From positions 1 to 64,000 of the forward strand of contig JAFYMC010000012.1 of NCBI GenBank assembly GCA_017556805.1: a DNA stretch of 64,000 bases, read 5' to 3'. The notes under the pieces were generated by a model that was given only the letters and a program-made list of their open reading frames with translations, did no database searches and was not told the DNA's origin. Position 1 is the first letter of the stretch. Each line of letters begins with the position of its first letter. Of this stretch, positions 1 to 64,000 are shown in pieces. The position numbers and the translations under genes were made by a program. The DNA comes from Lachnospiraceae bacterium. GTDB lineage: Bacteria; Bacillota; Clostridia; Lachnospirales; Lachnospiraceae.

Positions 1-52
1 GTACCTACTCGTCTTTCCATCTGAATACCTCTGCTTTCTGTCTAATTTAAGA

Positions 53-123
53 TTGTATACAAAAATACAATACCTCTGACAAACATTACGACTTATTATA
101 CATCCATTTTTTCGTGCTGACAA
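53..123 (-). promoter_or_regulatory. Tandem promoters and GntR-like operator for a gene left of the window
   Basis: Two sigma-A promoters read leftward out of the window. The upstream one is TTGTCA, 17 bp, TATAAT (95-123); the downstream one is TTGTCA, 17 bp, TATACA (54-82). The perfect palindrome TTGTATACAA (53-62) overlaps the downstream -10 box. Palindromes of this form are typical operators of FadR-type GntR regulators, so the gene to the left is probably repressed by such a protein. The gene itself is outside the window. Confidence 0.55.
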
Positions 124-204
124 GAGTTTTTTTTCGCAGAACCGAAATTTATTCATGAAGTACAAATGCGTACGACATCGTTCCCGCGGTTTTTAGCTTT
201 TTTG

Positions 205-265
205 ACAAAAAGAAAACCACCTATAGATAGGGGATGTTGAGAACTTTCCTCCTCTATAGGTGGTT
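205..265 (-). terminator. Terminator behind the GNAT gene
   Basis: A 12-bp inverted repeat (215-226 with 254-265) reads leftward into an AAAA/T-rich stretch (TTTTCTTTTT on the minus strand). It lies just after the stop codon of the acetyltransferase gene and is a good rho-independent terminator. Confidence 0.75.
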
Positions 266-275
266 CAATATTTGC

Positions 276-761
276 TTACAGCCTCTTCTCCATATACCCG
301 CAGGTAAACGGGAAGAAATCATGTTTCTTCATCCCAACATGCATCACGCCGTACTTTTCATACCACTTTCGTAACTGCACGTTTTCCTCCACAATGCCGA
401 TATGCATCGTCACACAACCGGCCTCTTTTGCAGCTTCATAGGAATGCAGTAAAAGTGCCTCTCCTACTTTGCCGTGGCGGCACTCCGGTGCTACGCAAAG
501 ATTGCTCAACTCGCACACGTTATTTTCCTCAAGCAGAAGGGAATAATAACCGACAATCTCACCCTTCTCGTTCTCATACACATACATCGGTCGCTTCTCG
601 CCGTGCAGATGCCAGGTTAGTCTCTGCTCCGTGGTCGCAAAAGCGGTAAAACGCGGTGCATTTTCCTCGGTAAAACCGAACTCCTGCGCTACAGTGCCGA
701 AGCTTCTCCGGATCAATTCTACGCATGCCGGAATCTCTTCTTCTCTCATCAAACGAATCAT
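276..761 (-). CDS. GNAT family N-acetyltransferase
   Basis: Predicted acetyl-CoA-dependent N-acetyltransferase of about 161 residues; substrate unknown. The GNAT core is visible: a central strand reading VCELSNLCVAPECR followed by the acetyl-CoA binding segment RHGKVGEALLL, and a C-terminal RKWYEKYGV helix-strand as in other members. The longer frame begins at 824, but ATG at 761 is preceded by AGGAGGGG at 8-nt spacing and starts the family-typical MIRLMREEE strand, so this start is preferred. It stands alone, with its own terminator. Family call is strong; the acceptor cannot be read from sequence. Confidence 0.85.
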   Translation of the reverse strand: MIRLMREEEIPACVELIRRSFGTVAQEFGFTEENAPRFTAFATTEQRLTWHLHGEKRPMYVYENEKGEIVGYYSLLLEENNVCELSNLCVAPECRHGKVGEALLLHSYEAAKEAGCVTMHIGIVEENVQLRKWYEKYGVMHVGMKKHDFFPFTCGYMEKRL

Positions 762-835
762 AAGCAGTCCCCTCCTGTTTTTAAATATTTCGAACAGTAT
801 AGCACAGCGGTTTTGAAAAGGCAAGTATAAAAATT

Positions 836-1204
836 CTACCCCACTCTCACCGCCACCTGATACTCATCTTCGTACACAATGTCTCCGACGAAGTTCGTAT
901 ACACCACATCGTAAGGGTGATTATACTTATCTAATAGCTCCATAGCCGGCGTAATCGTCTCCAGCATATGTGCCGTGGTGGCTACCTTAAAATAGGTAAT
1001 CACAGGCTCCGTTCCGCTTTTACACACATCCGGATTCGGCAGATTTTCTTCAAACCATGCATTGATCTCTTTGAACAATTCCGCATCTGCCTCTTCCATG
1101 ACACCGTCATAAATTTTACGCCAACACATGGCAAAGATACCCTTCGGATATTTCGTTACATAGGACAGTTCCCGTCCCTGGATTCTTACATATTTGAAAT
1201 TCAT
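836..1204 (-). CDS. Hypothetical protein, 122 aa
   Basis: I do not recognise this family. The protein is soluble and acidic, with no signal peptide or membrane segment, and ends in a short strand-rich tail (DEYQVAVRVG). GAAAGGAT lies just upstream of ATG, so translation is likely. Its aromatic-rich middle (EINAWFEENLPNPDVCKSG) and composition suggest a compact single-domain protein. It lies between the Nudix hydrolase and the acetyltransferase, all leftward, but gaps of 90 bp and 70 bp do not prove an operon. Confidence 0.6.
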   Translation of the reverse strand: MNFKYVRIQGRELSYVTKYPKGIFAMCWRKIYDGVMEEADAELFKEINAWFEENLPNPDVCKSGTEPVITYFKVATTAHMLETITPAMELLDKYNHPYDVVYTNFVGDIVYEDEYQVAVRVG

Positions 1205-1296
1205 TCTATTATCCTTTCTTTTCGATTTTTATCCGACGTTACTTCATGAGTACTCTATCCACTAGTTATCTCAAGCAGACAGACCCTCCGCCTTGA

Positions 1297-1782
1297 TTAT
1301 ACCCAGTACTTCAACAACGCTTCGTCTATCTCCGCAACCTTTTCCTTTCCCTTTACCTCACTGTAAAAGGCCAGTTGCTCGATTTCTTCTTTATCCGTTC
1401 GACTATCCTCAATTTCTATTAACATTTCTTCCGACAATGTCACCCCATAAAGCGCACCGTACTCTTCATGCCATTCCGGGTTAAAATATCCCGGAGCCAT
1501 TTTGTCGTACATCAAACCGAGATACGTATATTCCACACCGGAAATCCCCAGCTCCTCCTCCGCTTCACGTTCCACGCACTGACGAAGTGTTTCTCCTTCT
1601 TCTTTACAGCCTCCGAAGATTTCCCAATCCTGTCGCCAGCGGTTCCAACCAAGTAAATATTCCTCGCCGATTTTTACCACAAGCAAAGCATGAGTCACGG
1701 GGCTGTACTGTTGCTCTGCCAGTTCCTCTGATACATCAATTACTGCTAAAAGTTCGTTTCCTGCGCTGTCTTTTACTATCAT
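1297..1782 (-). CDS. Nudix hydrolase
   Basis: Predicted hydrolase of a nucleoside diphosphate linked to another group. The Nudix box is complete: a GCKEEGE segment, seven residues, then REAEEELGI, which supplies the metal-binding glutamates. Length (161 aa) fits a single Nudix domain. ATG at 1782 is chosen because AAGGAGG lies 6 nt upstream; the frame extends 11 codons further without a ribosome site. The gene has its own promoter (1870-1898) and a strong hairpin in the leader, so it may be controlled after initiation. Substrate cannot be inferred. Confidence 0.85.
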   Translation of the reverse strand: MIVKDSAGNELLAVIDVSEELAEQQYSPVTHALLVVKIGEEYLLGWNRWRQDWEIFGGCKEEGETLRQCVEREAEEELGISGVEYTYLGLMYDKMAPGYFNPEWHEEYGALYGVTLSEEMLIEIEDSRTDKEEIEQLAFYSEVKGKEKVAEIDEALLKYWV

Positions 1783-1804
1783 AAAAACCTCCTTAAACGA
1801 GAAA

Positions 1805-1839
1805 ACGCTTGCCAAGGAAAACTTTTCCCTGACAAGCGT
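1805..1839 (-). promoter_or_regulatory. Strong leader hairpin in front of the Nudix gene
   Basis: Two 17-nt arms around a 1-nt centre pair at 15 of 17 positions, and the two exceptions read as one A:C-type mismatch region and G:U pairing in RNA. On the mRNA strand the hairpin is followed by TTTTCTCGTTT and then the AAGGAGG ribosome site. It sits between the promoter and the start codon, so it could be an attenuator or an intergenic terminator for read-through from the symporter gene. Confidence 0.55.
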
Positions 1840-1869
1840 GGATCAGACCTAACGTCTACTATCAGTATT

Positions 1870-1898
1870 AACTTATCATGTCTCTAAACATTTGTCAA
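1870..1898 (-). promoter_or_regulatory. Promoter of the Nudix gene
   Basis: TTGACA (1893-1898), 17 bp, TAAGTT (1870-1875) on the minus strand. This places the start about 80 nt before the Nudix start codon, leaving a leader that holds the hairpin at 1805-1839. Confidence 0.55.
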
Positions 1899-1910
1899 GC
1901 GTAAAACCTG

Positions 1911-3347
1911 CTACTTTTCTTCTGTCCAAACCGTTCCGGTCAGTCCCACATTCTTCTCGTGGAATACAGGATTCTTCCCCTGTTTCTTCTGCGTTTCATA
2001 ATCCTTTAGCACTTTAATCGCCACGTTGCCCAAAAGGAATATCACCACAATATTTACGATTGCCATCAACCCCATGGTCACGTCCGCCAGATTCCACACC
2101 AGGGAGAAGTCCGCCTGAGCCCCGAGGAAAATCGCTACGATACAGGTCACACGGAACACCTGCATCAGTACCTTATTGTCCTTGATGAAAACAATATTGG
2201 ATTCCGCATAGTAATAATTACCGATTAAGCTACTGAATGCAAAGGCAAAAATCGAGAAGGTAATAAAATGAATGCCCCAGTTCCCTACATTGGCACTGAT
2301 TGCCTTCTGCACAAACGGAATGCCGTCCAGCACACCGCTCTGACCTTCCACACCGGATACTAAAAGCATAATCGCCGTACTGGAACAAATAAGAATCGTA
2401 TCGATAAATACAGAAATCACCTGCACCAACCCCTGCTTTACCGGATGATCTACATCAGCCGAGGCCGAAGCATTCGGCGCGCTACCCATACCTGCTTCGT
2501 TAGAGAAGAGACCACGCTTGATACCTACAACAACGGCACTTCCCGCAAGACCGCCCATAATTGCTTTCACATTAAATGCTTCCTTTAAAATCATAGCAAA
2601 CATAGCCGGGAGCTCCGTCACATGAAGTATCATAGTTACAAAGCCCATCAAAATATAGGCAAGTGCCATCACCGGTACCACCACAGAAGAAATAAATCCG
2701 ATACGGTGTACACCTCCCCAAATAACAAATGCTGTTGCCGCCGCCAGCACAAGGCCCACTACCATCGGCCAGATACTGTTGCCGTAATTCTCGATATAAT
2801 ACTCCAGTGCGGAAGACATGTTGTAGGACTGGAGTCCGTTAAAACCGTAAGCAAAACAAATGATTAACAACACAGAAAACAATACACCCAACCAGCGTTT
2901 CCCTAACGCCTTTTCCATATAGTAAGATGGGCCGCCACGGAATTGACCGTCCTTTTTTGTCTTATAAAGCTGTGCCAGGGTACTTTCGATAAACGCAGAC
3001 GCACCGCCGATTAACGCCGTTACCCACATCCAGAACACCGCACCCGGACCACCTGCCGCAATGGCCGTGGCGATACCTGCGATATTACCGGTACCCACAC
3101 GGGATGCCGTAGAAATCATGAGTGCCTGGAAGGAAGACACCTTCTTTGTTCCGTCCTTGCCCCCGCCGCTCTTTTCCAGCATGGACTTGATTCCGTCCTT
3201 TAACAAACGGAACTGAACACCTTTCGTACGAACTGTAAAATAAATGCCCACACCTACCAAAAGAATAATTAGAATGTAGGTGTACATGACATCGTTGATG
3301 CTTCCTAAAACATCATTAAACTTCTTCAAAATCTCCTTCACGCTCAT
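1911..3347 (-). CDS. Alanine/glycine:cation symporter (AGCS family)
   Basis: Integral membrane Na+ (or H+)-coupled amino-acid symporter of 478 aa, the usual AGCS length. The family signature RVGTGNIAGIATAIAAGGPG is present near residue 85, followed by FWMWVTALIGGASAFIEST; later the conserved GLFSNEAGMGSAPNASA segment. About ten hydrophobic helices are visible and the C-terminus is a short charged tail. GGAG lies upstream of ATG. It is preceded by an intergenic region facing the divergent sigma-factor gene. Likely substrate is alanine or glycine. Confidence 0.92.
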   Translation of the reverse strand: MSVKEILKKFNDVLGSINDVMYTYILIILLVGVGIYFTVRTKGVQFRLLKDGIKSMLEKSGGGKDGTKKVSSFQALMISTASRVGTGNIAGIATAIAAGGPGAVFWMWVTALIGGASAFIESTLAQLYKTKKDGQFRGGPSYYMEKALGKRWLGVLFSVLLIICFAYGFNGLQSYNMSSALEYYIENYGNSIWPMVVGLVLAAATAFVIWGGVHRIGFISSVVVPVMALAYILMGFVTMILHVTELPAMFAMILKEAFNVKAIMGGLAGSAVVVGIKRGLFSNEAGMGSAPNASASADVDHPVKQGLVQVISVFIDTILICSSTAIMLLVSGVEGQSGVLDGIPFVQKAISANVGNWGIHFITFSIFAFAFSSLIGNYYYAESNIVFIKDNKVLMQVFRVTCIVAIFLGAQADFSLVWNLADVTMGLMAIVNIVVIFLLGNVAIKVLKDYETQKKQGKNPVFHEKNVGLTGTVWTEEK

Positions 3348-3606
3348 CTGCCGTTACTCCGTTCTTTTTTCTTGCTTCATTATGGTATCATATTCTTCTT
3401 TGTTTTTCAACCGTTCCGGAACCCTTAAAACCAAGCGTTCTCTTTGTCAATTTCCGCTCCGAACGCGGTCTCTTGCGAATCTTCTTTCTTTCGTATAAAA
3501 TAAAAAAATATAATCAGAAAAAATTTTCGCACATTTCACCGCCTTCCGCTGTTTATATAGTGAAAGGCCTTTTACAAGAAACAAAACGGACAAAGGAGAG
3601 AACGGT

Positions 3607-4080
3607 TTGGACAGAGAAGACTACGCACGTATTGTGCAAACCCATATGGATACCATATACCGGATTGCCGTCAGCTACACCAAAACGCCGTCGGACGCCG
3701 ACGATATCGTGCAGCAGACCTTCGTAAAGCTACTGACGAAAAAAACGGCTTTTACGGACCGGGAGCATGAAAAGCGGTGGTTGATTCGTGTATGCATCAA
3801 CGAGTGCAACAGCTTCTTTTCCTCCTTTTGGAGAAAGAACATGGACTCCTTCGATTCCCTGGAAACAGAGCCGGTATTTACCGAGCCAAAGGACACGGAG
3901 CTTTACGAGGCCATTAAACAGTTGCCTGCAAAATGCCGCAGCGTCATCTACCTGTTTTATTACGAGGGCTATTCCACAAAGGAAATCGCGGATATTCTCC
4001 GTATGAAGGAAGCAACGGTCCGGACCAGACTTGTCCGTGCAAGAAAATTGTTAAAGGAACAGCTTAAGGAGGCGTGGTAA
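3607..4080 (+). CDS. ECF-type RNA polymerase sigma factor
   Basis: Sigma-70 family extracytoplasmic-function factor, 157 aa. Region 2 is seen at the N-terminus (TIYRIAVSYTKTPSDADDIVQQTF) and region 4 at the C-terminus (YEGYSTKEIADILRMKEATVRTRLVRARKLL, a helix-turn-helix). It starts with TTG, supported by AAAGGAGAG 8 nt upstream; no better ATG exists in frame. The stop codon is one base from the ATG of the next gene, an arrangement typical of sigma/anti-sigma pairs. Confidence 0.9.
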   Translation: MDREDYARIVQTHMDTIYRIAVSYTKTPSDADDIVQQTFVKLLTKKTAFTDREHEKRWLIRVCINECNSFFSSFWRKNMDSFDSLETEPVFTEPKDTELYEAIKQLPAKCRSVIYLFYYEGYSTKEIADILRMKEATVRTRLVRARKLLKEQLKEAW

Positions 4081-4081
4081 C

Positions 4082-4591
4082 ATGAACGAAAAAGAAAACA
4101 TTAAAAAAATATATGACCAGATCCATGCACCGGAGGCGTTGCTTGGAAAGGTTATGGAGATGAAGAAAGACACGTTTAAATTCAGAAACTGCGTAAAATA
4201 CGCAGTTGCGGCTGTGGCTGCACTGGCTCTTACATTTGTGGCATCCAACGGCATCTGCTATGCCGCTACCGGAGAGACCTGGATCAGCAAGATTAAGGTT
4301 AACATTAACGGCAATGAAGTGACTCCGGATGTTACATGGAAAGAAGAAGACGGCAACATGGTCGGTACTTTTGAGATGGAGCTTGACTCCGTGGATGAAG
4401 AAACCGGAGAAAAGGATAAGGTATTTGCCCAAATTGAAGTACAACCGGACGGTGTTAACGCAGAGGATGTAGACGGATTGGAAGATACCACAGTTCTTAC
4501 CATCGTCACCACAGGAGAAGACAATAGCGTCACAGTGGAACAAGCGGATGACGAATTGAATTTGTCCATAGATACCGACAAAGCGGAATAA
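4082..4591 (+). CDS. Probable membrane-bound anti-sigma factor
   Basis: A 169-aa protein with a short cytosolic N-terminus (residues 1-37, MNEKENIKKIYDQIHAPE), one transmembrane segment (about 38-60, VKYAVAAVAALALTFVASNG) and an acidic extracellular part. It follows the ECF sigma gene by one base, so the two are co-translated. By position and topology it is the likely anti-sigma regulator; the N-terminal segment resembles the sigma-binding stretches of DUF4179-type proteins, but I cannot name the family with certainty. Confidence 0.7.
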   Translation: MNEKENIKKIYDQIHAPEALLGKVMEMKKDTFKFRNCVKYAVAAVAALALTFVASNGICYAATGETWISKIKVNINGNEVTPDVTWKEEDGNMVGTFEMELDSVDEETGEKDKVFAQIEVQPDGVNAEDVDGLEDTTVLTIVTTGEDNSVTVEQADDELNLSIDTDKAE

Positions 4592-4640
4592 GTTTCCCTG
4601 AACCCATTTTATAATTGCCCTTGTCAAACGAATAAAAAAA

Positions 4641-4676
4641 CAAAAGGCCGCCCCGGCAACGCCGGAGCGGTCCTTC
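4641..4676. terminator. Bidirectional terminator between anti-sigma gene and xylosidase operon
   Basis: GC-rich stem (4644-4657 with 4661-4675, loop AAC) with A-rich sequence on one side and T-rich sequence on the other, so it can stop transcription from both converging units. Its right edge touches the stop codon of the isomerase gene. Confidence 0.85.
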
Positions 4677-5540
4677 TTATTTCACCCAGCACATTCCCTC
4701 TCTGTGCATACCGATGCCTTCCATAACCTTCACCGCCGCCGCTGCCGCCGCATCGTACTCCGCCTCATCGTGAAGGTGCTCTAACATAGCCGGCGTATCC
4801 TTCGGAAGCTTCGCAATCTCTTCCATCAGTACCGGATAATCGATACCGCCGGTACCCAAAAGCACCTCTCGAAATGCCACCGTCAAAGAATCCGTCTCCA
4901 TGGCAATGTCCTTTAAGTGCAAGGTCACAATCTTATCACTGAGCTTATCAAAGGTTTCCCTGATAAACGCGCCGTTTTCAAAGAACCGCTGCGGATGATT
5001 CATGGTGTTACAGATGTCCAAATGCACCGCTGCCGCCTCACGGTCAACGGCTTCCAGGAAGCGCAAATACCCGTCCGGCGAATCCAGGAAATAGTACGGC
5101 ATCATCTCAAAGGAAAGCTTCGTGGTCTTCGGATTTACCGCATCGATGATACGCTGAAATACCTCTACGGACTCCTTAAAAAATCCCTCCGAATAACCGG
5201 ATTTGTGCGGTCCGAACCAGGTCTCGGTCTGCTTGGTGCCGAGAATATCCACACAAGTCGCCGCCCCCAGCTCCTCTGCCAGACGCAGTCTGCCGATGAT
5301 ATAGTTAATCTTACGTTCCGCCTCTGCCTTGTCCGGGTGGAGCGGGTTACACCATGCTCCCACCTCTGCGATTCGAACATCATGCTTCTTCATAGCATCC
5401 TGAAATGCCTTTAACTCCGCCGGACGCTCAAGGCTGATCCAATCCGGACAAAGGGCCGCACCGAAGCCCTTCTTCACGTGGGCAAGGGCATACTCTTCCG
5501 GATCATTCCCTTTTACAAAAACATAACCGCCTAGTCTCAT
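4677..5540 (-). CDS. Sugar phosphate isomerase/epimerase (xylose-isomerase-like TIM barrel)
   Basis: 287-aa protein of the AP-endonuclease-2/xylose-isomerase-like fold. Typical metal-site strands are visible: KLSFEMMPYYF (Glu), AAVHLDICNTMNHPQ (Asp/His) and IVTLHLKDI (His), then MLEHLHDEAEYD (Glu/His). AGGAGG precedes the ATG. It is the last gene of the leftward GH120 operon, about 100 bp after the beta-xylosidase, so it may act on a pentose or sugar acid released there. The exact substrate is not predictable. Confidence 0.85.
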   Translation of the reverse strand: MRLGGYVFVKGNDPEEYALAHVKKGFGAALCPDWISLERPAELKAFQDAMKKHDVRIAEVGAWCNPLHPDKAEAERKINYIIGRLRLAEELGAATCVDILGTKQTETWFGPHKSGYSEGFFKESVEVFQRIIDAVNPKTTKLSFEMMPYYFLDSPDGYLRFLEAVDREAAAVHLDICNTMNHPQRFFENGAFIRETFDKLSDKIVTLHLKDIAMETDSLTVAFREVLLGTGGIDYPVLMEEIAKLPKDTPAMLEHLHDEAEYDAAAAAAVKVMEGIGMHREGMCWVK

Positions 5541-5575
5541 CAGGTCCTCCTATCTTACTATCTCATGTGACGAAC

Positions 5576-5606
5576 ACACCGGCTGCAATCCTGTTGCAAC
5601 CGGTGT
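5576..5606 (-). promoter_or_regulatory. Intergenic hairpin in the GH120 operon
   Basis: ACACCGG...CCGGTGT arms extended by TTGCA pairing form a stem of about 13 bp (one mismatch) with a 6-nt loop. There is no T-run, so it is more likely an mRNA-stability or processing structure than a terminator. Confidence 0.5.
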
Positions 5607-5640
5607 ATCCGTTACCTTCTTACTCTCTGCGTCTTATTTA

Positions 5641-7677
5641 CTACTTATCATTCTTCGCTACCACAATTACATCCGCACCGTTCTCAAACGGTCCCACCTT
5701 CGGATTCACCGCGCGGTGTGCGCCGAAGAAGTCATCGTCAAATACAATCGGGCTGCCGTCCGGATTTTCAAACATCTGCTCCGGCTCAAATGCCATACCC
5801 AGCACTTCCGTGGAAATCATCTGTGCCGGTGCATTGTTCAAGAAGTCGTATACGTTGGTCTTTAAGGTGTACTCACCGTCCTGTTCCACCAGCTCAACGG
5901 TTACTTCGTGGTCGTTATCCACAAAGGCATCCGTTTCCTTTGTCATGGCCTTTGCACCGTTGAAGTACACATTGCCTGCTGCCCATACCGGAAGCGGATT
6001 ATAGTAACGGTCCGTCTTCTTGGAGCCCATACCGCAATAGCCTTCAAACTGCTTTGCATATTCCTCGTAGGTCGGGTACGCCTCATACGGCACGGTACCT
6101 ACCACAAGATTACCGTCGGACCATTCGTCGTTCTTCCACTGCTCCTGCAGCTTCACTAAACCTTTGCGCATCTTCTGCTGTACGAAAATGTTGTTGTAGA
6201 AACGGAAGTCACCGTGGAGAATGGTCATAAAGCCCGCAACCTCCGTGCGATGGTGCATGTGATACGGGGTATAACGCGGAGAAAACTTGGTCGGAGTTCC
6301 GTTATCCACGCCTCTGCCAACTGCTGTAAAAGCACCTGCAATAAAGTTGTGCACCAACGCAACGCCCTGGGTCGGCAGCTTCATGGCATGGTCGGACAGC
6401 ATGATGTTGTTGTCCACCAAGGTCGGTCCGTGGGACACTTCGATAAAAATATCCTCGCCAACCGCCAGCATATCGTCATGTACCGGATATTCGTCAGCCT
6501 CATACGGAACCGTATTGTCATGGAACAGGTTCTGACTTACGCGGGTACCCTGTGCCTGCCAGTCAAGCCACAAACCTCTGGTACAATGATGGAAATGATT
6601 TCTGCGGATAATTACGTCGATAGCCGCATGCATCTTGATACCGCCGATTTCCGCACCCGCCAGATTCTGCTTGTTGTTAATATGATGAATGTGGTTGTCC
6701 TCGATAATGGAGAACACACCGCCTAAATGACCTACGATACCGGTCTGTCCGCAGTCATGGATATTACAACGACGCACGATGTGGGAACCGATATTCTCCT
6801 TCGTCCAGCCCTCTACCTGTGCCTGACAAATGTTATCACGCTCGGTCTGGGTACCGTCCTTAAACTTCCAGGTGGACCACTTATTGTCGTTGTTCGGCTG
6901 ACAATACTTTCCGAGGGAAATACCGGAACACTTAGACTCGGAAATGTCACAATCCTCGATAATCCAGCCCTTAGACCAGTGCGGGCCTACCATACCTTCC
7001 TGATAAGCGGTCGGCGGAGCCCACTGGGTGGCTGCCTTTGTTACCGTAAAACCGGACAGAGTAATATAACCCACGCCTTCCTTGGACGGATAGAAACAGT
7101 TTCTGCGCACCGTAATCTCCACGTTCTCCGCATTCGGATCAAGACCCTGGAAATTCGCATAAAGCACGGTCTCGTTCGTCGCCTCGTCCTGCTCGGTATA
7201 CCAGGTGTACACCGTAAAATCACGATCCCACGACTTCATGTATACGGTCGGATTCAGCACCCGGTCAAGCTCCAGCACCTCGTACATGGACTTGCCGTTT
7301 AAAAATACATCGCCGGTATGCGCAACATACAATGCATTGAACCAGTCACCGAATACCTTCGTGGTATACGGATTGTAAGTACCGAAAATACCGTTCGGAA
7401 TCCGCGCCATCCAAACATTCTCCGCATACGGCGCCCAATTCTTCACTTCCTCCGCACCGGTAATTACCGCAGCCCCCTTCTCCAAGGAACGGTAAGTGAT
7501 TCGTGCTCTCGGCGCCCCCGGATTCACCGGGTCTACATACTCACGGTACACACCCGGTGCTACCAAAACCTCGTCTCCCGGACGTGCAATCTTTGCCGCT
7601 TCGGAAATCCGCTTGAACGGGTACTCCTTCGTACCGGTTCCGCCACAGGTTGCGTTAATGTCTACGTAAATCTGCAT
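5641..7677 (-). CDS. GH120-type beta-xylosidase
   Basis: 678-aa right-handed beta-helix protein that I recognise as glycoside hydrolase family 120, whose characterised member XylC (Thermoanaerobacterium) is a beta-xylosidase. Shared landmarks: YREYVDPVNPG near residue 45, VEITVRRNCFYPS near 186, GPHWSKGWIIED near 231, KMHAAIDVIIRR near 348. By comparison with XylC the nucleophile is Asp372 (in GLWLDWQAQGTR) and the acid/base Glu413 (in FIEVSHGP). These are 41 residues apart instead of 23 because of an inserted loop at about 389-408. There is no signal peptide, so it acts in the cytoplasm on imported xylo-oligosaccharides. GGAGG lies upstream of ATG. Confidence 0.88.
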   Translation of the reverse strand: MQIYVDINATCGGTGTKEYPFKRISEAAKIARPGDEVLVAPGVYREYVDPVNPGAPRARITYRSLEKGAAVITGAEEVKNWAPYAENVWMARIPNGIFGTYNPYTTKVFGDWFNALYVAHTGDVFLNGKSMYEVLELDRVLNPTVYMKSWDRDFTVYTWYTEQDEATNETVLYANFQGLDPNAENVEITVRRNCFYPSKEGVGYITLSGFTVTKAATQWAPPTAYQEGMVGPHWSKGWIIEDCDISESKCSGISLGKYCQPNNDNKWSTWKFKDGTQTERDNICQAQVEGWTKENIGSHIVRRCNIHDCGQTGIVGHLGGVFSIIEDNHIHHINNKQNLAGAEIGGIKMHAAIDVIIRRNHFHHCTRGLWLDWQAQGTRVSQNLFHDNTVPYEADEYPVHDDMLAVGEDIFIEVSHGPTLVDNNIMLSDHAMKLPTQGVALVHNFIAGAFTAVGRGVDNGTPTKFSPRYTPYHMHHRTEVAGFMTILHGDFRFYNNIFVQQKMRKGLVKLQEQWKNDEWSDGNLVVGTVPYEAYPTYEEYAKQFEGYCGMGSKKTDRYYNPLPVWAAGNVYFNGAKAMTKETDAFVDNDHEVTVELVEQDGEYTLKTNVYDFLNNAPAQMISTEVLGMAFEPEQMFENPDGSPIVFDDDFFGAHRAVNPKVGPFENGADVIVVAKNDK

Positions 7678-7751
7678 TTGTAAATCCTCCTCGTATTTTT
7701 CTATTGGTTCGAAGGCTGCCGGTCCGGCTCCTTCGTGTGATTCGTTTTTCC

Positions 7752-8651
7752 TTACAGCCGATGGATTATGCTCGCATCAAAGGAACTCGTATCCGCCACA
7801 CCGGTGCTTGCCATGGTGCCGCGAAGCTCGTCGTTCATCTCACGCATTCTTGCTGCCACGCCTTCCGCGCCGCCCTGACGGATGAAAGGAATAAGGTGTG
7901 TGCCTACACTTACCGCCGTTGCGCCCAGTGCCAATGCCTTGTACGCATCCATACCGGAACATACGCCGCAGTCTACGAAAATCGGCATCACATCCCCCAC
8001 TTCCTTCACAATCTCCGGAAGCACCGCAAGGGGCGGCATTGCATAATTCATACGGCCGTTGTGGTGGGAAACCACGATACCGTTAGCGTCAATCTCCGCA
8101 CACTTTGCCGCATCCCGTACGCTTAAAACGCCCTTTACCACAAACGGCAAATTCGTCATGGCGATGTACCGCTCCAAATCCTTTCCTGACTTCACCGCCA
8201 TCTGCTCCCCGAGACACACATCCGGGTTGCCCTTGCCGTCAAACATATGGTCAATGTCCATACCTACCGCCAGAGCGCCCAGCTCTTCCGCATAGGTCAG
8301 CATATTGTGAATCTTATCCTCGTCGGCATAAGGCTTTACGATACGGATCGTCTTTGCACCGGTGGCCATCACCGCCGAAAACTCCTCATTGCTGCCCATC
8401 CCAATCCAGTGCACCGCATTCATCCGGGCCGCTGCCTGCGCATACTGCACCATACCGTTCGGCATGTCCGGATTAAAGGTACCGATGTGAGACAACGCCG
8501 CCGTCATAATCGGCGTGTCAAACCACTGTCCGTACAGCCCAAAGCCGGTATCCGGCACCACGCTGTCCATGAGTCGCTGCTCCAATAATAAACTGTCAAA
8601 ATACGCCCTGGTAATCTCCCGGGAGTTGGCAGGGTTCTGTGAATTCTGCAT
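7752..8651 (-). CDS. FMN-dependent alpha-hydroxyacid oxidising protein
   Basis: 299-aa TIM-barrel flavoprotein of the lactate oxidase/glycolate oxidase/IDI-2-like superfamily. FMN-site features are visible: PFVVKGVLSVRDAAKC (strand with the FMN-binding Lys), GIVVSHHNGR (equivalent of the catalytic SNHGGRQ motif), and PIFVDCGVCSGMDAYKALALGATAVSVG (phosphate-binding loops). ATG at 8651 is selected because GGAGGACC lies upstream; the frame extends 25 codons into a repeat-rich region. It is the second gene of the xylosidase operon; its hydroxyacid substrate is unknown. Confidence 0.82.
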   Translation of the reverse strand: MQNSQNPANSREITRAYFDSLLLEQRLMDSVVPDTGFGLYGQWFDTPIMTAALSHIGTFNPDMPNGMVQYAQAAARMNAVHWIGMGSNEEFSAVMATGAKTIRIVKPYADEDKIHNMLTYAEELGALAVGMDIDHMFDGKGNPDVCLGEQMAVKSGKDLERYIAMTNLPFVVKGVLSVRDAAKCAEIDANGIVVSHHNGRMNYAMPPLAVLPEIVKEVGDVMPIFVDCGVCSGMDAYKALALGATAVSVGTHLIPFIRQGGAEGVAARMREMNDELRGTMASTGVADTSSFDASIIHRL

Positions 8652-8680
8652 GGATGGTCCTCCTATCTTTTTTTCGTAAA

Positions 8681-8804
8681 GGAAAGTGCTTCGCACTTCC
8701 CCGCGGCCTTCGTGCTCTTCGAGCACTCAGTCGCGTGGGCGTTCGCATGATTGCACATCTGCTTGGAATTTACTTTCCGCAGATTGTGCACATGCTCACT
8801 TTCC
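8681..8804. repeat. Cluster of short perfect hairpins between two operon genes
   Basis: The gap between the FMN gene and the DUF1349 gene holds nested inverted repeats: AGTGC-TTC-GCACT (8685-8697), GTGCTC-TTC-GAGCAC (8712-8726), a longer imperfect stem (8746-8762 with 8779-8795), and an outer pair GGAAAGTG/CACTTTCC (8681-8688 with 8797-8804). The outer right arm overlaps the DUF1349 stop codon. The style resembles the hairpin array at 35746-35915. Confidence 0.6.
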
Positions 8805-9392
8805 TTCTCGGATGTCTGCTACTCTCTTATTCTCCAGCGAAATCTCGCTGTAATAACGATAGCCGCCCTCACCCATCGGAGACTGTGCCTCAAAGCCTAC
8901 CTTCACGGTCTTGCCCACCGGCAGGGTGAACACGCGCACCATGTTGTACTCCACGCCGTCGGTAGAATAATGGAAAGCAAAACAATCATCCACGCGGGAA
9001 ATCTGGAACCAAACATGGTTGGCATCCCGCACCGGACCGTTGCAGTCATCGGAAATACGGTTCGTCACCACGGACACCACCGCCGGCTTCCTGCACGGCA
9101 TATCGGAATTCTCCAGTGCCAGCTTCGCCCAAACATTTTCATTCTCATATACAAGGAGCGCAGCCGCATCGTAGGTGCTCACAAACTCCAGCTCTCCCTT
9201 CGCTTTGAACACAAAATCCCCGGTCACCTCGGTATAATAAAGCGGTGCGTTCGCCACCAGCTCCGGGAACGCGCCGTTCTCCTTCACCGGGCTGTTAAAA
9301 TAATCGGTATGACCCGGCGCATACACCTTCAGCACGCCGTCCTTATACTCCGCTTCGCTCTCATTCAACCACTTAAAATTATCAAATGTCAT
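8796..9392 (-). CDS. DUF1349 (concanavalin-like) protein
   Basis: 198-aa all-beta protein of the DUF1349 family, which has a concanavalin/lectin-like jelly roll. Family landmarks: PLYYTEVTGDFVFKAK, YDAAALLVYENENVWAKLALE, and a C-terminal VKVGFEAQSPMGEGG. There is no signal peptide. ATG at 9392 follows GAGAGGAAAC at good spacing. As first gene of the leftward operon with GH120 it is a probable carbohydrate-binding or carbohydrate-modifying partner. A TATAAT box lies about 45 bp upstream but no good -35, which suggests activator control. Confidence 0.85.
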   Translation of the reverse strand: MTFDNFKWLNESEAEYKDGVLKVYAPGHTDYFNSPVKENGAFPELVANAPLYYTEVTGDFVFKAKGELEFVSTYDAAALLVYENENVWAKLALENSDMPCRKPAVVSVVTNRISDDCNGPVRDANHVWFQISRVDDCFAFHYSTDGVEYNMVRVFTLPVGKTVKVGFEAQSPMGEGGYRYYSEISLENKRVADIREGK

Positions 9393-9580
9393 GGTACTGT
9401 TTCCTCTCTTTCGCGCAAATTTTCTGTTCATATAATTATAACAGAAACTTGCCCTTTTGGAAATAGCCCCATGACATTTTGATATAAATAGTTGGTTTTC
9501 TTATGTTATTTTTCTGTTGAGTTTTTTGGTCGGAAAGGAAGTCAGCTCTTATGCGTTTAAAATTTTCCCCATAGACACAC
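9393..9580. other. Intergenic region with operon promoter, otherwise empty
   Basis: Contains the leftward -10 box of the xylosidase operon near 9435-9445. I see no gene or repeat in the rest. Confidence 0.5.
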
Positions 9581-9645
9581 AAAAAAAGATTCCGGTTTGC
9601 TCGACCCTTCCCGAAAGAAGGAATTTAATGAGAACCAGAATCCTA
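9581..9645 (-). ncRNA. Putative small RNA A (about 65 nt)
   Basis: A complete small transcription unit on the minus strand. Promoter TTGTTT (9675-9680), 17 bp, TATAAT (9652-9657); then an outer stem of GATTCTGGTT (9633-9642) with AACCGGAATC (9588-9597), one mismatch; an inner hairpin CCTTC-GAAGG with loop TTTCGG; and a run of seven T (9581-9587). I cannot match it to a known RNA family. It has two 8-nt segments complementary to the RNA at 9766-9861. Confidence 0.65.
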
Positions 9646-9651
9646 AAAAAT

Positions 9652-9680
9652 ATTATAGCATATAACGAAGGAGAAAACAA
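9652..9680 (-). promoter_or_regulatory. Promoter of small RNA A
   Basis: TTGTTT, 17-bp spacer, TATAAT on the minus strand, placing the start about 7 nt before the first stem of the RNA. Confidence 0.6.
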
Positions 9681-9733
9681 GGAGAACGTGCAATTCTCTA
9701 ATCAACTCCCAGCGAATCCCATGGTACAAAATC

Positions 9734-9761
9734 TTGACAATCGCGTAAAATGTGTTATAAT
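9734..9761 (+). promoter_or_regulatory. Consensus promoter of small RNA B
   Basis: Perfect TTGACA (9734-9739), 16 bp, perfect TATAAT (9756-9761). Start predicted at about 9766-9769, exactly at the base of the RNA's closing stem. It is the closest match to consensus that I noticed in the window. Confidence 0.75.
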
Positions 9762-9765
9762 AAAA

Positions 9766-9861
9766 GTAGTCAACTTGTGACGGATAAAAGCTGGGTTCCC
9801 GAATGGGAGTAGGCGCCTCGGTGCTTAGAATCCTTTGCTCCTGGGGTTGACTACTTTTTTT
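9766..9861 (+). ncRNA. Putative structured small RNA B (about 95 nt)
   Basis: The RNA is closed by a 10-bp stem, AGTAGTCAAC (9765-9774) with GTTGACTACT (9846-9855), and ends in seven T (9855-9861). Inside are smaller hairpins: CCC-GAAT-GGG, GCGC-CTCG-GTGC and GGAG...CTCC. Own consensus promoter, own terminator and no reading frame: a stand-alone ncRNA. I do not recognise the family. Its terminator overlaps the last codons and stop of the convergent DUF3644 gene. Confidence 0.75.
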
Positions 9862-10834
9862 GCATCTTTTTCTTTAAATCATCGAGTATCGTACTCGGTG
9901 CTTTTTTTATTTCCTCAAAAATGAAATCAATTGCTTGCTGAGAATAACTATACTGAGGCTGTGTCGAAATAAGATATGTAAAACACAATCTTTCATTCTC
10001 TTTGATTCCAAAATACGCTGTAAAAAGCCTAAAATGATAAATATTAAATTCCACCTCTGCACCATTGAGCAGCAACTTAATTCCTTCCTTTTGAATCCGC
10101 TTATTAATCTCTCTGATGCATGCTTTTGCATTGTATTTATGGGTATCATTCGGATCCTTTAACTCTTTGAGAATCCGCACACCGTCCGCTGCTTCTTTCT
10201 CGATGTGATAGAACTCTGTCGCCTGATTCTTGTCCTTAGTCAAATAATGATAATGCTCCACCCGGATTGCAAATGCATTGTTATTCTCTTCAATCATTGG
10301 CTCCAGTGTCTGCTGAACCGTAATTAGCCTCTCCGCCACCTGTTCGGTATACTTCCCTCTAATTTCCGTTTCATTCAACGACTTAAGCCGTACCGACAAG
10401 GTAATAAAATTCTCCGGAATCACACGAGTCATATCTACTCCATGAAACTCCATCATTTTATCAACAAAATTAAAAACACACGCCTGTAACAGAGGAATGT
10501 ATACCGCTTCATACTCCTCTGTAATAAAATGTGTACTTGTATTTCTCAGTTCGATTACCTTTTCGAGATTTTTTCGTAACGGAGCCTTCTCGTTAGTAAA
10601 AATTTTCTGCACACAATTTTCCAGTGTAATTGTTCGGTTCGGCTTATCCGGATAGTATATGGAATTCTCTCCGAATTTGTTTATCATATGCGCTTTCAAC
10701 ATCAATTCCCACGCATTACATATGAAAAAGCTAAATCCTTCCAATCTGTAATTTATTGACGGCTTATTATAAATTTCAATTGCCATCACAAAGGCCTCTT
10801 TCGCCTTATCTACAAGTCTCTCACACGTTGTCAT
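9851..10834 (-). CDS. DUF3644 protein, HEPN-like
   Basis: 327-aa protein matching the DUF3644 family by its N-terminus (SKEAF-type AKEAFVMAIEIYNKP, then LEGFSFFICNAWELMLKAHMI). A helix with ELRNTSTHF (about residues 102-110) fits the RxxxxH motif of HEPN ribonucleases; this is my inference. ATG at 10834 follows AAGGTGGG; the frame's earlier start is a TTG without a ribosome site. Family members often sit in defence or accessory regions. It has a strong promoter (10892-10921). Its 3' end overlaps the terminator of small RNA B, read from the other strand. Confidence 0.8.
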   Translation of the reverse strand: MTTCERLVDKAKEAFVMAIEIYNKPSINYRLEGFSFFICNAWELMLKAHMINKFGENSIYYPDKPNRTITLENCVQKIFTNEKAPLRKNLEKVIELRNTSTHFITEEYEAVYIPLLQACVFNFVDKMMEFHGVDMTRVIPENFITLSVRLKSLNETEIRGKYTEQVAERLITVQQTLEPMIEENNNAFAIRVEHYHYLTKDKNQATEFYHIEKEAADGVRILKELKDPNDTHKYNAKACIREINKRIQKEGIKLLLNGAEVEFNIYHFRLFTAYFGIKENERLCFTYLISTQPQYSYSQQAIDFIFEEIKKAPSTILDDLKKKMQKK

Positions 10835-10891
10835 TTGTACCCACCTTTCTTTCAATCAAACTAACCATAACCTTGTCATTGGTATACCTCT

Positions 10892-10921
10892 AGTTTAAAG
10901 TCATCAATCCGTAATTGTCAA
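10892..10921 (-). promoter_or_regulatory. Promoter of the DUF3644 gene
   Basis: TTGACA (10916-10921), 18 bp, TAAACT (10892-10897) on the minus strand, about 60 nt before the start codon. Confidence 0.55.
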
Positions 10922-10983
10922 GTATCAACATTTAAACATCATAAATATTTACCTCAAGGCACTTCTTGCAGCGAAATAACACC

Positions 10984-11020
10984 AAAGCCGCAACCCGTCC
11001 AAGACGTTCGTTGCGGCTTT
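10984..11020. terminator. Terminator behind the membrane-protein gene
   Basis: AAAGCCGCAAC (10984-10994) pairs with GTTGCGGCTTT (11010-11020) around a 15-nt loop; T-tracts follow on the plus side. It ends the leftward mutT-sfsA-membrane protein unit. Confidence 0.75.
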
Positions 11021-11029
11021 TCTTACATC

Positions 11030-11533
11030 CTATTCCGAAATACTCTCCTGTTCCTCTTCTTCCTCACCCTTCTTTTTCAGCACCTTGCGCAGGAGCAAAA
11101 CAAGCAGGCTCTGTACATACGGCACCAGCACGAAAATCATGAAAACCGCGCCCCAGAAAAGTGCCATGAATGCTTCACTGAGCGCCTCTGCCATCTCCTG
11201 ATGAGGCTGATCGTTTGCATCAACAATAGCTTCAATCACAGCCCAAATCCCCAGCCAAATGATCAGCACCAGCGGCAACAGCATAATGTAATACAGCGCT
11301 CTCAAAAACTTATTCGAAATCTTATCGCCGATTTGTATCATCTTCCGGCTGATTCCCGTGCCAAGAAAGCAAAACAACCATGCCGCACCGGCAAAAAGGC
11401 CCGCCACCGGCAACAGCTCAAAAAAACTATTTCCGAAAATGCCGCAAAGCATCACTATAAATACAAGCGCAGTGAGAATCACAATAATTCTCCTCGCCCA
11501 TTGAAATTCCCGATTCATTTCCTTATTCTCCAT
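11030..11533 (-). CDS. Hypothetical four-helix membrane protein
   Basis: 167-aa protein with about four transmembrane helices (IIVILTALVFIVMLCGIFG, ELLPVAGLFAGAAWLFCFLG, ALYYIMLLPLVLIIWLGIWA, FWGAVFMIFVLVPYVQSLLV) and an acidic C-terminal tail (KKKGEEEEEQESISE). ATG at 11533 is chosen for its GGAGGAT ribosome site; the longer frame would run into sfsA. I do not recognise the family. It follows sfsA closely and is probably co-transcribed. Confidence 0.65.
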   Translation of the reverse strand: MENKEMNREFQWARRIIVILTALVFIVMLCGIFGNSFFELLPVAGLFAGAAWLFCFLGTGISRKMIQIGDKISNKFLRALYYIMLLPLVLIIWLGIWAVIEAIVDANDQPHQEMAEALSEAFMALFWGAVFMIFVLVPYVQSLLVLLLRKVLKKKGEEEEEQESISE

Positions 11534-11583
11534 TCTTCCCTTATCCTCCGTTATTCTTATAAAACTCCACCCGATTCTCCTTC

Positions 11584-12249
11584 TCAGGAGATAATCCTCA
11601 GTGAGTCCTCCTCCATCTCGCACTGCAAATACAGCACCTTCACACCGGCCTGCACCGCCCGGTCCAGAGCCTCACCGAACTCCTTGTGGGTCTCGATATT
11701 CGGAAGCACGACCTCCACTCCCGGCATCTGAATCACAAAGGCCAGATAAGCCTCGTACCCGGCATCCACCGCAGCCGCCAACTCTTTTAAATGCTTCACG
11801 CCCCGCTCCGTGGGTGCATCCGGAAAATAACCGATGCCCTCCCGCTCCAGCGTACAGCCCTTCACTTCCATAAGCGCCCGCTTCCCGGCATATTCAAAAT
11901 AAAAATCCACCCGGGACGCCCCGTAGGTATACTCCGGCCGCACTAAAGAAAGCTCCGGAAAATGCCCGCTCTCCCGCAGCCATTCTCCCACCACCTTATT
12001 GGGCGCCTGGCTGTCCATATTCACCAGCCCCAGGCCCTCCTTGTACACCGCAATCAAATCGTACTTCGTCTTCCGCGCCGGATTGTCCGACACCTCCAAA
12101 ATCACCGTCGCCCCCGGCACCAAAAGCTCCTTGCACCGCCCGGTATTCTTCACATGCACCGTCTCCAAAACATCGTCCACGAAAACCTTCGCAATAAACC
12201 GGTTCGGACGGGAATGAAACACGGCGCGGATTGTTTTATTGTACTTCAT
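11584..12249 (-). CDS. sfsA: SfsA family DNA-binding/nuclease protein
   Basis: 221-aa protein with the SfsA signature throughout: an N-terminal OB-like part (RFIAKVFVDDVLETVHVKNTGR, then CKELLVPGA) and a PD-(D/E)XK-like C-terminal part (RVDFYFEYAGKRALMEVKGCTL, FPDAPTERGVKHL). In E. coli it was named for sugar fermentation stimulation; recent family annotation treats it as a nuclease-fold DNA-binding protein. Length is normal. It overlaps the mutT stop by 14 bp, so translation is coupled. Confidence 0.92.
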   Translation of the reverse strand: MKYNKTIRAVFHSRPNRFIAKVFVDDVLETVHVKNTGRCKELLVPGATVILEVSDNPARKTKYDLIAVYKEGLGLVNMDSQAPNKVVGEWLRESGHFPELSLVRPEYTYGASRVDFYFEYAGKRALMEVKGCTLEREGIGYFPDAPTERGVKHLKELAAAVDAGYEAYLAFVIQMPGVEVVLPNIETHKEFGEALDRAVQAGVKVLYLQCEMEEDSLRIIS

Positions 12250-12634
12250 AAAATTTGCCTTTCAACTGTTCAATGAGCCCCAAATCCGCCGGCAACCACG
12301 CCACCGAACTAAGCTCCTCCGGCTTCAGCCACTTCGCCGCCGCATGCTCCAACAGCACCGGCGTCCCAGACTTTATCTTACACAGGAAACAGTCCATGGA
12401 CAAATGAAACGCCGGATAATCGTACTCCACCGTCTCAAACAACTCGCCCACTTCGATTTCCATAGAAAGCTCCTCGCGAATCTCGCGCACCAGCGCCTCC
12501 TGCGGGCTCTCGCCCGGCTCCACCTTGCCGCCCGGAAACTCCCAGCCGCCTTTAAAATCGCCGTACCCGCGCTGGGTGGCAAAGATGAGATTGTCGTGGA
12601 GAATGATGGCGGCTACTACTTTGATTGATTTCAT
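12236..12634 (-). CDS. MutT-like 8-oxo-dGTP diphosphatase
   Basis: 132-aa Nudix hydrolase of the MutT type: KVVAAIILHDNLIFATQRGYG at the N-terminus, GGWEFPGGKVEPGES with the Nudix box continuing EALVREIREEL. Length matches MutT. It would remove oxidised nucleotides from the dNTP pool. ATG at 12634 follows AGGAGG; the first ATG of the frame, 11 codons earlier, lacks a site. It is the last native gene before the AT-rich defence island. Confidence 0.88.
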   Translation of the reverse strand: MKSIKVVAAIILHDNLIFATQRGYGDFKGGWEFPGGKVEPGESPQEALVREIREELSMEIEVGELFETVEYDYPAFHLSMDCFLCKIKSGTPVLLEHAAAKWLKPEELSSVAWLPADLGLIEQLKGKFYEVQ

Positions 12635-12715
12635 GGGTGGACCTCCTGTATGCCAAAAGGAAATCAAAAACTAAAATCCATATAGTCTCATCTACACCAA
12701 TTTATGATAATAACC

Positions 12716-13891
12716 CTACAAATCATCTTGAATTCGCTTAATATATTCTACGAATCTTGATATTGTCCAAATTCTATCCTGACGATCTTTCGGGTAACAC
12801 GAAATATATGGTTTTGGAACAACAAGAATAACTTTTTCCGCTCCCATCTCATCCATCTGTGCTGGTGACACCCCTTGTTGTAATGTACACAAGAATTTAT
12901 TCTCATCTTTTAATCTATCTGCTTCATTCAGAATCTGACGCCATCTATCCTTACAAGTTGTTTTGGCCGCTAATGTTGCCAATTTGCCCAATGGATAGGA
13001 AATATCATGATAAGCCTCCGCTGAAGGGAAAAGAAAATCAGGCTTTTTCTTCCCTTCCGTAACTGCTTGTGAATCATATACAATTTGATTAGCATTGAAT
13101 ATTGCTTCCAAATGATGCTCTAAACTCTTTCCCGCCCTACTTTTACGCCTATTCAATATCGAATTAGCAACACTTACAAATTCTTCAACAGATGTGAATC
13201 CTGTTTTTACAATATCACCATATCGATACTCTTCTATCGCTCTAAACAATGCATATTCCATATTAGTCCATTCTATAATTTTTTTGTCAGGATTAGTAAT
13301 CAAATATTCAACATGATTATATACTGTTTCTGATATAGCTCTCGCTGCTAGCGACATTGCTTCTGTTTCAGGGAATTCGACTTGCAATGATGAAATAAAT
13401 GTTTCAATGGCCTGCTTCTCCACAGCGCTTCTCTGTACGCCACCCGCCCCAAATAAACAGTTAGTTTCTGTTGCACTAATTCCAAATGTATTTAAAAACT
13501 CTTCGATTTCATCTTCCGTATCTAATATATACGCTGAATAATCATCCCACGACTGTTTTGTTAACACAAAAAGTGCTCCCGTTCTATCGGGATAAATTAC
13601 ATCAAATCCTCTTCCAAATTTAGTAATTCTCAATTCTCTCTTACTGCTATAGTAAGTAAAAGCGCTTTCTGTAGTTAAATTCCCCTGCCATGTGATTTTT
13701 ACATTTCTTTTTAAAATATCATTATCTGGTAAGGATTCTTTAAACATCATTCTACTTGCAGATACAGATACTAGCACACCACTTTGGTGTCCACCTGTAG
13801 CGCCTGTATCATTTGCCGCCAAGAACTTACAAAAAGACAATTCACTTGCGACTGCAGCTTCTATTGCTTTACTAACTATTTCTTTTGACAT
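12716..13891 (-). CDS. EcoRII-type type II restriction endonuclease
   Basis: 391-aa endonuclease with both EcoRII domains. The N-terminal effector domain carries FLAANDTGATGGHQSG (about 24-38). The C-terminal catalytic domain carries RRKSRAGKSLEHHLEAIF, then KKPDFLFPS, and LAAKTTCKDRWRQILNEADR with the catalytic lysines, and the LQQGVSPAQMDEM tail typical of the family. EcoRII itself (about 404 aa) cuts CCWGG; the site here is probably the same or related, not proven. Its ATG overlaps the stop of the cognate methyltransferase by one base (TAATG), so expression of the nuclease is coupled to the methylase. Confidence 0.9.
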   Translation of the reverse strand: MSKEIVSKAIEAAVASELSFCKFLAANDTGATGGHQSGVLVSVSASRMMFKESLPDNDILKRNVKITWQGNLTTESAFTYYSSKRELRITKFGRGFDVIYPDRTGALFVLTKQSWDDYSAYILDTEDEIEEFLNTFGISATETNCLFGAGGVQRSAVEKQAIETFISSLQVEFPETEAMSLAARAISETVYNHVEYLITNPDKKIIEWTNMEYALFRAIEEYRYGDIVKTGFTSVEEFVSVANSILNRRKSRAGKSLEHHLEAIFNANQIVYDSQAVTEGKKKPDFLFPSAEAYHDISYPLGKLATLAAKTTCKDRWRQILNEADRLKDENKFLCTLQQGVSPAQMDEMGAEKVILVVPKPYISCYPKDRQDRIWTISRFVEYIKRIQDDL

Positions 13892-15036
13892 TAAATCGCC
13901 TTCCCTTTTTTCATATCAGCAATCTCTTCCATTAAACTGATTTTTTCTATTACCAATTTAGCAACATTGGCCATTAACGGCACCACTACTGAGTTGCCAA
14001 ACTGCCTATATGCTTGTGTATCAGATACCGGTATTACAAAACTCTCCGGAAATCCTTGCAACCTTGCACACTCACGCGGCGTCAATCTTCTTGGGTTTTT
14101 TCCCCTTTGAGCTATTAATATCTCTGATCCATCCTTATGGTACCTTGCACTGATTGTTCTTGAAACTCCATTTAATGGTGCTATTCCATATCCAAAACCA
14201 TTCCCTGCTGCTTTATGCTTAGCTGCATAGTTTTTAAGATATGTCCATAAATTATCAGATAATGTATATTTTGCATCAACTTTTTTTTCTAAAATATCTT
14301 TCATCACTGGCTTATGATTGAGCGGAGTGATATCAAAGGCAAATTCCATATCGCTACCATATCTTTCCATATCAAAGCCAACAATTATAATTCGTTCTCT
14401 ATGTTGAGGAACAAAGTCCTGCCCATCCAAAACAGCATAAAAAACCTTATACTTTAATTCATCCAACGATTCCAGAATTGTTTTAAATGTTCTTCCCTTA
14501 TCATGACTTTTAAGATTCTTAACATTTTCAAGCATAAATGCTTTAGGACGTTTTTCTTTTAGTATGCGACAAACATCAAAAAACAATGTTCCTTGCGTTT
14601 TATCTTCAAACCCCGTTTTTCTTCCCATACTTACCTTTTTGGAAACACCGGCAATCGAAAACGGTTGACACGGAAATCCTGCAACCAACACATCATGATC
14701 AGGAATAGTTTTTGCATCAACCTGCGTAATATCGCCATCTGGTTGCTCACCAAAATTAGCGTAATATGTTTGCTGACTATATTTATTCCATTCATTAGAA
14801 TATACGCATTTACCCCCAACCTTTTCATATGCAAGCCTCATTCCGCCAATCCCTGCGAAAAGATCAATAAATGTAAACTGTGACTTTATATCCGAGTTCA
14901 ATTTCTTTTTCTTATCAGTAATATAGTATGCAACTGCTTCTCTTACACAAGCTTGCATTGACTGGTCTGTTTCAATCGAATATGTATTAAGTTCTTCATA
15001 TAGTGCATCATCCACTCTTAAATGCATCTGCTTCAT
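13891..15036 (-). CDS. DNA cytosine-5 methyltransferase with N-terminal ribbon-helix-helix-like domain
   Basis: 381-aa m5C methyltransferase. Motif [15 protein letters not shown], motif [13 protein letters not shown] with the catalytic Cys, motif [10 protein letters not shown], motif [17 protein letters not shown] and motif [11 protein letters not shown] are all present. Residues 1-45 are an extra domain reading [19 protein letters not shown], like a CopG-type ribbon-helix-helix. It protects host sites from the EcoRII-type nuclease encoded by the next gene. The added DNA-binding domain, together with an inverted repeat over its promoter (15056-15090), suggests autorepression. Confidence 0.9.
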
Positions 15037-15055
15037 ATAATCGCCTCCGGGAAAA

Positions 15056-15090
15056 ATTGTATACCAGTTCTTTCCCTGTCATTATACAAT
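15056..15090 (-). promoter_or_regulatory. Inverted-repeat operator over the methyltransferase promoter
   Basis: Perfect 8-bp arms ATTGTATA (15056-15063) and TATACAAT (15083-15090) are separated by 19 bp. The upstream arm overlaps the -10 box TATAAT (15081-15086); the -35 TTGCGT is at 15104-15109 with a 17-bp spacer. The site is well placed for repression by the ribbon-helix-helix-like domain of the methyltransferase. Confidence 0.6.
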
Positions 15091-15109
15091 AATATTTTAA
15101 AAAACGCAA
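15081..15109 (-). promoter_or_regulatory. Promoter of the EcoRII-type modification-restriction pair
   Basis: TTGCGT, 17 bp, TATAAT on the minus strand, about 45 nt before the methyltransferase ATG. This gives the pair a promoter separate from the Mza-type operon upstream. Confidence 0.6.
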
Positions 15110-15132
15110 CCATTATTTCGAATGTATGTTTG

Positions 15133-15405
15133 TTATTTTAATCTCCACTTTTTCGTGGTCAAGTCTCGTTCAACAATCCCTTCACCTTCTAATGTTCTTA
15201 ACAAACCAACAAGCCAAAAATTCTGTTGCGTTGACGTGGCAGTAGGTTGCTCCCCCCAATCCAAACCACAAACTCTAAACAATTCTGCCTATTTAATCCC
15301 TTCTGCACCCAGATGGCATTCTTCACTTTGCTTCATAAAATCCAATACCAATTCTCGAGCCTGTTTTCTTATTTCATCTCCTACTTTTTCAAATTTACTC
15401 TTCAT
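15133..15405 (-). pseudogene. Broken small winged-helix-like gene behind vsr
   Basis: A 90-codon frame, interrupted once by TAG at 15289-15291. It starts at ATG 15405, 11 nt inside the end of vsr. Before the stop it reads MKSKFEKVGDEIRKQAREL and so on; after it, AELFRVCGLDWGEQPTATS, QQNFWLVGLLRTLEGEGIVE and a final TTKKWRLK. The C-terminal half looks like a helix-turn-helix plus wing. A CAG-to-TAG change (Gln to stop) would explain the break. Otherwise the frame is intact, so the loss is recent, or it is a sequencing error. I do not recognise the family. Confidence 0.6.
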
Positions 15406-15841
15406 ACATTGCATCCTCCACTAAAATATCAAATATCGCTTCCTCTATTACCCTTACGCACTCATCGGTATTTTTCTTTATATCAGTTCCCCAAAATCTA
15501 ATAACTGTCCACCCCATAAACAACAATTTTTTATTAACCGCATCATCTCGTTCTTGGTTTTTGGAAATCTTATTTATCCAAAACTCACTATTATTACTAT
15601 TCCGCAACCTTGGTTTCAACACATCCCAATCCTTTCCGTGAAAAAACTCTCCGTCACAAAATATCGCAATTTTATACTTTGTTAAAACAATGTCCGGTTT
15701 TCCAGGTAATTCACCATAATTCTTTCTATACCTAATCCCCTTTGCAAACAATGCTTTTCTTAACATAACTTCTATCTGTGTATCTTTTGAACGGATATTT
15801 TGCATATTTTTTCTACGTTGTTCTTTTGTTAAAACGTCCAT
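15395..15841 (-). CDS. vsr: Very short patch repair endonuclease (Vsr)
   Basis: 148-aa Vsr-type endonuclease that nicks T:G mismatches arising from deaminated 5-methylcytosine. Landmarks: RRKNMQNIRSKDTQIEVMLR, GKPDIVLTKYKIAIFCDGEFFHG with the catalytic Asp, and MGWTVIRFWGTDI. The frame can begin at GTG 15850, but ATG 15841 has GAAGGGTG at proper distance and gives the canonical MDVLTKEQRRKNM start. It follows the second methyltransferase directly, matching the usual Dcm-Vsr pairing. Confidence 0.92.
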   Translation of the reverse strand: MDVLTKEQRRKNMQNIRSKDTQIEVMLRKALFAKGIRYRKNYGELPGKPDIVLTKYKIAIFCDGEFFHGKDWDVLKPRLRNSNNSEFWINKISKNQERDDAVNKKLLFMGWTVIRFWGTDIKKNTDECVRVIEEAIFDILVEDAMYEE

Positions 15842-15846
15842 AGGAA

Positions 15847-17100
15847 TCACCCTTCACAGTTTAATAACTCCTTAATATCTATTACTTGCATAAAGATTGC
15901 TTCCAAAACATTTACAACAATACTATTTCCAGCCATCTTTATCAGCTTACTTTCTGAAAATAATCTTTTGTTTTTTGCAACATCAAAATTATTATCCATA
16001 AGTATTTCGTAATCACATTCATCAAATCCCATTGCAAGAAAACATTCTCTAGCCGTTAAATATCTCCAATTTGCCTTTCCTTCACATGGATTAATATATT
16101 CGATTACACCAGAATTTGGATTTCTATCTTGCTTTGTTGTTATTGTTTTTAATACATCAATATAACAACCATCCTTTAGTATTTTATCATTCTCCTCAAT
16201 AATCCTCTGTCTGGACGGAGTATCATTCAACTGACTCAGGCACGCTTCACTCTTATAGTCCAACCTTTCGTAATTATTTTTTATAACATCTTGCACACTC
16301 TTCCTTTTTAGTGGTAGACTTTTTGCGTATTCTTCATTTTCCAAATTATGATCATTAAAATATCGCTCTAGTAAATCTGCTTTGTCAGCATCTCCTCCAA
16401 TAAAACTACTCAACATAAATACTCTCTCACGAATCTGTGGAATACCAAATCTACTTGCATTCAGTTTATAAATCTTGCTATAGTATCCGATTTTTTTCAA
16501 ATAATCAATCCATTCCTGAAAGTTTCCCATATGTCGTGGCGCCATTATATTACTTACGTTTTCCATCAACAAAAAACGTGGTAATCTTTGCTTCTTTTCG
16601 ACACAATCTTTTAAAATACGCTCCACTTCCCACAGCATGCCGGAACGGTTATTGGCATCCCTATCAATCCCACTCATATTTCCATGCCAAACTCCAGCTA
16701 TAGACAAATCCTGACATGGAAATGAATACGTAAACAAATCCAAATCCTCAGGTATATCTGTTGCTGTCATATCCGTTATGCTAACTAAATTATTTGTTCT
16801 CTCTATAGCACACAATAATCTTCGCAAAACCTCAATATTGGTTCTGGACAAAGAACCTTCCTTATATGGTGTTTTACCATCCGGACTCAAGGTATATTTT
16901 GACAACGCAGAAACCAATTCTTTCTTGGTAAACCCCAAATATGGGCTCAAATCCTGCCCTCCGTTATGAATGAGATCATACGCCATAATAGCATTTATGT
17001 CCCAGTCTGCAGTTGCCACAATATCATAATCAATATTCAAACGTTCTAGTGCCTTTGCTTGCGCGCCAATTCCACTAAAAGCTTCTAACACTTTTATCAT
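15847..17100 (-). CDS. Dcm-type DNA cytosine-5 methyltransferase
   Basis: 417-aa m5C methyltransferase. Motif I VLEAFSGIGAQAKALE, motif IV YSFPCQDLSIAG, motif VI FLLMENVSNI, motif VIII IPQIRERVFML and a C-terminal MAGNSIVV (motif X) are clear. Its sequence is not close to the other methyltransferase in the island. It lies between AIPR and vsr in one leftward operon, so it belongs to the Mza-type set. The target sequence cannot be read. Confidence 0.9.
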   Translation of the reverse strand: MIKVLEAFSGIGAQAKALERLNIDYDIVATADWDINAIMAYDLIHNGGQDLSPYLGFTKKELVSALSKYTLSPDGKTPYKEGSLSRTNIEVLRRLLCAIERTNNLVSITDMTATDIPEDLDLFTYSFPCQDLSIAGVWHGNMSGIDRDANNRSGMLWEVERILKDCVEKKQRLPRFLLMENVSNIMAPRHMGNFQEWIDYLKKIGYYSKIYKLNASRFGIPQIRERVFMLSSFIGGDADKADLLERYFNDHNLENEEYAKSLPLKRKSVQDVIKNNYERLDYKSEACLSQLNDTPSRQRIIEENDKILKDGCYIDVLKTITTKQDRNPNSGVIEYINPCEGKANWRYLTARECFLAMGFDECDYEILMDNNFDVAKNKRLFSESKLIKMAGNSIVVNVLEAIFMQVIDIKELLNCEG

Positions 17101-17117
17101 CTTATTACTTCCTTATC

Positions 17118-19304
17118 TCAAAATTGTAGCGGCATTCCATCTACGATCAATCGTTCTCTTGCCTTAATAACAACTTTTGCCTGCTTACTCGACGGAATAC
17201 GCCCGGTTATCTCCATGTTAATTACCATTTTGATTATAGATAATTCCATATCAGATAACAAACGCCTAGTTACTCCCCAATCCATGACTTTTTGCCAGTA
17301 CTCTTTTCCAGATGCCATGATAAATTTCAAATCATCTACTTCATTAGCAACTTTTCGCTCTTCCTTTGCCTCCTTCTCTTCTGCCTTCAGGCTTTCTTGA
17401 GAAATTAAAGTCCTCAGGAAAGAATCATTTATTGTCCATTTCTGTTTTTGCGCTTGCTGCCAACAAAGGTCTCTTTTACACCATTCTGTTACATTCTCGA
17501 TTGGTCTGCCATCATCCGTAATATACTCATACACTTCTGTACATAACACTTTTATCTGCTCTGCCAGTTCAGGATATAATCCTTGTAAATTCCAAACTCT
17601 CATAAAGTCCAGTTCATATCCCTTTACATTTTTTCTGATGTAGTCAAAAACGATGCTCATTGTGTACACAATTACATTTGCCTTGTATGAATGCTTTTCT
17701 TTGTACCAATCTGTTTGCTTAACAATATCATCCGAACCCTTATAAATAATTGCTAATGCACATACTCTTTTATAATAAAAATTATTAAATTCAGCATCTG
17801 ACTTAGCCCATCTACTTCTAATATTTTCAGCAAACACCTTTACAATTGCCTGTTTTCCTTTACTAACCTTATCCGGTGCACCTTCATAGATCTCCATATA
17901 TTTTGCAAGATCGACAAGTTTAATCACCTGGCTTTCCGGGTATCTTGTCTCATATTGTTTCATCTGGCTAGACTTCGGCTTGAATTTCATCTTCCCTTGG
18001 TTATACTGACCTCTAGTTCTTTCATAATACCAATACTGTTGGAACTGATTTCCATTTACAGCCGGTGCAGGTGTCTTTCTTGAATAATCCTCCATACGTA
18101 TATGAAATGGATGATTTGAAAAAAAATCCGATGCATCGACCTTATTCTGTGAATTCGAATATTCCGAAATTTTAGGAATGATTTTTTCTGACATTGTATG
18201 TTCCAAAACAGATACTTTCATAGGAACATACAATCTCTCAATATCTATGTTTTCATCCTTCTTAGCTGTTAATAGTGTATTAGCTATTGATGCTGTAGTT
18301 TGTCCTCCATTTACGATTTGCAAATCTTTAATTCTTGTTATTTTCAAACCTTCCGGTGTCATTTCCGTATCAATCTCGCTTGCAGTGGCAGCGATACCAT
18401 TATTATAGGCAAAAAACATTTCCGGATAATTTTTTATTGTATTTTGAATACTCTTGTTAACTTTTCCTCTTACACTCAAAAATGAACGGACATTTCCTTC
18501 CAATAACCTTGAACCATACTCCAAATATAACTCATTTAAAATTTTTCCTGGAACAACTGCCAAGTATGAAGTATACGTAATCACATTTTCAGGTTTTTCT
18601 TCCTTCTCATCAGCTACTATATCATCATCGTACTTTGGTAAAACTTCTATATCCGCAATTACATCTTTATACTCTACTGCCTTTACACACGGTATTCCAG
18701 AATACCCCATATCCGGCAACATTATTTCGACACTTTCTTTTTGTGTCTTAGAACTTACAACATCAAAAATACGAGTAACATCCCAAACATTAAGTTCAAC
18801 TGTCTTCCCCCCGACCTCGTCATCCTTAATATTTTTTGTTCGTTGATTATTGTAAGCATCTGTCAATAAATAAAATCTAAATTTGCTTATCGACTCAATG
18901 TCATAGTGAAGCATTCTAGAAAACTCATATACCTGAGTGCTTTCCTCTAACTCCTGATACAATTCATACTTTATGGACTCATTGACAAAATATCTAATCC
19001 TCTTAAAGCAATTCTCTATAACATCCTTATTTATGGTATCACTTTCATAAGGTCCTCTGTAATCAGATATAAAAACACAACAGCTTCCATCTGCATCATC
19101 CATGGCATATCCATCTATTCTCATATTTGCTTTACGTCTTGATATACCTTCATAATAACATTCTGTAAAATCATCAAATTCCTCTCCTGAAATCAAGATG
19201 TCTGTTACATATGCCAAAAACTCATCTGCAACATTAGACATATTAGCATTAGCAGCTAACGCAATATCTTCATGTAAAACTTCTCTGTATTCTTCTACAT
19301 TCAT
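17118..19304 (-). CDS. AIPR-family protein (abortive phage infection)
   Basis: 728-aa protein with the AIPR domain: SVRGKVNKSIQNTIKNYPE, FFAYNNGIAATASEI, LQIVNGGQTTASIANTLL (residues 328-345) and IPKISEYSNSQNKVDASDFF. The family was named for a lactococcal phage-abortion factor and is a standard member of MutL-Z1-AIPR defence operons. Function of the domain is not settled; the NGGQT motif is its most conserved part. The gene follows the DUF4420 gene by 2 bp. Translation of the whole operon looks coupled. Confidence 0.9.
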   Translation of the reverse strand: MNVEEYREVLHEDIALAANANMSNVADEFLAYVTDILISGEEFDDFTECYYEGISRRKANMRIDGYAMDDADGSCCVFISDYRGPYESDTINKDVIENCFKRIRYFVNESIKYELYQELEESTQVYEFSRMLHYDIESISKFRFYLLTDAYNNQRTKNIKDDEVGGKTVELNVWDVTRIFDVVSSKTQKESVEIMLPDMGYSGIPCVKAVEYKDVIADIEVLPKYDDDIVADEKEEKPENVITYTSYLAVVPGKILNELYLEYGSRLLEGNVRSFLSVRGKVNKSIQNTIKNYPEMFFAYNNGIAATASEIDTEMTPEGLKITRIKDLQIVNGGQTTASIANTLLTAKKDENIDIERLYVPMKVSVLEHTMSEKIIPKISEYSNSQNKVDASDFFSNHPFHIRMEDYSRKTPAPAVNGNQFQQYWYYERTRGQYNQGKMKFKPKSSQMKQYETRYPESQVIKLVDLAKYMEIYEGAPDKVSKGKQAIVKVFAENIRSRWAKSDAEFNNFYYKRVCALAIIYKGSDDIVKQTDWYKEKHSYKANVIVYTMSIVFDYIRKNVKGYELDFMRVWNLQGLYPELAEQIKVLCTEVYEYITDDGRPIENVTEWCKRDLCWQQAQKQKWTINDSFLRTLISQESLKAEEKEAKEERKVANEVDDLKFIMASGKEYWQKVMDWGVTRRLLSDMELSIIKMVINMEITGRIPSSKQAKVVIKARERLIVDGMPLQF

Positions 19305-19306
19305 CG

Positions 19307-20224
19307 CTAGTCCTCCTTGAATTCAGTTATCCCATCCAACAAAATAGTATATTTTGCATTACCTATTGTCGAAACAATCTCATTTCTTCTTAATCTCGGG
19401 AACCGTTCATTTACACAATATCTCTGTGTTCCTTTGTAAAGAAAGTTATAATTATCATATTCTGCATCGAACGCATAGCCAACATTATCCAACTTTGTAC
19501 GGAACACATCCAAAATATCTGGATCCGATATTTTTTCCGCCACACTTATTATAACTTCATTCAAATTAATAGAGCAGCCAGAAACAGAACTCGTATCCTC
19601 TAGTCTTACAACAACTAAATGTCCGTCTATATCTGACTCTAATTGTTCCAGTGAACTAATTGTAACTTGTATAGCATTTTCATTTACACTCTTCACTTCA
19701 TACCAGGTATCATCTATTTCAAAGTCTTTATGCCCTAGCAATGGCCCCATCCAACTCTCCACCGCCGTTTCCACATTCCATTCTTTTATGAAATGGTCTC
19801 TTAACTCTAATAGCTCCCCTATCAAGCCCTTTATCTCAGACTTATCCAAAATATTGGTCTTTTTCTTACCAAACATTTCCTTCCAATACTTCCAACGCAT
19901 TAATCCATTGGATATTGCCGCTTCACTTCCAGCTTTTTCGCAGGTTATTATAATGTCCTTACAAAAAATCAAAAACATAGATTTGTATGTATTATCTAGC
20001 AAATCAAATGATAATGCCAACTTACCATCTTCTCGTCGTTTCATTTGAACACTGATAAATTTCGAAGACTTTACCGGAGCTTCTCTTCCTTTTTCAGTTA
20101 TTACCATAGACATTTGACCATCATCATTATAACCCAAAAAAATATCCACCTTGTAATCGCTGTCTATCCTTTGGTATGTATGAGAGATTGCCCCTTTTTC
20201 AAATTTCTTCAACAATTCCATCAA
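19307..20224 (-). CDS. PD-(D/E)XK motif protein (DUF4420)
   Basis: 305-aa protein of the DUF4420 family. A nuclease core is visible: ILDKSEIKGLIGELLELRD (with a conserved Glu near 137), then Asp167 in HKDFEIDD and Glu176-Val-Lys178 in TWYEVKS, i.e. a D...ExK signature. It probably supplies the nuclease, or one of the nucleases, of the Mza-type system. Its start overlaps the Z1 stop by 4 bp (ATGA). Confidence 0.85.
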   Translation of the reverse strand: MMELLKKFEKGAISHTYQRIDSDYKVDIFLGYNDDGQMSMVITEKGREAPVKSSKFISVQMKRREDGKLALSFDLLDNTYKSMFLIFCKDIIITCEKAGSEAAISNGLMRWKYWKEMFGKKKTNILDKSEIKGLIGELLELRDHFIKEWNVETAVESWMGPLLGHKDFEIDDTWYEVKSVNENAIQVTISSLEQLESDIDGHLVVVRLEDTSSVSGCSINLNEVIISVAEKISDPDILDVFRTKLDNVGYAFDAEYDNYNFLYKGTQRYCVNERFPRLRRNEIVSTIGNAKYTILLDGITEFKED

Positions 20225-22974
20225 TCATCACCCTCCTCCTCATCAGCATTCCAATCATCTATATCCCCTTCAAAAATTTGCTGAATAGCAATTTTATTAA
20301 GTATGTATCTTGCATACTTTGTTTCTTGGTCTGACAATGTAGGAATTCCGACACCAAATCCCATAATAACTTCATCTTTGCATGCATTCTGTATCTTAAT
20401 ACTTTCCGCCGACATATCACCATCTGCATCTTTTAATTCCACTGCGTAAATCGTTAACAAAGGATTTCTGTCAACATTGATAAAATAGTCTTTTTGTGGA
20501 ATATTCTTCTTTGAACTACGTTCATTTATAATTTCCAACTGCTTATCTGTAAGACCAAATTGACCGTCAGCAGAAGTACCCAAACGCCTTTTACTCCCAG
20601 ACATTTTTAAGATTTTCCCACCATTTTCCACACTGTACTTTCTAGTTGGAACCTTATACTTGATTTGTTCTGAGAAAGAGATCCCCTTATCTCCTTTACC
20701 AGTAGCAAACGAAATATCCCATTCCTTTAATTCTTTTCCCTTATAGTTACGAATAAACTTCTCTATCGCCTTTACATTAAACTGCTCATTCTTAGGAGAT
20801 ACATCCAAACGTTCCAACAGATCCAGCATTTTAATCATAGGAATTCCCTTAAAACCATATTTGACAGTCTCTTTCTTTTGAACTTCCACCACCTTATATC
20901 CCTCTGTCAATAGTTCCTCAACAAACCGTCTTACAGTCTCATAATTCTTTCTATTCTTATCGATATCAGAATATATCTCTGGTGTTTCTATATATGCCCC
21001 ACTTAAACTAATTACGCACTCTCTACTTTCTGCACTTCGCATCTTATTTCTAGCAGTGACAATTAAAGAGGTAATATCAGAACGTACTCTCAACCCAAAA
21101 TCCATTGGTGTAAGTCCAGTATCTTCATATCTCTTAATTTCATCACGCAATTCATCCGTTGCTTGGCTGATATGTCTATACCATTCAATGCTTTCATCAG
21201 ACATCCATATTCTACACAGGTCATCATATCCTTTTCTATAACCAAACCAGCGTCCCATCTGCATCAAGGTATCATACATTTTCGAATTTCGATAAAAATA
21301 GCTTATAACCAACCCCTCTAATGTAAGACCTCTGGACAAACTCATTCCGCCAACAGCAATCAAACGCAAGCCATCTTTGTATTCCTCATAACTAAGGTTT
21401 TTTCCATTCCTCTGGTTAATTGTTTGCACAATAATTCCAGCACATGAATTATGCAATTCATGTTGTACTTTTTCCCACTCCAGTGCAATTTCCGGATATA
21501 TCAATTCATATGTATCCTTTAATTTTGCAATTCTCTCATCTTGAATTGCCTTATCTACATCTAATTTACAATATAATCGACATGCGCTTTGTATTTCCTT
21601 TACATATTCATTAACCAACTCTGCAATCTGTTCTTGTACAGCAGTGAACCTACTTACATTTATAAGCATAGAACGGTGATTCTTCTCCATTCCGCGAATA
21701 TCCTCTACCGTATTAGCCAACATAAACGCTGCCACCGCTGTTTTTAGATCCTCCGGAAGCTTTCTCACCTGTACAGAAGATTTATGTCTGAGCGGTAAAA
21801 TAAACGCTATACTTTCTGGATTTTCAACGTTATCATCTATTTCCTCCAACATATATCCAGCTCGTCCATCTTCATCAAATATATTTCTAGCTCCAATATA
21901 ATTTGATGGCGCGTTCAAAGAATATATGTAATCTTTTGGAAACAAATCCTCTGCTACCATTGCATTATAGTTTTCTGGATCAATAAATATATTTGCAAAT
22001 GGCGTTGCCGTAAATCCAACATAGCTAGATTTCGAGAACATCTTTAATAATTCTCTTATCTGTCCATTAATAGCCGTAGGTGTATCTTCTGCATTTGCCT
22101 TTGTGTTTACTGACGCATTGTCTGCCTCATCATCAATTACTAACACAGAATTTTCAATAGGTTTTTCTCCGTTTTGATTAAATGTCTTCAACCACTTATT
22201 CAAACGCTTCAATACAGCAGAGTTTTTCTTTACCACAAAAATTACTGAACCATTTATATTTCTCAAATCGAAATTAAGGTTACTTGCGTTCTGCTGTTTA
22301 AAATCATCTGAAGTAGAAGTTAATACCATTGGACGAATTGATGAATCATATTTACCTACACCAATGATAAGACCTTTGTCCTGTTGCTTCATCATGGCAT
22401 CGCTATCAGACCCAACAAATCCTTCATCTATTCTTTGTTGCGTCTGCTGTCTAAGTTTTTCAATTGTACCAGTCAACAATACTACTACTTTATAACCCGC
22501 ATCTACCCCCTTACAAATTAAGCCTGTGTAATTTGCAGTCTTTCCTGATTGAACATCACCGATGATAAGTCCTCGCCTTTTATAGTATATATCCCTACTC
22601 GGATCCCCTAGCAAATCTGTAAGTGTATCCAGAACATCGTCCATCGTGTTAACAACCTTTGTTGAAAAACCTTTATCTGCCAATAAATACTTCTTATATC
22701 TTTCCCAATATTTCATTTCTAATTGAGCTTTCTTTGCTAAAAACCATCTTTCATGTCCTTGTTCTTCAATCAGAATACCTTTGTCTAGTTTTATTGAAAA
22801 TTCAGATTTTATTGTTGTAGCTACTTCTTTAATTTCTTCATCTGATAATGTTGCAAACATTGGCATTCCCTTTACTTCATTCAATCTTGTATCTATCGAA
22901 TGTTCCTCTATATTCACCTCATTTGCAATCGAAACAATAACCATATCCTTTAACATCTTTTGTAAATTATTCAT
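20221..22974 (-). CDS. Z1-domain ATPase/helicase-like protein
   Basis: 917-aa protein with the Z1 domain. Walker A is GDVQSGKTANY (139-149) and Walker B is VLVIDDEADNAS (278-289, a DEAD-like box); VGFTATPFANIF is the motif III-type segment and MQMGRWFGYRKGYDD the C-terminal helicase-like segment. Z1 proteins accompany MORC/MutL ATPases in restriction-like loci. Its start overlaps the end of the MORC-type gene by 8 bp. Full length, no sign of decay. Confidence 0.9.
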   Translation of the reverse strand: MNNLQKMLKDMVIVSIANEVNIEEHSIDTRLNEVKGMPMFATLSDEEIKEVATTIKSEFSIKLDKGILIEEQGHERWFLAKKAQLEMKYWERYKKYLLADKGFSTKVVNTMDDVLDTLTDLLGDPSRDIYYKRRGLIIGDVQSGKTANYTGLICKGVDAGYKVVVLLTGTIEKLRQQTQQRIDEGFVGSDSDAMMKQQDKGLIIGVGKYDSSIRPMVLTSTSDDFKQQNASNLNFDLRNINGSVIFVVKKNSAVLKRLNKWLKTFNQNGEKPIENSVLVIDDEADNASVNTKANAEDTPTAINGQIRELLKMFSKSSYVGFTATPFANIFIDPENYNAMVAEDLFPKDYIYSLNAPSNYIGARNIFDEDGRAGYMLEEIDDNVENPESIAFILPLRHKSSVQVRKLPEDLKTAVAAFMLANTVEDIRGMEKNHRSMLINVSRFTAVQEQIAELVNEYVKEIQSACRLYCKLDVDKAIQDERIAKLKDTYELIYPEIALEWEKVQHELHNSCAGIIVQTINQRNGKNLSYEEYKDGLRLIAVGGMSLSRGLTLEGLVISYFYRNSKMYDTLMQMGRWFGYRKGYDDLCRIWMSDESIEWYRHISQATDELRDEIKRYEDTGLTPMDFGLRVRSDITSLIVTARNKMRSAESRECVISLSGAYIETPEIYSDIDKNRKNYETVRRFVEELLTEGYKVVEVQKKETVKYGFKGIPMIKMLDLLERLDVSPKNEQFNVKAIEKFIRNYKGKELKEWDISFATGKGDKGISFSEQIKYKVPTRKYSVENGGKILKMSGSKRRLGTSADGQFGLTDKQLEIINERSSKKNIPQKDYFINVDRNPLLTIYAVELKDADGDMSAESIKIQNACKDEVIMGFGVGIPTLSDQETKYARYILNKIAIQQIFEGDIDDWNADEEEGDD

Positions 22975-24433
22975 ATTTTTCTATTTCCTCCTGTATTCTT
23001 TGTGTTATCTCCTTATAGTTACAATAAGGCTCCACCTTCATAAACATATTGTAATACTCCACTAAATGTAAATCGTTATTTTTTACATATTCCATTTGCA
23101 CCTGGAGTTCATTCCATAAATAGTCAACAACTTCCGCATTATTCTGTTTCTTTTCTTCGATATTTCCCTTGGCCGCATCTACGTATAATGCACTTACCGG
23201 AAAAGATTCTTCCAATGTAGCAATTATTCTCTCTAACATTTTTCTTTGTTCATCATCCAATGTTTCTTCTAACATTTTCAGTTGCGGAATTTGTCTGTTG
23301 ATAACATATTCATATCCTTCACGTACCTTTATTCGTTCCCATATATAATCAACATCCTCTTTCTTCTTTTCTTTTCGTCCTCTGTATGTATGTACCGACT
23401 CGCTACTTAAAACAGACTCATATACTGCATTGTACATATTCCTTCGTATTATATCCGGCAAAGTTGCAGTACTCTTTTTAATATCGATGGACCACATATA
23501 ATCCAATGAATTAGGGATGTCTACCATTACCCGCGCTAATTTATTTAATTCATCCTTTCTTTCTAACCTAAACCATGTCCCCCAAATAATCAATCTTTTA
23601 TTTCGATATACGTAAAATCCTTGATCACTTCTTAATCTTTCTTTACCTCCAACTTTGTCCAAATCATCCTGCGATAATTTTGATAAATGTGGCAATATAT
23701 ACGGCTTCAGCACTATCTTTTCCCCGTTAATATGAAAAGAACTTTCCCTTTTTCTTTGCGTTGCACTATGATTTAATAAAAAGGGATCTCTACTTTCAAT
23801 TTCTGCCCCATTTACAACTATTTTAAGTCCTTCATCTATATAACGATGAAACACTAGCGCCAAGTGATTAATCATATCATCCAAACATTTATTAAATGTT
23901 TCTGATATATTTCCAGTACCTTCTTTAATACGATCAAACTCGCTTAAATAAATATATGTACCATGTTCTACCGCATTTAATAATTCAATATGAGGATATT
24001 CATCAATTTCTCCATCAGTGAATCCTTTTAACATCCACGACTTTTTCTCCATAACATAATCCAAATCCCAAGAGTACCCGCAAACTCGTCCTTCTTTTTT
24101 GCTGATAACAACAAGCCTACGACATTGTGACAAGGATGCAGATTTTAATCCAAGACCAAATCTTCCTAAATCATCATCTTCTCTTTCTTCCAACGGGTTA
24201 CTACTCCCATACCTCATTGCTTCATATAGTTCACTTTGATTCATTCCGCGCCCATCATCAAAAATGACCAATGACGGATTCAAATCAGGTTCCGCAACAA
24301 TTGTTATCTTCCTTGCTCTTGCACTTATACTATTATCCAACAAATCTGCAATTGCAGATGAAAATGAATACCCTAAGGATCTCATAGATTCAATTAATGA
24401 CGGCGCAAATGGTACACATTCTTGTTCAAACAT
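22967..24433 (-). CDS. MORC/MutL-type GHKL ATPase
   Basis: 488-aa ATPase, first gene of the defence operon. The Bergerat fold motifs are clear: AIADLLDNSISA (N box; the catalytic Glu is replaced by Asp, as seen in other bacterial MORC-like proteins), IFDDGRGM (G1) and GRFGLGLKSASLSQ (G2). This group was linked to restriction-modification loci by comparative genomics, and in the Mza (MutL-Z1-AIPR) systems it is the MutL-like component. AAGGAGAG precedes the ATG. Confidence 0.9.
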   Translation of the reverse strand: MFEQECVPFAPSLIESMRSLGYSFSSAIADLLDNSISARARKITIVAEPDLNPSLVIFDDGRGMNQSELYEAMRYGSSNPLEEREDDDLGRFGLGLKSASLSQCRRLVVISKKEGRVCGYSWDLDYVMEKKSWMLKGFTDGEIDEYPHIELLNAVEHGTYIYLSEFDRIKEGTGNISETFNKCLDDMINHLALVFHRYIDEGLKIVVNGAEIESRDPFLLNHSATQRKRESSFHINGEKIVLKPYILPHLSKLSQDDLDKVGGKERLRSDQGFYVYRNKRLIIWGTWFRLERKDELNKLARVMVDIPNSLDYMWSIDIKKSTATLPDIIRRNMYNAVYESVLSSESVHTYRGRKEKKKEDVDYIWERIKVREGYEYVINRQIPQLKMLEETLDDEQRKMLERIIATLEESFPVSALYVDAAKGNIEEKKQNNAEVVDYLWNELQVQMEYVKNNDLHLVEYYNMFMKVEPYCNYKEITQRIQEEIEKYE

Positions 24434-24724
24434 ATCTTCTCTCCTTTGTATAAAAATTCTTATACTACAAACTAATCATCCCAAAAATATTGTCCAAAAA
24501 AACGGACTTGACAAAATAAAAAAACAAAAACCAACTGTGCCCTTTATTCCGCATGTTCTATCAGATACTCCCTTAACGTCGATTCATTTCAACGAAAACC
24601 TTTCCTTTCACCAATGCTTTTTCACGTCTTTACTCTTTATAAACATTATATCACATATATTATCATTTTCGAACTTTTTTTATAAAAATAACAATTTAAA
24701 TGCAAATTAATATGTTTATCGCAT
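24434..24724. other. Upstream region of the defence operon
   Basis: Very AT-rich. Holds an inverted repeat GTATAA-6-TTATAC (24448-24465) covering a possible -10 box close to the MORC-type gene, a second possible start (TATAAT near 24648), and a short GTCC...GGAC hairpin with a T-run (about 24490-24515). I see no supported gene here. Confidence 0.45.
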
Positions 24725-24754
24725 AAAAGCCCCATCGCATCTCTGCGACAGGGC
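24725..24754 (-). terminator. Terminator of the GH31 operon
   Basis: Stem GCCCTGTCGCA/TGCGATGGGGC (24729-24739 with 24744-24754) with loop GAGA, followed by TTTT on the minus strand. It closes the SGNH-GH31 operon. Confidence 0.8.
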
Positions 24755-24771
24755 CTCTCACCTACATATCC

Positions 24772-27084
24772 TTAAAACTCCACCACCGTATCTTCCCCAT
24801 CTACCGTTACCTTCGCTCCCTCAACAGCTTCCACCTTCCGGTTCATGAGTCTCACCGTAAACGCCTTTCCTTCCTCGGCATCTACATCAAACTCCACCTT
24901 TCCGTCATGCTGGCTTACGGTCAGGATAATGTCTTCTTCCTTCGCCATGCTGTACACAGACTTGGTCCGTGTCATGCCGTCCGTGAGGCCGTAGACACGG
25001 AGTTCTACGCCGTCGGCGTAGTCATAGTCCGGTTTGTCGTCGTGGGCACCGAGAGCAATGATGGAGCCTTCCTTTACCATCAGCGGGATGCTGCAGTAAT
25101 CATGATATTCGCTGTACCACTTGCCGCCCTCGTATTCCTTGCCGGTGAAGAAGTTGGTCCAGGTACCCTCCGGCAGATAGAATTCAGCAATGCCGTCCTC
25201 GCGGAAAATCGGTGCTACCAAGAGGCTGTCGCCCAGCATGTACTGCTTGTCCAAGTAGCTGCAGTTGCGGTCTTCCGGGAATTCCAGCACCATGCTGCGC
25301 ATGGTCGGGATGCCGGTGTTGCTGGTATAGATGGCCGTCTCGTACAGGTACGGCATCAGTTTTGCTTTCAGGCGGGTGAAGAACCGGCACACGTCCACCG
25401 CTTCCTCATCGTACACCCACGGTACCCGGTAGGAGGTACTGCCGTGGAGACGGCTGTGGGAGGAAAGGAGGCCGAAGGCCACCCAACGCTTGTAAACATC
25501 CGGCGTGGAGGTATGCTCGAAACCTCCGATGTCGTGAGCCCAGAAGCCGAAGCCGCTCATGAGCAGAGACAAACCGCCCCGCAGGCTTTCTTCCATGGAT
25601 TCGTAGTCCGACCAGCAGTCGCCGCCCCAGTGTACCGGGAACCGTTGTCCGCCCACGGTAGCGGAACGGGCAAACAGCACCGCTTCGCCTTTGCCGCGCT
25701 TCCGCTCCAAAAGCTCGTAAACGCATTTGTTATATAAATGAGTGTAATAGTTGTGCATTTTCTTCGGATCGGAGCCATCAAAGTACACCGCATCCACCGG
25801 GATGCGCTCGCCGAAGTCCGTCTTAAAGCAGTCCACGCCCATGTCAAGCAGCACTTCCAGCTTTTCCTGGAACCATGCGTAGGCCGCCGGATTGGTAAAG
25901 TCCACGATGGCCATGCCCGGCTGCCACATATCCCACTGGTACACCTGACCGTTGAGGCGCTTGATAAAGTAGCCCTTCTCCATGCCTTCCGCAAAGAGCC
26001 GGGACTCCTGCCCGATGTAGGAATTGATCCAAACGCAAATATTTAAGCCCTTTTCCTTAATTCTCTTTAACATCCCCTCCGGGTCCGGGAACACGCGCTC
26101 ATCCCACACAAAATCCGACCAGTGGAATTCCTTCATCCAACAGCAGTCGAAATGGAAGGTACGAAGCGGAATGCCCCGCTCCAACATACCGTCGATAAAA
26201 CTCATGACCGTTGCTTCGTCGTAGCTGGTGGTAAAGGAAGTGGACAGCCAAAGACCGAAGGTCCACGGTGCCGGCAGGGACGGTTTCCCCGTCAAATCCG
26301 TATACGCCACCAGTACATCCTTCATAGAATCCCCCGCGAACAGGAAGTAATCAAGATATCCTCCCTCCACGGAAAACTCTGCTCTCGTCACCATCTCGGT
26401 GCCAAGCTCAAAGGATACCTTTTCCGGGTGATTTACCAATACGCCGTAGTTTTTATTGGACACATAAAACGGGATGTTTTTATAGGCCTGCTCCGTGCTG
26501 GTGCCGCCGTCCTCGTTCCAAATGTCGATGCTCTGACCGTTCTTCACAAATGGGGTAAAATGCTCGCCGGTGCCGTACAGAAGCTCTCCCACACCGAGAG
26601 AAAGCTGCTGACGCATATAGGTATCCACATTGTCGCCCTTGTCGTAATAGTCGCCCTTCCAGTCGGTCTTCACAATGGCCAGATCCTTGCCGGTACTCTT
26701 GGTCAGCACCTTGCCGTCTTTCAGATAGGTCATGGACCACGGCTCCTTCGTAATCACGAGGGACAGACTGCCGCTCTCCACCACGAGTTTCTCATTATCC
26801 TCTGTTACGTTAAGTGGACACTCCTGCAGGTTCAGTTCAAAGGCAGGCTCCTTTACCACCGCCCCCAAGTGGTGGTATGTCTGTACCCGCAGTACATCCT
26901 TCCTTGGGGAAGAAATCTTCACCGTCAGGTTAATGCCGCCCAAGGTACAGCCCTTGTTATAAACGCGGCTGGTCGGTGCGCATATCGTCACCTCGGTGTC
27001 CGTTTTCGTGATAAAATACGCTTCTGCCGGTGCAAACAACTGCACCCCTTCCTTTTGCAGCCAACATCCGTTGCTGAATTTCAT
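24772..27084 (-). CDS. yicI: GH31 alpha-xylosidase (YicI-like)
   Basis: 770-aa glycoside hydrolase of family 31, close to E. coli YicI, which removes alpha-xylose from xyloglucan oligosaccharides. The nucleophile is Asp423 in FKTDFGERIP and the acid/base Asp489 in HWGGDCWSDYESM; they are 66 residues apart exactly as Asp416/Asp482 in YicI. LPAPWTFGLWLSTSFTT and GFGFWAHDIGGFE are also typical. No signal peptide, so cytoplasmic. GGAG lies before the ATG. It follows the SGNH esterase by 11 bp. Confidence 0.92.
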   Translation of the reverse strand: MKFSNGCWLQKEGVQLFAPAEAYFITKTDTEVTICAPTSRVYNKGCTLGGINLTVKISSPRKDVLRVQTYHHLGAVVKEPAFELNLQECPLNVTEDNEKLVVESGSLSLVITKEPWSMTYLKDGKVLTKSTGKDLAIVKTDWKGDYYDKGDNVDTYMRQQLSLGVGELLYGTGEHFTPFVKNGQSIDIWNEDGGTSTEQAYKNIPFYVSNKNYGVLVNHPEKVSFELGTEMVTRAEFSVEGGYLDYFLFAGDSMKDVLVAYTDLTGKPSLPAPWTFGLWLSTSFTTSYDEATVMSFIDGMLERGIPLRTFHFDCCWMKEFHWSDFVWDERVFPDPEGMLKRIKEKGLNICVWINSYIGQESRLFAEGMEKGYFIKRLNGQVYQWDMWQPGMAIVDFTNPAAYAWFQEKLEVLLDMGVDCFKTDFGERIPVDAVYFDGSDPKKMHNYYTHLYNKCVYELLERKRGKGEAVLFARSATVGGQRFPVHWGGDCWSDYESMEESLRGGLSLLMSGFGFWAHDIGGFEHTSTPDVYKRWVAFGLLSSHSRLHGSTSYRVPWVYDEEAVDVCRFFTRLKAKLMPYLYETAIYTSNTGIPTMRSMVLEFPEDRNCSYLDKQYMLGDSLLVAPIFREDGIAEFYLPEGTWTNFFTGKEYEGGKWYSEYHDYCSIPLMVKEGSIIALGAHDDKPDYDYADGVELRVYGLTDGMTRTKSVYSMAKEEDIILTVSQHDGKVEFDVDAEEGKAFTVRLMNRKVEAVEGAKVTVDGEDTVVEF

Positions 27085-27095
27085 AAGCCTTCTCC

Positions 27096-28202
27096 TTACT
27101 TACTGATAGCCTCAAAAATCGTCTGTCCGTACAAGCGAATCGCGAAATCATTCGGGTGGTTGACACAGTTACCGGTGTAGTTGAAGTACTTCTTACCACG
27201 GTTCTCCATTTCCTTGAACATACTGTGTACCGGTGCCGCTGCCATGCCCTCGTGAGCCTTCGCATACTCTGTCAGCGCCTTTTCGTAGTTCAACAAACCG
27301 TCGTTCTGATAGGTCGGAATCTCGGTGTTGGCGGTCATTGCCGGATACAGCACAAACTCGCAGTCCGGATTCCGCTTCTTAAGCTCCGTGATAATCTCCT
27401 CGATATAGCCCATAAACTGCTCCGTCGGATCCCACATGCAGTTCATACCGAAGCCTACAAACACAAGGTCCGGCTTCTCCACACGATCAAACAACGTGTT
27501 TACATTATCCACGCCCCACTTTGCGGTAGACCCGCCTGCAGATAAGTTGTCCTTCGTAATCTCCGCCTGCGGATAGCTTTCCCGAAGCTTTCTCGTCACC
27601 ATCTCTGCCCATACCGGCATGTTCGGATAACGGTCGGACTGCACCTTCATCGGATTTAAGGAACCCATATCCACCGCCGGTTCGTCGGCACCGCTGGCTT
27701 CCCAGCCCGCCGTAATGCTGTCACCGAAATATACGATGTGGAGCGGCTTGCCGCCCTCTAATTTCTCATAGGTCTTTGTAAGGCGCTCACCCATGCGCTC
27801 CGGTACAAGACCGGTCCACTCTTCCGCTGCCTCGTAGGTCACTAACGTCTGATATTTGAATACGAACGGAAGAATCATGGTGAACTCTTTCTTTCCTTCC
27901 AGACAAAGCCAGCCTGCCCACGGCTCATCGTTGTACGGACGAATATACTCTTCTCTTGTAAGTACCGGAATACGGCTACCCTCGGTACGCAGGATACCGC
28001 GCTCCGTCACGGTATAATCCTTGCCTTCCTCGTACTCCACCGTCGCGTCATGATTCGTAATCTTTGCAATCTTCTTCGGAGTGTAGAGGAGATTTCCTCC
28101 CTGCTCCTTCTTCGCCGCATCCTCAAAAAAACATACGGACTCTTCCCAAATTTCGCCGCCCTTCCAAATCGGTGCCAGCCACTTGTTTAACATAGTTTCT
28201 GC
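27096..28202 (-). CDS. SGNH/GDSL-type esterase
   Basis: 368-aa protein with an N-terminal beta-rich domain (about 1-140) and a C-terminal SGNH hydrolase domain. Block I is VYFGDSITAGWE (nucleophile Ser), block II LSAGGSTAKWG, block III FVGFGMNCMW, block V CVNHPNDFAIRLY. No signal peptide. ATG at 28202 follows GGAGAAGG; the frame extends 27 codons upstream without a site. Coupled to the alpha-xylosidase, so a deacetylase of xylan or xyloglucan oligosaccharides is the best guess. A TATAAT box lies at about 28252-28257. Confidence 0.85.
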   Translation of the reverse strand, partial: AETMLNKWLAPIWKGGEIWEESVCFFEDAAKKEQGGNLLYTPKKIAKITNHDATVEYEEGKDYTVTERGILRTEGSRIPVLTREEYIRPYNDEPWAGWLCLEGKKEFTMILPFVFKYQTLVTYEAAEEWTGLVPERMGERLTKTYEKLEGGKPLHIVYFGDSITAGWEASGADEPAVDMGSLNPMKVQSDRYPNMPVWAEMVTRKLRESYPQAEITKDNLSAGGSTAKWGVDNVNTLFDRVEKPDLVFVGFGMNCMWDPTEQFMGYIEEIITELKKRNPDCEFVLYPAMTANTEIPTYQNDGLLNYEKALTEYAKAHEGMAAAPVHSMFKEMENRGKKYFNYTGNCVNHPNDFAIRLYGQTIFEAISK

Positions 28203-28342
28203 CATAATCCTTCTCCTTTGATTTTCCTTGTCTTCCGGAATTTTCGTTAGCTCTATTATACTATATTTTATTTCAATGCACAATCTTAGAACTGTAAATT
28301 ACTTCCAAAGGAAGCCGAATTCTATCATTTTTGTTAGAATTA

Positions 28343-28371
28343 TTTACATTTTCTTAAGATGATGCTACACT
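28343..28371 (+). promoter_or_regulatory. Promoter of a putative small RNA
   Basis: TTTACA (28343-28348), 17 bp, TACACT (28366-28371) on the plus strand. No plus-strand gene follows; a terminator does (28484-28515). Confidence 0.5.
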
Positions 28372-28377
28372 AGGACC

Positions 28378-28515
28378 ATAGACCTACAGAAATGATTTTA
28401 ATTTACAATTTTAGATAAGTAACCCCCTAATAAGCTAACTACTAACTCAAAAATACCTCAAAAGTTCCCTTAAGTGGGAGAAACAGCACTTACCGTTGAT
28501 AAAGTGCTGTTTTTT
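28378..28515 (+). ncRNA. Putative small RNA between SGNH and rsmH genes
   Basis: A promoter, about 140 nt without a convincing reading frame, and a terminator define a short plus-strand unit in the 330-bp gap between two leftward operons. The middle is pyrimidine/A-rich and looks unstructured; the 3' end has a GTTCCCTTAAGTGGGAG hairpin and the terminator stem. I do not recognise it. Confidence 0.45.
28484..28515 (+). terminator. Terminator (both directions possible)
   Basis: CAGCACTT (28484-28491) pairs with AAGTGCTG (28502-28509) over a 10-nt loop and is followed by T6. On the minus strand it is followed by TTT and could also stop the rsmH operon. Confidence 0.7.
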
Positions 28516-28533
28516 CTTTGCTTTTTATTCTTT

Positions 28534-29592
28534 TTATGATTTTACGGCCCAACGGAGCTTCGTGGACTTTGCCCGCGGGTTCCGCTGACACTCTGCCGCG
28601 GACGGACGAATCACGTCCTCCGATGCATCACTGTAGACGCCTTCTTTTTTCAGTTGCTTAAAGGACTTCTTTACCAGCTGGTCCTCTCCCGAGTGGAAGG
28701 TCAAAATCGCCACTCTTGCTCCCGGCTTCAAAATCCCCGGAAGTTTTTCCAAAAACGTATACAGCACTTCAAACTCACTGTTCACATCAATGCGCAACGC
28801 CTGAAAGACTCTTGCGCAGGACTTTTTCACCGCTTCTTTATACTCTGCCGGCGGAAGTTTAGAAAGTGCCTCTTCGATGGCCTCACGAAGTTCTGTGGTG
28901 GTTTCAAACTTCGCCCCACGCCTAAGCTTCTGAAATACCACCTTCGCAATCTGCTCCGCATACGGCTCATCGGAGTTTTCCACCATCATGCCGATAAATT
29001 CTTCCTTAGAAATACTGCGAAGACGCTCCGATGCGGACTGTCCGTGCTCCGGGTCCAACCGTAGGTCTAACGGTCCCTCCACTTTATAGGAAAATCCCCG
29101 CTCCGGGTTATCAATCTGCATAGAGGATACGCCCAGGTCCGCCAGTACAAAATCAAACTTCCCGGCCTGCTCCGCCACCTGATCGATATTGGCAAAGTTG
29201 GTCTGACAAATGGTCAGAATGTCTTCTCCGTAGCCTTTCTCCTCCAAACGCTTCTTCGTTTTTACGATTTCAATGGGGTCCACATCCAAGGCGTACATAT
29301 GCCCTTTTCCTTCCAGCCTCGCCAGCATGGCACTGGTATGTCCGCCATAGCCCAGAGTTGCATCCAATCCCTGTTCTCCCGGCTGAATCTTTAATACATC
29401 CAGAATCTCCTCCACCATAATGGAGATGTGCATCCCCGCCGGGGTACTGCCCTTACGGATGACCTTTTCGATGGTGTCCGCGTACTTCTCCGGATTGGCC
29501 TCCTTGTACTTTTCATGGAACGCCCTCGGATGGGTTCCTTTATATCTGACCCGCCGCTTGTGGGGGGTATCGTTAATCGGTTCGTTTGTCAA
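28534..29592 (-). CDS. RsmH-like 16S rRNA (cytosine-N4) methyltransferase
   Basis: 352-aa SAM-dependent methyltransferase of the RsmH/MraW family, which makes m4C1402 in 16S rRNA. Landmarks: HISIMVEEILDVLKIQPGE, DATLGYGGHTSAML (SAM motif), FDFVLADLGVSSMQID and AILTFHSGEDQLVK. The N-terminal part (1-52, RRVRYKGTHPRAFHEKY) is an extension relative to the usual 310 residues. It is not in a division/cell-wall cluster here, so it is probably a paralogue with another rRNA target or a second copy. It ends an operon with the aminotransferase and ECF-S genes. Confidence 0.85.
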   Translation of the reverse strand: MTNEPINDTPHKRRVRYKGTHPRAFHEKYKEANPEKYADTIEKVIRKGSTPAGMHISIMVEEILDVLKIQPGEQGLDATLGYGGHTSAMLARLEGKGHMYALDVDPIEIVKTKKRLEEKGYGEDILTICQTNFANIDQVAEQAGKFDFVLADLGVSSMQIDNPERGFSYKVEGPLDLRLDPEHGQSASERLRSISKEEFIGMMVENSDEPYAEQIAKVVFQKLRRGAKFETTTELREAIEEALSKLPPAEYKEAVKKSCARVFQALRIDVNSEFEVLYTFLEKLPGILKPGARVAILTFHSGEDQLVKKSFKQLKKEGVYSDASEDVIRPSAAECQRNPRAKSTKLRWAVKS

Positions 29593-29611
29593 GGTTGTAC
29601 TCCTTTCCGGT

Positions 29612-30739
29612 TTACATAAGCTCCAGAAACGCTTCTTTCATACTGCACAACAGCTGCACACCCAAATCCGCAAAGGTTTTATCCATTGCTTCCAAAGTCA
29701 GGGCGACATCGTCCACGTTTGCATTTTCTCCCATATGACCGATACGGATTACTTTGCCTGCAAGTACATCAAAACACCCTGAAATCATTACATGATACCG
29801 GTCACGCATGGTAGAAAGAATCTGTTCGTCCGTGACACCTTCCGGAACCGCAATGACGGTAACGGTATTGGAATACCCCTCTCGCAAATATAACTTTAAT
29901 CCCGCCTTCTGTACCGCACGTCTTGTCGCTTCCGCAATTCTTGCATGACGCTCCAAAATACCGGTATCTGCTCTGACATTGTCCAGTGCCACGCGGAGGC
30001 CGTTGATATCACTGACCGGCATGGTATACGGGAACCACTTATCTTCATAATACGTTCGGAAATTCAGGATATTGGCATAGAATGCCTCAATCGGTGTTTT
30101 TCTGTTTTCCATTGCTTCCAACGCTTTGTTGCTGACCCATAACATGGTCAATCCGGCAGGAGCAGACAATGCTTTCTGGGAGCCACCGCAAAGGATGTCA
30201 ATCTTGCTTTCATCCACATTGACATATTCACCGAACATACCGGCTACGGAGTCTACAACGGAAAGGATTCCGTATTCTGCCAACAGCGGACAGATTTTGG
30301 AAATATCGTTTAACACACCGCTCGGCGTATCACAGTGCACAACCGTAGCATACTTGAAGTCGGAATCCTTTTCCAAAAATGCCTTTAAATCTTCTGTGTG
30401 AATCGGGCACTGATAATCCGATGTGAACAAAACCGCTTCCCCGCCGTACATGGTTACGAAATCCGCAAATCCTTTTCCGAAGATGCCGTTGTCCAGCACC
30501 AAAACACGATCTCCCGGTTCCGTCAAAGATGCACAGGCCGCTTCCAATCCCAGAATTCCTTCACCGCCCAATATGTAGGCTGTCCCCGTAGAATGAAGCA
30601 TTTCCTGCATCATATCACAGGTTTCTTTATAAAATTCATAGAACTCCAAATCCAAGTCCGGATTCGTGGTTTCTAAACTTCTTGCCATACGGACATTTTC
30701 TTTCACCTGCGTCGGTCCCGCAGTCATGATTTTATACAT
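29612..30739 (-). CDS. Class V PLP-dependent aminotransferase
   Basis: 375-aa enzyme of the alanine-glyoxylate/serine-pyruvate aminotransferase group. The PLP lysine is Lys189 in CGGSQKALSAPAG, the PLP-binding Asp is Asp163 in SVVDSVAG; N-terminal MTAGPTQV is typical. Pyridoxamine-pyruvate aminotransferase belongs to this same group, and the gene is 16 bp from an ECF-transporter S component of the pyridoxine/HMP-like class. A vitamin B6 salvage role is therefore a reasonable inference, but other amino-acid roles are possible. Confidence 0.85.
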   Translation of the reverse strand: MYKIMTAGPTQVKENVRMARSLETTNPDLDLEFYEFYKETCDMMQEMLHSTGTAYILGGEGILGLEAACASLTEPGDRVLVLDNGIFGKGFADFVTMYGGEAVLFTSDYQCPIHTEDLKAFLEKDSDFKYATVVHCDTPSGVLNDISKICPLLAEYGILSVVDSVAGMFGEYVNVDESKIDILCGGSQKALSAPAGLTMLWVSNKALEAMENRKTPIEAFYANILNFRTYYEDKWFPYTMPVSDINGLRVALDNVRADTGILERHARIAEATRRAVQKAGLKLYLREGYSNTVTVIAVPEGVTDEQILSTMRDRYHVMISGCFDVLAGKVIRIGHMGENANVDDVALTLEAMDKTFADLGVQLLCSMKEAFLELM

Positions 30740-30755
30740 AATGATTTTCTCCTCG

Positions 30756-31265
30756 TCAAATTTTTGCGGCTATTTTTTTCAAACCACCGGCAATCGGAAG
30801 TACAATGATTGCGGCAACAACTACCTGCATTACATTCCCCGGTATAGAACCGAACGGTATAATCCAGTTCTGATACAGAATCACTTCCGCAAAATAATAA
30901 CCCACGATCTTGATAATCAGTGCCGTCAACATCGCCACAGAGTTACCGATCACAGGTCTTTCCTTCAGTTTTTCACTGATGAGTCCCGTCACATATCCCA
31001 TTGCTCCTACAATAACAAATGTGAACGGTGCCCAGGCAGTCCAGCCGGAAATCAAATCAAAAAATCCCATTCCGAATGCACCTGCAAGCGCACCGGTCTT
31101 TTTCCCAAAAATGATGGCCGCCAGAAAAAGCGGAACGTTTCCCAAATGGACGAGTCCGCCGTTCCCCATGAGCGGCAGGCGGATGTTGATGAACATCGTC
31201 GCTACAAATGTCAATGCAATAAATAAAGCATTTACCACCAGTTTTTTTGTTGTACCTGTATTCAT
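30756..31265 (-). CDS. ECF transporter S component
   Basis: 169-aa membrane protein with six hydrophobic helices, typical of substrate-binding S components of energy-coupling-factor vitamin transporters. The N-terminal LVVNALFIALTFVATMFINI carries the AxxxA-type helix that docks the T subunit. It needs the shared EcfAA'T module, absent from this window. The neighbouring aminotransferase points to a B6 vitamer as substrate; not proven. Confidence 0.82.
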   Translation of the reverse strand: MNTGTTKKLVVNALFIALTFVATMFINIRLPLMGNGGLVHLGNVPLFLAAIIFGKKTGALAGAFGMGFFDLISGWTAWAPFTFVIVGAMGYVTGLISEKLKERPVIGNSVAMLTALIIKIVGYYFAEVILYQNWIIPFGSIPGNVMQVVVAAIIVLPIAGGLKKIAAKI

Positions 31266-31378
31266 TTTATAACCCTACCTTTCTTCAGCTATACAATAAG
31301 TACTGTATAACAAAATTGGTCTGATAAAAATGTCCAGTTTTTACAAATTTTATAATACCAGATTTCGTAAAGTTTCAT

Positions 31379-32056
31379 TTACGTTCCCTTTGGGGAAGTA
31401 ACTTTTTGCACTACCTCTTCCGGCGTCGTCGCCGTCGCAAAGCCTTCTTTTTCCCAGTTTTCCTCATAGTTCTTAATAAACCAGCCTGCCTGTAAGGTCT
31501 GCATTCCGAAGGAACGGGCGGTCTCCAATTCCTGACTTCCCCCGTCTCCCACATACAGGCACTCCTCCGGTGCTACAGAAAGTCCGGAAAGACACCGTTC
31601 AAAGATTTCACGCTCCGGCTTCTGTACCCCCTGCTCACAAGAAAGCATCATCACATCAAAGCACGACGCCAACACACTTGCCCGGATAGCCTCCGCCTCT
31701 TCCAAAAAGCAGTTACTGATGAGAGCCACCTGATAGCCCCGCTCCTTTAGCTCACGAAGCAGGGAAACGATACGATACTCCACCTTCTGCAGGCTTTCTT
31801 CCTTAAAGGCATGACGTTTTTCTATGGCACTCGGAATCTGCTCCGGATGCGCAAAGTGCATACATTCTCCGATCCAGTAAAGGGACTCCTCAAAATTCAT
31901 CTTCCCCTTACTGCGGGCCTCTTCCGTCTCATGCCACAGCGGATAAAACTCGTCGATATCCGCACCTAAATCCGCCGCAATGTTCCGCCCGAAATACCGC
32001 GGCACGCTGTGCAACGTCACTAACGTTTCGAACATGTCAAAGATTACTGCTTTCAT
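31379..32056 (-). CDS. HAD family hydrolase
   Basis: 225-aa haloacid-dehalogenase-like phosphatase. Motif I is IFDMFETLV (nucleophile Asp; the second Asp is replaced by Glu), motif II LISNC, motif III Lys in GVQKPEREIF, motif IV YVGDGGSQE. A helical cap follows motif I. ATG at 32056 is supported by AGGGAG; the frame extends 12 codons upstream. It lies 54 bp after the YfbR-like gene and may be co-transcribed. Substrate unknown. Confidence 0.85.
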   Translation of the reverse strand: MKAVIFDMFETLVTLHSVPRYFGRNIAADLGADIDEFYPLWHETEEARSKGKMNFEESLYWIGECMHFAHPEQIPSAIEKRHAFKEESLQKVEYRIVSLLRELKERGYQVALISNCFLEEAEAIRASVLASCFDVMMLSCEQGVQKPEREIFERCLSGLSVAPEECLYVGDGGSQELETARSFGMQTLQAGWFIKNYEENWEKEGFATATTPEEVVQKVTSPKGT

Positions 32057-32110
32057 GCTATATGCTCCCTTCTGTAGTTTGTTCCCCAACACAGCTACAA
32101 AAGACCTTCC

Positions 32111-32707
32111 CTATCGTTTCTGCAACTCATCCAGATTCTTGTTATAAGCCGGAATAAACTCTTCCATAAAACAGTCCGCCTCCTTCAACTCCATGGCAGC
32201 AATGGATGCCTTTGTGGATTTGAAGGCGCTGTCAAACTCCTTATTGCCCGCCTTTTTCTCTTCCATACACTTAATCAGCGCGGAAAACTTATCCGCCGCC
32301 TTTACCAGACGCCACAGGTACGCATCCTCCTCCTGCTTAAAATACAGGCTGTGGAACTCCTCCCGCAAATCCTCCGGAAGCATGGTAAGCAGCGTCTCCG
32401 CCGCCGCATCCTCAATCTTATGAAACACCGTCTGTATCGTCTCGTTATAATATTTCACCGGTGTGGGCATATCGCCGGTAATAATCTCTGTGGTATCGTG
32501 ATACATGCCGATCAGTGCCGCCTTACTGGCATCCAGGCTCTTCCCGAACCGCTTGTTACCGATAATGCACAGCATATGGGCAATCATGGCCACCTCCAGA
32601 GAATGCTCGCAAATGTTCTCCGTGCAGGAATTCCGCATCAGTGCCCAGCGATCAATATATTTCATGCGCGACATCATGGCGCAAAAATTACTTTCGTTTT
32701 TTCCCAT
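32111..32707 (-). CDS. yfbR: YfbR-like 5'-deoxynucleotidase (HD domain)
   Basis: 198-aa HD-domain phosphohydrolase. EHSLEVAMIAHML and MYHDTTEIITGDMPTPVKYY match the metal site of E. coli YfbR, which removes phosphate from deoxynucleoside 5'-monophosphates; a later Asp is in VKAADKFSALI. Length is normal. It is likely to balance nucleotide pools. The gene starts a leftward pair with the HAD hydrolase. Confidence 0.87.
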   Translation of the reverse strand: MGKNESNFCAMMSRMKYIDRWALMRNSCTENICEHSLEVAMIAHMLCIIGNKRFGKSLDASKAALIGMYHDTTEIITGDMPTPVKYYNETIQTVFHKIEDAAAETLLTMLPEDLREEFHSLYFKQEEDAYLWRLVKAADKFSALIKCMEEKKAGNKEFDSAFKSTKASIAAMELKEADCFMEEFIPAYNKNLDELQKR

Positions 32708-32945
32708 GGTTGTATCCTCGTTTCTCTTTTATCTCAACTATTTTCCAACTGTTTTCTCTCATAAGTTACTGCTTTTCTCCCTTCTCTATTATGCAATAAT
32801 CCCAATAGGCTGTCAATCGAACACGCGCTTTTTCTTGAAAAAAAGGAAAAATCATGCTACACTTCAAGCAGAAACAAGCGGCAAGTATGAAGTGCCGCAC
32901 AATGCAACTTTTCTCACAAAAGAGAGAACGAAAGGATACTGCCCT

Positions 32946-33734
32946 ATGAAAATCACAGCCTTATTGGAAAACACAACCGAGCGTGACGACATGCAGGTAG
33001 AGCACGGCCTCAGTCTGTACATCGAAACCGAAACACATAAAATTTTATTTGATATGGGACAAAGTGACCTGTTTGCCAAAAACGCCGAGACCCTTGGCAT
33101 TGATTTGTCCGCAGTGGATATCGCCGTACTGTCTCACGGTCACTATGACCACGGCGGCGGATTGCAGACTTTTTTGGCGTTAAATAACAAGGCACCGGTT
33201 TATATGAACCGTTTTGCCTTTGAACCGCATTTCAATGCAGCGGATAAGTATATCGGTTTGGATACAGGCTTAGAGACTACTCTTGTAGAACATGATAGAT
33301 TACGTATTTCTGCCGAAACCACAGTACTTGCACCGGGTTTGACCCTTTTTTCCTGTAACGAACGGACCCGCTCCCGGGACCTGGGCAACTTCGGTCTGAC
33401 GGTTTTGGATGGAAATAGTCACGTACCGGATGACTTTCGTCACGAACAGTACCTTTTGATTGAGGAAAAAGACCTAAAGGTACTCATCAGCGGTTGTTCT
33501 CACAAGGGTATTCAGAATATCATGGAGTGGTTCGCTCCGGATGTTTTGGTGGGAGGCTTTCATTTCATGAAACTGGAACCGGGCGACGCCTTAGATGCCG
33601 CCGCCAAAGACTTAAACAACTATTCCACCCGTTACTTTACCGGCCACTGCACCGGTGAGGAGCAGTTTGCCTACTTAAAAGAGCGGATGAAACGGTTAGA
33701 ATATTTATCTTGCGGGAAAACCATAGAGATATAA
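32946..33734 (+). CDS. Metallo-beta-lactamase fold hydrolase
   Basis: 262-aa protein. The metal-binding motif HGHYDHGGG is complete, followed by later His residues in SGCSHKGIQNI and GGFHF. The close match is to the cofactor-type (FrhG/MptA-like and Tm0207-like) group, often annotated as 7,8-dihydropterin synthase-like. ATG at 32946 follows GAAAGGATA; the frame extends far upstream but without a site. It lies alone and has its own terminator (33740-33768). Confidence 0.82.
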   Translation: MKITALLENTTERDDMQVEHGLSLYIETETHKILFDMGQSDLFAKNAETLGIDLSAVDIAVLSHGHYDHGGGLQTFLALNNKAPVYMNRFAFEPHFNAADKYIGLDTGLETTLVEHDRLRISAETTVLAPGLTLFSCNERTRSRDLGNFGLTVLDGNSHVPDDFRHEQYLLIEEKDLKVLISGCSHKGIQNIMEWFAPDVLVGGFHFMKLEPGDALDAAAKDLNNYSTRYFTGHCTGEEQFAYLKERMKRLEYLSCGKTIEI

Positions 33735-33739
33735 AAATT

Positions 33740-33768
33740 CGCCCAAAGGATTTCTCCTTTGGGCGTTT
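33740..33768. terminator. Terminator behind the metallo-hydrolase
   Basis: CGCCCAAAGGA pairs with TCCTTTGGGCG over a 3-nt loop, followed by TTTGCTTT on the plus strand. It also separates the convergent DUF3737 gene. Confidence 0.8.
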
Positions 33769-33771
33769 GCT

Positions 33772-34605
33772 TTATCCTATCAGCACCTGGCACTTTGCTT
33801 CCGGGTCATCCATAATCAGTTCGTCCACCGCCGGCACCTTAATGTATCCGGACTTCGGATTCTTAATACTGATGATCGGAGCGGTCAGCTCAGCCTCAAC
33901 CTCAGACTTTTCAAAGCTCAAATCCGCGTCAATCATCTCGCAATTGATGAGCTTCAGATTCTTGCAGTAACAGAACGGCTGGGTACCGGAAATCTTACAA
34001 TTCTCGAAGGTAATGTTCTCCGCATACCACGCCAGATACTCACCCTCTACCACACAGTTTTTAATCACCGCATTCTTCGCATGCCAGAAGGCATCCTTCG
34101 TATGTAATACACAATTCTCAATGACCGCATTCTCCACGTACTGGAAGGAATACTTTCCGGTAAACTCCACATTTTTAAATACAAGGTCCGAAGAACGCAT
34201 CATAAAGTATTCACCTGCCGCCGTACTGTCTTCCATCCGGACATCCTTCACCGACCAACCGAACTCCGGAGACACAATATCACTCTTGCGAATCGTAATA
34301 TCCGAGCACTCACGCATAGCCTTTACCCCGTGAAGCTTGGACTCCGTAATCTCAATCTTCTCGGAATACCAAAACGCCGCACGACAAAGCTCTGTCAACT
34401 CCGTATGCTTCATCGTCACCCCGGTATCGTGCCAGAACGGATACCGCAGATTCCACAAACAACCGTCTACCGTCACATTCCGACTCTCTTTAAAAGCACT
34501 TTCTCCGTCCGCCGGTCCTTCAAACTTACAATTCACAACCGTCACATCGGAGCTGCCGTAAAACTCTCTCTCTTTATCAAAGGTTTGATTTTCTACTCGC
34601 ATCAT
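33772..34605 (-). CDS. DUF3737 family protein (pentapeptide/beta-helix-like)
   Basis: 277-aa protein of the DUF3737 family. The sequence repeats short strand units of the form VTVVNCKFEG, ITESKLHGVK, VFKNVEFTG, VIKNCVVEG and ITFENCKISG, so it folds as a right-handed beta-helix. No signal peptide is visible. Its function is unknown to me. A promoter TTGCAT, 17 bp, TATAAG lies at 34748-34776. It is a single-gene unit. Confidence 0.85.
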   Translation of the reverse strand: MMRVENQTFDKEREFYGSSDVTVVNCKFEGPADGESAFKESRNVTVDGCLWNLRYPFWHDTGVTMKHTELTELCRAAFWYSEKIEITESKLHGVKAMRECSDITIRKSDIVSPEFGWSVKDVRMEDSTAAGEYFMMRSSDLVFKNVEFTGKYSFQYVENAVIENCVLHTKDAFWHAKNAVIKNCVVEGEYLAWYAENITFENCKISGTQPFCYCKNLKLINCEMIDADLSFEKSEVEAELTAPIISIKNPKSGYIKVPAVDELIMDDPEAKCQVLIG

Positions 34606-34747
34606 AACTTCATCCTTTCAACACGCCGATTGCCCCATACTTTCCTCAAACGAAACGTTCACATTCATTACAGAATATGAACAACCTCGTTTCCCGGCAA
34701 CCAAACGCATCCCATTTCTCTCTTGTCCTTGTTTTTCTCCCTTTCCA

Positions 34748-34776
34748 CTTATATCATACTTTTCCGGAAAATGCAA
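34748..34776 (-). promoter_or_regulatory. Promoter of the DUF3737 gene
   Basis: TTGCAT (34771-34776), 17 bp, TATAAG (34748-34753) on the minus strand. The rest of the 34606-34867 gap holds nothing I can support. Confidence 0.5.
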
Positions 34777-34867
34777 CCTTTTTCGAGTGTGTAGGATAAA
34801 ATGAACAATTTAGACATAGCGAAGTCAATATAGTCACAAGATTAGTTTGGCATAGGGAGGGAACGTG

Positions 34868-35308
34868 CTACGCTTCCTCTTTTACCTCATAAACATAATT
34901 TATCAACTCCTCTTCTTTTGAGACATAAACAAATCCCATCTTTTCAAACAAACGAATGGATGCAACATTGCTTTCATCAATGGACACCTCCATCCTCTCA
35001 AAGCCAGTAACAAGTTTCCCTGCCTGAATATCTTTTAAAACCGTTGTTGCTATTCCTTTTCCCTGATACTCCGGAACCACCATAATATCCAAATACAACA
35101 CCCGATCTACCACTTCGAGATGTGCTGTTGCAACCAATACATCATTCTCATATACCTTGAAAAAGTGCACATTCTCACTCGTCGTTACATACTTCCAATA
35201 ATTCTGTTCGTCAATACTGATATAGCAGGATATTTCTGGTAGTTTGAAAATCGAAACCAGATAAGGGATATCTGCATCATTTTCGTTCATCATCTGTTGG
35301 TAGTTCAT
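34868..35308 (-). CDS. GNAT family N-acetyltransferase
   Basis: 146-aa acetyltransferase. The core strands LYLDIMVVPEYQGKGIATTVL carry the acetyl-CoA loop (QGKGIA), followed by MEVSIDESNVASIRLFEKMGF, the standard C-terminal part. Start overlaps the end of the four-helix-bundle gene by 4 bp (ATGA), so they are coupled. Substrate unknown. Confidence 0.85.
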   Translation of the reverse strand: MNYQQMMNENDADIPYLVSIFKLPEISCYISIDEQNYWKYVTTSENVHFFKVYENDVLVATAHLEVVDRVLYLDIMVVPEYQGKGIATTVLKDIQAGKLVTGFERMEVSIDESNVASIRLFEKMGFVYVSKEEELINYVYEVKEEA

Positions 35309-35679
35309 TTGGTATTCTCCTTTGTTTTGACAAGGTTATTTTTTGCCGTTGTAATAGACCTAACTAACAAAAACTTAATTGTTGAGCACTTTCGATTCAG
35401 TTTCTTATATCTTTCCTCATCAATATAATCGCTCTTCCACAGCATCTCCAACCATTTACTTGTTTCATTCGCTTCTTTCAAAGATATTTCCAGTTTTGCA
35501 ATAAAATCGGCACAACTATGTGCATACTTACTTTCAGCTATATTCGCACATATACTTGTAGCACTCCTACCGATTTGATTAGAAATAATGTTTTCACGCT
35601 TTCCGCGAAGTTCTTTCGTCAGTTGTAACACTTCGACGGACAACTCCATAGACAGGTCCCCCAGTTTGTCTTCTTTCAT
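35305..35679 (-). CDS. Four-helix bundle protein (23S rRNA IVS/Avd-like)
   Basis: 124-aa protein of the family first seen in intervening sequences of 23S rRNA genes and related in fold to Avd of diversity-generating retroelements. Typical motifs: LQLTKELRGKRENIISNQIGRSATSICANIAES and FIAKLEISLKEANETSKWLEML. These proteins form helical-bundle pentamers with basic surfaces and are thought to bind nucleic acid; their role is unclear. ATG at 35679 follows GGAAGG. An array of small hairpins (35746-35915) lies directly upstream. Confidence 0.88.
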   Translation of the reverse strand: MKEDKLGDLSMELSVEVLQLTKELRGKRENIISNQIGRSATSICANIAESKYAHSCADFIAKLEISLKEANETSKWLEMLWKSDYIDEERYKKLNRKCSTIKFLLVRSITTAKNNLVKTKENTK

Positions 35680-35745
35680 ACTCGCACCACCTTCCTTATA
35701 TCTATTACACCACATAACATTCAAAAACACAATGCACAATCTTAT

Positions 35746-35915
35746 TTGTGCGAAGCACAACATCGTTTACGGCGTAGCCGTAACATCATTGCAAAGCACA
35801 TCTTTTGCACAAAGTGCAACTTCATTCATTTATGTCCGGGATTTCAAATGATGTTGACCTACGGTCAAATGATATTGTGTGCTATGCACACAAATGAGAT
35901 TATGTCCTACGGACA
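35746..35915. repeat. Array of short perfect palindromes upstream of the four-helix gene
   Basis: At least six short hairpins with different stems but one design occur in tandem: 35746-35760 (TTGTGC-GAA-GCACAA), 35767-35783, 35805-35819, 35854-35868, 35875-35893 and 35903-35915. Stems of 5-8 bp are separated by short spacers containing CATCAT, ATGATA or ATGAGAT. No terminator or coding sequence is present. Confidence 0.75.
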
Positions 35916-35920
35916 AAAAT

Positions 35921-35951
35921 AAAAAACCGAAAGAGAACTCTTTCGGTTTTA
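35921..35951 (-). terminator. Terminator behind tRNA-Trp
   Basis: Perfect 13-bp stem (AAAACCGAAAGAG with CTCTTTCGGTTTT, 2-nt loop) immediately after the tRNA on the minus strand, followed by TTTATTTTTG. Confidence 0.85.
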
Positions 35952-35952
35952 A

Positions 35953-36025
35953 CAGGGGCAGTAGGATTCGAACCCACGACCTGCGGTTTTGGAGACCGTT
36001 ATTCTACCAGCTGAACTATACCCCT
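35953..36025 (-). tRNA. tRNA-Trp (anticodon CCA)
   Basis: 73-nt cloverleaf on the minus strand. Acceptor stem AGGGGTA pairs with TGCCCCT; discriminator G. D-arm TTCAGCTGGTAGAA, anticodon arm with CTCCAAA (CCA), T-arm with GGTTCGAATCC. No CCA is encoded. A terminator follows directly, so it is a single-gene unit. Confidence 0.95.
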
Positions 36026-36136
36026 ATATGCAATTTTGACTGCCCTACTATATTACAATGTTTTTCATGAAATGTCAAGTAGTTTCTGAAAAAATATCGG
36101 CACAGTTCTGTGACTGTGCCGATAGGATTTTTCTTC

Positions 36137-36337
36137 TTACTTAGAAGCCAAATACTCATTAATCTGATTTACCAGCTCATCCGCATCGATACCGTGTACC
36201 ATGCATGCCATCTCCAGGCTCTCTCCCTGAGCGGACGGACATCCGATGCAATGCATACCTGCCGCAAATAAAATCTCTACGATTCCCGGATCTACCTGAA
36301 TCAACTGTGCAATAATCATATCCTTACTTACCTGCAT
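36137..36337 (-). CDS. DUF1858 domain protein
   Basis: 66-aa protein of the DUF1858 type, small proteins often fused to or found near hybrid-cluster and other redox proteins. It carries CIGCPSAQGESLEMAC, the conserved Cys-x-x-Cys-Pro and a later Cys, a possible metal or cluster site. ATG at 36337 follows AAAGGAG; the annotated longer frame has no site. It lies divergent to the ferredoxin gene. Confidence 0.85.
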   Translation of the reverse strand: MQVSKDMIIAQLIQVDPGIVEILFAAGMHCIGCPSAQGESLEMACMVHGIDADELVNQINEYLASK

Positions 36338-36487
36338 TTTTGTTCTCCTTTCATCCTGCACATCCCCCGTACATTGCAATCTAAAACGGGAAATGTTCGT
36401 TGTTCTGACTCCATGTGTTAAAGTATACACAACCCACCGCCATTCGTCAAGAGGACAAGCATTGGAAGATTTGAATAAAAAAGGTAC

Positions 36488-36516
36488 TTGTATTATTTGA
36501 AATTATATATTACAAT
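36488..36516 (+). promoter_or_regulatory. Promoter of the ferredoxin gene
   Basis: TTGTAT (36488-36493), 17 bp, TACAAT (36511-36516) on the plus strand, with AAAGGAGG between it and the ATG at 36550. Confidence 0.65.
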
Positions 36517-36549
36517 AGAGGCAGATAAATTATAAAGGAGGATATCACA

Positions 36550-36717
36550 ATGGCATATAAGATTTCTGATCAGTGCATCAGCTGCGGCGCTTGTGCAGCA
36601 GAGTGCCCGGTAGGAGCAATCAGCGAGGGAGCTTCCCAGTACGAGATCGATGCAGACGCTTGCTTAGATTGCGGCGCTTGCGCAGCTACCTGCCCGACTG
36701 AGTCTATTTCTCAGTAA
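36550..36717 (+). CDS. 2[4Fe-4S] clostridial-type ferredoxin
   Basis: 55-aa ferredoxin with two complete cluster motifs: CISCGACAAECP (first) and CLDCGACAATCP (second), as in clostridial electron-carrier ferredoxins. The reading frame begins at ATG 36550 after AAAGGAGG with an 8-nt spacer. It would carry electrons for pyruvate:ferredoxin oxidoreductase and hydrogenase-type reactions. It stands alone with promoter and terminator. Confidence 0.95.
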   Translation: MAYKISDQCISCGACAAECPVGAISEGASQYEIDADACLDCGACAATCPTESISQ

Positions 36718-36737
36718 TTTACGAGCAAACAAATCAA

Positions 36738-36768
36738 AACGCTTCACCTTTGCGGGTGAAGCGTTTTT
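36738..36768 (+). terminator. Terminator of the ferredoxin gene
   Basis: AACGCTTCACC pairs with GGTGAAGCGTT (loop about 5 nt), followed by T5 on the plus strand. Confidence 0.85.
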
Positions 36769-36824
36769 GTCTTTTGTAGATTATCTTTTGTAGGTATGAA
36801 ATACCGGTCGCCCGGTTCTTTCTC

Positions 36825-38009
36825 TTACTCTAAGGTAGCAGCTGCCGCTCTCTCGTAAATCTCGGTTACCGCAGCCTTATCCAGTTCTACATAACCGCCG
36901 GTCTTGCCGTCGCCGATACCGAACAGCTCAACCAAACGCGGAATATCTTCTCTCTTTGCACCCAACTGCTCAAAGTTAATCGGCATACCGATGGAAGCCA
37001 GGAATCGACGGAACGCCTTTACGCCTTCCAGCGCGGTCTCCTTCGGATTTGCAAAATTCATCTGACAACCGAATACACGGGTAGCCATCTGCGCCATACG
37101 CATCGGGTCGTGATGGTCTGCCACATAAGTCATCCAAGCCGGCATAATTACCGCAAGACCTGCACCGTGTGCACAATCATACAAAGCGGAAAGCTGATGC
37201 TCGATGCCGTGGCTGTTCCAGTCCTGATCTCTGCCGACACCTACCACATTATTATGTGCCACCATACCTGCCCACATAATGTTTGCGCGAGCCTCATAGT
37301 TATGCGGATCCGCAATAACACGCGGAGTCTCCTTCACCATGGTCAAAAGCACTGCCTCACACAGACGGTCGGTCACTTCAACCTCCGGAGTATTACTGAA
37401 ATAACGCTCGAAAACGTGTGCCATAATATCCGTTGCACCGCATGCGGACTGATATGCCGGAAGTGTCTCGGTGAGGGCCGGATTCAGTACGGAGAACTTC
37501 GGACGAACGCAATCTCCGCCGGAACCGCGCTTCTGTAACGTAGACTCCTGGGTAATAACCGTATCCGGGGAGCCTTCGCTGCCTGCTGCCGCGATGGTAA
37601 GCACGGTACCTACCGGAAGTGCAACCTCCGGACGCTTTCCGTCATAGAAATCCCAGAAATCACCCTCATACGGCACGCCCATAGCGATTGCCTTTGCGGA
37701 ATCAATGGCACTTCCGCCGCCTACCGCAACAATAAAGTCAACCCCTTCCTTACGGCAAAGGTCGATACCTTCATATACCAAACCGTCTCTCGGATTCGGC
37801 TGCACGCCACCGAGCTCAATATACGAAATCTTCTCCTCATCAAGCGCAGCCTTTACTCTGTCCAGAAGTCCGGAACGAACCACGGAACCACCGCCGTAAT
37901 GAAGCAATACCTTGCTTCCTCCGAAACGCTTAACAAGTCTGCCGGTCTCTGCTTCTTTCCCCTTACCGAATGCAAAATAGGTCGGGCTGTAAAAAGTGAA
38001 ATTATTCAT
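36825..38009 (-). CDS. Iron-containing alcohol dehydrogenase (butanol dehydrogenase type)
   Basis: 394-aa family III alcohol dehydrogenase, resembling NAD(P)H-dependent butanol dehydrogenase and YqhD. NAD(P)-site GGGSAIDSAKAIA is clear; metal ligands lie in ACGATDIMAHVFERYF, HGIEHQLSALYDCAHG (HxxxH and a later His). Probably reduces aldehydes formed during fermentation. It is monocistronic and leftward; GGAGG lies upstream of ATG. Confidence 0.9.
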   Translation of the reverse strand: MNNFTFYSPTYFAFGKGKEAETGRLVKRFGGSKVLLHYGGGSVVRSGLLDRVKAALDEEKISYIELGGVQPNPRDGLVYEGIDLCRKEGVDFIVAVGGGSAIDSAKAIAMGVPYEGDFWDFYDGKRPEVALPVGTVLTIAAAGSEGSPDTVITQESTLQKRGSGGDCVRPKFSVLNPALTETLPAYQSACGATDIMAHVFERYFSNTPEVEVTDRLCEAVLLTMVKETPRVIADPHNYEARANIMWAGMVAHNNVVGVGRDQDWNSHGIEHQLSALYDCAHGAGLAVIMPAWMTYVADHHDPMRMAQMATRVFGCQMNFANPKETALEGVKAFRRFLASIGMPINFEQLGAKREDIPRLVELFGIGDGKTGGYVELDKAAVTEIYERAAAATLE

Positions 38010-38095
38010 ATGGATACCTCCTTATTTTCTATTTATCACTATACCATAGATTGTCCCGCTTTGCAATGTTTTTCTATAGCATCAGCAAACCCGTA

Positions 38096-38132
38096 CAAAA
38101 AAGGCATCTCCGTTCCTCCGGAGACACCTTTT
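38096..38132 (-). terminator. Terminator of the uvrBA operon
   Basis: AAAAGG...CCTTTT outer and CTCCG/CGGAG inner pairing, with T-run on the minus strand, 110 bp behind uvrA. Confidence 0.7.
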
Positions 38133-38241
38133 GTTAATTTTTTAATAAATATTATTTTTCTTATACCTCAATTTCGAAGCCTAAACTCCTACTCACCTAC
38201 ACTGCTTCGATTATTCCGCAGAAGCTCCACTGCTTCCCTTG

Positions 38242-41070
38242 TTACTTCAGATACTTCTTCACATACTGCCCCGTATAAGACTTTGAATTCTTGGCAACCT
38301 CTTCCGGCGTACCCTGCGCTACCACGGTACCGCCCTTATCGCCGCCCTCCGGACCGATATCGATAAGATAGTCCGCCGTCTTAATCACATCCAGGTTATG
38401 CTCAATGACAAGTACCGTATTGCCGCCCTCGGTCAGACGCTGCAATATCTCAATGAGCTTGTGCACATCCGCAAAATGAAGACCGGTGGTCGGCTCATCC
38501 AGAATATAAATGGTCTTACCGGTACTGCGACGGGAAAGTTCCGTAGCCAGCTTGATACGCTGTGCCTCACCGCCGGACAAAAGGGTGGACGGATGTCCCA
38601 ACTTCAGATAGGAAAGCCCTACATCGTTTAAGGTCTCGATTTTCTTACGGATGGACGGTACATTCTCAAAGAACTTCACCGCTTCCTCTACCCGCATTTC
38701 CAGTACATCGTAGATGGTCTTGCCTTTATACTTTACCTCCAGTGTCTCACGATTATACCGCTTGCCGCCGCACACCTCACACGGTACAAAAATATCCGGC
38801 AGGAAGTTCATCTCAATTTTGATAATACCGTCACCGCCGCAGGCCTCGCAACGGCCGCCCTTTACGTTAAAACTGAACCGCCCCTTACTGTAGCCACGAA
38901 GCTTTGCATCCGGAGTACTTGCAAACAAATCACGAATCTGATCGAACACACCGGTATAGGTAGCCGGATTGGAACGTGGGGTACGTCCGATCGGAGACTG
39001 GTCGATGTTGATGACCTTGTCTAACTGTTCAATGCCTTCGATTCCGTCGTGGTCTCCCGCCAGAATACGGGCACGATTCAAACTCTTTGCCAGATGCTTG
39101 TATAAAATCTCATTCACCAGAGAACTCTTACCGGAACCGGACACACCGGTCACGCAGGTAAATACCCCAAGCGGAATGTCCACGTCAATATTCTTCAGGT
39201 TATTCTCTCTGGCTCCCTTTACTTTCAAAAAGCCGGTCGGCTTTCTGCGTGTCTTCGGAAGCGGAATACTGAGGCGTCCGGACAAATACGCACCGGTAAT
39301 GGACGCAGGATTGTTCTTAATTTCCTCTGCGTTCCCCTCCGCAACCACTTCTCCGCCATGGTCACCTGCTCCCGGGCCGATATCGATAATGTGATCCGCC
39401 GCGTACATGGTGTCCTCGTCATGCTCCACCACAATCAGGGTATTTCCTAAATCCTTCAAGTGCTTCAAGGTCTTTAACAGCTTGTCATTGTCTCTCTGAT
39501 GGAGACCGATGCTCGGCTCATCCAGAATATAGGCAACCCCCACCAGACCGGAACCGATCTGGGTGGCCAAACGGATACGCTGTGCCTCACCGCCGGACAG
39601 GGATGCCGTCGCTCTGGCCAAAGTTAAATAGTCAAGACCTACATCCATCAAAAATCCCACGCGGGCACGAATCTCTTTTAAAACCAGTTCACCGATCTGT
39701 TGCTGACGCTCGGTAAGCTCCAGTTCCTGCATAAAGGTATACAAATCCCGCACGGAACACTCGGTCACCTCGGAAATATTCCAACCGCCTACCGTTACCG
39801 CCAGAGACTCCTTCTTCAAACGCTTCCCCTTACACATCTTACACGGCGTGGTACGCATAAAGGTCTCATACTCCTGTTTTGTACTATCGGAAGCGGTCTC
39901 CCGGTATCTGCGCTCTACATTTTTAATCAGGCCCTCGAAAGCCACGTCATACACACCCTGCCCCCGCTGGCTTTGATAATGTACCTTTACGGAACGTCCG
40001 CCGGTGCCGTAATAAATCATATCCTGAATATCCTTCGGCAACTTCTCAAACGGCGTTTTAAGATCAAACTTATACTCCTTCGCCAATGCCGTCAGCGTAC
40101 TTCCGGTGTAACTGGACGGGTCCGTAGCGGACTGCCAGCCTAGTACCGCAATAGCGCCCTCGGCAATACTCATGGACTTGTCCGGAATCAATAAATCCTC
40201 GTCAAACTCCATCTTTACGCCGATACCGTGACATTCCGGACAGGCACCGAAGGGATTGTTAAAGGAAAACACTCTCGGCTCAATCTCGTCAATGCTGACA
40301 CCGCAATCCGGACAGGAAAAACTCTCGGAAAAACGAATCGGCTCTCCGTCAATGACATCCACAATCAAAAGTCCCTCGCTCAAACGAAGTACACTGTCGA
40401 TAGAGTCCCGCAGACGCTGCTCCACGCCCTCTTTAATCACCAGACGGTCCACTACAATCTCTATGTTATGCTTGATATTTTTCTCTAACTTAATCTCCTC
40501 GGAAAGCTCATACTGCTGGCCATCCACAATGACGCGGACATAACCGCTGCGCTTCGCCTGCTCGAATATCTTTACATGCTCACCCTTACGGCCCCGCACC
40601 ACCGGCGCCAGAAGCTGAATCTTCGTGCGCTCCGGCAACTGCATAATCTCATCCGACATCTCGTCTACCGTCTGCTTCTTAATCACCTTGCCGCACTCCG
40701 GACAGTGAGGAATACCGATACGGGCATAGAGCAAACGGAAATAGTCGTAAATCTCCGTCACCGTACCTACCGTGGAACGGGGATTGCGGTTGGTGGACTT
40801 TTGATCGATGGAAATGGCTGGAGAAAGCCCTTCGATGCTCTCTACATTCGGTTTCTCCATCTGCCCCAAGAACTGTCTCGCATAGGAAGAAACGGACTCC
40901 ATATACCGACGCTGTCCCTCCGCATAAATGGTATCAAAGGCAAGGGATGACTTGCCGGAACCGGACAAACCGGTCAGCACCACAAACTCATCCCGCGGGA
41001 TATCCACGTTGATTCCTTTTAAGTTATTCTCCTTCGCACCCCGTATTTTAATAAACTTCTTTTCTGACAT
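38242..41070 (-). CDS. uvrA: UvrA, excinuclease ABC subunit A
   Basis: 942-aa damage-recognition ATPase of nucleotide excision repair. Two ABC domains are present, with Walker [13 protein letters not shown] near 34 and [12 protein letters not shown] near 640, signature LSGGEAQRI twice, and three zinc-binding Cys pairs (CPECGK, CPECHG and CEACGG...CEVCGG). Length is standard. It follows uvrB by 27 bp, in the common uvrB-uvrA order. Confidence 0.97.
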
Positions 41071-41097
41071 AACATGTCCTCACTTTTCGTTCTATCT

Positions 41098-43077
41098 TTA
41101 CTCAAGCATCTTTTTCTTAAGCTCAAACAACTGGTCACGTACCTTTGCCGCCAGCTCAAAGTTCAGCTCCGCAGCCGCCGTATTCATCTGCTTCTGCAGC
41201 TTCTTCTCCAGAGCCTGCAGTTCCTTCTTGGACATGGACTCCATATCCTTTTCGATGCCCTGGGTAATCTCCTCGGCCTTCTTGGAAATGGTAATCAGCT
41301 CACGGACCGCCTTCTTAATGGTCTGCGGCGTAATCCCGTGCTCCTCGTTATAGGCCTGCTGAATGGCACGACGGCGTTCGGTCTCGGAAAGTGCCTTCCG
41401 CATGGAATCCGTCATTACATCCGCATACATCACCACCCGGCCTTCCGCATTACGGGCCGCACGGCCGATGGTCTGAATGAGGGACGTCTCGGAACGAAGA
41501 AAGCCCTCCTTGTCCGCATCCAGAATCGCCACCAGGCTGACCTCCGGAATGTCTAGACCTTCTCGCAGAAGGTTGATACCTACCAGTACATCAAACACGT
41601 CCATACGCATGTCACGGATAATCTCGGAACGCTCCAGCGTATCAATATCGGAGTGTAAATACTTCACCCGGATGCCAACCTCACGGAGGTAATCCGTCAA
41701 ATCCTCCGCCATACGCTTCGTCAGGGTGGTAATCAACACCTTACTCTTTTTATCCAGCTCCTTACGAATCTCTCCCAGCAAATCGTCAATCTGCCCCACA
41801 GTCGGCCGCACCGATACCTCCGGGTCAAGCAGTCCCGTCGGACGAATCACCTGTTCCGTACGAAGAAGCTCGTGAGTCTCCTCGTACTCCGACGGTGTCG
41901 CAGACACAAACATCATCTGATTAATCTTGCTTTCAAATTCACCGAAGTTAAGCGGCCGGTTATCAAGTGCCGACGGCAAACGGAAACCGTAGTCTACAAG
42001 CGTAGTCTTTCTTGAACGGTCACCGGCGTGCATTCCGCGAATCTGCGGTATGGTAATATGGGACTCGTCCACAATAATCAAAAAGTCATCTGAGAAATAA
42101 TCAATCAGCGTGTGCGGTGTCGCTCCTGCCGGCAAGCCCGCCAAATGTCTGGAATAATTCTCGATACCGGAACAAAAGCCCAGCTCCCGCATCATTTCTA
42201 CATCAAAAGCGGTCCGCTCTCCGATACGCTGCGCCTCGATAAACTTATCCTCACTCTTAAAAAACTGCACCCGGTCAATCATTTCCGCTTCGATGTCAAG
42301 CAGGGCACGGTTCATCTGCTCCTGCTCCACCACGTAATGGGACGCCGGAAAAATCACCGTGTGCTCCAGGGAGCACTTAATCTCACCGGTCAGCACATCA
42401 ATCTCCGTAATCCGGTCAACTTCGTCTCCGAAAAACTCCACACGAATGGCCGTATCTGCGGAAGAAACCGGGAAAATCTCCACCACATCGCCCCGTACCC
42501 GGAAAGTACCGCGCTTAAAGTCCATATCGTTTCTCGTATACTGAATATCAATCAAACGGCGCAATACATCGTCCCGGTCCTTCTGCATGCCCGGACGGAG
42601 ATTCACCGTCATATTCTGGTAATCAATGGGGCTGCCCAAGCCGTAAATGCAGGACACACTGGCCACAATAACCACATCCCGCCGCTCGGAAAGAGCCGCC
42701 GTGGCCGAGTGACGCAGCTTATCTATCTCATCGTTAATCGCGGAATCCTTCTCGATATAAGTATCCGTAGAAGGCACATAGGCCTCCGGCTGGAAATAAT
42801 CGTAGTAGGACACAAAATACTCCACCGCGTTCTCCGGGAAGAATTCTTTGAATTCACCGTAGAGCTGGGCCGCCAATGTCTTATTATGCGCTATTACCAA
42901 AGTAGGTCTGTTTAATTTTTCAATGACATTCGCCATGGTAAAGGTCTTACCTGAACCGGTAACACCAAGCAACGTCTGAAACTGATTGCCTTCCTCAAAA
43001 CCCTTTACCAGGTCTGCGATAGCCTGGGGCTGGTCGCCGGTGGGCGCGTAGTCGGAATGTAAAATAAATTTATCCAT
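41098..43077 (-). CDS. uvrB: UvrB, excinuclease ABC subunit B
   Basis: 659-aa helicase-like subunit that loads onto damage with UvrA. Walker [11 protein letters not shown] (about 36-45), the beta-hairpin segment [26 protein letters not shown] box, [12 protein letters not shown] and the C-terminal UVR domain binding UvrC. ATG at 43077 follows GGTGGAGG; the frame extends 5 codons upstream without use. A LexA-type box and a promoter lie upstream. Confidence 0.97.
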
Positions 43078-43096
43078 AAAAACCTCCACCAAATAT

Positions 43097-43109
43097 CGAA
43101 CATATATTC
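43097..43109 (-). promoter_or_regulatory. LexA (SOS) box upstream of uvrB
   Basis: CGAACATATATTC, one mismatch from the Gram-positive LexA consensus CGAACNNNNGTTCG core GAACATATGTTC. It lies 20 bp before the uvrB start codon and about 15 bp downstream of the predicted start of the promoter at 43122-43150, well placed to block uvrBA. Confidence 0.75.
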
Positions 43110-43121
43110 TTCTTTATCACC

Positions 43122-43150
43122 ACTATATCACAAAACATTTTAAATGTAAA
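43122..43150 (-). promoter_or_regulatory. Promoter of uvrBA
   Basis: TTTACA (43145-43150), 17 bp, TATAGT (43122-43127) on the minus strand. A second possible promoter (TTGAAT, 17 bp, TATAAT) lies about 80 bp further upstream. Confidence 0.55.
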
Positions 43151-43323
43151 GAAAAACCACTGTAGTTTTTGACCCACAGCAGTTTTTCTACTAGTATTAT
43201 ATCACTTTTTACAGTAAAATTCAATTCTTGTAATACCGGTTACCAAATTCTATAATTATCACAAGAAAACAAAATGTCGCCTTTCCCTTCCCAACAATAA
43301 TATAAAGTAAGGAGTCCTCTACC

Positions 43324-43641
43324 ATGTTCTATCACGCAAGTAATATCGCTGACATCAAAACCCTGATTCCGTTTTCCTCCGGCCACGGAAACCCACTGGT
43401 CTATTTTTCTACCAAAAAAGAAAATACTTTGGTTTATCTGAGTAATCCTGTGGAACGATATTGCAGAGAGATTGGTTTCGAACCTTCCGACCGCTACTAC
43501 CGTTTTATGAGTTATCGTTTTACGGAAGATAATGATTTAGAGATTCTGGAATACTGGCCAAATGCACTGGAAGAAACATACAAAGCCATTCCCGCATACA
43601 AAGCTTTTTTAGAAGCCAAATTTTATAGTTTACTAATTTAA
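43324..43641 (+). CDS. Hypothetical protein, probably truncated
   Basis: 105-aa protein. Its N-terminal part (MFYHASNIADIKTL, PLVYFSTKKENTLVYLSNPV) resembles a family I recall from gut Clostridia as roughly 200-residue proteins of unknown role. The conserved start of the second half, EYWPNALEETYKAI, is here followed by PAYKAFLEAK and a stop, so the C-terminal half seems lost. GTAAGGAG before ATG is intact. I cannot assign a function. Confidence 0.5.
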   Translation: MFYHASNIADIKTLIPFSSGHGNPLVYFSTKKENTLVYLSNPVERYCREIGFEPSDRYYRFMSYRFTEDNDLEILEYWPNALEETYKAIPAYKAFLEAKFYSLLI

Positions 43642-43665
43642 CATCGCCTTTTTATGATATTTAGC

Positions 43666-44187
43666 TTACAACCAAATCGCCTCGTTAATCGTACTCTGCA
43701 CCTGTACGTTTTCCACGCAAACCAGCTTTACCAACAACCAGGCCCGTTCTTCTTCCGTAAGCTCCCGAAGTTTTTCCGCCTCCTTCGAACTTACCAGGCG
43801 CTCCGAAATGCTCTCAATGGCATCCATTTTGCTTTGCGCCATGATAACAAGATTTTCCCAGTTTCTCAGCTTTTCCTGCATCGCCTTATATAATGCCTCT
43901 TTGGAGCTTTCGCCCACCATAACATCTTTAATCTCATCCAAGGAAAAGCCCAATGCTTTCAGTTCCAGCAGTGCGGCCAATTGGTGCAATTGATCCGGCG
44001 TATAATAACGATATCCCGACTCCGGGTCAATGTAAGCAGGCGTAATAATCCCCTTCTTCTCGTAAATACGCACCGCCTTCACGGATATTTGAAAAAAGTC
44101 CGCCACCTCTCCGATTTTTAACAACGTCTCTTCTGCATCTTCCTCTATCTGCTTCTCCTCATGTATCTCTCTATTCTTCTGTTCCAT
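43666..44187 (-). CDS. MerR-family transcriptional regulator
   Basis: 173-aa regulator. The MerR winged helix is LLKIGEVADFFQISVKAVRIYEKKGIITP, then a YRYYTPDQLHQL segment and a coiled-coil helix. The N-terminal 22 residues are charged and outside the usual start. It is the last gene of the exporter operon and overlaps the end of the upstream permease gene by 17 bp. A MerR-type promoter (46765-46795) controls the operon, so it likely regulates its own transporter in response to an unknown effector. Confidence 0.9.
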   Translation of the reverse strand: MEQKNREIHEEKQIEEDAEETLLKIGEVADFFQISVKAVRIYEKKGIITPAYIDPESGYRYYTPDQLHQLAALLELKALGFSLDEIKDVMVGESSKEALYKAMQEKLRNWENLVIMAQSKMDAIESISERLVSSKEAEKLRELTEEERAWLLVKLVCVENVQVQSTINEAIWL

Positions 44188-45133
44188 AGATTTCCTCCAT
44201 CCGTTTCAATCCTACGCTGTTTTTCCTTACCTCCGCATAGGAATTCAGCCACATCATGCTTCCCATCAACATCCCGCCTCGGTACTGCAGCGCTTCGGTT
44301 AATATCCCGAAATCCAGTGTTCCTGCATTTATCATCTCACACCCGTAACAAAATAGCAAGAGATAACCGCCCCGACTTAACAGCATTTGCAAAAGCTCTC
44401 CCAAGGTCTTTCTGACATTGCTGCGCAGACGGGCTTTCACAACAGAAAGACTGCTTTCCCGATACCGTGCAAGCAACAACTCCTCCGCTTCGTACAACCG
44501 TATGGTAGCCCCGCACTCCACTGTAGTTTCCAAATACACCGTTGCCTGCTCCGTCGCCTCCTGTGCCTCCTTGGTCAGGCGTTCCATAGGGCGCACCACA
44601 AAGCCCTGTCGCAGCAACACATGGGGCACCAATACCGCCAGTTCCACCGCCAGCAAAAGCAAACTGATTCTCCCGAACAGCACCGCCGTCACTCCGATAC
44701 GGACCGTTGCAAACACCAGATGAGGCAGATTTAATGCTCCTGTCAAAAGATTCAGTGTCATGGTAACATCACTGTTTAACCGGGTCAGCCATGCCCCGGT
44801 AGTCTTTTCTTCAATTCGTTCCAAGGGCAGTTTCAACATGGACTCAAATAAGAACCGCTTCAGTTTTCCTACCAGCTTTGCGGAAAACACGGCAAACTTT
44901 CCCCACAGCGTTCCGTTATAAAGAAACAGGCACAGGTTTGCCACGCCAAACACGGCGCAAGTAACGAATAATCCCCTTTCATCTCCTGCTTCTATGGTCT
45001 GAAATGCATTGCGAAGAAACAGCGCATTGATAATGCATAGCACCGTATCCACAGGGCTGCGGAACAAAAGCAACACGCCATAGGTCACCGCTCCCCCCAG
45101 GCGCCGGAACACCTTACAAAGACTTTCTCTCAA
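44171..45133 (-). CDS. ABC transporter transmembrane protein (exporter type)
   Basis: 320-aa membrane protein with the six-helix exporter fold; the typical segment EEKTTGAWLTRLNSDVTMTLNLL and YEAEELLLARYRESS near the C-terminus match ABC_membrane domains. It lacks a nucleotide-binding domain, which must come from the neighbouring gene product. Its start lies inside the end of the ATPase gene by 20 bp. Direction is export by family; the cargo is unknown. Confidence 0.85.
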   Translation of the reverse strand: MRESLCKVFRRLGGAVTYGVLLLFRSPVDTVLCIINALFLRNAFQTIEAGDERGLFVTCAVFGVANLCLFLYNGTLWGKFAVFSAKLVGKLKRFLFESMLKLPLERIEEKTTGAWLTRLNSDVTMTLNLLTGALNLPHLVFATVRIGVTAVLFGRISLLLLAVELAVLVPHVLLRQGFVVRPMERLTKEAQEATEQATVYLETTVECGATIRLYEAEELLLARYRESSLSVVKARLRSNVRKTLGELLQMLLSRGGYLLLFCYGCEMINAGTLDFGILTEALQYRGGMLMGSMMWLNSYAEVRKNSVGLKRMEEIYGTEE

Positions 45134-45761
45134 AAAGCTTCCCCTCCTTTAGTACCAGTATTCTGTCGTAATTCCGTATGGTCTCTTCCCGGTGGGTCAC
45201 ATGAATCACTGTCTTCCCTTCCGTCAAACGGTCCAACGCCCGCAACAGTGCCTCCGCCGTCTCTCCATCCAATGCTGACGTCGGCTCATCCAATAATACC
45301 ACCGGTGCATCTTTTGCAATGGCTCTTGCAATGGCAATTCGTTGTGCCTGTCCGCCGGAAAGATTGCCGCCCCGTTCTCCCACAAGGCTGTGAAGCCCAT
45401 CCGGCAGTCCCCTCACCCATTCTTCCAGTTGCGCGGCCCGCACCGCCTCCCACACCTTTTCCTCAGGTATCGGGTGCCCACAGGTAATATTGTCCCGGAT
45501 GGACAGCGGAAACAGCCCCGGGGTCTGCATTACCATGGCCACCTGCTTCCGTATTCCCTCCGGTGCACGCTTTCCCGCCACCTCGCAATTCCCTTCTTTT
45601 ACCTGATACAGCCCCGCAAGAATCTTTAACAACGTACTTTTCCCGCTGCCGCTTCCTCCCAAAATCCCGATATGCTCTTTTTCCCGCACTTCCAAAGAAA
45701 TCCGGTCCAGAATCATTTTCTCACCGTAACTAAAACTAATCTCCCGCAACAATATGTTCAT
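45114..45761 (-). CDS. ABC transporter ATP-binding protein
   Basis: 215-aa nucleotide-binding domain. Walker A GGSGSGKSTLLKIL, Q-loop VMQTPG, signature NLSGGQAQRIAIARAI, Walker B VVLLDEPTSALD and H-loop THREE (with HVTHR) are all intact. It is flanked on both sides by exporter-type permease genes without such a domain and overlaps both by 26 and 20 bp. Together they look like a half-transporter pair split into separate chains. Confidence 0.9.
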   Translation of the reverse strand: MNILLREISFSYGEKMILDRISLEVREKEHIGILGGSGSGKSTLLKILAGLYQVKEGNCEVAGKRAPEGIRKQVAMVMQTPGLFPLSIRDNITCGHPIPEEKVWEAVRAAQLEEWVRGLPDGLHSLVGERGGNLSGGQAQRIAIARAIAKDAPVVLLDEPTSALDGETAEALLRALDRLTEGKTVIHVTHREETIRNYDRILVLKEGKLFERKSL

Positions 45762-46707
45762 GTTCCCGCTCTCCTTCTTCTTCCATACTCTCCCATACCC
45801 GTTCCAGATTTCCGCAAAAACGTCTGAAATTCGCCAAATGCACCGAAATGTTAATCATTACTCCCGATACGTTTCCCGACAGATTAATGAACACGTACAA
45901 AACTCCAATGGTCATCGTTCCCCGCAGAATCATTCCGCCTCCCACCAGCATCAGGAGCACCAACGGAATACAGGACAGCATACCCGAAACCGACATAAGT
46001 TTCGCCTTTGTTCTCTCCTGCTTCACCACCGAATCTTTCCAACCTTCAATTCTTTCCTCATAGTTTTGTCTGAGTAGCTTTTCCGCCTCATAAATCCGCA
46101 CCACCGGAAACAGGGAAAGCAGTGTCCCCGCCACACCGTTCATCTTCCTTTGCTGTTCCTGCTCTCTCTTGGTATAACGGTAAATCACCTTGCCGGAAAG
46201 TGTGGTATACACCGCCATTCCCGCCACAGGTATCAGGTACAGTAGCGTCAGCTTTGCATTCTGCGTCAGCAAAAACACCAAGTTAAACACAAAATTGACA
46301 ACCGTGGTACACAGCGTAAATAAATTGTCCGATATGTAACGGTTAATATCCTCCATCTCGTTTTGCTGGACGGAAATCAATTCCGCCGAATTCTCTTTGG
46401 CAAGGTCAGTATAATCTCTTCTCATCATCACCCTTGCCAGCTTCATGCGCAAATCATGCACCGCATATTCTCCCGCATAACCGGCAAAAAACTGCATTGC
46501 TCCCTGAAACAACGCCGCAATCACCAAACAGCCGGCACACCATGCAACGCATGTCCTGTCCAAACCGTCTCCCGCCTGTACACCGTCAATCAGTACCGCC
46601 AATTCCCGATTCCAAAGCAGGGTAACGATTACCGAACCCACACAGCAAAGCAAAGTCAACAGAACGGTTCCTTTCCGATTTTGGAATAGTTTGAATACAA
46701 AGGTCAT
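45736..46707 (-). CDS. ABC transporter transmembrane protein (exporter type)
   Basis: 323-aa first permease of the operon; six hydrophobic helices and the exporter segment AVHDLRMKLARVMMRRDYTDLAKENSAELIS near 85. Like its partner it has no ATPase domain. Its 3' end overlaps the ATPase gene. The MerR-regulated promoter lies directly upstream. Confidence 0.85.
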   Translation of the reverse strand: MTFVFKLFQNRKGTVLLTLLCCVGSVIVTLLWNRELAVLIDGVQAGDGLDRTCVAWCAGCLVIAALFQGAMQFFAGYAGEYAVHDLRMKLARVMMRRDYTDLAKENSAELISVQQNEMEDINRYISDNLFTLCTTVVNFVFNLVFLLTQNAKLTLLYLIPVAGMAVYTTLSGKVIYRYTKREQEQQRKMNGVAGTLLSLFPVVRIYEAEKLLRQNYEERIEGWKDSVVKQERTKAKLMSVSGMLSCIPLVLLMLVGGGMILRGTMTIGVLYVFINLSGNVSGVMINISVHLANFRRFCGNLERVWESMEEEGEREHEHIVAGD

Positions 46708-46764
46708 CCCCTCATCTCCTTCTCTTTCTTTTCTCCGGGCACAATCTTCCGTCCTTCTGACCTC

Positions 46765-46795
46765 ATCTTAAACTATGTCCCAAGGACAGAGTCAA
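46765..46795 (-). promoter_or_regulatory. MerR-type promoter and operator of the exporter operon
   Basis: TTGACT (46790-46795) and TAAGAT (46765-46770) are separated by 19 bp, two more than usual, and the spacer centre is a 9-bp dyad, ACTCTGTCC and GGACATAGT (46772-46780 with 46784-46792, one mismatch, 3-bp gap). This is the classic MerR-activated promoter architecture. The operon ends with a MerR gene. Confidence 0.85.
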
Positions 46796-46811
46796 GAGAG
46801 TTACGTTTTTA

Positions 46812-46861
46812 ATATAAAAAGGCAGTGACATCTACGATTTAAAACCATAAATGTCACTGCC
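46812..46861 (-). terminator. Terminator of the clostripain gene
   Basis: Perfect 11-bp stem GGCAGTGACAT/ATGTCACTGCC with a 19-nt loop, then TTTTTATA on the minus strand, about 70 bp behind the gene. Confidence 0.8.
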
Positions 46862-46931
46862 CAACTGTTCCGTCTTCCTTATCTTTTCATCATCTCAAAC
46901 GTTTGTATTCCTCTTATTCGATAACCGGACA

Positions 46932-49346
46932 TTACTCCGTAAATGCTTCTGTCCAGTACTGCTGATTGTAAATGTCCGTAAAACGGAAGGTCACTTTCAC
47001 ATCGCCTTCACCTACATCCACGTTGCTGATGACCATGTTGTCCGTTACCGTCATCTGCTCGCCCAGATAGTAGCTGTCCATGTACTCGCCGTTGTAGGAA
47101 TAGTAGTCACACAGGAAATCCAGCTTGTCGCCCACCTGCAGTGCCCCCATTGCCTTCGCCACGGTCTCGGTCTCGCCTTCCGTATATACGGCACGCGCTC
47201 CCGCAATATACCCCTGCGGTTTTGCATTATCAAATACCAAAATCAAATCCACACGATCACCGTTTAAGAGCGCCGGTACACGGCCGGTAATGGAGTAATT
47301 CGTGCCATCGTCCATAGTATCGATGTAATAGTACGCCACCGGTTGACCGTTGATGGCAAGCCAGGTACGGTCCGTTTCACCGATTAAATCACCGTTTTTA
47401 TCAAACTCAAATACATTATCGAAGCCCAAATCCACATAGCCTGCACCGTCATCGTAGAACATATTCATTTCAAGACCGTGTACCAGACTCCACTGCTCCT
47501 CGGAAAGATGCAATACTCTCTGTCCCGCGCTGTTTTCGGTCCACACAAGTGCGGAGGCGTCAAAGTAATTGTTGGACAAGTAGGTTGCCATAGCCTCCGT
47601 ATCCATTTCGCTTTCGCTGAAGAAATCGATATTTCCTCTGTCCAACCCCTCGATATTCCCACGGTTGCTTAAAAAGCTGCCAAGCAAGCTTCCGATAAGA
47701 TCGGCACTGCCGCCGGAGCTGCTCTGACTGCTGCCGCCGCCCAGTAAATTACCCAAAAGAGACGGTAAAGCGGAGGTGGTACCGCCGGCTGCGGTCTGAC
47801 CGCCCACTTCCAGACTTGCAAACTCCTGAATACAACGGGCATATTCCTTGTCCATACCGATGGCTTCATAGGTATCCACCACATTATCCACCGCAGACAC
47901 CTTCTTATATGGGAAGTAAATGGACAAACCGTAAGCATTGGTCATATCACTTGAAGTTCGGTTATACTTTACGGCCGCAAGCAAGGTCTGTGCCAATTCT
48001 TCTCCGGCTTCGGTGCCCATGTTCTTTGCCAAATGTACCAGGTCTACCTGGTCAATGGCAGATGCCTGAGCAAACTCTCTTGTATTGTAACGAGCATCGG
48101 ACACCGTCTTATACTCATTATTTTTAATCAACTGACTGGCCGACTTTGCGAACTCCTTGAAATCCGACGGTACCGTCTTCTCCAGCTCCGCCAAATCCAC
48201 TACGGAAAGAGTGGTCTTCTGGCCTCTGCACTTTACCGCACAAGTTTCTACAAAATCATCCACAATATTCTTGCCGATATCCAGAGTTGCCATGGATGTG
48301 TTTTCCCCCAAAGCCGTCAGCCAATCGGTGTAGTACCAGCCTACCCCCGGCTCCGTCTCCTCGGAAGCAATCATATAATCTGCATAATCGGTCAACATCA
48401 ATGCCGTTTCCAGCGTTGCCATCAGACAGGCATCAAACCCCACAAAGTCAAAGGTCACGCCACTCTTTTTCAACGCCTGGTTGATTTCGGACAAGTCCAT
48501 GGAACCGGTACTTGCAAACTTCTCGTCATAACCGTAACCGTTAATGGAACCGGAACCGTGGTCCCAGAAAATCAGCATATTACGGTTCGCCGGATATTCC
48601 TTGTCACACCACTTAATGAAACCGGTCAGGGTATCCGGATTCGTCATGGAAACCGCCTTATACTCTTCCAAAAGCTTCATCTTACCGTCTTTCAGCAAAT
48701 AAATCTGGTTCTTCGTACTGCTCACCACATTGTTCTGCCACTTAGAGCAACCGCCGGTATACACAAGCAGATTCACATTATCGCCCAAATCCGCAGCAAG
48801 CATCTCCTGCAAATCGGAAGTTCCCATACCCGCGCGGGACTCCAAATCGGTACCGCACATATACACCATAATCGTTACTTCATCTTTACCGTTTCCGAGA
48901 ATCTCGGTGCGCTTTTCTCTGGCCCCCTTTGCCACGGTAGTATTCAACTTACTCGTATTACTTTCCAAATCCCAGCCGGTACTGGTGGTACCGCTGTTTA
49001 ATCCGCCCAGTAAAGAGCCGAGATTTCCCAAGCTGCTTAAATCACCTAACACGGAAGATCCCCCCGAGGAATCCCCTGAGCCGGAGCCGCCGCCAAGCAG
49101 TCCCGCAAGGCCGCCTCCGCCACCTAAAAGCAATATGACTATCGCAATAATAATATACAGCATGGAACCTTTTCCGCCGGAGGAACGTGTCCCTCTGCCG
49201 GAATAACCGCCGCTACCGCCGCTTCCGGTACTGCTCGGTCTGCTTCCGCCTACCGGTCCCGTCCCAAGGCCGCTGCCGCGACGCTTTACGCCCTTGCTGC
49301 CTCCTGTCACATATTTTTGTCTGGCTCTCGGTCTGTTATTTGCCAT
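46932..49346 (-). CDS. Clostripain family (C11) cysteine peptidase
   Basis: 804-aa membrane-anchored C11 peptidase. Residues 1-60 are Gly/Ser/Arg-rich and cytoplasmic; 62-85 form one transmembrane helix; a Gly/Ser linker follows. In the catalytic domain His263 (IFWDHGSGS) and Cys307 (FDACLMA) form the expected dyad. The C-terminal half (about 560-804) is a separate beta-rich domain (VPALLNGDRVDLILVFDNAK). It would cleave after arginine outside the cell. Single-gene unit. Confidence 0.88.
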   Translation of the reverse strand: MANNRPRARQKYVTGGSKGVKRRGSGLGTGPVGGSRPSSTGSGGSGGYSGRGTRSSGGKGSMLYIIIAIVILLLGGGGGLAGLLGGGSGSGDSSGGSSVLGDLSSLGNLGSLLGGLNSGTTSTGWDLESNTSKLNTTVAKGAREKRTEILGNGKDEVTIMVYMCGTDLESRAGMGTSDLQEMLAADLGDNVNLLVYTGGCSKWQNNVVSSTKNQIYLLKDGKMKLLEEYKAVSMTNPDTLTGFIKWCDKEYPANRNMLIFWDHGSGSINGYGYDEKFASTGSMDLSEINQALKKSGVTFDFVGFDACLMATLETALMLTDYADYMIASEETEPGVGWYYTDWLTALGENTSMATLDIGKNIVDDFVETCAVKCRGQKTTLSVVDLAELEKTVPSDFKEFAKSASQLIKNNEYKTVSDARYNTREFAQASAIDQVDLVHLAKNMGTEAGEELAQTLLAAVKYNRTSSDMTNAYGLSIYFPYKKVSAVDNVVDTYEAIGMDKEYARCIQEFASLEVGGQTAAGGTTSALPSLLGNLLGGGSSQSSSGGSADLIGSLLGSFLSNRGNIEGLDRGNIDFFSESEMDTEAMATYLSNNYFDASALVWTENSAGQRVLHLSEEQWSLVHGLEMNMFYDDGAGYVDLGFDNVFEFDKNGDLIGETDRTWLAINGQPVAYYYIDTMDDGTNYSITGRVPALLNGDRVDLILVFDNAKPQGYIAGARAVYTEGETETVAKAMGALQVGDKLDFLCDYYSYNGEYMDSYYLGEQMTVTDNMVISNVDVGEGDVKVTFRFTDIYNQQYWTEAFTE

Positions 49347-49582
49347 AATAAAACCCTCACTTCTGTATAATTTCCTATGGAATGTTTTTCTTTAGCATAC
49401 CACATTTTGATAGAAAAGAAAATCCTTTTTCCCTTCTATATATCGTCTCTACCTTTCGTTTTCTGAATTAATTTATGAAATCACATTGCACTCTGCAGAA
49501 AAATAAGATAAGATATTACCGGAAGACGCTTTCGGACGGCATTCCGCCCTCCGGATGCAATTTAAGACCAAAGGAGACTCCT
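49347..49582. other. Divergent promoter region
   Basis: Separates the leftward clostripain-like gene from the rightward esterase gene. I see no gene or repeat. Confidence 0.4.
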
Positions 49583-50785
49583 ATGAAGAAATCTTTTTTC
49601 TTTTTACTTATGGCTGCCGCACTGACACTGGCGGGCTGCAGTAGCAAACCGGCAGAACCGGCCGTTGACAACACACAAAACGCACCGGCACCGACCGCTA
49701 CCGTGGAAGCTGCGGACGATACGGATGCCACGGCTACTCCGGAACCGACCGCCACTCCGCGCCCGACCAAAACACCGCGCCCGACGCCGACCAAGCGGCC
49801 GACTTCCACACCGGTTCCGACAGTAACCCCGACACCGACCAAAGCTCCGGTGACACCGACGCCGGCATTGTTCACTTACGACAGAGCCCGTACCTACACG
49901 GACAATGCGCCGACAAAGGCCATGCCGAACTATTTATATAACAACGACGCACCGCAGGGTTCCGTCATTAACTTTACCTACGAAACGAGAAATCATAAGG
50001 TTGATAACGGCAAAGTATATCAAAAATCCGCACTTGTTTATTTACCGGCCTCCTATGACGAAAACGACACCGAGACCAAGTACAATGTGCTGTACCTGAT
50101 GCACGGTGGCGGCGATTCTCCGAAGTGGTTTTTAGGCGGTGAAGGCTTAAAGAGTAAGTTTACCCGTATGCTGGACCACATGATTTATACCGGCGAAATC
50201 GAGCCGATGATTGTCTGCGCCGTATCCTACTATACCGAATACAGCAACGATGCCACAAGAAACTGTCTGGACTTCCACTATGAATTGATGAATGATGTGG
50301 TTCCGGTACTGGAGACCAAGTTCCATACCCACGCAGAGGATGTGACTCCGGCAGGCTTGGCCGCCTCCAGAACCCACCGTGCCTTCGGCGGTTTCTCCAT
50401 GGGCGGCGTTACCACCTGGTCCGTCTTTGAACATTGTCTGGACGAATTTGCTTACTTTATGCCGATGAGCGGCGACTGTTGGGCCATGGGTGGCACCGCA
50501 GGCGGCAGCAAACCAAAACAAACCGCAGAGCACCTGGCACAGGTGGTGGCAAACAGCGGAAAGACCGCAGAGGACTTCTTTATCTACTCCGGTTGCGGCA
50601 CCAGCGATTCCGCCAACCCGAATCTGACACCGCAAATAAACGCCATGAAGCTTCTCACGGACACCTTCCAGTACTGCGACAACTTTGTCAACGGCAACCT
50701 TTACCAGTGTGTTGTCCCTGGCGGACATGATGTGAACTCCGTCAACCAGGTACTGTACAACGGCGTACCGAAGCTGTTCCACTGA
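49583..50785 (+). CDS. CE1-type lipoprotein esterase
   Basis: 400-aa extracellular lipoprotein. Signal peptide with lipobox LAGC (Cys19), then a Pro/Thr-rich linker (about 50-95, PTPTKRPTSTPVPTVTPTPT). The esterase domain resembles feruloyl/acetyl xylan esterases of family CE1: nucleophile Ser272 in FGGFSMGG and His382 in PGGHDVNS; LMHGGGDS is the oxyanion region. ATG at 49583 follows AAAGGAG. It would free xylan of ester groups at the surface, upstream of the cytoplasmic xylosidases. Confidence 0.88.
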   Translation: MKKSFFFLLMAAALTLAGCSSKPAEPAVDNTQNAPAPTATVEAADDTDATATPEPTATPRPTKTPRPTPTKRPTSTPVPTVTPTPTKAPVTPTPALFTYDRARTYTDNAPTKAMPNYLYNNDAPQGSVINFTYETRNHKVDNGKVYQKSALVYLPASYDENDTETKYNVLYLMHGGGDSPKWFLGGEGLKSKFTRMLDHMIYTGEIEPMIVCAVSYYTEYSNDATRNCLDFHYELMNDVVPVLETKFHTHAEDVTPAGLAASRTHRAFGGFSMGGVTTWSVFEHCLDEFAYFMPMSGDCWAMGGTAGGSKPKQTAEHLAQVVANSGKTAEDFFIYSGCGTSDSANPNLTPQINAMKLLTDTFQYCDNFVNGNLYQCVVPGGHDVNSVNQVLYNGVPKLFH

Positions 50786-50832
50786 TTCATTATAACTTAC
50801 ATAGGGAGTAGCAAAGAACATTTAAATAAACT

Positions 50833-50867
50833 AACGGTGCCCTCATTCCTACGAGGACACCGTTTTT
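50833..50867. terminator. Terminator between esterase and acyltransferase genes
   Basis: AACGGTG/CACCGTT stem with inner CTC/GAG pairing, followed by T5; serves the convergent genes. Confidence 0.75.
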
Positions 50868-50870
50868 GTA

Positions 50871-52109
50871 TTATTTACCTACCGCCCGTTTATGTATCTC
50901 TTCCGTCGCAAAGGAAATCTTCGTAATGGCGTCTCTCTTCGTAAGATAACACCAGAAGCTGTCATCCGGAATCGAAATATCCACACAATCACCTCTGCCC
51001 AGATAATCGTACTCGATGTGGATGCTCTCCAGGCTCTTTGCACTGCGACGCAGCACATAAGGCTCTCCGTAGTAAGTACACTCCACTCTGGTTTCTTCGG
51101 GAGTCTGAATCAGCTTTCCCATCCCCTGCTTATAAAACTTCCAGGCATTCGGCAGAGTCTCAATTCGCACGTCATCCTCAAAATAATAGGTGCCGTTGTC
51201 GATTTCCTCTCTCACGCAAGCCCGCTCCCAGTTGCTCCAGTCCGGAATATGGGCAAACTCCGTCTCACCCTCCAATGCATGCAACTGTCCGTACTCGTCC
51301 ATCTCCCAGGTCTTTCCGCAGCTCTTACACCAAAGCTTCGTTCCCGCAGAATCTGTCTGATGCTCCGTCTTACAAGCCGGACACTTATACAAAAGCGCAT
51401 GAAGTCCGTCCGCGCGGCCCGGATGGTCGATTTTTATTTTGTTGTCCCGCTGCCATGCATAATCATCGTAGCGGAAATTGTCTGCAATCCGTGCATTGAT
51501 CTCATCCACCGACAAGGACTTTGTTTCCTCTGCGGTAATAATCTGCTTCATTTCCGCTTCCACAAAAGTCTTTTTGTTCTTTTTATTCCACTGCGGACAG
51601 GTCACAAAATTGCCGTGAATCATAAGCACTACCACCGGAACACCGAGAAGCCGCACCATCTTTCCGAGAGAATCCGGCAAATAGGACGTACATCCGTCCA
51701 GAGAATACCTTGCTTCCGGAAACAGCACAAAAATATTTTTCAGCTTATCCACACAGTACTTCATATTCTTCACCAGATGCAAATCCGTAATGAACTTCCG
51801 GGTTCCCAACACGCCCAGAGACCGCATCAGCGGCTCCGTATACGTCTTAAATCCTTCCAGCGTCATCACATTATTCACCTTGTATGGATGGGTTCCCTTT
51901 AACATCAGGTTAAAATCCACCATGGAAGAATGGGTCACCAACAATAAATACGGTTTCCCTTCCACGTCCTCCATCCCCACCTTGGTCAGCACTGCCTTCC
52001 GCTTCCGCAAATCCGGAAAACTGATAATCCCTTTCGCCAGCCCCATAATAAAGGTCGGTGAAATCGGCTTCTTTTCAAAATCAAACCGCTTAATTTTATC
52101 TTTCTTCAT
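50871..52109 (-). CDS. 1-acylglycerol-phosphate acyltransferase-like protein with zinc ribbon
   Basis: 412-aa protein. The N-terminal 200 residues are a PlsC-type acyltransferase domain (catalytic THSSMVD, HX4D form, and FPEAR motif). The C-terminal half carries a zinc ribbon CPACKTEHQ...CKSCGKTW and is beta-rich. Membrane-associated phospholipid acyl transfer is the likely activity, but the ribbon is unusual. A 400-bp intergenic element lies upstream. Confidence 0.8.
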   Translation of the reverse strand: MKKDKIKRFDFEKKPISPTFIMGLAKGIISFPDLRKRKAVLTKVGMEDVEGKPYLLLVTHSSMVDFNLMLKGTHPYKVNNVMTLEGFKTYTEPLMRSLGVLGTRKFITDLHLVKNMKYCVDKLKNIFVLFPEARYSLDGCTSYLPDSLGKMVRLLGVPVVVLMIHGNFVTCPQWNKKNKKTFVEAEMKQIITAEETKSLSVDEINARIADNFRYDDYAWQRDNKIKIDHPGRADGLHALLYKCPACKTEHQTDSAGTKLWCKSCGKTWEMDEYGQLHALEGETEFAHIPDWSNWERACVREEIDNGTYYFEDDVRIETLPNAWKFYKQGMGKLIQTPEETRVECTYYGEPYVLRRSAKSLESIHIEYDYLGRGDCVDISIPDDSFWCYLTKRDAITKISFATEEIHKRAVGK

Positions 52110-52256
52110 ATGTAAGCCCCCTAATTTTCATAACCCGTTGACACCGCAACAATATCTCATACCTCTATACTCATTATACACCAAAAGTGCGGCGAAAGAA
52201 ACCATACCGACGAAAAAAACTCAGCTATTGTTTTCACACAAATGAGGATTGCAAAG
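52110..52256. other. Upstream region of the acyltransferase gene
   Basis: Short AT-rich stretch; holds its promoter region presumably. Nothing else visible before the palindromic element. Confidence 0.35.
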
Positions 52257-52500
52257 AAATTGCCCCCTTTCAGAACTTTGAGAAAGTTGGAGGTGGAATA
52301 AATCAATTAGTTTTTGCTTTTCCCGAAGGGTCGCGTACTTAGCGCAGTCGATATCACCTCTTAGCGATTCTAAGTCTCGAGGCCACACCCGAGAGACATT
52401 TAGAATCGGTTAGAGGAAGATTGACGGAGCGTTGCGACTTGCAAAAACAAATTGATTTATTCCACCTCCGACAATTACATCCTCAAAAAGGGGGCAATTT
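52257..52500. repeat. 245-bp imperfect palindromic element
   Basis: The region folds on itself. Outer perfect 14-bp arms AAATTGCCCCCTTT / AAAGGGGGCAATTT at 52257-52270 and 52487-52500; then 29-bp arms with one mismatch at 52289-52317 and 52441-52469; and an inner perfect CGATTCTAA / TTAGAATCG pair at 52365-52373 and 52400-52408. No reading frame. It lies just behind the second GH120 gene. It could be a MITE-like insertion or a structured RNA; no T-run makes a simple terminator unlikely. Confidence 0.8.
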
Positions 52501-52514
52501 CAGTCTCCTCATGT

Positions 52515-54518
52515 TTAAAACAGTACTTTCGCCGCCGCTTCCCTGCCGGCAAACGGCCCCGGAACCGGTTCCACCGGACGATGCTCGCCCAGATAGTCGG
52601 TATCAAAGGTAATTGCCGTTCCGTCCGGATCCTCGAAACGCTGCTCCGGCTCGAAGGCATATCCCAAAATATCGCTGGTTACCATACCGGTGCGGAACCC
52701 TCCCAAAAAGTCGTATACATTGGTCTTTAAGGTATACTTGCCGTCCTTTTCACAAAGTTCCACAAATACCTTGTTGGTATCATCCATAAGGAAGTTCTCC
52801 TCGTGCTCCCAAGCCTTTGCCCCGTTAAAGAAGGCATTTCCCACAGACCAAACCGGAAGATGATTGAAGTGCCACTTCGCTAACTTCCCCATATCCGCAG
52901 GTTTGTCAAACTCAAAGTGGGATACCCACTCCTCATAGGTCGGATAACCGTTCCAAATCTCGGTACCTACCACATCATTCTCTCTCATACGGAAGCCCAT
53001 GTCTTCCTTTTCTTCCTGCACTTCTACCGGCCAGTTCTGTACGAAAATGTTGTTGTAGAACCGGTTGTCACCGTGAAGAATGGTCATAAAACCGGCCACC
53101 TCGGTACGATGTCTGATGTGATACGGAGTGTAACGCGGCTGATTCTTGCCGTTAACCGTACTATCCACACCGCCGCCGACAGACGTAAATGCACCTAAAA
53201 TCAGGTTATGTACCAGCGCCACGCCCTCCGTTGCCAAACGAACGGAAGCCTTGGATAGCATAATATTATTATCGATAAGGGTCGGTCCATGACTTACCTC
53301 TACAAAGATATCCTGGCACATCATGGCACCTTCCGCACGGGTTGCTCCCTCCGGCATATAGTTGTCATGGAGGAGGTTCTGGGAAATACGGGTGCCCTGT
53401 GCCTGCCAGTCACACCAAATACCCATGGTGGAATGGTGGATGTGATTCCGGCGCATCACCACGTCGATTGCCGCATGGAGCTTAATGCCGGAAATCTCCG
53501 CGCCGCCCAGCTGTTGCATGTTATTGATGTGATGGATATGATTATCTTCAATTAAACTGAACACACAGCCCATGCGGCCTACGATACCGGTCTGCTCGCA
53601 CCGATAGATGTGACAACGTCTTACGATATGTCCGCCGATATTCTCCTTCAACCAACCGTGGTACTGACCGCGGCAAACCGCGTCGCGCTCCATCTGGGTC
53701 GGGCTCTTGACATATTTATTGGTAAAGTAATGGTCATTCTCTTCGTCGTAGTACTTACCGAGGGAAATACCGCTACACTTACTGTTGCTGATTTCACAAT
53801 CCTCGATAATCCAGCCCTTACTCCAATGCGGACCGATAAGTCCGTCCTGATAAGCCGCCGGCGGCGCCCAGGTGGTGGCAGCCTTGTTCATATTAAAACC
53901 ACTGACCGTAATATAATTCACTCCGGTCTTGGACGGCATGAAGCAATTTCTGCGAACATTGATTTCTACCTTTTCTTCGTTCGGGTTCTTTCCCTGAAAA
54001 TTGGCGTAAATCACCGTTTCATCCCCATCCTGCTCCGTGTACCACTTATAAACGGACCACTCCGGTTCCCAGGACGGCTGATATACCTCTGCCTTTATAC
54101 ACTCCTCTAAGGTAACGGTCTCGTACAACTGCCGATCGTTCAAATACACCGCACCGGTATGGCGTACTACCGGTGCAAAATACCAGTCACCACGCACAAA
54201 TGTCGTGTATGGGTTGTAATTACCGAACACCCCGTTATTGACACGATACACCCATACATTCCCGTCATACTGCTTCCAGCCCGTCGCAATCTCCGCACCG
54301 GTAATCACCGCCCCAAGCGGCTCCTCACTGCGGTAAGTAATGCGTGCGTCCTCAAAACCTGCATTAACAGGATCTACATACTCTCTGTAAATACCCGGTG
54401 CTACCACAACCTCGTCGCCCGGCTTCGCCACCTTTGCCGCCTCGTTGATGCGCTTAAACGGCATCTCTTTGCTACCGTTCCCCTCACGGCCCGCATTTTG
54501 ATTCACATAATAGATCAT
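52515..54518 (-). CDS. GH120-type beta-xylosidase (second copy)
   Basis: 667-aa right-handed beta-helix enzyme, close paralogue of the GH120 protein at 5641-7677; both share the YREYVDPVN start and the YNPYTT and GPHWSKGWIIED segments. By alignment the nucleophile is Asp370 (in GIWCDWQAQGTR) and the acid/base Glu407 (in FVEVSHGP), 37 residues apart, again longer than in XylC. No signal peptide; cytoplasmic. It stands alone, with the palindromic element behind it. Confidence 0.88.
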   Translation of the reverse strand: MIYYVNQNAGREGNGSKEMPFKRINEAAKVAKPGDEVVVAPGIYREYVDPVNAGFEDARITYRSEEPLGAVITGAEIATGWKQYDGNVWVYRVNNGVFGNYNPYTTFVRGDWYFAPVVRHTGAVYLNDRQLYETVTLEECIKAEVYQPSWEPEWSVYKWYTEQDGDETVIYANFQGKNPNEEKVEINVRRNCFMPSKTGVNYITVSGFNMNKAATTWAPPAAYQDGLIGPHWSKGWIIEDCEISNSKCSGISLGKYYDEENDHYFTNKYVKSPTQMERDAVCRGQYHGWLKENIGGHIVRRCHIYRCEQTGIVGRMGCVFSLIEDNHIHHINNMQQLGGAEISGIKLHAAIDVVMRRNHIHHSTMGIWCDWQAQGTRISQNLLHDNYMPEGATRAEGAMMCQDIFVEVSHGPTLIDNNIMLSKASVRLATEGVALVHNLILGAFTSVGGGVDSTVNGKNQPRYTPYHIRHRTEVAGFMTILHGDNRFYNNIFVQNWPVEVQEEKEDMGFRMRENDVVGTEIWNGYPTYEEWVSHFEFDKPADMGKLAKWHFNHLPVWSVGNAFFNGAKAWEHEENFLMDDTNKVFVELCEKDGKYTLKTNVYDFLGGFRTGMVTSDILGYAFEPEQRFEDPDGTAITFDTDYLGEHRPVEPVPGPFAGREAAAKVLF

Positions 54519-54695
54519 ACCTCATACCTTCCCTTCTAAAATATTGTGCGAATGTTCATATTGTTTCATCCAATACCGATAAAACATCTTGCGCTTCATC
54601 CGCCGGATACATCTATTTTACCATAAATTCCGCCGGCTCGTCCACTATATTTTCCCACTTCCCAATAAGATGAAACACTCGGTAATATTGTTATA
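54519..54695. other. Intergenic region between GH120 and kinase genes
   Basis: Holds the leftward promoter region of the GH120 gene (TTTATGGTAAAATAG-type boxes near 54610-54630). Nothing else visible. Confidence 0.35.
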
Positions 54696-54724
54696 TTGTT
54701 TTTCCTTGGGAATGCCTCTATAAT
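54696..54724 (+). promoter_or_regulatory. Promoter of the lasso/RiPP-like operon
   Basis: TTGTTT (54696-54701), 17 bp, perfect TATAAT (54719-54724), 42 bp before the first ATG, with GGAAGGA as ribosome site. Confidence 0.65.
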
Positions 54725-54765
54725 GAGACTGAAGGGTTGTATTTTAAAGGAAAGGAAGGACTTTT

Positions 54766-55659
54766 ATGTATCAATATCGCATTTACGGCATGTGCCTTTT
54801 ATCCGATATCTGTTTTCCTCAATTACAGACTGTATCTGCCGAAGAAGCCAAATTGCTTCCACAGATCACTGTAGTTGAGGCTCCTTTTCCTGCGCAGCTC
54901 AAACGAGATACCGTTCATTATTCTCACATTGCAAAGGATGTGAGTTATTTATCCAATTCTTATTGCTATCTTCTGATAGAGCAGGGCAACCGAATTTCCT
55001 ACGAAAGAAAAGGCACGGTTTCCGACCTGCTCTTGGGTGGATATCTGTTAGGTTGGGGGCTTTCCATGCTGTGCCATCAGCAGGGACGTCTTGCCATACA
55101 CGGCTCCTGTGTCGCGGGGCCGGAGGGGGCCCTTCTCATTTGTGGCAACAGCAGCAGCGGAAAATCAACCATTACACGCCAATTGTTATCCCGGGGCTAT
55201 GCATTCCTGGCAGACGACATTTCCGTATTACACTTTCATGACAACACCGTTTTCTCCGCTCCTGCCTTTCCTTATCAGAAGCTGTGCCGGGATGCGGTAG
55301 AACGTCTTGCCCTCCCACCGGAGGAGCTGATTTATATCGACGAGAAAAAGGACAAATTCCTCGTTCCATACAAAGGAATCTTTCCGACCGCTCCGGTCCC
55401 GGTCCGCGGATTGGTCTTTTTGACCGTCACACAGGAAGATATTCTTACCATCACCGAATTATCGGGAGTGGATAAATTCCGCACCTGCATGAACACCTTG
55501 TTTTTAAAGCCGCTCTTGGGAGAATCCCTCTACGCACCGGAAAACGGTGTCATGGGTCTGAGCCTGGCCTCCCAGCTTCCGGTTTATCTGGTAGAACGAC
55601 CGGCAAATAAAGATTGTAGTAAGGAAATCGTTTCTAAGTTACTTACCTACACTGAATAA
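54766..55659 (+). CDS. HPr kinase-like protein of a lasso/RiPP cluster
   Basis: 297-aa protein with a HPr-kinase/PEPCK-like nucleotide site: HGSCVAGPEGALLICGNSSSGKSTITRQL, then GYAFLADDISVL (a DD segment). In paeninodin-type lasso clusters a protein of this type phosphorylates the C-terminal Ser of the precursor. Here the precursor ends in Gly-Gln, so another residue, or no phosphorylation, must apply. It has no PqqD-type recognition domain. It precedes the cyclase-like gene by 24 bp. Confidence 0.78.
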   Translation: MYQYRIYGMCLLSDICFPQLQTVSAEEAKLLPQITVVEAPFPAQLKRDTVHYSHIAKDVSYLSNSYCYLLIEQGNRISYERKGTVSDLLLGGYLLGWGLSMLCHQQGRLAIHGSCVAGPEGALLICGNSSSGKSTITRQLLSRGYAFLADDISVLHFHDNTVFSAPAFPYQKLCRDAVERLALPPEELIYIDEKKDKFLVPYKGIFPTAPVPVRGLVFLTVTQEDILTITELSGVDKFRTCMNTLFLKPLLGESLYAPENGVMGLSLASQLPVYLVERPANKDCSKEIVSKLLTYTE

Positions 55660-55683
55660 CAACCCACACACAAAGGAGGGCCT

Positions 55684-57618
55684 ATGTCTGCCATTTGGGG
55701 AATTGTTGCACTCTCACCGGACGCTTCCGTACCGGAACACAGTGCACAACTGTTTGAAACAACCTATCGAAAAAGCTGTAAAATCGACCGTTACGAAGGC
55801 GTCTCTACCGCAGACGCTCTTTTCGGTTGCGGCATTCAATACATCACAAAAGAATCGGAGCAGGAGCAGCTTCCGTTCCGTAATCCGGAGCAGGATCTTT
55901 TATTTACCGCCGATTGTCTTTTGGACAATCGCACAGAGCTGATTGACCTGTTATCCACTCACGGATATGACAAAACAGAACTGACCGAGGCACCGGACGG
56001 CACCCTGATGTACTACAGCTATCTTACTTTCGGCAACGACTGCGTCACACATTTCCGCGGCCTGTTTTCCTTTGCCGTCTGGGAAGAACGCACCCGTACC
56101 CTGACTTTATTTTCCGACCACACTTCCAACCGTTGCCTGTATTACATCAGACAGAACAGCCTCCTTGCCTTCTCCACCCGCACGGAACCGCTGTTAAAGC
56201 TGTTCCCGAACGTGACACCGAACATCAATTACCAAAAGGATTTTCTTTTAGCAAACCCATCCGTCATCTATGTAATGCCGGGTGAGACTCCGTATAATGA
56301 AATTTCATTAATGACACCGGCCACCCGACTCACTCTGACGAAGGAAAATACTTCCGCCTTCACCTATTGGACACCGGGCTCCGCTCCACAGAAGAAATGT
56401 CGCTCCTCAAAAAAATACAGCGAGCATTTTCTGGAGATTTATGATAACTGCGTCCGGGACGCGCTGCGCACCTCCGGCGAGGTGGGGATTTCCATGAGTA
56501 GCGGTCTGGACTCTGCAAGTGTTGGGGTACTTGCTGCTATGGAACTGGCAAAGAAAGATAAGACGCTTCATTCCTATACCTTTATTCCGTATTACCCGGT
56601 TACACCTCCGTCCCATACTTCTTATATTTACGATGAATCCGGATTGGTACAGGAGATTGCCGAGCGCTACCCCAATATAAAAACCACCTTTTTGAACAAC
56701 CGAGGGAAGAATCCTTTTGCAGATGTTAAAATGTGCAGCAATATCCTTGAAATTCCTTATAAAGCCGGCACATTCCCAAATCATTACGAAATATGTACCC
56801 ATGGTGCCGATCGGGGTTGTAAAGTATTCTTAAACGGTGCTTTCGGAAATCGTTCCGTTTCCTTCGGTGATATTCATAACATTTTATATGACCTGGATTG
56901 CAAGAAAAAGCGGCTTTCCGCCCTTGTTCTCATTCACCGCTACACGAAACACGAACGAATCAGTCAAAAGGCAATGCTATCCCGCACCCGGCAAAGCTTT
57001 CGCGGATTTCGTGCTCACATGCAGGACCCGTTCCTTCGATTTATACCGGAAAACATCTTCCTTCGCCGAACCATATTGGAAGATTACAATATAAGAGAAC
57101 GCTTCTCCGGAAATCCCTACGCGCTTTTTTCCGGCGGCTATATCGACCATGAAACATTTTTGCAGCAATTAAATCCAGCCTCTCTTTTTATGTACTTAGG
57201 TGTCTTCGAAACTCAATTCGGGCTTCGCGCCGGTATGGTTCTGAGAGATCCGACAAAGGATACGCGGCTTTTAGATTTTTGTTTTCACCTTCCGTTTTCC
57301 ATGTACGCCCATTACGGAATGCCGCGTTGGTTGATTCGCAGTGCATTTGCCACCCTGCTCCCCTCCTCTGTACTGGAGCCTTGGAGTCGCCATAGTTTCT
57401 TAAATATGGACCGTATGCAAAGAATCAAAAGAGACTGGACCTCAATTAAACCGGAACTGATCCGGCATCTTTCCTCCGAGCTACTGGATGCCTATATTGA
57501 CAAAGAGAGGGTTGATGCTTTTATCGAAGCCTTTGCCTCTACGCCAGAAGACTGTTCGGTTCCAATGAGTTCCCTCAGTGCGCTGGAGGGCCTACTCCGT
57601 TTTCTTTTACCGGAATGA
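55684..57618 (+). CDS. Asparagine synthetase-like cyclase (lasso C protein type)
   Basis: 644-aa protein. N-terminal region looks like a class II glutaminase domain but starts MSAIWGIVAL, so the nucleophilic Cys of true asparagine synthetases is absent and ammonia transfer from glutamine is unlikely. C-terminal domain has the ATP PP-loop ISMSSGLDSASVGV (about 268-281). This combination is typical of the macrolactam-forming C proteins of lasso clusters. It is tightly linked to the kinase and to the precursor. Confidence 0.82.
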   Translation: MSAIWGIVALSPDASVPEHSAQLFETTYRKSCKIDRYEGVSTADALFGCGIQYITKESEQEQLPFRNPEQDLLFTADCLLDNRTELIDLLSTHGYDKTELTEAPDGTLMYYSYLTFGNDCVTHFRGLFSFAVWEERTRTLTLFSDHTSNRCLYYIRQNSLLAFSTRTEPLLKLFPNVTPNINYQKDFLLANPSVIYVMPGETPYNEISLMTPATRLTLTKENTSAFTYWTPGSAPQKKCRSSKKYSEHFLEIYDNCVRDALRTSGEVGISMSSGLDSASVGVLAAMELAKKDKTLHSYTFIPYYPVTPPSHTSYIYDESGLVQEIAERYPNIKTTFLNNRGKNPFADVKMCSNILEIPYKAGTFPNHYEICTHGADRGCKVFLNGAFGNRSVSFGDIHNILYDLDCKKKRLSALVLIHRYTKHERISQKAMLSRTRQSFRGFRAHMQDPFLRFIPENIFLRRTILEDYNIRERFSGNPYALFSGGYIDHETFLQQLNPASLFMYLGVFETQFGLRAGMVLRDPTKDTRLLDFCFHLPFSMYAHYGMPRWLIRSAFATLLPSSVLEPWSRHSFLNMDRMQRIKRDWTSIKPELIRHLSSELLDAYIDKERVDAFIEAFASTPEDCSVPMSSLSALEGLLRFLLPE

Positions 57619-57667
57619 AAAACGGACATTCAATCAATGAATTTCTAACATTTTTGATATATTTATT

Positions 57668-57697
57668 GCATTGAACCAAATCTTGTGGTAAAATGTC
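57668..57697 (+). promoter_or_regulatory. Promoter of the precursor gene
   Basis: TTGCAT, 17 bp, TAAAAT, ending near 57697 on the plus strand. It gives the precursor a separate transcript, as expected for a peptide made in excess. Confidence 0.5.
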
Positions 57698-57740
57698 GAC
57701 TACAAACTAGTATTTTATCTTTATGAAAGAGGTTGCTTAT

Positions 57741-57998
57741 ATGAAGAAATGGAATTCTCCGGCAATTGAAGAATTAGAATTAAAAGATACCACATGTCCT
57801 TTTTTGGGGTGGTTTACCGATGAACTCAGCGGTGAGGGAGAGATTACTCCTCAGCTTCCTACTCCGACACCTACTCCTGGTGCCCAGTGCGATCAGGACC
57901 TTGGTACTTGTAACAATCCATATTGGGCAGGTAATGGCCTGACAAAGGAAGAAGCACAAGCAAACAACCCGTATTGGGGCGGTTCTTGGGGACAGTAA
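57741..57998 (+). CDS. Putative RiPP precursor peptide (lasso-like leader)
   Basis: 85-aa peptide. Leader KKWNSPAIEELELKDTT contains the WxxPxI pattern and a Thr at -2 as in lasso leaders. If cleaved after Thr18, Cys19 would be residue 1 and Asp27 residue 9, a 9-residue ring. Unusually a Pro/Thr linker (PTPTPTPG) and a tail follow, with the motif NNPYW repeated twice (NNPYWAGNG and NNPYWGGSWG) and a Cys pair. ATG at 57741 follows AGAGG at 8 nt; ATG at 57723 is in frame but has no site. Class uncertain. Confidence 0.65.
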   Translation: MKKWNSPAIEELELKDTTCPFLGWFTDELSGEGEITPQLPTPTPTPGAQCDQDLGTCNNPYWAGNGLTKEEAQANNPYWGGSWGQ

Positions 57999-58025
57999 TT
58001 TCGGATACCGAATATTGTTATCTTT

Positions 58026-58070
58026 CTCCTATCGGTTTGCGTTTTACGCAACGACCGATAGGAGTTTTTA
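58026..58070 (+). terminator. Terminator behind the precursor
   Basis: Perfect 11-bp stem CTCCTATCGGT/ACCGATAGGAG with inner TGCG/CGCA pairing, followed by T5. Confidence 0.85.
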
Positions 58071-58187
58071 TTTTCTCTGATTCCATAGAAGAGATTTTCA
58101 TATCTCTTCCGTCCAAAATTAGAATTCTACTTGATTCCCCTCCTAAAAAGTATTATAATGATTTGTTAGAAGGAAGGATATAAACAT

Positions 58188-59681
58188 ATGAACAAATCAG
58201 CGAAAGCATTAAGCACCACCCTGGACCGCTTACCTTTGGGTGATGTAAGCCAAAATGAAGACTTAAAAGTGTCTAATAAACTCCCGGAGGGAGTCAAGTC
58301 AAAAGAATTATACAAAGATATTGTGCGTATTGCATGGCCCAGCTTTGTGGAGCTATTACTGACCCAGCTGGCTTCCATGGTGGATATGATGATGGTAGGA
58401 CGCATCGGCGGAGATGCCAATCCGGAACTGGGTGTGGATGCACTTACCGCAGTCGGTCTTACCACACAACCGAAGTTTCTCCTGATGACGGCGTTTGTGG
58501 CCATGAATACCGGTGTCACCGCCCTCATTGCCCGTTATAAGGGACAGGGTGATAAAGAAAAGGCGAATCAGGTACTTCGCCAGGGTATGATGCTCACATT
58601 CTTAAGTACTCTGGTTTTATCCATACTGGGTGTGATTTTCTCCCGTCCGATGGTCATCTTTATGGGCGGTAAGGAAGACGCTATCATTAACCAGGCTACC
58701 GTTTATCTGCAGATTCAGTTGGCCGGTTTCGCTACCGTAGCCCTAACCAGTACCATCACTGCCGCCCTACGTGCCGTCGGAGATTCCAGAACCTGTATGA
58801 TTTATAATCTGATTGCAAACGCAGTCAACGTATTGTTTAACTGGCTCTTAATCGGCGGTAATTTAGGTTTCCCGAAGCTTGGTGTAGCCGGTGCTTCCAT
58901 TGCTACCGTCATCGGTCAGTTGGTTGCTTTTATTATTGCACTTTGCGTCATTCTTCGCGGCAACAGTTTCCTGAAGCTGGAACCGAAAAAAGGCTTCAAA
59001 CCGGAGAAAACCATGCTGGGCAATATCGCCGGTATCGGCCTTCCTGCTGCTGCCGAGCAGCTTTTGATGCGGGCCGGTATGGTGTTATTCGCACTCATCG
59101 TAGCATCCTTAAGCAAAACCGCCTACGCAACGCATCAGTTATGCATGAACATCCAGGCTCTGTCCTTTATGACCGGTCAGGCCTTTGCGGTATCCGCTAC
59201 TTCCCTGGTGGGCCAGTCCCTCGGCCGGAAACGTTCCGACATGGCACAAGCCTACTGCAGTAAAACAAGAAACATCGGATTCTGCGTCGCAATTTTATTG
59301 GGCCTTATCTTCGCATTCTTCGGCGGTGATATCGTCAGCCTGTACAACAAGGATGTCACTATTATTGAAATGGGCGGTAGGATTATGCTCTTTGTCGCAT
59401 TCCTGCAGCCGTTCCAAACCTCCCAGTTCATTATTGCCGGAGGACTTCGCGGTGCGGGTGATACCAAATCCACCGCAAAAATCACCACCGTGACTGTTTT
59501 ATTTGTCCGTCCGGTGGTTGCATGGATTCTCGTTAACCCGGTCCATCTCGACCTGTACGGCGCCTGGATTGCACTGGCCTGTGACCAGTTTCTCCGGACC
59601 GTTCTTGTATTCCTTCGTTACAAGAGTGGAAAATGGAAGTTAATCAAACTAAAAAACGAGACAAAACCAATTTCATCGTAA
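58188..59681 (+). CDS. MATE family efflux transporter
   Basis: 497-aa transporter with about 12 transmembrane helices and the MATE pattern: IVRIAWPSFVELLLTQLASMVDMMMVGRIGG early, GDSRTCMIYNLIANAVNVLFNWLLI in the middle. The N-terminal 35 residues are cytoplasmic. GAAGGA before ATG. It is downstream of the RiPP-like cluster but behind a terminator, so a role in export of that product is possible but not shown. Confidence 0.9.
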   Translation: MNKSAKALSTTLDRLPLGDVSQNEDLKVSNKLPEGVKSKELYKDIVRIAWPSFVELLLTQLASMVDMMMVGRIGGDANPELGVDALTAVGLTTQPKFLLMTAFVAMNTGVTALIARYKGQGDKEKANQVLRQGMMLTFLSTLVLSILGVIFSRPMVIFMGGKEDAIINQATVYLQIQLAGFATVALTSTITAALRAVGDSRTCMIYNLIANAVNVLFNWLLIGGNLGFPKLGVAGASIATVIGQLVAFIIALCVILRGNSFLKLEPKKGFKPEKTMLGNIAGIGLPAAAEQLLMRAGMVLFALIVASLSKTAYATHQLCMNIQALSFMTGQAFAVSATSLVGQSLGRKRSDMAQAYCSKTRNIGFCVAILLGLIFAFFGGDIVSLYNKDVTIIEMGGRIMLFVAFLQPFQTSQFIIAGGLRGAGDTKSTAKITTVTVLFVRPVVAWILVNPVHLDLYGAWIALACDQFLRTVLVFLRYKSGKWKLIKLKNETKPISS

Positions 59682-59700
59682 TTATTGCGTGTCTGCATGC

Positions 59701-59738
59701 AAAAGGGAGAAACCGCTTCTGCGATTTCTCCCTTTTCT
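59701..59738. terminator. Bidirectional terminator between MATE and cheW
   Basis: 12-bp perfect stem AAAAGGGAGAAA/TTTCTCCCTTTT with a 12-nt loop; A/T tracts on both sides serve both convergent genes. Confidence 0.85.
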
Positions 59739-59753
59739 TAAGAAAAACTCTAA

Positions 59754-60221
59754 TTATTCTTCCTTCATCTTTTTCAATGCTTCTTCCATCTGTGCCTCTT
59801 CGTCTCCCTCATACATTCCGGACGGCTCCAGAAGAAGTACCAGCTTGCCCTGTTTGTTGGCTACCGCACGTATATAGGTGGTTCTGGCGGACTTAGCAAT
59901 CACCGGAGTATCAGAAAGCGTACTTTCTTCGAAATCATGCATTCCCAGCACTTCATCTACCTTAAGTGCAATGGACTTGCCGTTGTAACGGGCTACAATC
60001 AGCTTATTCTTGGCCATATCGGTCACTTCTTCCATGTCGAAGCGCTTCCGCAGACTATAGACCGGTATTACTTCCCCTCGCAGATGCATCAGACCGAGAA
60101 TACAAACCGGTGCATTCGGAACCGGAACAATGTCCGTCATGGACTCGATTGCGGTAATCCCCTGTACATCCAGACCATACTCATCCTTACCTACCAGAAA
60201 AATAATATCTCTTTCCGCCAT
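59754..60221 (-). CDS. cheW: CheW-type chemotaxis coupling protein
   Basis: 155-aa CheW-fold adaptor between chemoreceptors and CheA. Landmarks: FLVGKDEYGLDVQGITAIE, LMHLRGEVIPVYSLRKRF, VDEVLGMHDF. It ends in a short charged helix (QMEEALKKMKEE). Its role with receptors or CheA is not visible in the window. It lies 20 bp after prfB and is likely the last gene of the secA-prfB unit. Confidence 0.87.
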   Translation of the reverse strand: MAERDIIFLVGKDEYGLDVQGITAIESMTDIVPVPNAPVCILGLMHLRGEVIPVYSLRKRFDMEEVTDMAKNKLIVARYNGKSIALKVDEVLGMHDFEESTLSDTPVIAKSARTTYIRAVANKQGKLVLLLEPSGMYEGDEEAQMEEALKKMKEE

Positions 60222-60241
60222 ACAATACCTCCTATTCTAAC

Positions 60242-61361
60242 CTATTCTTTTGTTTTCCCTGTTGCATTCCATCGTAAATACGCATTCATAAACGTGTCCA
60301 GATTACCGTCCAATACCGTCTGGGCATTGCCCACCTCTTCATTGGTCCGATGATCCTTTACCATAGTGTACGGTTGTAACACATAGGAACGAATCTGATT
60401 TCCGAAATTAATATCCCTCACTTCGCCGCGGATACCGGATTCCTTTTCCGCGTTCTGCTGCTCCTGTAACAGATACAGCTTTGCCTTTAACATCTGCATT
60501 GCCTTATCCTTGTTTTGGAACTGGGAGCGCTCGTTCTGGCACTGTACCACAATTCCTGTCGGCAAATGGGTAATACGGATTGCGGAAGAAGTCTTGTTGA
60601 CGTGCTGACCGCCCGCACCGCTGGAACGGTACGTATCAATACGCAAATCTTTCTCGTCAATTTCCACCTCCGGCGCTTCCTTTAAATCCGGCATAATATC
60701 ACAGGATACAAAGGAGGTCTGGCGTTTGCCCGCCGCGTTAAACGGAGAAATGCGCACCAGACGGTGTACTCCGTGCTCCGACTTCAAATACCCGTAGGCA
60801 TTCTCTCCCCGGATTTCTAAAGTAACAGACTTATACCCGGCCTCATCTCCGTCAAGAAAATCGATCATCTCCGTAGCAAATCCCCGCTTATCCGCCCAAC
60901 GCTGGTACATACGGCACAGCATAGAAGCCCAGTCGCAGCTCTCCGTACCGCCGGCACCCGCATGCAGGGTCAGAATCGCATCTTCTTTATCATATTCGTC
61001 ACAGAGAAGGGTGGCCAGATGCATCCGCTCATAATGGGTCTTAAACAACTCCATGGCCTCCTGTGCCTCCGGCACCAAAGACGCATCTCCGGACTCATAG
61101 CCCATCTCCAAATAGGTCTGCACATCCTCGTACTCTGTCTTTAACATATCGTAATCAGCAACCGCATCTTTGAGATTTTTCAGTTCCTTCATATAGCTCT
61201 GCGACTTGTCCGCATCGTCCCAAAATCCCGGTTCCTGCATAATTGCTTCTATTTCCTGAATCTTTTCACGCTTGCCTGCGAGGTCAAAGTGAATCCCCCA
61301 TTTCAAGCAGCGGTTTTTCAAATCCGGAGAGTTCGTACTTAATCGCATCCAACTCTACCAT
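60242..61361 (-). CDS. prfB: Peptide chain release factor 2, with programmed +1 frameshift
   Basis: RF2 of about 372 aa. The visible 368-codon frame lacks the true start: ATG at 61361, after AAGGTGA, reads 25 codons (MVELDAIKYELSG...) to CTT TGA C at 61283-61289. A +1 shift over TGA (61284-61286) joins the main frame at Asp-Leu-Ala-Gly. A GGGGGA element just before the shift site acts like the internal Shine-Dalgarno of E. coli prfB. The GAGGTESCDWA and GGQHVNKTSSAIR motifs, incl. GGQ, are intact. Confidence 0.95.
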
Positions 61362-61433
61362 CTGCTCACCTTCTTTCCTAACGCCCACGGCGCCTTTTAT
61401 GCTTCGTTCCGGCAAAGCCGGACTACTACTCTC

Positions 61434-64000
61434 TTATGCGTTTCTGCCGCAGCACTTCTTGTACTTTAAGCCGGAACCGCAAGGACATAAATCATTCGGC
61501 TGTACCTTCTTATCGGAACGCTTTACCGGTGCCTTGGCAAGGGTATCATCACGGTTGGTGCCCGTTACCTTTGCCACCTGCTCACGCTCTACCTTCTGCT
61601 CGATACGGACATTCATCAATGCCTTTACCGTATCCTCACTGATAGCGGCAGTCATTGCGGCAAACATCTCAAAGCCCTGGAACTTATACTCGGTTACCGG
61701 ATCTCTCTGGCCGTAGGCCTGTACGCCGATGCCCTGACGAAGCTGATCCATATCATCGATGTGATCCATCCACTTACGGTCAATGACACGAAGTAAAATT
61801 ACTCGCTCTACCTCACGCAGCTGCTCCTTTTCCGGGAACTCCGCTTCCTTTGCCTCGTAATGCTTTACGGTCTCGGCCTTTAACTGCTGCACCAATTCCT
61901 TCTTGGTCATATGTTTCTTCTGGTCCTCGGTCAACTCAACCGGAGCCAGCGGCACAATCGGAAGAAGCAGACTGTTCAACTCGTGAAGATCCCAATTTTC
62001 CGCATCCTGATCATCTCCGATACAGCTGTCTACACAGCCCTCTACCACATCGTTTGCCATCTTAAAGATGGTATCGCGCATATTGGCACCCTCCAGCACC
62101 TTTCTACGCTCACCGTAAATAACCTCTCTCTGTTCGTTATTTACGCGGTCATACTCCAACAAATTCTTACGAATTGCGAAGTTGTTATTCTCGATTTTTT
62201 TCTGTGCCTTCTCTACCGCAGAACTGAGCAGCTTATGGGTAATCTGCTCACCGTCCTGAAGTCCCAGAGAATTGAACATACCGATCAAACGCTCAGAACC
62301 GAATAAACGCATCAAATCGTCTTCCAGAGAAATGAAGAACTTGGATTCACCCGGGTCACCCTGACGTCCGGCACGACCACGCAACTGGTTATCGATACGT
62401 CTGGACTCATGACGTTCTGTACCGATAATCTTTAATCCGCCGAGCTCCTTTACTCCTTCGCCCAGCTTAATATCCGTACCACGGCCTGCCATATTGGTTG
62501 CAATGGTAACTGCTCCGTACTGTCCCGCATCGGCAACAATCTGTGCCTCCATCTCGTGGAACTTTGCATTCAACACCTTATGCGGCACACCGCGACGCTT
62601 TAACATATCACTCAGTTCCTCGGAAGCCTCGATGGTAATGGTACCGACAAGTACCGGCTGTCCTTTTTCGTGAGCCGCAATAATCTCATCTACAATGGCC
62701 TTTAACTTCTCGCGACGGGTCTTATATACCACATCATCCATATCAATACGTGCAATCGGACGGTTGGTCGGAATCTCCACAACGTCCATACCGTAAATTT
62801 CACGGAACTCCTGCTCCTCGGTGAGTGCCGTACCGGTCATACCGCACTTCTTATCGTACTTATTGAAGAAATTCTGGAAGGTAATGGTAGCAAGGGTCTT
62901 GCTCTCACGCTTAACCTTTACATGCTCCTTCGCCTCGATTGCTTGATGAAGACCGTCAGAATAACGTCTGCCCGGCATAATACGTCCGGTAAAGTCATCT
63001 ACAATTAATACCTCATCATTCTGTACCACATAATCCTTATCTCTTGCCATCAGATAATGTGCACGTAACGCAAGAATAATATTGTGCTGGATTTCCATAT
63101 TCTCCGCATCTGCCAGATTGTCGATTCGGAAGAACTGTTCTACCTTTACAACACCCTGCTCGGTCAGGTTAATGATTTTATCCTTTTCGTTTACGACAAA
63201 GTCGCCTTCCTCCTTGGCCTCTTCTTTCATGATGAGTTCCATCTTGGTCAGTTCCTTTTCGGTACCCTTTACAAGCTGTCTTGCCAAAATATCGCAGGCC
63301 TGATACAGGCTGGTAGACTTTCCGCTCTGTCCGGAAATAATAAGAGGTGTACGCGCCTCATCGATTAATACGGAGTCTACCTCGTCGATAATCGCATAAT
63401 GAAGTCCGCGCATAACCAGCTGCTCTTTATAAATGACCATGTTGTCACGCAGATAGTCGAAACCGAATTCGTTATTCGTACCGTAGGTAATATCACAGGC
63501 ATATGCCTCTCTACGGTCGTCGTTGTTCATACTGTTCAAAATACAGCCAACGGTCATTCCGAGGAAGCGGAACACCTGTCCCATCCACTCGGAGTCTCGC
63601 TTTGCCAGGTAGTCGTTTACGGTAACAATGTGTACACCCTCACCGTCCAATGCATTTAAATATGCCGGCAAAAGCTCGGTCTGAGTCTTACCTTCACCGG
63701 TACGCATCTCTACGATACGGCCTTGATGCAAAATAATACCGCCGAGAATCTGTACGTCATAGTGACGCTGACCGAGGACACGTTTGGTGGCCTCTCGCAC
63801 TACCGCATAAGCCTCCGGCAAAAGGGAATCCTTGGACTCACCCTTTGCAAGACGCTCTTTAAACTCTGTCGTCTTGGCACGTAAGGCTTCATCGGACAAC
63901 GCCGCAACCGACTCTTCCAACTTATTTATTTTTTCTAAAAGAGGTCTTACAATCTTGATTTCTCTTTCGCTGTGTGTTCCGAAAATCTTTTCAAATAAAC
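61434..64000 (-). CDS. secA: SecA, preprotein translocase ATPase (5' end outside window)
   Basis: About 855 codons in the window, beginning beyond position 64000: the frame continues upstream of the first Met-like codon (63920, which is TTG) through [15 protein letters not shown]. Motor ATPase that drives Sec export. Walker A is [11 protein letters not shown]; the C-terminus is a zinc site [14 protein letters not shown]. Complete except for the first few residues. It leads into prfB and cheW. Confidence 0.97.

Follow-up and report, generated by a model that had tools for sequence, protein, structure and literature searches.

A structured small RNA convergent with genes of the DUF3644 HEPN family: a putative antitoxin with core copies in phages

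Type III toxin-antitoxin systems (ToxIN, CptIN, TenpIN) carry their RNA antitoxin as tandem repeats upstream within the toxin operon, and the ToxN fold differs from that of HEPN proteins; in HepT/MntA, of type VII, the antitoxin is a protein. Passages of one report (PMC12373285) name type VII among the HEPN systems and describe AbiF-RCd22 of C. difficile phi027, in which an RNA (Rfam abiF, RF03085) neutralises the HEPN protein by direct binding. Phages can turn such RNAs to their own use: phage PhiTE was shown to carry an antitoxin-like RNA, pseudo-ToxI, as molecular mimicry (PMC3475682).

The locus described here lies in a 64,000-nt stretch of a Lachnospiraceae bacterium (contig JAFYMC010000012.1), hereafter the window. 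A small RNA, RNA B, converges there with a gene for a member of the PDC-S19 / DUF3644 / EC042_2821 HEPN family, and a second, unrelated small RNA, RNA A, is found nearby on the other strand. The features are:

9734–9761, plus strand: RNA B promoter, TTGACA-16-TATAAT with TG (promoter scan, 12/12)
9766–9861, plus strand: RNA B, structured small RNA convergent with the DUF3644 gene (nhmmer/CM family match, covariation; 5' end inferred from the promoter)
9767–9776, plus strand: RNA B closing helix P1, 5' strand, partner 9844–9853 (alignment A2 columns 4–13/90–99)
9789–9791, plus strand: RNA B P3, 5' strand, partner 9837–9839 (A2 columns 26–32/78–85, P2 and P3 together)
9793–9795, plus strand: RNA B P2, 5' strand, partner 9832–9834 (same columns)
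9796–9808, plus strand: RNA B hairpin P4, UUCCC-GAAU-GGGA, containing TTCCCGAA at 9796–9803 (A2 columns 34–37/43–46)
9812–9826, plus strand: RNA B hairpin P5, variable in sequence and length (stem counts across copies)
9827–9834, plus strand: AGAATCCT, conserved RNA B junction and P2 3' strand (9832–9834)
9851–10831, minus strand: DUF3644/EC042_2821 protein, 326 aa, predicted HEPN fold (Pfam, PADLOC, AlphaFold, VIA-align); its stop codon, 9851–9853, lies within the P1 3' strand of RNA B
9581–9645, minus strand: RNA A, two helices and a U-run (five-sequence alignment A5)
9652–9657, minus strand: RNA A −10 box TATAAT preceded by TGn (from sequence)
9675–9680, minus strand: RNA A weak −35 box, TTGTTT (from sequence)
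9514–9648, plus strand: 3' remnant of an LPD3-domain gene, overlapping RNA A on the opposite strand
9463–9435: promoter-like site of the DUF1349 gene (promoter scan)

The locus is like AbiF-RCd22 in combining a prophage-borne HEPN protein, an RNxxxH-type motif and a structured RNA of ~100 nt with its own promoter. It differs in protein family (Abi_2 for AbiF, DUF3644 here), in layout (RNA upstream and co-transcribed there, convergent at the 3' end of the gene here) and in the RNA, where a single compact structure takes the place of two abiF motifs. With ToxIN it shares the idea of an RNA antitoxin and the precedent of a phage mimic. Unlike the type III systems, however, it has one RNA B copy, on the opposite strand and on the 3' side of the gene, and it has no ToxN/AbiQ-type toxin: the Pfam matches are DUF3644 and EC042_2821, with an N-terminal part that is HEPN-like. 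The only tandem RNA B copies seen, three of them spaced ~527 nt apart (L212:795–1941), are in a 3.3-kb locus without DUF3644. The putative mimics reported below differ from pseudo-ToxI in occurring in many phages, some within tRNA arrays. Nor is there a likeness to HepT/MntA, as none of the ten window proteins scanned with Pfam is MntA-like.

A HEPN-family protein and a structured RNA

The window protein matched PF12358 with 203.8 bits (cut-off 27.6; E 2.3e-60), PF18740 with 115.7 bits (cut-off 24.9) and the PADLOC profile PDLC04952 for PDC-S19 (E 1e-139); there was no match to an Abi_2 domain at E 0.001. PADLOC's "PDC" we take to denote a candidate phage defence system of which just the protein is known, and for PDC-S19 a role in phage defence is a candidate one. 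The HEPN motif R-phi-xxx-H / RNxxxH, in the form given in passages of PMC12373285, is intact: R96, S99, T100 and H101 are invariant in 32 of 32 proteins, and N97 is nearly so, with D in the rest. The N-terminal part of the AlphaFold model aligned to HEPN structures by VIA-align, in rows that mainly cover residues 1–142, and a PDB sequence search gave no significant match. These results point to a predicted HEPN RNase that would be toxin-like. Passages of PMC3710099 on DUF3644/EC042_2821, the one mention of these families found in the open-licence literature, speak of no RNA; the titles and abstract openings of that literature yielded no RNA partner of DUF3644, of which a description elsewhere is possible, and no mention of PDC-S19 was found there. 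Genes for an EcoRII-like restriction enzyme and a C5 cytosine methyltransferase lie near the module, at window positions 12716–15036, and mark a defence island.

Folded alone, RNA B does no better than shuffled sequences (z −0.9; 34 of 200 as low), and the energy fold of the window copy forms P1, P4 and P5, but places GGAU:AUCC where P2/P3 should be. The structure emerged from comparison of copies. Alignment A2 holds 42 copies of less than 92% identity, thinned from 79 redundant ones, and was evaluated with RNAalifold and a count of pairs. Its consensus consists of P1 (10 pairs), P3 with P2 (6 pairs) and the hairpins P4 and P5. Pairing is kept in 92.5% of 966 cells and 14 of the 23 pairs change on both sides, which none of 500 shuffles reached; when the alignment was slid by one column, pairing fell below 60%. 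The number of further pair types does not stand out (37 against 34.7 in shuffles; 78/500). Six of the ten P1 pairs changed on both sides, with 97.4% of cells paired, as did four of the six pairs of P3 and P2. P5 was poorly aligned by MAFFT (65.1% of cells paired), and stems of at least 3 pairs were counted copy by copy: they occur in 87 of 101 distinct DUF3644-linked copies, 32 of 41 solo copies and 18 of 29 phage core copies. P4 is present in all three classes, although the orphan and core copies were selected by a pattern that includes P4. A pseudoknot GGA:UCC was considered and dropped in favour of P2 GGG:CCU; there is no evidence for it, since the bases in question hardly vary.

Among 107 distinct sequences upstream of DUF3644-linked RNA B copies, 76 contain a promoter scoring at least 10/12, compared with 2.4% of shuffles. 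No Rfam family, abiF (RF03085) included, reached its gathering score in the window or five further loci (L074, L117, L268, L351, L357); a search of 9430–10000 up to E 10 returned chance matches only, none of them abiF. RNA B belongs to a widespread structured RNA family that is absent from Rfam and seemingly undescribed. A second copy in the same genome was sought and rejected: the matches were weak (E 0.02 and 0.44), and the better of them looks coding by eye.

Linkage of RNA B to DUF3644, and copies without the protein

A blastn search with window positions 9560–9900 matched 18 phage records and one plasmid, in each case over RNA B and not over RNA A. Ten of these 19 were opened, and seven contained a full-length RNA B convergent with a DUF3644 gene identified by HMM; they come from Listeria, Staphylococcus (two), Flavonifractor, Corynebacterium and Streptococcus (phage and satellite). 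No DUF3644 was found by HMM in the remaining three (L028, L035, L037). DUF3644 itself occurs in 46 phage records, among which RNA B was seen in the seven opened. Starting from the protein instead, a scan of viral contigs gave 74 DUF3644 loci (~50 clusters at 90% identity), and RNA B was on the opposite strand in 68 of the 74, or 44 of the 50 clusters. Five of the remaining six end 0–21 bases past the gene, and the sixth (L110) is a gene fragment; for two loci (L057, L050), RNA B turned up further along the contig, in the adjoining stretch (L281, L311). When all collected loci are considered, 203 DUF3644 genes with at least 200 aligned residues have RNA B, 3 are cut and 2 lack it, namely L057, with its RNA B in the adjoining stretch, and L130, of a distant subfamily. 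We treat 68/74 (44/50 clusters) as the unbiased figure because the count of 203 includes loci found through the RNA and near-identical copies. In the linked loci RNA B reaches over the gene's stop codon or directly adjoins it. Among the loci examined, every gene of this DUF3644 subfamily with a readable 3' flank had RNA B beside it, save for one gene fragment. Judged from these comparisons, both the linkage and the structure of RNA B are almost certainly real. Other DUF3644 subfamilies (L127–L131, 326–436 aa) are without RNA B.

The converse does not hold. Among 398 genomes of the phylum, RNA B was found in 7 (8 copies) and PF12358 in 8, with both in only 3; an HMM of the RNA-linked subfamily gives 472–496 bits to the three PF12358 proteins with RNA B and 42–85 bits to the five that lack it. 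Genome G006, of the window's genus and 94% complete, has RNA B and no PF12358 match. Its RNA B (L005:1501–1595) is 98% identical to the window's (9766–9862), as against 82% over the entire alignment of the two loci with RNA B counted in. A pattern search for the core located at least 119 genome loci and 100 viral loci, which were classed by HMM coverage and by DUF3644 within reach. The 121 genome matches listed comprise 75 beside DUF3644, 36 full-length without it, 8 core-only without it and 2 too short to class; the corresponding numbers for the 99 viral matches are 62, 9, 25 and 3, and one viral locus of the 100 (L277) had no HMM match. Among the matches listed and the phage records, the collected stretches of all 45 solo loci and all 34 core-only loci are free of DUF3644; within these stretches, the 25 viral core matches are RNAs carried without the putative toxin. 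The RNA outlives the protein and the protein does not outlive the RNA, which is what an antitoxin predicts.

Solo full-length copies have a promoter less often than linked ones (16 of 43 distinct, with 2.3% in shuffles, again among the matches listed). They are surrounded by genes for integrases and serine recombinases and by assorted defence genes, a setting of mobile elements and defence islands. Names of these neighbours (HsdM, Abi_2, recombinases, integrases) were mostly assigned by eye, and four proteins were run against Pfam, which confirmed Abi_2 at L118 and SIR2 at L119. No constant second partner was found among the neighbours. At L118 the solo RNA B (1501–1594) is convergent with the Abi_2 (AbiD/F) gene (692–1354), and at L175, L213 and L297 a neighbour resembles that gene by eye.

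The core-only copies are reduced in a regular way. They retain P3-UGGG-P4-GUA-P5-AGAAUUCCUUUG-P3' and lack P1 wholly or in part, many having another closing helix instead. Of 29 distinct cores, 28 retain the 3' half (7.7% in shuffles), a part that the search pattern does not cover. Of eight folded, four gave the consensus unaided (L143, L227, L283, L035) and four did not (L268, L331, L158, L351). Pairs continuing outward from the core average 3.4, against 2.3 with swapped flanks and a maximum of 2.8 in 200 shuffles (29 core records, 22 distinct). Cores are without a promoter of their own (present in 1 of 27). For 11 of 32 distinct cores a tRNA gene is no more than 500 nt away, in each case on the strand of the core; a tRNA this close is seen for 5 of 114 linked copies and for none of 44 solo ones. 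The related phages L268, L317, L334 and L342 were counted separately here if their flanks differ. Cores and DUF3644-linked RNAs from Firmicutes and Actinobacteria fit one 21-base pattern with 17 fixed bases.

In Corynebacterium phage Darwin (L351) the core is between tRNA-Lys and tRNA-Arg. DUF3644 and RNA B occur together in Poushou, Colleen, TouchMeNot and Arianna, four phages of C. vitaeruminis CAG1, a strain that some records give as a derivative of NCIB 9291, the host of Darwin. We do not call Darwin lytic, because it has an excise gene. Neither its record nor that of Eggerthella phage LE2-3 is among the 46 phage records with DUF3644. In the Darwin record (L351:2494–3177), five tRNAs are annotated opposite to the strand on which ARAGORN finds them; in LE2-3 the core (L035:3000–3050) overlaps a 162-nt hypothetical gene annotated on the opposite strand, which may be spurious.

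RNA A and its proposed pairing with RNA B

The initial annotation had proposed that RNA A and RNA B form an antisense pair through two shared segments. Both 8-mers are where it placed them, TTCCCGAA at 9608–9615 and 9796–9803 and AGAATCCT at 9637–9644 and 9827–9834, and its view that both RNAs are structured is borne out by comparative pairing. RNA A folds better than its shuffles, of which 1 in 200 reached as low an energy (z −3.3), and in alignment A5, of five sequences, 110 of 110 cells are paired and 7 of 22 pairs changed on both sides. A good promoter had been claimed for each RNA; that of RNA B is perfect, while RNA A has a weak −35 box and is not listed by the promoter scan. Likewise RNA B ends in a U-run as described, and RNA A has a U-run but no terminator listed by the scan. 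The suggested kissing-loop geometry is correct only in part for RNA B, where TTCCCGAA is made up of a P4 strand as well as the loop.

The pairing itself we regard as extremely improbable. In its favour, the two 8-mers occur in the same order in both RNAs, and at least two complementary 8-mers arose in only 129 of 5000 dinucleotide-shuffled A/B pairs. The A-B duplex energy was equalled or beaten by 61 of 500 shuffled pairs, and co-folding gains nothing over the two RNAs folded separately, the energies being the same. Elsewhere in the window, 62 of 3848 66-mers have two or more 8-mers in common with RNA B. The complementarity is weak evidence, barely above chance, and comes from one genome. Homologous loci separate the two RNAs: genome G004 has RNA A, which retains one of the two 8-mers relative to the window RNA B, and no RNA B match. 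Among 316 RNA B loci, an RNA A-like core (up to 3 mismatches) was seen only in 11 overlapping copies of the window and G006 loci. In G006 both RNAs are kept at the same place and no complementary 8-mer is left (424 of 500 shuffles do as well). The RNAs are not an antisense pair because RNA A exists without RNA B, other RNA B loci lack RNA A, and the complementarity was lost where both remain. Conservation of the 8-mers is explained within RNA B itself, since TTCCCGAA is P4 strand and loop and AGAATCCT is junction and P2 strand.

RNA A has a partner of another kind. A pattern search of 299 genomes of the family found its core in G743, and a profile search found two LPD3 proteins in G743 and one match in G658. 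In G004, G658 and, for one of its two proteins, G743, RNA A and a gene for a small LPD3 protein converge, and the RNA overlaps or abuts the gene's 3' end; the identity of LPD3 is by Pfam (PF18798), and the linkage spans three genera. The window's own LPD3 remnant has no Pfam match; it matches residues 134–177 of the G004 protein (64%, E 4.3e-7), a match partly forced by the overlap with RNA A. In G006, LPD3 is left only in the part that overlaps RNA A. Two other LPD3 matches, L113 (an 833-codon frame) and L358, have no RNA A-like RNA by eye. No LPD3 match was found in phages or viral contigs, and no exact match to the RNA A pattern in viral contigs. An RNA A-like match in G122, with two mismatches, lies in a coding region that is aroE-like by eye and was set aside as chance. 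We do not favour RNA A as the leader of the DUF1349 gene, because that gene has its own promoter-like site at 9463–9435. Passages of PMC5512222 count LPD3 among 40 domains of elusive function, outside the seven flagged as potentially enzymatic, so an antitoxin role for RNA A towards the LPD3 protein is a guess from layout.

A candidate RNA-protein module

The reading we prefer is that RNA B and the DUF3644 protein probably form one RNA-protein module of the toxin-antitoxin or abortive-infection kind, with RNA B as the antitoxin. The toxin-antitoxin-like module suggested by the initial annotation thus survives as the best reading, for RNA B with the protein rather than for RNA A with RNA B. Neutralisation of the HEPN protein by RNA B is an inferred step: the RNA B core would bind the protein and hold it inactive, and an infection that stops or degrades RNA B would free the RNase and so stop the phage from multiplying. 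The full-length solo copies of integrative elements and the cores of phages would be antitoxin mimics protecting their carriers. On the same reading RNA A is the leftover of a second module of the same layout, its LPD3 gene having decayed here, and the sfsA-DUF1349 interval is a site where such modules come and go.

It is also conceivable, if distinctly unlikely, that RNA B activates or guides the HEPN protein in an RNP effector, as in Cas13, with orphan RNAs recruiting a protein encoded elsewhere. The tight linkage and strong structure fit an RNP, and AbiD/F has been suggested as a Cas13 ancestor with potential RNA-guided capabilities (passages of PMC12373285). Yet the RNA often occurs without the protein, as in the 94% complete G006; apart from P5 and a short linker it offers no variable segment for a guide; and an activator would be of little use to phages that lack the protein. 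We give still less credence to RNA B being an ordinary regulatory RNA or bidirectional terminator that acts only in cis on DUF3644. Its position on the stop codon and its final U-run suit such a role, but its strong promoter, a structure conserved past the overlap, and solo and core copies without DUF3644 in the collected loci argue against it.

For the phage cores we lean, on sequence comparison, towards decoys of RNA B. They could instead serve an unrelated phage function, such as tRNA-operon processing, and have been borrowed later by the DUF3644 module as an infection signal. The proximity of cores to tRNAs and the near absence of a promoter speak for such a function, which would be compatible with the antitoxin reading of RNA B itself. 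We consider it unlikely: a common 21-base pattern joins the cores and linked RNAs and most share the 3' half outside it, which suits mimicry.

More tentatively, at slightly less than even chances in our judgement, the locus may illustrate a general, undescribed layout of RNA-antitoxin modules in which a promoter-driven structured RNA on the opposite strand ends on or over the 3' end of an effector gene, with two unrelated examples, HEPN/DUF3644 and LPD3, adjacent here. Phages would counter the first of these with grafted cores, often placed in tRNA arrays and released by tRNA processing, and integrative elements would do so with full-length solo copies.

If the module is as proposed, PDC-S19, a widespread protein so far catalogued as no more than a candidate for defence, gains its missing RNA half, and the RNA B alignment could seed a new Rfam-type family. 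Both halves of the module are small and testable in laboratory strains, and Darwin makes a ready natural test pair with the phages that carry DUF3644 in a strain derived from its host. The proposal predicts a counter-defence RNA in phage genomes, partly within tRNA arrays that are usually read as a supply of tRNAs.
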